IMG/VR virus record: IMGVR_UViG_3300024292_000017
Span: 1 to 20,894 of that record
Reading direction: 5' to 3' (one strand)
Source of the DNA: a virus
DNA: 20,894 nt
The stretch's first letter is position 1. The number at the start of each line of letters is the position of its first letter. The notes under the pieces were generated by a model that was not told the DNA's origin, ran no database searches, and was given only the letters and a program-made list of their open reading frames with translations. Both the position numbers and the translations under genes were made by a program. Shown here piece after piece: positions 1 through 20,894 of the stretch.

Positions 1-1
1 T

Positions 2-370
2 GAGTCTATGAATCTTACTAAACGGGAACAAATCCTTGCAGGTATCGAGCAAGCTAATCAGCCAAACCCACAAGCACAACAAGAAGAGGTTATTCGTAAG
101 CAGTTTGAGCTTGAGATTGCTAAAGCTAACTTGCAACAAATTCAACTACAAAATGCAGAAATACAAAGTCGAGTTCAACAAAACAATGTTGAGACACAGC
201 TACTACCTGTGGCAGAAGAGACTGACCGTATCGAAGCTATTGCTAAGACGCTACCACCTGATGAGTTTGCACAAGCTGTCAAGATGGCAGAGCTTAGCTT
301 AAAACAGCAAGAGTTAAAAGTAAAAGAAGATATTGTAGAAATGCAAATGAGGAGACCTAATGGTAACTAA
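2..370 (+). CDS. Probable portal protein, C-terminal part (truncated by window edge)
   Basis: The frame is open from the first bases of the window (two codons precede the first ATG at 8), so this is probably the tail end of a longer gene rather than a 120-residue protein. The visible part is rich in Gln, Glu, Ala and Leu and looks like one long helix or coiled coil, ending in a basic stretch (MQMRRPNGN). Podovirus portal (head-tail connector) proteins usually end in such a Gln-rich helical barrel, and the next genes (small head genes, scaffold, capsid) fit that position. The portal ring sits at one head vertex and passes DNA during packaging and ejection. The call is inferred from composition and synteny; no diagnostic portal motif is visible here. 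If the ATG at 8 is the true start, it would be a separate small head gene. Confidence 0.6.
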   Translation, partial: ESMNLTKREQILAGIEQANQPNPQAQQEEVIRKQFELEIAKANLQQIQLQNAEIQSRVQQNNVETQLLPVAEETDRIEAIAKTLPPDEFAQAVKMAELSLKQQELKVKEDIVEMQMRRPNGN

Positions 371-500
371 GCAAGAACTTGATGGGGTGCTGATAGAAAT
401 CAACAACATCCTGAAAGCAATAGATAAACGTATTACAGATTTAGAAAAGGCTTATACACCTAAGCCAGCAACAACTAGAAAGACTACAACTAAAAAATAA
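360..500 (+). CDS. Small coiled-coil protein with lysine/threonine tail (46 aa)
   Basis: This short reading frame starts at an ATG inside the last codons of the preceding gene, whose stop is at 368-370. A good Shine-Dalgarno (AGGAG, 350-354) lies upstream, which argues that it is translated and coupled. Residues 3-31 form an amphipathic helix (LDGVLIEINNILKAIDKRI), followed by a Pro/Thr/Lys tail ending TTRKTTTKK. Small genes of this type are common between portal and scaffold in marine podoviruses. I do not recognise a family and assign no function. Confidence 0.65.
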   Translation: MVTKQELDGVLIEINNILKAIDKRITDLEKAYTPKPATTRKTTTKK

Positions 501-533
501 ACATAACCACACATACACCTATTGGGAGAATGT

Positions 534-788
534 ATGACACCAGAAAATGTAAAACATTACGAGAACTACTTTGACTTATTTAACACAGATGGCTGGTCAC
601 AGCTTATGGAGCAAGTTCAAGTAGATAAGGATAACTTCCAGATTGAAGCTATTGCAGATGAAAAGACTTTGTATCAAACACAAGGACAACTTTACGTTTT
701 AAATACTTTAATCAACATGGAAGATATGGTCAGAGCAGCTTACGACTCTATTCTAATTAGCGAGAGGGAAGCCGTTAATGGCGAATAG
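534..788 (+). CDS. Conserved head-region protein of unknown function (84 aa)
   Basis: An acidic, mostly helical small protein. The ATG at 534 is preferred because GGGAG lies just upstream (524-528); an in-frame TTG at 522 would add only four residues and overlap that site. It contains an N-terminal segment around DLFNTDGWSQLMEQV, then a helical stretch with YQTQGQLYVLNTLINMEDMV. Proteins with this pattern (short, Trp near residue 20, a 'QGxLxVL' helix) recur between portal and scaffold in T7-like marine phages, in my recollection, without known function. It overlaps the next gene by 11 bases, so the two are probably translated together. Confidence 0.8.
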   Translation: MTPENVKHYENYFDLFNTDGWSQLMEQVQVDKDNFQIEAIADEKTLYQTQGQLYVLNTLINMEDMVRAAYDSILISEREAVNGE

Positions 789-993
789 AATCTATGACTT
801 TAAATGCTCAAGCGGACATATTACTGAACGCTTTATAGACTCTGAAACACAGACTATAGAGTGTCCTGAATGTGACCAAGATGCAAAGCGGGTAATTTCT
901 AAATGTTCTTTTGTATTAGATGCTATATCGGGCGATTATCCGGGAGCAACTATGAAGTGGGCAAGAGAACATTCGAAAGCCGCTAAGAGATAA
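778..993 (+). CDS. FmdB-like zinc-ribbon protein (71 aa)
   Basis: The protein carries a zinc-ribbon pattern: C10 with H14 (CSSGH), then C29 and C32 (CPEC). This arrangement matches the small FmdB-type regulatory zinc ribbons. The C-terminal half holds a stretch typical of phage members (SGDYPGATMKWAREH) followed by a basic end. Its start overlaps the previous gene's stop by 11 bases, and a purine-rich GAGAGGGAAG lies upstream. The family is annotated as putative regulators, but the role in phages is unknown. The location inside the head gene cluster suggests a part in virion assembly or late-gene control; that is inference only. Confidence 0.82.
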   Translation: MANRIYDFKCSSGHITERFIDSETQTIECPECDQDAKRVISKCSFVLDAISGDYPGATMKWAREHSKAAKR

Positions 994-1043
994 TCTTTTA
1001 ATTTTCCACAATACTTATTTAAGAGTACGGAGTTTATAATATA

Positions 1044-1862
1044 ATGGCAACAATACTAGATACACCAGAGGAATTTAACGAAGAAAATCTACAAGAAGGC
1101 GAAGAGCTTTCTACGTTCGAAGAGCAAGAATCCGTAGAGGACAACCTTGAACAAGAACAAGTAGAGCAAGCAGAAGAAGAAGAGAATAGTCTACCAGATA
1201 AATATAAAGATAAATCTGTAGCAGAAATTGTACAGATGCACCAAGAAGCTGAGAAGCTAGTTGGTAGACAAAGCTCAGAAGTAGGAGAACTTCGTAAGGT
1301 TGTAGACGACTTCATTAAAACAAACCTCGAAAACAATACCCACGAAAAACAGGCTGAGATTGAAGAGATTGATTTCTTCGAAAGACCTAAAGAAGCTATT
1401 GCACAATCTATATCATCTAATTCTGATATTCAAGAAATTAAACAGATGAAGTTAGACATGGCTCGTAGAGATGCTATGAATAGATTAGAGCAAGCACATC
1501 CTAACTTTATGAACACTGCTAAGTCAGAAGAGTTCCTAAATTGGATTAAGGCTTCTAAAGTAAGGACAGAACTTTTACAACGCGCTGACAGTAACTTTGA
1601 TTTTGATGCAGCAGATGAGCTTCTTTCTACTTGGAAAGAACGAACTCAGGCATCTACAAAGGCACAGGAAGTTGTTGAAAAAGATAGAGGACAACAGCGT
1701 AAGGCTGCTTCTTCTGGCTCTGCTAAAGGAACTGGAGAAAGTAAATCTAAGAAAATCTATCGGCGGTCTGATATTATTAACTTAATGCAAACTAATCCTG
1801 CACGCTACTTAGAATTGTCTGATGAATTAACACAGGCATATTCAGAAGGTAGGGTGCGATAA
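1044..1862 (+). CDS. Capsid assembly scaffolding protein (272 aa)
   Basis: This gene lies immediately upstream of the major capsid gene, the usual place for a podovirus scaffold. Residues 1-48 are strongly acidic (runs of Glu), residues 49-92 hold a segment characteristic of marine podovirus scaffolds (LPDKYKDKSVAEIV followed by a helix with LVGRQSSEVGELRK), and the C-terminal third is basic and Ser/Lys-rich (SKSKKIYRRSD). That acidic-to-basic polarity is normal for scaffolds, whose basic C-terminal helix contacts the coat protein. The protein is expected to template procapsid assembly and then leave before DNA fills the head. GGAG at 1029-1032 is the likely ribosome site, with rather long spacing. 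The family assignment comes from composition, the motif and synteny. Confidence 0.83.
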   Translation: MATILDTPEEFNEENLQEGEELSTFEEQESVEDNLEQEQVEQAEEEENSLPDKYKDKSVAEIVQMHQEAEKLVGRQSSEVGELRKVVDDFIKTNLENNTHEKQAEIEEIDFFERPKEAIAQSISSNSDIQEIKQMKLDMARRDAMNRLEQAHPNFMNTAKSEEFLNWIKASKVRTELLQRADSNFDFDAADELLSTWKERTQASTKAQEVVEKDRGQQRKAASSGSAKGTGESKSKKIYRRSDIINLMQTNPARYLELSDELTQAYSEGRVR

Positions 1863-1890
1863 TCTTAAATTTTTATAAAGGTAAAATATA

Positions 1891-2832
1891 ATGGCACTTG
1901 GTTCAAATCATGTAACAAACACAACTGGCGCAACTTTCATTCCAGAGTTATGGAGTGACGAGATTGTAGCTGCTTATAAATCTAACTTGGTACTTGCTAA
2001 CTTGGTAAATAAAATGCCAATGTCTGGTAAAAAAGGTGATACTTTACATATCCCTAAACCTACCCGTGGTTCTGCTTCTGCTAAAGGTGCAGAGTCTCAA
2101 GTAACTTTGATTGCTGCTACAGAATCAGAAGTACAAGTCAGCGTCGACAAACATTATGAATACTCTCGTTTAATCGAAGATATTACTGATGTACAAGCAC
2201 TAGCTTCTATGCGTAAATTCTACACAGATGATGCTGGTTACGCTCTAGCTAAACAAGTTGATGATGATTTGTTTGCTTTAGGTAAATCACTAGGTAATGG
2301 TGATGGTTCTGACTGGACTCATAGCAACAGCTTCTATGTTGATGGTGCTAACGGTATTGCTGCTTATGCAGAAGATACTGTAGCTGCTACTGATATTTTC
2401 ACAGATTTAGCTTTCCGTGAACTTATCAAGCAACTAGATGATAACGATACTCCAATGGAAAATCGCTTTATTGTTATTCCTCCTTCAGTTCGTCAAACTA
2501 TTATGGGTATCGACCGTTACAACTCTAGCGACTTCGTAGATGGTCGTGGTGTTATGAATGGTCAAATCGGTACTTTGTACGGTATTGATGTTTACGTTAG
2601 TTCTAACTGTCCTGTAATTGAAACTGCTGCTAACAACACAGCTTCAGCTATAGATACTAAAGCTGCTATCATTGGTCATAAAGATGCAATGGTACTTGCA
2701 GAGCAAATGGGCGTACGTTCACAAACTCAATACAAGCAAGAGTACTTAAGTAACTTGTTTACTTCTGACACTCTTTATGGTACAGAGGTTTTACGACCTG
2801 AGTCTGCACTTGTTGTAGCTGTTCCAGCTTAG
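1891..2832 (+). CDS. Major capsid protein (313 aa)
   Basis: The protein has the features of an HK97-fold phage coat protein. The N-terminus runs ATFIPELWSDEIVAAYKSNL and then LVNKMPMSGKKGDTLHIPK. A helical spine segment follows (SRLIEDITDVQALASMR). The later part carries a typical P-domain/A-domain pattern, including RFIVIPPSVRQTIM, GTLYGIDVYVSSN and a C-terminal GTEVLRPESALVVAVPA. Its length fits podovirus coat proteins. Synteny (scaffold directly upstream, strong terminator directly downstream) supports the call. It would be the most abundant structural protein, forming the icosahedral shell. AAAGGT (1877-1882) lies just before the ATG. The gene uses T-ending codons heavily (GCT, GGT, ACT), fitting high expression. 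Confidence 0.93.
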   Translation: MALGSNHVTNTTGATFIPELWSDEIVAAYKSNLVLANLVNKMPMSGKKGDTLHIPKPTRGSASAKGAESQVTLIAATESEVQVSVDKHYEYSRLIEDITDVQALASMRKFYTDDAGYALAKQVDDDLFALGKSLGNGDGSDWTHSNSFYVDGANGIAAYAEDTVAATDIFTDLAFRELIKQLDDNDTPMENRFIVIPPSVRQTIMGIDRYNSSDFVDGRGVMNGQIGTLYGIDVYVSSNCPVIETAANNTASAIDTKAAIIGHKDAMVLAEQMGVRSQTQYKQEYLSNLFTSDTLYGTEVLRPESALVVAVPA

Positions 2833-2845
2833 TAAGTTCTAACGG

Positions 2846-2880
2846 TATGGGGGGCTTAATTGCCCCCTGTATTTATTCTT
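2846..2880 (+). terminator. Intrinsic terminator after the capsid gene
   Basis: A GC-only stem GGGGGC (2850-2855) pairs with GCCCCC (2862-2867) around a six-base loop TTAATT. The helix can be extended by weaker pairs on the outside, and a T-rich tract follows (ATTTATTCTTTTT). It starts 17 bases after the capsid stop codon. This would cap the head transcript and raise capsid mRNA relative to the fibre genes, as the T7 terminator does after gene 10. Confidence 0.85.
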
Positions 2881-2921
2881 TTTAATCTACACACAAATAC
2901 AGAATATTTAGGAGACTTGCT

Positions 2922-4241
2922 TTGAGTATATACAGAGGTTCAGGTGGTTCAGGAGATGCTACTTCTGATGCTACCATAAATGAAGTAACAGAGTTAGTAC
3001 AAGATGCTAATGAGTATAAAAATGAAGCAGCTACTTCTGCATCTAACGCTGCAACAAGTGCTAGTAATGCTGCTACTTCTGAATCTAATGCTAGTACCTC
3101 AGAGACCAATGCAAGCTCTAGCGAAACAAATGCTGCCACCAGCGAAGCTAATGCAGCAACTTCAGAAACTAATGCAGCTACGTCTGCTACCAGTGCTTCT
3201 ACTTCAGCGTCTAATGCGTCAACTTCTGCAACGGCAGCACAGACTGCACAGACAGCAGCAGAAACAGCACAAGCTAGTGCAGAGACAGCAGAGACTAATG
3301 CTAGTGCATCTGCCACATCAGCAAGCAATTCAGCAAGTACAGCAACTACACAAGCTGGTATAGCTACTACTAAAGCTAGTGAAGCCTCTGTATCAGCAAC
3401 TAATGCAGCAACTAGTGAAACCAATGCAGCGAATAGTGCAGCTAGTGCATCAACTTCTGCTACAAACGCAGCTAATAGTGCATCAACTGCATCAACAGCA
3501 GCAACTAACGCTGCTACTTCTGAATCTAATGCTAGTACAAGTGAAACAAATGCAGCAGCTTCAGCAACGTCTGCAAGCTCCTCTGCCAGCTCCGCATCCT
3601 CTAGTGCTACTAGTGCAGCGGGTAGTGCAACAACTGCCACTACAAAGGCTTCTGAGGCTTCTACGAGTGCTTCTAATGCCAGCACATCGGAAACTAATGC
3701 AAGTAACTCTGCAAGCGCAGCTAGTACATCTGCTACTAATGCTAGTACATCAGAGAGTAACGCAGCTACATCAGCTACTAGCGCAGCTTCCTCTGCTAGT
3801 GCAGCAGCAACAAGTGCAACGGAGGCAGCAGCTAGTGCAGCCAGCATAGACGTTAGTGGCTTTGTAACAAAAAGTAACAACCTTTCTGACTTAGCCAATG
3901 CATCATCTGCCCTTACTAACTTAGGCATAGCTAATCACGATGACATTACTGTTGATGGCAGTGGTAACGTGGGTATTGGGACTAGTAGCCCCACTGAAAA
4001 ACTTGATGTTAATGGTACTGTAAAAGCTACAGCATTTGAAGGTGATGGTTCAGCCCTTACTGGTGTCTCAGCAGGTGCTACAGGCGGCGGTGGCGACCAA
4101 GTATTTGTTGAAAACTCACAGACAGTGACAACAGACTATACAATCCCAACAGGTAAGAGTGCGTCAAGTGTGGGGTCAATTACAATAAATACAGGTGTTA
4201 CAGTGACTATTTCTTCAGGTAGTGTGTGGGTGGTGTTATGA
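2922..4241 (+). CDS. Tail fibre protein with long Ala/Ser/Thr heptad shaft (439 aa)
   Basis: A TTG start is chosen because AGGAG (2910-2914) sits seven bases before it and the product begins with a sensible N-terminus (MSIYRGSGGSGDAT). Residues 1-36 are the probable virion-attachment part. Residues 37-309 are 39 perfect seven-residue repeats rich in Ala, Ser, Thr and Asn, like the shaft of lambda Stf-type side fibres. Residues 310-330 carry the common fibre motif NNLSDLANASSALTNLGI, followed by GNVGIGTSSPTEKLDVNG, often seen in fibre bodies. The last ~50 residues form a beta-rich cap (TVTTDYTIPTGKSASS...SGSVWVVL). It should form a trimeric fibre contacting the host surface. Its stop overlaps the next start (ATGA), so the tip-like gene downstream is probably coupled to it. 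Confidence 0.87.
   Translation: MSIYRGSGGSGDATSDATINEVTELVQDANEYKNEAATSASNAATSASNAATSESNASTSETNASSSETNAATSEANAATSETNAATSATSASTSASNASTSATAAQTAQTAAETAQASAETAETNASASATSASNSASTATTQAGIATTKASEASVSATNAATSETNAANSAASASTSATNAANSASTASTAATNAATSESNASTSETNAAASATSASSSASSASSSATSAAGSATTATTKASEASTSASNASTSETNASNSASAASTSATNASTSESNAATSATSAASSASAAATSATEAAASAASIDVSGFVTKSNNLSDLANASSALTNLGIANHDDITVDGSGNVGIGTSSPTEKLDVNGTVKATAFEGDGSALTGVSAGATGGGGDQVFVENSQTVTTDYTIPTGKSASSVGSITINTGVTVTISSGSVWVVL
3030..3848 (+). repeat. 39 tandem heptad-coding units in the fibre shaft
   Basis: The DNA encodes 39 consecutive units of 21 bases with the protein pattern [A/S/T]-x-S-x-x-x-A (for example ATSESNA, STSETNA, TTKASEA) and no slip in register. 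Codons vary between units, so the array is held at protein level rather than being a fresh DNA expansion. One exact 29-base direct repeat occurs at 3069-3097 and 3510-3538, exactly 21 units (441 bases) apart. Recombination there would remove 147 residues in frame. Confidence 0.9.
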
Positions 4242-4597
4242 GTCAGTTAAACGTAGACAGCATTAAAGACAGAACAGGCGCTAACCAACCAGACATTGTA
4301 GGCGCTGCTAAAGCCTTTGTTAATTTCGATGGCACAGGAACTGTTACTATTCGCAATGGGTTTAATGTAAGCAGCATTACGGATAACGGTATAGGTAATT
4401 ATAATGTTAATTTCACTGATGCTATGCCTGACGCAAGTTATTCAACAGTAGTAAGCCTGAATAACAGAGACTTGAGTTACATGCATTTTGCTACTTCAAT
4501 GGCGGTAACATCAAGTTACGTAAAAATAACAACTGCACAAAGCAATCTCGTTTCCGGTGTAGATTATAATCATGTTTCAGTTGCCATCTTTCGCTAA
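4238..4597 (+). CDS. Fibre-tip-like domain protein, copy 1 (119 aa)
   Basis: The start at 4238 (MSQLNVDSIKD) is preferred over an upstream in-frame start at 4226 because it overlaps the fibre stop as ATGA and matches the N-terminus of copy 3 (MSQLN). The central segment (VNFDGTGTVTIR, NVSSITDNG, YNVNFTDAMPDASY) is shared with two further genes at 5058 and 5456, and all three end in a similar short strand (VSVAIFR here). This segment is common in tail-fibre proteins of marine phages, in my recollection, where it is usually part of a longer fibre. The protein looks all-beta. As a separate small protein right after the fibre gene it may cap the fibre or act as a receptor-binding accessory. The role is inferred from position. 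Confidence 0.78.
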   Translation: MSQLNVDSIKDRTGANQPDIVGAAKAFVNFDGTGTVTIRNGFNVSSITDNGIGNYNVNFTDAMPDASYSTVVSLNNRDLSYMHFATSMAVTSSYVKITTAQSNLVSGVDYNHVSVAIFR

Positions 4598-4624
4598 CCC
4601 CTAAACAAAACTAAAGGAAAAACA

Positions 4625-4819
4625 ATGGACAAAAGAATTATTTACACAAACGACGAAGGTGGCGTAAGCGTTGTAGTGCCATCACCAGAATGGGCAGGTA
4701 CTATGGAAGAGCTACGCGACAAAGTAGTGCCAGAAGCTAACAAGGTATCTGCTGAGATTGTTGATGTCAGCGAAGTACCTTCAGACCGTACATTCCGCAA
4801 CGCATGGGTTCAGGAGTAA
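4625..4819 (+). CDS. Small companion protein of the fibre cassette, RIIY type (64 aa)
   Basis: The protein begins MDKRIIYTNDEGGVSVVVPSP and ends with a segment around EVPSDRTFRNAWVQE. I recall both parts from a recurrent small phage protein encoded next to tail-fibre genes, sometimes fused with the product of the next gene. No function is established that I know of; a fibre assembly helper is possible. AAAGGA lies before the ATG. The first 20 residues match the 47-residue product at 5846 (IIYxxxxGGVxVxVPxPE), showing duplication within this cassette. Confidence 0.75.
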   Translation: MDKRIIYTNDEGGVSVVVPSPEWAGTMEELRDKVVPEANKVSAEIVDVSEVPSDRTFRNAWVQE

Positions 4820-4824
4820 TTGAC

Positions 4825-5058
4825 ATGATTAAAGTAGACATAAACAAAGCCAAAGACATTACACACGAGAAACGTCGTTCTAAACGCTCTGAAGAGTTCG
4901 CGCCATTAGATGTGCAGGCAACTATCCCAGCCAAAGCAGTAGAAGCTGAAGCAGCTCGTCAAGCTATTCGTGACAAGTATGACGCTATGCAAGTTGAGAT
5001 TGATGGTGCAACATCTGCTGACAAGCTGAAAGAAGTGATTGAACGCGAGGCATTGTAA
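4825..5058 (+). CDS. Small helical companion protein of the fibre cassette (77 aa)
   Basis: The start at 4825 (MIKVDINKAKDI) is chosen because AGGAG (4812-4816) is eight bases upstream; an in-frame ATG at 4804 lies inside the preceding gene and lacks this site. The sequence is helical and charged: IKVDINKAKDITHEKRR, then FAPLDVQATIP, then AARQAIRDKYDAMQVEI and a C-terminal GATSADKLKEVIE. This pattern accompanies RIIY-type proteins in other phages, in my recollection, and is sometimes fused to them. Function is unknown. The stop overlaps the next start as TAATG. Confidence 0.75.
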   Translation: MIKVDINKAKDITHEKRRSKRSEEFAPLDVQATIPAKAVEAEAARQAIRDKYDAMQVEIDGATSADKLKEVIEREAL

Positions 5059-5435
5059 TGGCTGGCTCTTTAAAGTTTGACACTTGGTTGAACGATGACA
5101 GCACAGAGAATTATAAGTGCCGTGCTTGGGTGAATTTCAACGGCACAGGTACAGTGGCTATTCGTGAGTCTGGTAATGTTAGCAGTATTACAGATGGGGG
5201 AACTGGTAAATACACTGTTAATTTTACTAATGCGATGCCTGATAGCAATTACTCGCTTGTTGGAACAACACAGTATGATCAAAGCAACTCTACAGCAACC
5301 GCTTATTTAATGGGCATTCAGATAGCGAACACGACAAATCCATTGCAGCCCACTAGCGCGCTAATATGGGGCAGATATGGTGTAAGCACAGTGTTATATG
5401 ATCAGACGACTTGCTGCGTAGCCATCTTCCGCTAA
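5058..5435 (+). CDS. Fibre-tip-like domain protein, copy 2 (125 aa)
   Basis: This is the second copy of the domain found at 4238 and 5456. The shared segment is WVNFNGTGTVAIR, NVSSITDGGTGKYTVNF and NAMPDSNYS, and the end (CCVAIFR) also matches. The N-terminus (MAGSLKFDTWLNDDS) differs from the MSQLN start of the other two, and the distal half (about residues 70-118) is unrelated in sequence, as expected for a variable, possibly receptor-contacting part. The ATG overlaps the upstream stop (TAATG). Confidence 0.78.
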   Translation: MAGSLKFDTWLNDDSTENYKCRAWVNFNGTGTVAIRESGNVSSITDGGTGKYTVNFTNAMPDSNYSLVGTTQYDQSNSTATAYLMGIQIANTTNPLQPTSALIWGRYGVSTVLYDQTTCCVAIFR

Positions 5436-5455
5436 ACCACAAAGGAGCTAATTAA

Positions 5456-5830
5456 ATGTCACAATTAAACATAAGCACCTTAGCCAACTTAGCAGGCAGT
5501 GAGACTACGCCGATAGCTGACGTAGTAAATGGCAGCGCAAGAGCTTGGGTAAATTTTAATGGAACAGGCACTGTAGCAATACGGGCTAGTTATAATGTAA
5601 GTAGTATCACTGATAATGGTGCAGGAGATTATACAGTTAATTTTGCTACTGATATGCCTGATGTAAATTATTGTGTAACTTCACATGGTGGTGGTGCTTC
5701 TAGTGGTATTGCTGTTATAGTGACGGATACTGCTAATATTACATTTTCAGTAGGCAGTTTTGTTGTAAGGTCAATTGACTATCTTTCTTTTGCTGATTTA
5801 GGCTTGGTTTGCGTTGCAGTATTTAGATAA
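5456..5830 (+). CDS. Fibre-tip-like domain protein, copy 3 (124 aa)
   Basis: The third paralogue starts MSQLNISTLANLAG, like copy 1, and shares WVNFNGTGTVAIR, NVSSITDNG and DYTVNF with both others. It ends VCVAVFR. The shared segment is close to copy 2 at protein level, but the DNA differs at many third positions, so the duplication is not recent or the copies were acquired separately. AGGAG lies shortly before the ATG. The distal part (roughly residues 78-115) is again unlike the others. A role as an alternative or extra fibre tip is inferred. Confidence 0.78.
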   Translation: MSQLNISTLANLAGSETTPIADVVNGSARAWVNFNGTGTVAIRASYNVSSITDNGAGDYTVNFATDMPDVNYCVTSHGGGASSGIAVIVTDTANITFSVGSFVVRSIDYLSFADLGLVCVAVFR

Positions 5831-5845
5831 TAAAGGAAAAATAAA

Positions 5846-5989
5846 ATGAGAATAATATATGAAACAAGTGATGGTGGAGTGGCAGTTATTGTTCCTGCAC
5901 CTGAGTATTTATTAACTCACACTATGTTGCAAACCTCTATGGATAATGCAACTAGTGCAGAAGAATTAAAAACATTACTTCCGGAGTAG
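5846..5989 (+). CDS. 47-residue fused/shortened companion protein
   Basis: This frame is short but well supported: AAAGGA precedes the ATG and it sits in a gap of the same kind as its paralogue. Residues 3-20 (IIYETSDGGVAVIVPAPE) match the start of the 64-residue protein at 4625. Residues 34-45 (NATSAEELKTLL) match the end of the 77-residue protein at 4825 (GATSADKLKEVI). The product therefore looks like the two upstream companions fused with their middle parts lost. Function is unknown; it may be a functional minimal form or a decaying remnant. Confidence 0.7.
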   Translation: MRIIYETSDGGVAVIVPAPEYLLTHTMLQTSMDNATSAEELKTLLPE

Positions 5990-5996
5990 TCATTAC

Positions 5997-6230
5997 ATGG
6001 ACTTCCAAGATTTATTTAACGCAACCTTTGCCCTCATATCTATTTTTGTTGGCTGGTATCTAAGAGCAGTATGGGATGCTATTAGCAGATTACGTTTAGA
6101 CATTCAGCAGATAGAGAGAAACATACCTAACGTATATCTTAGACGTGATGATTTTCAAATAGCTCTAGCTGACATTAAAGATACTCTTAACCGAATAGAA
6201 GATAAACTAGACAGTAAGGCAGACAAATGA
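5997..6230 (+). CDS. Membrane-anchored coiled-coil protein, possible lysis accessory (77 aa)
   Basis: Residues 9-25 form one hydrophobic membrane segment (TFALISIFVGWYLRAVW), followed by a charged coiled coil to the end that contains VYLRRDDFQIALADIKDTLNRIEDKLDSK in consecutive short blocks. Small proteins with an N-terminal anchor, an 'R-R/D-D-F' element and a C-terminal 'EDKLD.KADK' are common in phages near holins; their function is not firmly known. GGAG (5983-5986) is the likely ribosome site. The stop overlaps the holin start (ATGA), so the two are probably made together and may act together at the inner membrane. Confidence 0.75.
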   Translation: MDFQDLFNATFALISIFVGWYLRAVWDAISRLRLDIQQIERNIPNVYLRRDDFQIALADIKDTLNRIEDKLDSKADK

Positions 6231-6568
6231 TACAGCTAATAACTCTTGTTGGTGAGTTAGCCACTACATGGATGCAAGGTAAAGCAGAAGAAGCTAAGGT
6301 CAAGCAGGAAGTAAAGATTAAAGCTATGCAGTCCGAAGAGAATTGGGAAAAAATGATGGCTGAAGGTAGTAAGACATCATGGAAAGATGAATGGTTTGTC
6401 ATTGTGCTTTCTATACCAATGATTGGTGCGTTCATCCCTAGCTTAGTACCCTACATTCAAGAGGGTTTCGCAGTTTTAAACTCAATGCCAGAATACTACA
6501 AAGGTTTTCTAGCAGCAGCTATAGCAGCTTCCTTTGGAATCAAGGGCTTAGCTAACTGGAAGAAATAA
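6227..6568 (+). CDS. Holin, GTA-type 3-TM family (113 aa)
   Basis: The protein resembles the holin family first described for gene-transfer-agent release. It has an N-terminal amphipathic segment (residues 1-17), a charged linker, then the signature KDEWFVIVLSIPMIGAFIP (about 53-71). A loop ending in MPEYYKGF leads into a last hydrophobic helix (AAAIAASFGIKGL). Holins build up in the inner membrane and open it at a set time, letting an endolysin reach the cell wall. No endolysin gene was recognised beside it. The start overlaps the previous gene as ATGA. Confidence 0.82.
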   Translation: MIQLITLVGELATTWMQGKAEEAKVKQEVKIKAMQSEENWEKMMAEGSKTSWKDEWFVIVLSIPMIGAFIPSLVPYIQEGFAVLNSMPEYYKGFLAAAIAASFGIKGLANWKK

Positions 6569-6582
6569 AGTTAAATAAAGAC

Positions 6583-6611
6583 TTGACAAATCATTCAAAA
6601 TATGATACAAT
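6583..6611 (+). promoter_or_regulatory. Sigma70-type promoter before the tail/ejection genes
   Basis: TTGACA (6583-6588, a perfect -35) is followed by exactly 17 bases and TACAAT (6606-6611, five of six matches to the -10 consensus). It lies in one of the two longest non-coding gaps of the plus-strand block (6569-6646), directly before the adaptor gene. Host RNA polymerase should therefore be able to start the tail and ejection transcript on its own. No terminator hairpin is visible between the holin and this site, so read-through is also possible. Confidence 0.82.
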
Positions 6612-6627
6612 AAATAAAAATTTATTT
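6612..6627. repeat. AT-only inverted repeat at the predicted transcription start
   Basis: AAATAAA (6612-6618) and TTTATTT (6621-6627) are exact reverse complements separated by AA. The repeat begins directly after the -10 box, so it covers the expected start site. It could be an operator, a melting-prone start region, or chance in AT-rich DNA. Confidence 0.5.
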
Positions 6628-6646
6628 TAGGAAGTAAATAATAACT

Positions 6647-7294
6647 ATGACTTATTTAGAAACAGTAAATAAAATCCTAAAGAGATTAAGAGAGAGGACA
6701 GTTACGTCTGTAGAAGAGACCTCTTACTCTGCTCTTATCGGTGTATTCGTTAATGACGCTAAACAAGTTGTGGAGGAAGCATGGAAATGGTCTGCTTTAC
6801 GTACTACACTAACGGCAACTACTACGTCTGGTATTTTTAGCTATGAGTTAAATGGTACTAAGAATAACTTTGATGTGTTAGATGTAGTTAATGATACTGA
6901 TGATTTCTTTCTTCAATACAAAGATGCTCACAGTTTTAATGGTTTGTTCTTAAACTCTGACCCAGCTACAGGTTCTCCCTACTATTACAGCTTTAACGGT
7001 ATTAGTTCTGATGGAGATACTCAAGTAGATTTATACCCTATCCCTGATGATACTTATACATTACGGTTTAACATAGTACAACGTCAACCTGACTTAGAAG
7101 CAGAAGCAGATACTATTCAAGTACCAGCTAAAGCTGTAGAGTTATTAGCATATGCTATGGCTATTGAGGAACGTGGTGAAGATGGTGGCGTTAATCCTGT
7201 TACTGCTTATGCTATAGCAGAACGTGCTTTATCAGATGCTATCACATTGGACTGTGGTAAGCACCCCGAAGAAATTATATGGGTGGCTCACTAA
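6647..7294 (+). CDS. Head-tail adaptor protein, T7 gp11 / P22 gp4-like (215 aa)
   Basis: The sequence fits the podovirus adaptor (tail tubular protein A) family. It opens with a helical part (YLETVNKILKRLRERTV), a conserved stretch after it (FVNDAKQVVEEAWKWSALRT), then a beta-rich insertion with YYYSF and LYPIPDDTYTLRFNIVQRQPDL. It ends in helices (VPAKAVELLAYAMAIEERGE). Twelve copies normally form the ring that joins portal to nozzle. It follows the sigma70-like promoter; AGGAAG (6629-6634) is the probable ribosome site with long spacing. The next gene is the small beta-rich protein and then the nozzle, the usual order. Confidence 0.85.
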   Translation: MTYLETVNKILKRLRERTVTSVEETSYSALIGVFVNDAKQVVEEAWKWSALRTTLTATTTSGIFSYELNGTKNNFDVLDVVNDTDDFFLQYKDAHSFNGLFLNSDPATGSPYYYSFNGISSDGDTQVDLYPIPDDTYTLRFNIVQRQPDLEAEADTIQVPAKAVELLAYAMAIEERGEDGGVNPVTAYAIAERALSDAITLDCGKHPEEIIWVAH

Positions 7295-7647
7295 TGCGGG
7301 CTAAGAGCATACTAACAGAAAACTTAACTACTGCTGCTCTTACTGATAGTACAGCTTTACTATACACTGTACCGCCTAATACTAGAGCCAAATGGATACT
7401 AGCTTTTGTGTCTAATGGTTCTGGTTCTACTGTGGGTAACATACACTTAGAAATATCTAATGGCGTTGATATAGTTGTACTAGGTGCTAAGTCTTTAGGT
7501 TCAGGTGATTATATTGAACTAGAGATGAATGGTGGCTATGTAATGTTAGAGTCTGGTTATGAGCTTAGGGGTAATGCTGGTTCTACTGGTGTTAGTTGTA
7601 TTTTAACTGTGGAAGAAACTTCTAGTACGGTGACTTATAATGGCTAA
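7294..7647 (+). CDS. Small beta-rich virion protein (117 aa)
   Basis: The start at 7294 (MRAKSILTENL) is preferred because its ATG overlaps the adaptor's stop as TAATG; an in-frame ATG at 7279 would add five residues inside the adaptor gene. The sequence alternates strands and turns: LLYTVPPNTRAKWILAFVSN, then VLGAKSLGSGDYIELEMNGG, ending with ILTVEETSSTV. This suggests a beta-sandwich. Similar proteins lie between adaptor and nozzle genes in other marine podoviruses, in my recollection, as unnamed structural proteins. A neck or decoration role is a guess. The end overlaps the nozzle gene by eight bases. Confidence 0.72.
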   Translation: MRAKSILTENLTTAALTDSTALLYTVPPNTRAKWILAFVSNGSGSTVGNIHLEISNGVDIVVLGAKSLGSGDYIELEMNGGYVMLESGYELRGNAGSTGVSCILTVEETSSTVTYNG

Positions 7648-9208
7648 ACCTCTACAACCTGCAGCAATCGTAGCTCCCGGTTTCTTTGGTCTTAACACTC
7701 AAGAGTCTGGTGTAACCTTAGAAGCTGGCTTTGCCCTACAAGCTGATAACTGTATTATTGATAAGTATGGTAGGTTAGGTAGTCGTAAGGGCTGGAGATA
7801 CCAAACTACACAACTTAGTGGTGTTACAGATGATAACGTTAATGTTAATTTACTAAGTACTCATATTTTTACAGACCTAGCAGGACTTAAATTAAACTTG
7901 TCTTGGAGTGAAGATACTTTTTACAAAGGCTTAGGAAATTTAATACCTATAACTCCTACTACTACAGATACAATAGAGGATGGAAACTGGTCTTCTGCCA
8001 CTCTTAATGACAGGACATATTTCTTTCAAGAAAAATACAAACCTCTAGTATATACAAACGAAACTTCATCAGAAGTATTTAAAACAATAGATACCTTTAC
8101 TGGTTATGATGGTACTCCTCCAGAAGCCAGCATAGTAATGTCTGCTTATGGTCGGCTGTGGGCTGCTGTAACTGAAACAAATAAAACAATTGTATACTTT
8201 TCTGACTTGTTAGATGGTACTAAGTGGGGTTCAGGCAGTGCAGGGCAACTAAACATAGCTGGTACGTTCGCTAAGAACAGTGATGTTATTACTGGGTTAG
8301 GCGCACACAATGGTTTCTTAGTAGTTTTCTGTAAGAACTCTATTATGTTGTTTCAAGATACTGATAGTTTTGAGGCGAGCTTCGATGTTACTACACTTTC
8401 TCTAGTAGAGACTATTGAAGGTATTGGTTGTATATCTCACAACACTATACAGAACTTAGGTGATGATATTATGTTCCTATCTTCTACAGGTGTTAGGTCT
8501 TTAGGTAGAACTATTCAAGAGAAGTCACAACCACTAAGGGATTTATCTAAAAACATACGTGACGACTTGATTACGTTAGTAGAGAATGAGGGTACAGATA
8601 CAGACATTAAAGCTGTGTACTGCCCTAACTTTGCTTTCTATCTACTGTATTTTCCAAGTGCTAATATTATATATGCTTTTGATACTAAGACACCACTGCC
8701 TGATGGTGCTTTAAGAATTACTAAGTGGTTAGGTATAACTCATAATAACTTTATTTATGATGCTGATGAACGTAAACTACTATTCTGTCAAACTAATGGG
8801 TTAGCTGAGTACTTTGGTTCTCAAGATAACGGAAGTGCATTTAACTTTAAGTATTACACTAACTACTTTGACTTAGGTAACAGTAATATAACTAAGATGG
8901 CTAAGAGATTAAGTGTAACATTGATTGCACCAGACAACCAAACATTCGTAACTAAGCTTGGTTTTGACTACTCTACTAATTACTTTAGTTACCCATACGT
9001 TATTGAAGGAGAAGGCACACCTTACTATTATGGTATAGATGAATATACAGTAGCAGAGTATTCTAGTGGGGTGGGTATCGCAACAGTTAGTAATTCTGTA
9101 GGTGGTAGTGGCAAGGTGTTACAAGCAGGTTTTGAAACAAAAATTAATGGAGCGCCTCTTAGTATTCAAAGAGTAGATGTATTTATTAAATCTGGAAGAA
9201 CACAATAA
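7640..9208 (+). CDS. Tail nozzle / DNA stabilization protein, T7 gp12 / P22 gp10-like (522 aa)
   Basis: The N-terminus has a pattern recognisable in this family: APGFFGLNTQESGVTLEAGF, then ALQADNCIIDKYGRLGSRKG. The rest is a mix of strands compatible with a beta-propeller-like body, including RLWAAVTETNKTIVYFSD, ITGLGAHNGFLVVFC and ISHNTIQNLGDDIMFLSSTG. Length is near P22 gp10 and shorter than T7 gp12. Six copies normally form the tube tip below the adaptor, closing the channel until DNA ejection. Its start overlaps the preceding gene and there is little Shine-Dalgarno, so translation is probably coupled. Confidence 0.85.
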   Translation: MAKPLQPAAIVAPGFFGLNTQESGVTLEAGFALQADNCIIDKYGRLGSRKGWRYQTTQLSGVTDDNVNVNLLSTHIFTDLAGLKLNLSWSEDTFYKGLGNLIPITPTTTDTIEDGNWSSATLNDRTYFFQEKYKPLVYTNETSSEVFKTIDTFTGYDGTPPEASIVMSAYGRLWAAVTETNKTIVYFSDLLDGTKWGSGSAGQLNIAGTFAKNSDVITGLGAHNGFLVVFCKNSIMLFQDTDSFEASFDVTTLSLVETIEGIGCISHNTIQNLGDDIMFLSSTGVRSLGRTIQEKSQPLRDLSKNIRDDLITLVENEGTDTDIKAVYCPNFAFYLLYFPSANIIYAFDTKTPLPDGALRITKWLGITHNNFIYDADERKLLFCQTNGLAEYFGSQDNGSAFNFKYYTNYFDLGNSNITKMAKRLSVTLIAPDNQTFVTKLGFDYSTNYFSYPYVIEGEGTPYYYGIDEYTVAEYSSGVGIATVSNSVGGSGKVLQAGFETKINGAPLSIQRVDVFIKSGRTQ

Positions 9209-9222
9209 AGGTATTATAAGAT

Positions 9223-9900
9223 ATGAGTAATTATGTAAAAGCCACAGACTTTGCTTCTAAGGATGCCTTGCTAACAGGCGACCCTTTAAAGATTGTAAGT
9301 GGTACAGAAATCAATGATGAGTATAACGCTATTCAAACTGCTGTTAATAGTAAAGCAGATATAAACAGTCCTACTTTAACGGGAGTACCTTCTGCTCCTA
9401 CTGCGGGGGCAGGCACTAGCACAACACAAATAGCTACTACTAATTTTGTGACTACTGCAATACTAGCTGCTAAACTAGCACTATATCCAGTAGGTTCTAT
9501 CTATACTAACGCTACTAACTCAACCAATCCAGCTACCTTATTAGGTTTTGGGACATGGATAGCATTTGGTGCAGGTAGAGTCCCTGTAGGCTTTGATGCT
9601 GGTAATACGTTATTTGATACTGCTGAGGAGACTGGTGGTAGTGCTGATGCTGTTGTTGTTAGCCACACACACACAGCTACAGTAACAGACCCCGGACACA
9701 ATCATAAACAAACTAATGATAATCTGACTGGTGTTGATAATGATTATTATGGCGCTGGTGCTAGGTATGTTGCAAATGGTCAGAACACCTCAACAGAGAC
9801 AACAGGCATTACTGTAGCCAATAGCACAGAGGGCGTTAGTGGTACAGACCAGAACTACCAACCTTATATAACTGTCTTCATGTGGAAGCGCACAGCCTAA
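9223..9900 (+). CDS. Collar-type tail fibre / receptor-binding protein (225 aa)
   Basis: The N-terminus (residues 10-60) has a virion-attachment pattern with IVSGTEINDEYNAIQTAVNS and then SPTLTGVPSAPTAG. The middle starts the collar-like domain: YPVGSIYTNATNSTNPATLL, then FGTWIAFGAGRVPVGFD. A His-rich stretch follows (SHTH, residues 147-150, and GHNH, 158-161), and the protein ends YQPYITVFMWKRTA. In T4 gp12 and gp37 such HxH motifs bind metal at the trimer axis, so metal binding is plausible here. It lies between the nozzle and the internal protein genes. AAAGG precedes the ATG. It is a second fibre system separate from the one at 2922. Confidence 0.85.
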   Translation: MSNYVKATDFASKDALLTGDPLKIVSGTEINDEYNAIQTAVNSKADINSPTLTGVPSAPTAGAGTSTTQIATTNFVTTAILAAKLALYPVGSIYTNATNSTNPATLLGFGTWIAFGAGRVPVGFDAGNTLFDTAEETGGSADAVVVSHTHTATVTDPGHNHKQTNDNLTGVDNDYYGAGARYVANGQNTSTETTGITVANSTEGVSGTDQNYQPYITVFMWKRTA

Positions 9901-9901
9901 T

Positions 9902-10327
9902 ATGAAAATCACACACTTCCCTAATCAAGACGTAGATACTATTTATTACAAAATAAAAGATTATCTAGAAGGTTGTGCTGAATACACCTATGGTAGGTTT
10001 ACAGCACAAGATATTAAAAACAATATAAAAAATAACTCGCATCAACAGTTATGGATAGCTCATAAAGAAGATAAAATCTATGGCTTTGTTGTAACTCAAC
10101 CTACTCAATACCCACAGAAAAAAGTATTAGATATGGTTTTTACTGGGGGTATTGAGTTAGAACTTTGGAAAGAAGATATGTTAAAAACAATACAGGGCTT
10201 TGCTAAATCAACTGGGTGTGAGGTTATTGAGTCACAAGGTAGAAAAGGTTGGGGTAAAGTCTTTAAAGAAGATGGGTTTGAATCCCGTTTTACATTCTAT
10301 GAATTACCAGTAGAGGAGATAGTATAA
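9902..10327 (+). CDS. GNAT-like / T7 gp13-like protein (141 aa)
   Basis: The size, the position just before the internal virion genes, and the sequence suggest the small GNAT-like protein often seen here in podoviruses (compare T7 gp13). Visible elements are an N-terminal segment (YYKIKDYLEGCAEYTYGR), a beta-strand region (LWIAHKEDKIYGFVVTQP), and a terminal part with GCEVIESQGRKGWGKVFKE. The typical acetyl-CoA loop (Q/RxxGxG/A) is not clear, so enzyme activity is doubtful. It starts one base after the preceding stop and ends as TAATG with the next gene. Either an enzyme remnant or a structural helper for the internal core is possible. Confidence 0.65.
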   Translation: MKITHFPNQDVDTIYYKIKDYLEGCAEYTYGRFTAQDIKNNIKNNSHQQLWIAHKEDKIYGFVVTQPTQYPQKKVLDMVFTGGIELELWKEDMLKTIQGFAKSTGCEVIESQGRKGWGKVFKEDGFESRFTFYELPVEEIV

Positions 10328-11460
10328 TGGGTGGTGGTGGAGGATTAGGTGGTGCTTTATTTGGCAATACTCAGTCTACTAAAGTAAGGATAAACGAGGG
10401 TGTACAGAGAGCTGCTCAGGAGGCTAAGTTTAAGCCTTATACTTTAACTACTACTACAGGTAGTACGACATGGGATAAAGGTAAAAATGCTTTCTCTGTT
10501 GATTTAGCAGAACCCCTTAAAGGTATTCAACAGGAGTCTTACCTTGGTGCGCAAGGGTTATTACAAGAAGTACCTGAAGCATTTGGAAGAGAGGTAACTC
10601 CTTTTGAGTTTGAGCGAGATTTACAAGGTCGTACTGCTGGTATATACTCTGAACAAGCAGGGCTACTAGAACCAGCTTTTGCACAACAACGACAACAACT
10701 GCAATCAGACTTATTTGGTAGTGGTCGTATGGGTCTTATGCTTGCAGGAGAGGCTGCTGGAGCAGGTGCAGGTGGTATGGTAAACCCTGACGCATATGGA
10801 CTCGGTAGAGCGCAATCTGAGACGTTAGCTAACCTAGCTGCTCAATCAAGACAACAAGCACTTGGTGAACAACAACAAGCGTATGGTATTGAGTCTGGTA
10901 TCTTTGGTATCAATGAAGCTCTTGAACAACAACGGGCAACAAACTTATTGGCTGGTGGTACTGGGCTGTTTGGTATTGGTGGTTCTGTTTCTGATAGAGA
11001 AGTTCAACTTATGCAACTTGGTCTTACTGCTGAACAAGCAAGGGGCGCTGCTTCTGCTCAAGCTGGTCAGATATTAGTTGGAGGACAAAATGCTGCTGCT
11101 AGTGCAATGAACGCATCTGCTAATATGATGGCAGCTAACCAAGAAGCTAAGAATAATAGTATTGGTGGGCAGTTTATGGGCAGTTTTGGAGAGTCTATGG
11201 GACAAAGTGGTGCTACAGCAGCTGCGGCAAAAATTTTTAGTAGTGACATAAGACTTAAAGAAAACATTGTTAAGATAGGTAAATATAACAGTGGTTTAAA
11301 TATGTACACTTGGGATTGGAACAAAGAGGGTAAGAAGGTTGCACACCCTGACCAACCTACTGTAGGTGTTATGGCACAAGAAGCTATGTTAGTGTTCCCT
11401 GAAGCTGTTATGAAAGGTGATGATGGGTACTTAAGAGTTGATTACGGGAGGATTTCATAA
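10327..11460 (+). CDS. Internal virion protein with C-terminal S74-like chaperone motif (377 aa)
   Basis: The first ~300 residues are Gly/Ala/Gln-rich helices, starting with a glycine run (MGGGGGLGGALFG) and including many Gln-Gln repeats; this is like T7 gp14-type internal or core proteins. The C-terminus from residue 305 reads SSDIRLKENIVKIG, then VGVMAQEAMLVFPEAV and DGYLRVDYGRIS. This matches the intramolecular chaperone of phage fibres (peptidase S74), where a Ser and a Lys five residues later (S306 and K311 here) form the self-cleavage pair. The domain stops right after VDYGRI and lacks the usual final helix. Start and stop both overlap neighbours as TAATG. Confidence 0.75.
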   Translation: MGGGGGLGGALFGNTQSTKVRINEGVQRAAQEAKFKPYTLTTTTGSTTWDKGKNAFSVDLAEPLKGIQQESYLGAQGLLQEVPEAFGREVTPFEFERDLQGRTAGIYSEQAGLLEPAFAQQRQQLQSDLFGSGRMGLMLAGEAAGAGAGGMVNPDAYGLGRAQSETLANLAAQSRQQALGEQQQAYGIESGIFGINEALEQQRATNLLAGGTGLFGIGGSVSDREVQLMQLGLTAEQARGAASAQAGQILVGGQNAAASAMNASANMMAANQEAKNNSIGGQFMGSFGESMGQSGATAAAAKIFSSDIRLKENIVKIGKYNSGLNMYTWDWNKEGKKVAHPDQPTVGVMAQEAMLVFPEAVMKGDDGYLRVDYGRIS

Positions 11461-12470
11461 TGGCTGAAACAATGTTTAAAACTGCACAAGAGATGCTTGA
11501 CCAACGTAGAAAAGATACACAAGATAATTTACTAGCTATAAAAGCTATTGAAGAAAAACAAAGAGAAAGACCTTTATCTGGTTATGCTAAGTTTGGTGGT
11601 ATGCTTGGTAAAGCTGCTGGAGAAAGCCTTAAAGATTATTTAGGTGTTAAGAATGAGGGAGACTACTTAAGAGACTATGAAAGTGGTATTGAACAAAGAA
11701 GGGTAATGGAGCAAAACTTAAGAGCAGAAGGTTCTGAGTATAGTCCTGAAGTAGCCGCCCAAGTATTAGCACAACAAGATAGGTTTATTGAAGAGTCTGG
11801 AAGTAATTTAACTCCTGAAATTAAAAGAACTTCAGATTTTACCAGAGCTATGAAAGGACTCACTCCAGAACAGCTTAATGACCCAATGCAGGTGGCTAAG
11901 GTATATAATGATTTTGGGTACACTAAAGAAGCTGTAGATTTACTAAGCAGCAATAGAATGAACCCTTACCAAAAAGAGTCGATAAGATTAAATGAAGAAG
12001 AATTAAGATTAAAACAACAAGAATTGAATTCTTTGTATGGGGTCGGTACAGGTGCAGGAGGTGGTGCGCCAGCAGGAGGTGGTACAAATCCTCGACCTAA
12101 TGAACTTTCAGAAGGAACGAACTTACTCGTCAACGGTGTCCCAAACGTAATTGTAAATGGCGCGCCTGTACCAAAAGCAAATATTGAAGCCTTAGATAAA
12201 GCAGGGCTTAGAGCAGAGACAGGAGTTTTTGGAAATATTTGGAACGCTGTGACTACTCCTTTTAATTTGTTAGCAGATGCTAGTCAAGAAGTAGAAGACC
12301 AAAGGTTGATTGCATCTGTAAAAAATGCATTTGAAACAGGCGCTTTTAGCCCTGAAGCTAGAAGAGCAGCTAAGCAGGTACTTGAATTGCCAAGAGAACT
12401 AACAGGGTTAACAGACAAACAATATGATTTGCTTGGAAAATTAGATGGGCTAAGAACTGGTGGTCAATAA
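11460..12470 (+). CDS. Internal/ejection virion protein (336 aa)
   Basis: A largely helical, charged protein between the S74-motif protein and the 1279-residue protein, in the position of T7 gp15. It opens with amphipathic helices (FKTAQEMLDQRRKDTQDNLL), has a flexible Gly/Ala/Pro linker near residues 195-214 (GTGAGGGAPAGGGTNPRP), and a C-terminal helical part with ARRAAKQVLELPRELTGL. Proteins in this position are stored in the capsid and ejected ahead of the DNA to form a conduit. The assignment rests on position, size and composition; I see no decisive motif. Both ends overlap neighbours as TAATG. Confidence 0.68.
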   Translation: MAETMFKTAQEMLDQRRKDTQDNLLAIKAIEEKQRERPLSGYAKFGGMLGKAAGESLKDYLGVKNEGDYLRDYESGIEQRRVMEQNLRAEGSEYSPEVAAQVLAQQDRFIEESGSNLTPEIKRTSDFTRAMKGLTPEQLNDPMQVAKVYNDFGYTKEAVDLLSSNRMNPYQKESIRLNEEELRLKQQELNSLYGVGTGAGGGAPAGGGTNPRPNELSEGTNLLVNGVPNVIVNGAPVPKANIEALDKAGLRAETGVFGNIWNAVTTPFNLLADASQEVEDQRLIASVKNAFETGAFSPEARRAAKQVLELPRELTGLTDKQYDLLGKLDGLRTGGQ

Positions 12471-15400
12471 TGGTATATTCTTATACACAAGAAGAAATTG
12501 ATGCAGCATTTGGTAATACAAGTACACCCACAGAAACACCACAAGATGGTTCATTTACCTTTACGCAAGAAGAAGTTGACCAAGCGTTTAGTCCTTCTGG
12601 GGGCGACATAGCAACAGGACTTCTTGCTGAGATAGGTGTAGCTACTGGTGGACAAATGGGGGCGATAGCAGCAGGTGCAGCTATAGGTGGTCCTGTAGGT
12701 ATGGGTGTAGCTATTGCAGGTACTTTTGGTGCTGGGTTCTTAGGTAGTTTGGCTGCTCAAGAAATAGAGGGTGGAGATACTTCTATTGGCAGGGCAACAG
12801 CAGGCGGTTTCTTAAACTTTGTAAAAGGTAGTAAATTACTACAGGGTGTTAATGCTAGTACAAAGATTACTCCAGAGTTAGTAAGACAAGTAGCAGCATC
12901 AGAAGCTAAACGTGGTGCTGCTTTCGGTGCTGGAGAATCTACAGTTGCATCTTTAATAGATACAGGACAACTACCAGACGCAGAAAGATTTTTAATGAGT
13001 GCTGCTGCTGGTACTATCTTTGGTGGTGGTTTAGGAGCAATTCTACCTAAGGCTACTAAGAGCTTAAGTAAGTTTGCTGGCAAGACTCCTGATGAGATAG
13101 ACTTAGATATTACCAATGGTAAGATAACAGAAGAAGATGTAAATGACGTAGAAGAGTTAAACCAACTAGAGTTATTTAGTGCTGAAGATACCTCTTTGAT
13201 TGATGCCTACGAACCACGCAAAGTAGAACCTACTACTGAAAAACCAACATTAGAAAAAGAATCTATTACAACAGTAGAAGATTACATAAGAAGAAATAGA
13301 AGGTTACAACAGAAGATAAAAGACGATGAGGTTAAAGCAGAGTTTGAGGAGAGTAGTAAACTAAAAGATGTTGACTTTTTTTCTTCTGAGGTTGCTCCAG
13401 AAGTTAAGGTTAGGGTTAGTGAAGTAGCAGATACAGTTGCTCAAAAAGAAGCTAACAAAATTCTTGCTGATGCTACAAACACAGAAGGTAGCCTCTTCCA
13501 AAAAGCCCTTTCTTATTTAGTTCCTAGTAGGATAACTGGACAAGGTGTTCATAATGAAATCTTCCAAGCTAATAAAGAGTTATCTGCTGTAAGGGATAGT
13601 GCTAGTAAGTTTGCTAGAAACATAACTGAACACTTAGAGCAAAACCCACAAGATGCTGCATTTGTAAATAGGTTCTTAGTAACAAGAACTATAGAGCCTG
13701 AATACTCTAACACTAGATTATCTGCCACTCTTAAAATGTTTGACAAGGAGCTTACTAACCTACAGAAAAAATTAGTAAATCAACTTAGTACAGAAAGATT
13801 TAATCATTTAGATGTCCAAGAACAAAATGCTTTATTGCGTACTGTTTCAGAGTCTATACTTAAGCCAGAGCAAAGCTATGTTACTAGGGAGTATAGGGCG
13901 TTTATAGATAAGGGCTTTAAGTTTGATGCTAAACAAAAAGAATTAGCTCGTAAAGAGTTGATACAAAAATACCTTATTGACAATCCAAAAGAGTCTTTAG
14001 AAAAAGCGGAGGCGTTTGCTAATGCAAGACTAAGGACTTTAATAAATGAGTCTAACAGGGCTAGAGGGCTTGGTGGTAATACCAGAGACAATATCTCAAG
14101 ACCTAACAATGGAGTAATTAGATTTAAGGAAGATTTAGGCGTAGAAGAAAGAAAGTTTTTAGGTGAGGTAATAGACCCAGCAGAGCGTATCAGGGGTAGT
14201 TTAGAGGGTGTTGGTAAACTTGTATATAGAAATCAAGTTGATATAAATACTGTAGACCAACTTAAAAAACTAGGACTACTATCAGATAACCCAGTTAATG
14301 ATAACACTTACGTTAAGTTAGAATTACCTAGTGGTGTTGTCACAAAAGGCTATGTACCTAACGTAGTTCAAGCTGCTCTCAATAGGTCTTTTGCATCTGG
14401 TTCTTTAGATGATAGTGCAGACGTTACTTCTAGTTTAGTAAGAGATTTATTTTACTCTGCTATTGGTGCATCAAAAGCTGTTAAGGTTATTCTTAACCCA
14501 CCATCGTATGCTGTTAATGCTTATGGTGCTATGACTACAATGTTGGGTATGGGTATGAACCCCTTTTCTAAAGGTACTGCCAGAGGTTTAAGGTATGCTG
14601 CATCTGAGTATAGTTGGCTAGAGAAAAAACTAACTGGCGATACTGAGTTGGGTGTTAAAGAATTGTATCTAGCTAGAGATGAAATGAAGAAGTATGGTTT
14701 AGGTCCTGCTAACGTACTAGAATCTGATATTAGAGATACATTAAACCAAGGCTATTTCTCAAAAAAGTTAAGTAATATATTTGACCCACTTAGTAAAGCG
14801 TACTCCGCTACAGATACAGCAGCTAGGTTTGGTGTATGGACTCACAACCAACAAAGACTTTCTAAAATGTTTCCTCAAGCTAGTAGAGAACAAATTAAAA
14901 GGTCTGCTGCTCAACTTACAAATGACACCTTCCAGAACTACGAGAAGTTAAGCCCTATTGTAAGGGCTGCTCAAAGGATTGGGGTATTCCCACAGTTCGT
15001 AGCCTTTACAGCAGAGTTCTCTAGGAACATATATAACCAAGTAAGGTTTGCTAAACAAATGGCTACAGGTAAGTTTGGTCAAGAGCTTGGGCTAGATGTA
15101 TCTAAGGCTAATCAGAAAGCTATGCAAGCAGAGGGTGTAACTAGGTTAGTAGCTTTATCTGGAGTAGTAGCAGGTACAGAGGCTATGAGACAAGGTTACA
15201 ACTCTATGAATAATGTAGATGCTGAGACAGAAGCTATGCTTAAAGAGACTGCTGTTGCAGACTTTGATAAGAACAAGTCTTTGTTGTTTACGTACGACCC
15301 AGAAACAAAGGAAGGTTCTTACGCCAATATGTCTTACATTGTACCTCATGCTATTATATCTGAGGTGATGTCATCTGCTTTTAAAGATGAACCTTTATCT

Positions 15401-16309
15401 AACCTAACAGGTATTTTTGTAGACCAGTTTGTAGGTGAGGGTAACTTTGTAGGTCTTAGTGCTTATAGGGCTATAGATAATAGGGATGCTTACGGTAAGA
15501 CTATTTCTGATGACCCTGACCAAATGGAGAGCTTTAAAAACCAGCTAGTCTACTTCGTAAATGAAACATTTAAACCGGGTGCAGTTAGAGAAGGTAATAA
15601 GATAGTAGACTCTTTAGTAAGTGATGACCCAAGATACAACTTTGCTGAAATTATGAAGAGGCAGTTAGGTAATCGTATAGTAAAGTTTAATGTAAATGAC
15701 CAAGTAAGGCACAAGATAAGGCATGACTCTAAAGCTATGCGTAACTTAAAAAGTGATTACACTACTGCAAGAGACTATGATAAGGACTTAACACCTGAAG
15801 CATTAGCTAAAGTGTATAAAGATTCTAACGAAGTAAGGGCAAGAGTCTTTGAGCAACTTTCCTCTAAAGATGAGAGTTTAAGAAGGTTGGGTTATACAGA
15901 GGAAGAAAGAATAGAAGTTTTAAAAGAGGGTGGTATATCTTCTAAAGATATTATTGGCTTATTAGATAGGCAGTATGTACCAATACCTATCAACAGGGCA
16001 GAGTCTACTTCAGAGTTGTTTGATAACTCTATAGCTGGATTACCTAGGGCACAACAAATAAGTAAGATGAGAGAAGTGTCACAAGGTAATCCATTAGTAT
16101 TTAAGAAACTAGTTACAGAGTTTAAACGTAGAATAAAAGAAAGTAGGCTTAACCTAGATAGCAGAGATAAGTTAATTAAAAACTTAAGTGTTAGTGATAG
16201 AGCTGACATGATTATGGATAATCCATCTTTATTACAAGAGTTTTATAGAAAGGGTTTGATAAGTAAATCTGTAATACTAGAACTAAAAGCAAGAGGGTTT
16301 AGACAATAA
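12470..16309 (+). CDS. Large internal virion / ejection protein (1279 aa)
   Basis: The largest gene of the window sits at the end of the virion run, like T7 gp16, and is similar in length. Its N-terminus has two copies of a short motif (YTQEEIDAAF, residues 5-14; FTQEEVDQAF, 31-40). A long Gly/Ala hydrophobic stretch follows at about 45-96 (ATGGQMGAIAAGAAIGGPVG and onward), resembling membrane-inserting glycine zippers. The rest is mostly charged helix, with a conserved-looking core around 780-890 (AYSATDTAARFGVWTHNQQR, then IGVFPQFVAFTAEFSRNIYN). I see no clear transglycosylase motif, so wall-degrading activity is not supported. It probably crosses the cell envelope during DNA entry. Confidence 0.75.
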   Translation: MVYSYTQEEIDAAFGNTSTPTETPQDGSFTFTQEEVDQAFSPSGGDIATGLLAEIGVATGGQMGAIAAGAAIGGPVGMGVAIAGTFGAGFLGSLAAQEIEGGDTSIGRATAGGFLNFVKGSKLLQGVNASTKITPELVRQVAASEAKRGAAFGAGESTVASLIDTGQLPDAERFLMSAAAGTIFGGGLGAILPKATKSLSKFAGKTPDEIDLDITNGKITEEDVNDVEELNQLELFSAEDTSLIDAYEPRKVEPTTEKPTLEKESITTVEDYIRRNRRLQQKIKDDEVKAEFEESSKLKDVDFFSSEVAPEVKVRVSEVADTVAQKEANKILADATNTEGSLFQKALSYLVPSRITGQGVHNEIFQANKELSAVRDSASKFARNITEHLEQNPQDAAFVNRFLVTRTIEPEYSNTRLSATLKMFDKELTNLQKKLVNQLSTERFNHLDVQEQNALLRTVSESILKPEQSYVTREYRAFIDKGFKFDAKQKELARKELIQKYLIDNPKESLEKAEAFANARLRTLINESNRARGLGGNTRDNISRPNNGVIRFKEDLGVEERKFLGEVIDPAERIRGSLEGVGKLVYRNQVDINTVDQLKKLGLLSDNPVNDNTYVKLELPSGVVTKGYVPNVVQAALNRSFASGSLDDSADVTSSLVRDLFYSAIGASKAVKVILNPPSYAVNAYGAMTTMLGMGMNPFSKGTARGLRYAASEYSWLEKKLTGDTELGVKELYLARDEMKKYGLGPANVLESDIRDTLNQGYFSKKLSNIFDPLSKAYSATDTAARFGVWTHNQQRLSKMFPQASREQIKRSAAQLTNDTFQNYEKLSPIVRAAQRIGVFPQFVAFTAEFSRNIYNQVRFAKQMATGKFGQELGLDVSKANQKAMQAEGVTRLVALSGVVAGTEAMRQGYNSMNNVDAETEAMLKETAVADFDKNKSLLFTYDPETKEGSYANMSYIVPHAIISEVMSSAFKDEPLSNLTGIFVDQFVGEGNFVGLSAYRAIDNRDAYGKTISDDPDQMESFKNQLVYFVNETFKPGAVREGNKIVDSLVSDDPRYNFAEIMKRQLGNRIVKFNVNDQVRHKIRHDSKAMRNLKSDYTTARDYDKDLTPEALAKVYKDSNEVRARVFEQLSSKDESLRRLGYTEEERIEVLKEGGISSKDIIGLLDRQYVPIPINRAESTSELFDNSIAGLPRAQQISKMREVSQGNPLVFKKLVTEFKRRIKESRLNLDSRDKLIKNLSVSDRADMIMDNPSLLQEFYRKGLISKSVILELKARGFRQ

Positions 16310-16310
16310 T

Positions 16311-16595
16311 ATGGCAACTAAGAAAGATAGTAAGCTAAGTAGGATAGGTGTATCAGGTTATAACAAACCTAAACGTACACCTAATCATCCTACAAAGTCT
16401 CATGTGGTTGTAGCCAAGGAAGGCGACAAAACTAAGACCATCAGGTTTGGTCAGCAAGGAGTAAGTGGTGCAGGTAAGAGTCCTAAGACTGCTGCTGAGA
16501 AAGCTAGGAAGAAGTCGTTCAAGGCTAGACATGCTAAGAACATTAGTAAAGGTAAGATGAGTGCAGCCTACTGGGCTGATAAAGTTAAATGGTGA
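16311..16595 (+). CDS. Small basic conserved phage protein (94 aa)
   Basis: The protein is strongly basic, with many Lys and Arg. It carries segments I recall from a phage family of unknown function: SGYNKPKRTPNHPTKSHVVV, then KTIRFGQQGVSGAGK, and the end KNISKGKMSAAYWADKVKW. It starts one base after the preceding stop. The charge and position at the end of the virion genes suggest a nucleic-acid-binding or packaged protein, but no function is known to me. Confidence 0.8.
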   Translation: MATKKDSKLSRIGVSGYNKPKRTPNHPTKSHVVVAKEGDKTKTIRFGQQGVSGAGKSPKTAAEKARKKSFKARHAKNISKGKMSAAYWADKVKW

Positions 16596-16612
16596 TAGGA
16601 GGAAATAAATAA

Positions 16613-16699
16613 ATGCCAATGGTAAAAGGTAAGAAGTACCCTTATACAGCAGCAGGTAAGAAAGCTGCTAAGAAAGCTGTTAAGAAGAAACGTAAATAG
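16613..16699 (+). CDS. 28-residue lysine-rich peptide
   Basis: The ATG at 16613 has a perfect Shine-Dalgarno (AGGAGG, 16597-16602) ten bases upstream, which strongly supports translation despite the small size. The product starts MPMVKGKKYPYTAAGKKA and continues with Lys/Ala repeats to a KKKRK end; about half the residues are Lys or Arg. Similar tiny 'KKYPYT' peptides accompany the preceding basic protein in other phages, in my recollection. Function is unknown; nucleic-acid binding is plausible from the charge. The shared bidirectional terminator begins 13 bases later. Confidence 0.75.
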   Translation: MPMVKGKKYPYTAAGKKAAKKAVKKKRK

Positions 16700-16706
16700 C
16701 ACCTAC

Positions 16707-16748
16707 AAAAAAGCCCCCAAGGATATTTTCCAAGGGGGCTTCTTTTTG
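16707..16748. terminator. Bidirectional terminator between convergent operons
   Basis: GCCCCC (16713-16718) pairs with GGGGGC (16734-16739). Inside, two A-A mismatches are followed by GG/CC pairing around the loop. On the plus strand the stem is preceded by A-rich sequence and followed by TTCTTTTT, so both directions have a U-tract. It lies between the last plus-strand gene (ends 16699) and the last minus-strand gene (ends 16757), so it can stop transcription from both sides. Confidence 0.88.
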
Positions 16749-16756
16749 CCTATAGT

Positions 16757-16906
16757 TTAGTGTACTTTCTCCTTCGTACCTAACATTGCACTTACCTGAG
16801 ATTCTAAAATATCAACTAACTCTCTCAGCTCAAGGTAGTTCTTAGCCCAGCGTACTGGGTCTGCCTCCATTGCATTAGCTAGTTCGTTTACATCTTGTTC
16901 AATCAT
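16757..16906 (-). CDS. Small acidic helical protein at the end of the RNR operon (49 aa)
   Basis: This short gene begins three bases after the RNR alpha stop and has a clear ribosome site (GAGGGG, upstream on the minus strand). The product starts MIEQDVNELANAMEADPVRW and contains a Leu/Glu-rich helix (YLELRELVDILESQVSAML). It ends just before the bidirectional terminator. No family is recognised. Its place as the last cistron after RNR alpha makes a link to nucleotide metabolism possible but unproven. Confidence 0.72.
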   Translation of the reverse strand: MIEQDVNELANAMEADPVRWAKNYLELRELVDILESQVSAMLGTKEKVH

Positions 16907-16909
16907 ACT

Positions 16910-18607
16910 TTACCCCTCGCAAGCTACACACTCTCCAGTTGAACCACGAACCCCTGCTTCACTACGTATGTAGTACAAGGACTTAATATACTTATCTTTA
17001 AATGCCAGCTTATGCACTCTACTAATCTCCTCCTCTGGAGCATCTGCTGGGAAGAATAGGTTGAGGCTTTGTGCTTGACATATAAACTTCTGTCTTACAC
17101 TAGCTAACCTAATCAATACCTCTTGGTTAATCTCAAAGGAAGTTTTGAACACTACCTTCTCTTCATCAGTTAGCCAGTCTACTAGCTGTACTGAACCGTT
17201 GTCTGCAATAATAGCGTTGATGTTGTCATCGTTATAAACTCCCTTAGCTCTCATCAAGTCTACTAACACAGGGTTGATACGGTTAATCTCTCCTGCTGGG
17301 CTACCCTGTACAAACACATTCTTATATACAGGCTCGATACCCTGACTAACACCACCACAAATAAGCGCACTAGAACTGTTAGGAGCGATGGCTAGGAGGT
17401 GTGTATTACGTACCCCTGTACCCTTACACCACTTAGGCTCTCCCTTCGTCTTAGCGAGCCACTCAGAGCCTTTCTTAGCCTCCTTCTGAATACCTTTAAA
17501 GATAGTAGAGTTTAGCATATGTGCTTCCATTGATTCAATATCAATCATGTTCTGTTGTAGGTAGCTGTGGAAACCTAGTGTACCTAGACCCAAAGCCCTA
17601 CCACTCTCTGTAAAACGCACTGCTTTCTCTAAACCTTTAATACCTCTACCCATCTGTATAAACTCTTCAGCTACACAGTCTAGGAATACAATAGCATTTT
17701 GTACTGCGTCTGTATCTTTCCACTCATCATACTTAGCTAGGTTCATAGAACTGAGTACACACGTAAAGGTATGGAACTCATCAGCAGGTAGGGTTATCTC
17801 TGTACATAGGTTAGAAGCCTTTACAGTTAAACCATGAGTTCTGTACGCCTCTGGATTAGCTCTGTTCATTCTATCTATAAATACAAAGTAACCTTTACCT
17901 GTTACCATCTTAACTTTAAGCGCACGTTGGTATCTAGCAACAGCCTCTTCATCACCTGACTCTAGTTGCTCGATGAACTTATCTGTTACTAGCCAACCAA
18001 TGTTACAATCATCTGGGTTGTTTAATGTATGTGCTGCCACTTCCCAGAAGTCTGTATGCTCTAGTTCGATGTATCCTGCCCATGCACCTCGTCGTGTATT
18101 TCCTTGCGACACATCTCTGCTAAGCTGGATATAGTCTCTAAGGACTGGCAATACCCCAGAAGCATTACCTCCTGAACTGATGGAATCTCCTCTACCTCTA
18201 ATTGCGCCAAGATAAGATGAAGTTCCAAAACCGTTTTTTGTAAGTATTGCAGTTTCTTTTTGTGATTCGTAAAATTCATATACACTATCTCCTACGTAGT
18301 TACCTGAACAACTAACTGGACATCCTCTGTTTGTGCCCATGTTAGCTAGGACTGGTGTAGAACAAGCTAGGTGTCCAGACCAGAGTAGGTTAAAGAATAC
18401 TCTATCCCAATGGTCTTTGTCAACACCCATGTGTTTAGCTGCTGTACTACTTATGCGTTTATAAATACTATATAAGTCTGGGTACTCCTCTGTTGTGTAC
18501 TTCTCTTTAAGTAACTGCCAAGCAGAGGTACTATACCATTGTGGTAGTTTCCCTGTAGCTTGTAGTTGCTTTCGTTCTGCGCTTAGTTCTTCGTATATAC
18601 TCTTCAT
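16910..18607 (-). CDS. nrdA: Class I ribonucleotide reductase, alpha (large) subunit, short form (565 aa)
   Basis: The enzyme reduces ribonucleotides to deoxyribonucleotides for phage DNA synthesis. The start at 18607 is chosen because it lies one base after the beta stop (TAATATG); longer in-frame starts run into the beta gene. Key residues are present: C100 and C283 (the substrate-reducing pair), N266, C268 and E270 (SNLCTEI, radical site), Y545-Y546 (LYY, radical transfer) and C560/C563 in the C-terminal tail (GECVACEG). The active-site loop reads APNSSSALICGG. At 565 residues it is far shorter than E. coli NrdA (761) and has no N-terminal ATP cone, so dATP shut-off of the usual kind is not expected. 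The N-terminal segment (STPVLANMGTNRGCPVSCSG) resembles the cyanopodovirus (P-SSP7) type, once mistaken for class II. Confidence 0.92.
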   Translation of the reverse strand: MKSIYEELSAERKQLQATGKLPQWYSTSAWQLLKEKYTTEEYPDLYSIYKRISSTAAKHMGVDKDHWDRVFFNLLWSGHLACSTPVLANMGTNRGCPVSCSGNYVGDSVYEFYESQKETAILTKNGFGTSSYLGAIRGRGDSISSGGNASGVLPVLRDYIQLSRDVSQGNTRRGAWAGYIELEHTDFWEVAAHTLNNPDDCNIGWLVTDKFIEQLESGDEEAVARYQRALKVKMVTGKGYFVFIDRMNRANPEAYRTHGLTVKASNLCTEITLPADEFHTFTCVLSSMNLAKYDEWKDTDAVQNAIVFLDCVAEEFIQMGRGIKGLEKAVRFTESGRALGLGTLGFHSYLQQNMIDIESMEAHMLNSTIFKGIQKEAKKGSEWLAKTKGEPKWCKGTGVRNTHLLAIAPNSSSALICGGVSQGIEPVYKNVFVQGSPAGEINRINPVLVDLMRAKGVYNDDNINAIIADNGSVQLVDWLTDEEKVVFKTSFEINQEVLIRLASVRQKFICQAQSLNLFFPADAPEEEISRVHKLAFKDKYIKSLYYIRSEAGVRGSTGECVACEG

Positions 18608-18608
18608 A

Positions 18609-19562
18609 TTACCATGCAAACCTTGTCTCTTGCCAATCCCTATTATAACTGTTCCCCTGTTTATGGAAGAAGTCATGTAGTTGTGGCGTATTAATGTTTT
18701 TATAGAACCACTTGGAGATAGGGTCATAGTCTACCTCATACAGTGGTTCTAACCTTAGTTGTTCAAGGCAAAGGTTTAACCTAGCTTGAATAAAGTTCTT
18801 CATCTGTAAGTCTGTGACACCTTTAATCTCACCCTTCTCAAATATCATATCAATGATACGAGACTCATGCTCATAGATTTTACCACAGGTCTTATAGATT
18901 TTCTTATCTAACTCTTTGTTGTCTAGCTGTTCACTCTCTTCTCTTAATGTATTGAATAACCAAGCACCCGCTAGACTGTGTAGGTTCTCATCCCTTACAC
19001 TGAAGTTAATACCTGCTGCCATGTTGACTAACTTGTTCTTACCCTCAGCTTGGAAGTGCTTTAGAAAGGCGAAGTTAGAATACAGTACAGCACCTTCTAC
19101 AATAGAACCAACTGCTAACGAAGCTAACGTATCATCACCTTCAAACTGCCTATCTAACCAGTCCATACGACCACGTAAGGTCTTGTCTTTAACGTAACTA
19201 TTATAGAACTCCTCAGTGTTTAGGTTCATCACCTCGTTAATCTTGTTATAGAAAGGTGCATGTACATTAAGTTCAAACATACCAAACACAGAAGCCATAC
19301 GCTGTATCTCTGGTCGTCTAAACTTCTTACGAATAAAGTCTAACCAGTAGTCATTACCTACGTGTGTTTCATACAAGGTAAATAGTTTTAACACAGTTAC
19401 TACTCCATGCATCTCTGCTTCTGTAAGATTGTTGTGTAGGTCATGTAAGTCCTTATCCATACCAATCTCTTTAGCAGTCCAGAAGATGTCCTCTTGCAAC
19501 TCTGCAAACTGCTCTGCCTGTGGATATGCAATAACGTAAGCCTCTTGTTTGTCTGTAATCAT
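18609..19562 (-). CDS. nrdB: Class I ribonucleotide reductase, beta (radical-generating) subunit (317 aa)
   Basis: This subunit holds a di-metal site that makes the radical passed to the alpha subunit encoded directly downstream. Likely ligands are E65 (in place of the Asp of E. coli), E97, H101, E156, E192 and H195 (RDENLH). Y105 lies four residues after H101, as the radical Tyr does in E. coli, and W28 and D191 match the radical-transfer pair. The oddity is the first Glu-His pair: it is ExxxH here (FELNVH) rather than ExxH, so one ligand is shifted. AAGGA lies before the start, which follows the MazG-like stop directly (TAAATG). The E65 and spacing features suggest a non-standard metal site; which metals it uses cannot be told. 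Confidence 0.92.
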   Translation of the reverse strand: MITDKQEAYVIAYPQAEQFAELQEDIFWTAKEIGMDKDLHDLHNNLTEAEMHGVVTVLKLFTLYETHVGNDYWLDFIRKKFRRPEIQRMASVFGMFELNVHAPFYNKINEVMNLNTEEFYNSYVKDKTLRGRMDWLDRQFEGDDTLASLAVGSIVEGAVLYSNFAFLKHFQAEGKNKLVNMAAGINFSVRDENLHSLAGAWLFNTLREESEQLDNKELDKKIYKTCGKIYEHESRIIDMIFEKGEIKGVTDLQMKNFIQARLNLCLEQLRLEPLYEVDYDPISKWFYKNINTPQLHDFFHKQGNSYNRDWQETRFAW

Positions 19563-19877
19563 TTACTCTTCCTTTACAAATATGCCATCTATCATCTGAC
19601 CCCTACGGTCTTTGATATCATTATAGGCGTGTTCTAAACATTCATCAATAGATAATTTATGTCTCTCTGCTATGTTGATTAGCACTACAATAATATCACC
19701 AATATCATCAATAGGACTTTGCCCTGTAGATAATGAGTCTACTAACTCAGTTACCTCTTCGATTAACTTCTTTACTTGTGCCTGGTCATTAGAGCCATTG
19801 ATTAAGTTCCTTGCATAATGCCAGTTAGTTATCTTCTTAATAGTAAACGTAGCCTTTGGGTTTTCATTATTCGTCAT
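19563..19877 (-). CDS. mazG: MazG-like nucleotide pyrophosphohydrolase (104 aa)
   Basis: A single MazG-type all-helical domain. The metal-binding pattern is visible as E40-E41-x-x-E44 (KLIEEVTELVD) followed by D57/D58 and D61 (PIDDIGDIIVVL). The end (AYNDIKDRRGQMIDG) is typical of phage members. Such enzymes hydrolyse nucleoside triphosphates to monophosphates with release of pyrophosphate; the preferred substrate cannot be told from sequence. Its position directly before both RNR genes suggests work on the nucleotide pool. GAGGAAG precedes the ATG, and the start overlaps the upstream membrane-protein gene by 11 bases. Confidence 0.83.
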   Translation of the reverse strand: MTNNENPKATFTIKKITNWHYARNLINGSNDQAQVKKLIEEVTELVDSLSTGQSPIDDIGDIIVVLINIAERHKLSIDECLEHAYNDIKDRRGQMIDGIFVKEE

Positions 19878-20088
19878 TCCAATCTTCCTCTTCCATCATC
19901 TGTACTACCTCTATCTTATACACAAGTCCGCAACCAATAATCCACTGTACTAAGAATACGTGTTCGTATAGTTTATACTTAGGATTAAATATATCATCGT
20001 ACTCTACATAAGTTGTAAACCCTATAAAAGGTAGCCAGAAGCCAAACAGGTTCTTACCAAACAACTTAATAGGGTTACTAGTATCCAT
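19867..20088 (-). CDS. Small membrane protein of unknown function (73 aa)
   Basis: Two hydrophobic stretches are visible (about residues 15-29, FGFWLPFIGFTTYV, and 44-57, VFLVQWIIGCGLVY), followed by an acidic tail (MMEEEDWNDE). The start has a good ribosome site (GGAGTAGG). The gene is tightly packed between the DUF3310 and MazG-like genes. I do not recognise a family; membrane attachment is the only prediction the sequence supports. Confidence 0.72.
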   Translation of the reverse strand: MDTSNPIKLFGKNLFGFWLPFIGFTTYVEYDDIFNPKYKLYEHVFLVQWIIGCGLVYKIEVVQMMEEEDWNDE

Positions 20089-20089
20089 A

Positions 20090-20440
20090 CTACCTACTCC
20101 AGTTTTCTAATATCTTCTCAAGGTAGTGAATAGCTTTCTTAATATCTTCTTCTCTACTACCTTTGGTTCTGAGCAAATACTTAAGGGCATTGCCCTCGTA
20201 GAAATCTAAATGATAAGCATCAATAATATCCCAAGGTTGTATTAGGTGTTTCTTATAATGGTCTCCACCTACCTGTTTGTCTGATGCTCTCTCTTCATAG
20301 TGTAACCCATCATTGCCGTTCTGCCCAATGATATCTATTCTACTTGTAGATTTACCACAAACACCCTTATTGATTAAGTCATATCTACCTAAATCTTTCA
20401 TACGTTGTTCTTCTTCTGGTGTCATTATATCAATTTCCAT
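20090..20440 (-). CDS. DUF3310 phage protein (116 aa)
   Basis: Residues 56-112 match the DUF3310 pattern: VGGDHYKKHLIQPWDIIDAY, then GNALKYLLRTKGS and EEDIKKAIHYLEKI. The domain is phage-specific; I recall it also in the T7 gp1.7 nucleotide kinase, which would fit the nucleotide operon here, but the ~55-residue N-terminal part is not recognised and kinase activity is not shown by any motif. The start at 20440 is preferred over an internal ATG at 20425 because GAGAGGG lies five bases upstream. It overlaps the metallophosphoesterase end by 11 bases. Confidence 0.85.
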   Translation of the reverse strand: MEIDIMTPEEEQRMKDLGRYDLINKGVCGKSTSRIDIIGQNGNDGLHYEERASDKQVGGDHYKKHLIQPWDIIDAYHLDFYEGNALKYLLRTKGSREEDIKKAIHYLEKILENWSR

Positions 20441-20894
20441 AACGCCCTCTCAAATATTCTAAGCTAACTGGCATTTCATCAAAGCTACCATTATTAACTT
20501 CGTTTAACATCCAAATACCTTTCCAACTACCATTACCTTGACTGCCTAAGTAAGCCTCGTCATGTTGATAAAAGATACCAGCAAAGATACCAGTCAATGC
20601 AGTACCATCACCACGCTTACTAAAGGCTATGTCCCTGTCTTGTACATGACCCATCACACAACTCATGTGCTTCTTAGTAAGCATAGCCCTAGCACTTGAT
20701 ACTGGTCTACCCATAACACCACTGGTAAAGAAGTGGCAGAAGCCAACACCCTCAATGATTACTGGTTCTTTATAATCTATAACTTCCCAGTCATCTAAGT
20801 TAAGGTCTTTATAACCAATCACATCTTCTAGTACAGCATCGCTTTCTACTGCACGTTCTATTCTTTCTTCATGGTTACCCATTGTAAATACCAT
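20430..20894 (-). CDS. Metallophosphoesterase, C-terminal part (truncated by window edge)
   Basis: The frame runs to the window edge, so the N-terminus, with the expected first metal-binding motifs, lies outside. Near the visible start is GNHEERI, the third metallophosphatase motif. Later come CVMGHVQDRDIAF, in the place of the usual GHTH motif but with Gln for the last His, and a C-terminal block (GIFAGIFYQHDEAYLG, then WKGIWMLNEVNNG and FDEMPVSLEYL). Phage members of this family are common in marine podoviruses; substrates are unknown. It is the most upstream visible member of the minus-strand operon. Confidence 0.82.
   Translation of the reverse strand: MVFTMGNHEERIERAVESDAVLEDVIGYKDLNLDDWEVIDYKEPVIIEGVGFCHFFTSGVMGRPVSSARAMLTKKHMSCVMGHVQDRDIAFSKRGDGTALTGIFAGIFYQHDEAYLGSQGNGSWKGIWMLNEVNNGSFDEMPVSLEYLRGRYGN

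Follow-up and report, generated by a model that had tools for sequence, protein, structure and literature searches.

The class I ribonucleotide reductase (RNR) beta subunit encoded in the window, i.e. the whole stretch of 20,894 nucleotides of viral DNA analysed here, carries three residues instead of two between the glutamate and the histidine of its first metal-binding Glu-His pair (ExxxH instead of ExxH). Judged from sequence comparison, this spacing is a genuine inherited variant of the metal site that is fixed across a large lineage of phages and actinobacteria, and the site is otherwise complete, as all six dimetal ligand residues are kept and none has been lost. The dimetal site is what defines the subclasses of class I RNR; here, the ligand spacing itself has changed and become fixed in a large phage lineage, and in some cultured relatives of Nocardioides the ExxxH protein is the only class I beta. 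Phage and actinobacterial betas have been flagged as unexplored ground in a review (PMC8463856).

The gene, nrdB, lies on the minus strand (18609..19562, read from 19562 to 18609) and encodes a radical-generating subunit of 317 aa, while the plus strand at the same coordinates is crowded with stops. The protein matches the Pfam profile PF00268 with 5.8e-49; it departs from the strict ExxH spacing of the first Glu-His pair, a motif that Pfam does not require. Ligand 1 is E65 (GAA, 19370-19368; Asp84 in E. coli numbering), which aligns with the Asp/Glu ligand 1 of all references. Ligand 2, E97 (GAA, 19274-19272; Glu115), and ligand 3, H101 (CAT, 19262-19260; His118), enclose L98-N99-V100 (19263..19271; L98 is CTT at 19271-19269), a stretch that is only two residues long in other class I betas, which makes this a one-residue insertion. 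They are followed by Y105 (TAT, 19250-19248), the homologue of E. coli Tyr122, and by E156 (GAA, 19097-19095; Glu204), ligand 4 and the fourth carboxylate, which an earlier sequence-only reading of this DNA did not list. Ligands 5 and 6 show normal spacing in E192-N-L-H195 (18978..18989; E192 GAG, 18989-18987; H195 CAC, 18980-18978). All six ligands, in the order carboxylate, Glu, His, Glu, Glu, His, are invariant in an alignment of 92 sequences, and so is Y105. With the strand corrected to minus, the codons bear out the residues that the sequence-only reading had named (E65, E97-x-x-x-H101, Y105 and E192-x-x-H195). It had also singled out the glutamate at ligand 1, which is present as E65; this alone is no oddity, as Glu occupies the same place in classes Ic and Id (PMC6370689, Table 3). 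The departure from standard ligand spacing might suggest an enzyme like those of class Ie, metal-free and with its tyrosine modified; this is highly improbable, as class Ie has lost the carboxylates at positions 2, 4 and 5 (PMC6370689), whereas all four carboxylates and both histidines are invariant in the clade.

The spacing recurs widely among relatives. E97, H101 and Y105 are kept in all 80 related viral contigs (58-99% identity), where residue 98 is aliphatic, and all 13 relatives from annotated phages (about 30-59% identity) share the three residues and the ExxxH spacing; the hosts of these phages are Vibrio, Pseudomonas, Rhodococcus, Aeromonas, Klebsiella and Acinetobacter. Phage relatives at 29% identity and below have ExxH (HTVC120P as well as Citromicrobium, Caulobacter, Staphylococcus, Rhizobium and Maribacter phages). 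At more than 300 bits against a clade profile, 152 of 153 unique sequences carry ExxxH, a count to be read in the light of a profile built mainly from ExxxH members, although a one-residue gap is cheap beside 300 bits and the single ExxH sequence, L188, was still recovered. All 24 class Id-type proteins (Glu, Lys, Trp) in the band of 80-300 bits are ExxH. Hence, the one-residue shift on the ligand helix proposed by the sequence-only reading holds across the clade. An artefact of sequencing or assembly, or decay of the gene, has nothing but the odd spacing in its favour and a negligible probability: the motif is repeated in 80 viral contigs, cultured phages and bacteria, the frame is open and the alpha partner is intact. 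An error at this very codon, which the earlier reading had named as a possible undoing of its claim, is rejected by the 80/80 viral contigs and the 152/153 clade sequences.

Cellular homologues that keep ExxxH occur in Nocardioides, Segeticoccus, Phycicoccus and Lentzea. Such genes are rare in cells, with a close copy in 7 of 98 Nocardioides, and 296 Bacteroidota and 395 actinobacterial genomes yielded none beyond the clade members chosen as centres. The same genomes contained no intermediates; scores fall from 467-481 bits for the centres to at most 163 bits.

The position of the extra residue follows from the register of helix C, which was tested by moving a scoring matrix, based on 20 proteins of the ExxH type, stepwise over the clade sequences. 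The 13 residues preceding the glutamate score +8.1 bits with E97 as ligand, compared with -10.9 bits with L98, and 51 of 52 sequences favour E97; the residues following the histidine fit best with H101 as ligand in 52/52. As both halves of helix C stay in register, the extra residue sits between the Glu and His ligands. By this test, the usual ligand position is E97 and not L98, so that the assignment of residue 98 as the canonical position in the sequence-only reading has to be given up. Counting back from H101, position 98 does hold an aliphatic or variable residue, and a metal site without ligand 2 could be envisaged, in which 98 is the canonical place, E97 points away and a five-ligand, altered or one-metal site results. 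This is quite improbable in view of the N-terminal flank scores. Moreover, E97 never varies, even among relatives as distant as about 30% identity, whereas nine different residues occur at position 98 across the clade (L, I, V, R, G, M, Q, K, N), and the glutamate matching E97 serves as the ExxH ligand in L188, which has no extra residue. The register test thus rejects a missing ligand, and of the two outcomes previously suggested, a local bulge or a lost ligand, the bulge stands as the best reading.

Structure prediction agrees with such an arrangement. In AlphaFold2 models run with family alignments (pLDDT 87 and 90, helices assigned by coarse DSSP), helix C of the window beta spans residues 84-111 (28 residues) and that of L188 residues 89-115 (27 residues), with equal flanks in both models, where the helix begins 13 residues ahead of the Glu and runs 10 beyond the His. 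The prediction for the window beta is therefore a helix without a break that exceeds its L188 counterpart by one residue. In ferritin-like helices, single-residue insertions can be absorbed as π-helices. An i to i+4 pair may likewise face one side on a plain α-helix, and a π-turn is thus plausible rather than proven. The sequence-only reading would have counted as a refutation an E97 in the normal position together with an insertion already described for the family. Half of this applies: the position is confirmed, but a search of openly available paper texts found no description of ExxxH, a π-helix or a one-residue insertion in RNR. Among solved structures, no clade member was found, the best PDB match of the window beta by phmmer being the NrdBk protein 9dws at only 1.5e-29.

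The closest kin of the window beta are the class Id (NrdBi) enzymes. In a tree built by a quick method from an alignment without the five trait columns, the ExxxH sequences form one clade (SH-aLRT 99) with a long stem and with L188 inside; this clade is sister to the manganese class Id rows, with NrdBk-like rows outside, although several branches are long, so that the clade as such is better secured than the order of the deep branches. In a Foldseek search, class Id structures ranked first, with 6cwq/6cwp as the nearest solved folds, and the ferritin-like R2 fold of the window beta reaches TM 0.83-0.84 to class Id beta. According to PMC6754362, NrdBi is defined by a change from Asp to Glu at ligand 1 and from Tyr to Trp in helix B, with the lysine of class Id arising later. 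The clade has both features, namely Glu at ligand 1 in 52/52 rows and a helix B Trp at +7 to +9. The Glu-to-Trp spacing is 8 in 138 sequences, 7 in 12 and 9 in 2; in the window, G69...W73 (19344..19358, minus strand) places Gly at the class Id lysine site (ligand 1 +4) and the NrdBi-type Trp at +8, not +7. Like the clade, class Id betas (Flavobacterium johnsoniae, Leeuwenhoekiella blandensis, Facklamia ignava) combine Glu at ligand 1 and the helix B Trp with a Tyr at His+4 and a hydroxyl-bearing residue four positions ahead of ligand 5, as well as with an alpha without ATP-cone and a beta-alpha gene order. The clade differs by the extra residue between ligands 2 and 3, by a Trp that usually lies one residue further on, by Gly (52/52 rows) instead of the Lys (6/6 class Id rows) that marks the characterised class Id subgroup at ligand 1 +4, and by Ser (52/52) instead of Thr (6/6) at ligand 5 minus 4. 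Characterised class Id enzymes operate with an Mn2(IV,III) cofactor and have no tyrosyl radical.

A subgroup of NrdBi without the lysine (Rozman Grinberg et al. 2019, PMC6754362) resembles the clade by its description in having Glu at ligand 1, Trp and the ancestral Gly; the accessible part of that paper describes no spacing change and states that lysine-less members may employ a different radical mechanism. NrdBk proteins (Francisella hispaniensis 9dws; phages HTVC120P and pVa5) share with the clade the Ser at ligand 5 minus 4 (6/6 NrdBk-like rows) and the conserved Tyr, but have Asp at ligand 1 and normal ExxH. The proposal that the altered spacing is common to the clade of phage P-SSP7 fails. 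The beta of P-SSP7, a member of the Cyano SP or class O group (PMC6370689, PMC9531940), has E42, E71-DN-H74, E117, E147 and H150 and lacks the Tyr (PMC6370689), and its genome sequence encodes a beta of 237 aa with an EDNH motif, so that the published ligand table and the genome together rule out this kinship. Class O enzymes are likewise viral and devoid of an ATP-cone; unlike the window protein with its 317 aa, ExxxH and Y105, they have a beta of about 240 aa with ExxH and no Tyr, and a very different alpha.

L188 is a single metagenome sequence, 53% identical to the window beta, and the only clade member with ExxH (E-A-V-H). Its contig was binned as Bacteriovoracales and carries phage-type nucleotide genes. 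Given its placement inside the ExxxH clade, the insertion was lost there once, and the trait maps onto the tree as one gain and one loss. The result is a natural experiment, in which class Id combines Lys with ExxH, the clade Gly with ExxxH and L188 Gly with ExxH. The gene of L188 (3989-4954) also encodes one extra residue in helix B (HGVRDVTLKLF), ahead of ligand 1, so that this helix has gained a residue where helix C has lost one.

The neighbouring gene nrdA (16910..18607, minus strand) encodes the catalytic class I alpha subunit of about 565 aa, whose likely ATG at 18607 lies one base past the nrdB stop. By profile and motifs, this alpha is Id-like with its catalytic motifs present: it scores 628 bits against TIGR02510 (NrdE-prime), above the cut-off, its nearest solved relative is 6dqw (1.5e-112), and it contains NLCTE (NLCxE), the Tyr pair (YY) and a C-terminal CxxC (CVAC). 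No ATP-cone family was among its profile matches. The beta-alpha gene order is frequent in NrdAi (PMC9669993). In Acinetobacter phage Ab_121 (L096), phrog_30939, the clade beta and alpha are annotated as one fused protein of ~960 aa, and nrdB is split in some relatives (H15, H16, L136); in HHBS10_2, the gene for a LAGLIDADG homing endonuclease interrupts it.

The ExxxH beta is probably functional. Three actinobacteria possess no other class I beta, all four genomes examined also have a class II enzyme, and a cobalamin riboswitch precedes the ExxxH nrdB in 10 of 11 actinobacterial loci scanned, which points to use of the enzyme under B12 shortage; the functional reading follows from these observations. 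The riboswitch (RF00174) lies directly upstream of nrdB in Nocardioides and relatives (L190, L192-L198, L200, L201; about 3550-3870, plus strand). L195 has a second cobalamin riboswitch on the opposite strand, facing B12-transport-like genes. W28, D191 and Y306 are invariant in the 92-sequence alignment; we take them to be the radical-transfer chain positions equivalent to E. coli W48, D237 and Y356.

We consider it likely that the window encodes a functional beta of the NrdBi side, for which we infer a π-turn, a bond between E97 and the metals, and the nature of metal and radical as follows. The residue that the ExxxH lineage acquired between ligands 2 and 3 of helix C is most likely absorbed as a wide (π) turn within an otherwise unbroken helix. 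E97 would still reach the metals as a bridging Glu, with an altered backbone around it. In class Id, the lysine emerges where helix B unwinds downstream of ligand 1, and it bonds to the backbone carbonyl groups of both ligand 1 and ligand 2 (PMC6754362, PMC8463856); the bulge beside ligand 2 may partly replace the job of this lysine, which is absent here. The same helix B stretch varies in length within the clade (Glu to Trp 7, 8 or 9), and one might guess that this variation and the new residue after ligand 2 are linked. S188 (18999..19001, minus strand) occupies the site at which class Id has a Thr that keeps the Tyr at a distance from the metals (Thr191-Tyr104 bond, PMC8463856). Y105 is probably held by S188 in the same manner, and a stable tyrosyl radical would therefore be a less likely oxidant than a metal centre (Mn2 or Mn/Fe). 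As a Ser at this position also occurs in NrdBk-like proteins, for which no description of the cofactor was found, it is no specific pointer to an Id-like mechanism. A counterpoint to the whole scenario is L188, which persists without the insertion.

Two other mechanisms deserve mention. The clade could constitute a separate, undescribed class I subclass, in which the helix C insertion replaces the class Id lysine in setting oxidant access and cofactor chemistry and the metal-based radical is unlike those of classes Ia to Ie, which we regard as somewhat doubtful. An enzyme with a tyrosyl radical on Y105 (Ia/Ib-like, with Fe2 or Mn2) and a harmless insertion would be in line with the invariance of Y105 and the missing class Id lysine, but is unlikely, as ligand 1 is Glu, a Ser stands at E192-4, where Ia-type rows have Ile/Val, and tree and fold set the clade beside class Id.

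Further features of the window concern its other genes. Beside the RNR genes, at 19563-20440 on the minus strand, a weak MazG-like pyrophosphohydrolase match (0.0014, under the cut-off) and a DUF3310 protein (2.4e-7) were found. The major capsid protein (1891-2832, plus strand) is closest to those of Anabaena phage A-4L and Mastigocladus phage CHP58 at only 28-30%, and the phage is therefore distant from the isolates in the collection. It is followed at 2922-4241 (plus strand) by a probable tail fibre of 439 aa, which has no Pfam match and contains a long low-complexity repeat of Ala, Ser, Thr and Asn. Finally, three small neighbouring proteins (4226-4597, 5058-5435 and 5456-5830, plus strand) share a segment resembling VNFNGTGTVAIR..NVSSITDNG..YTVNF and are tandem paralogues.
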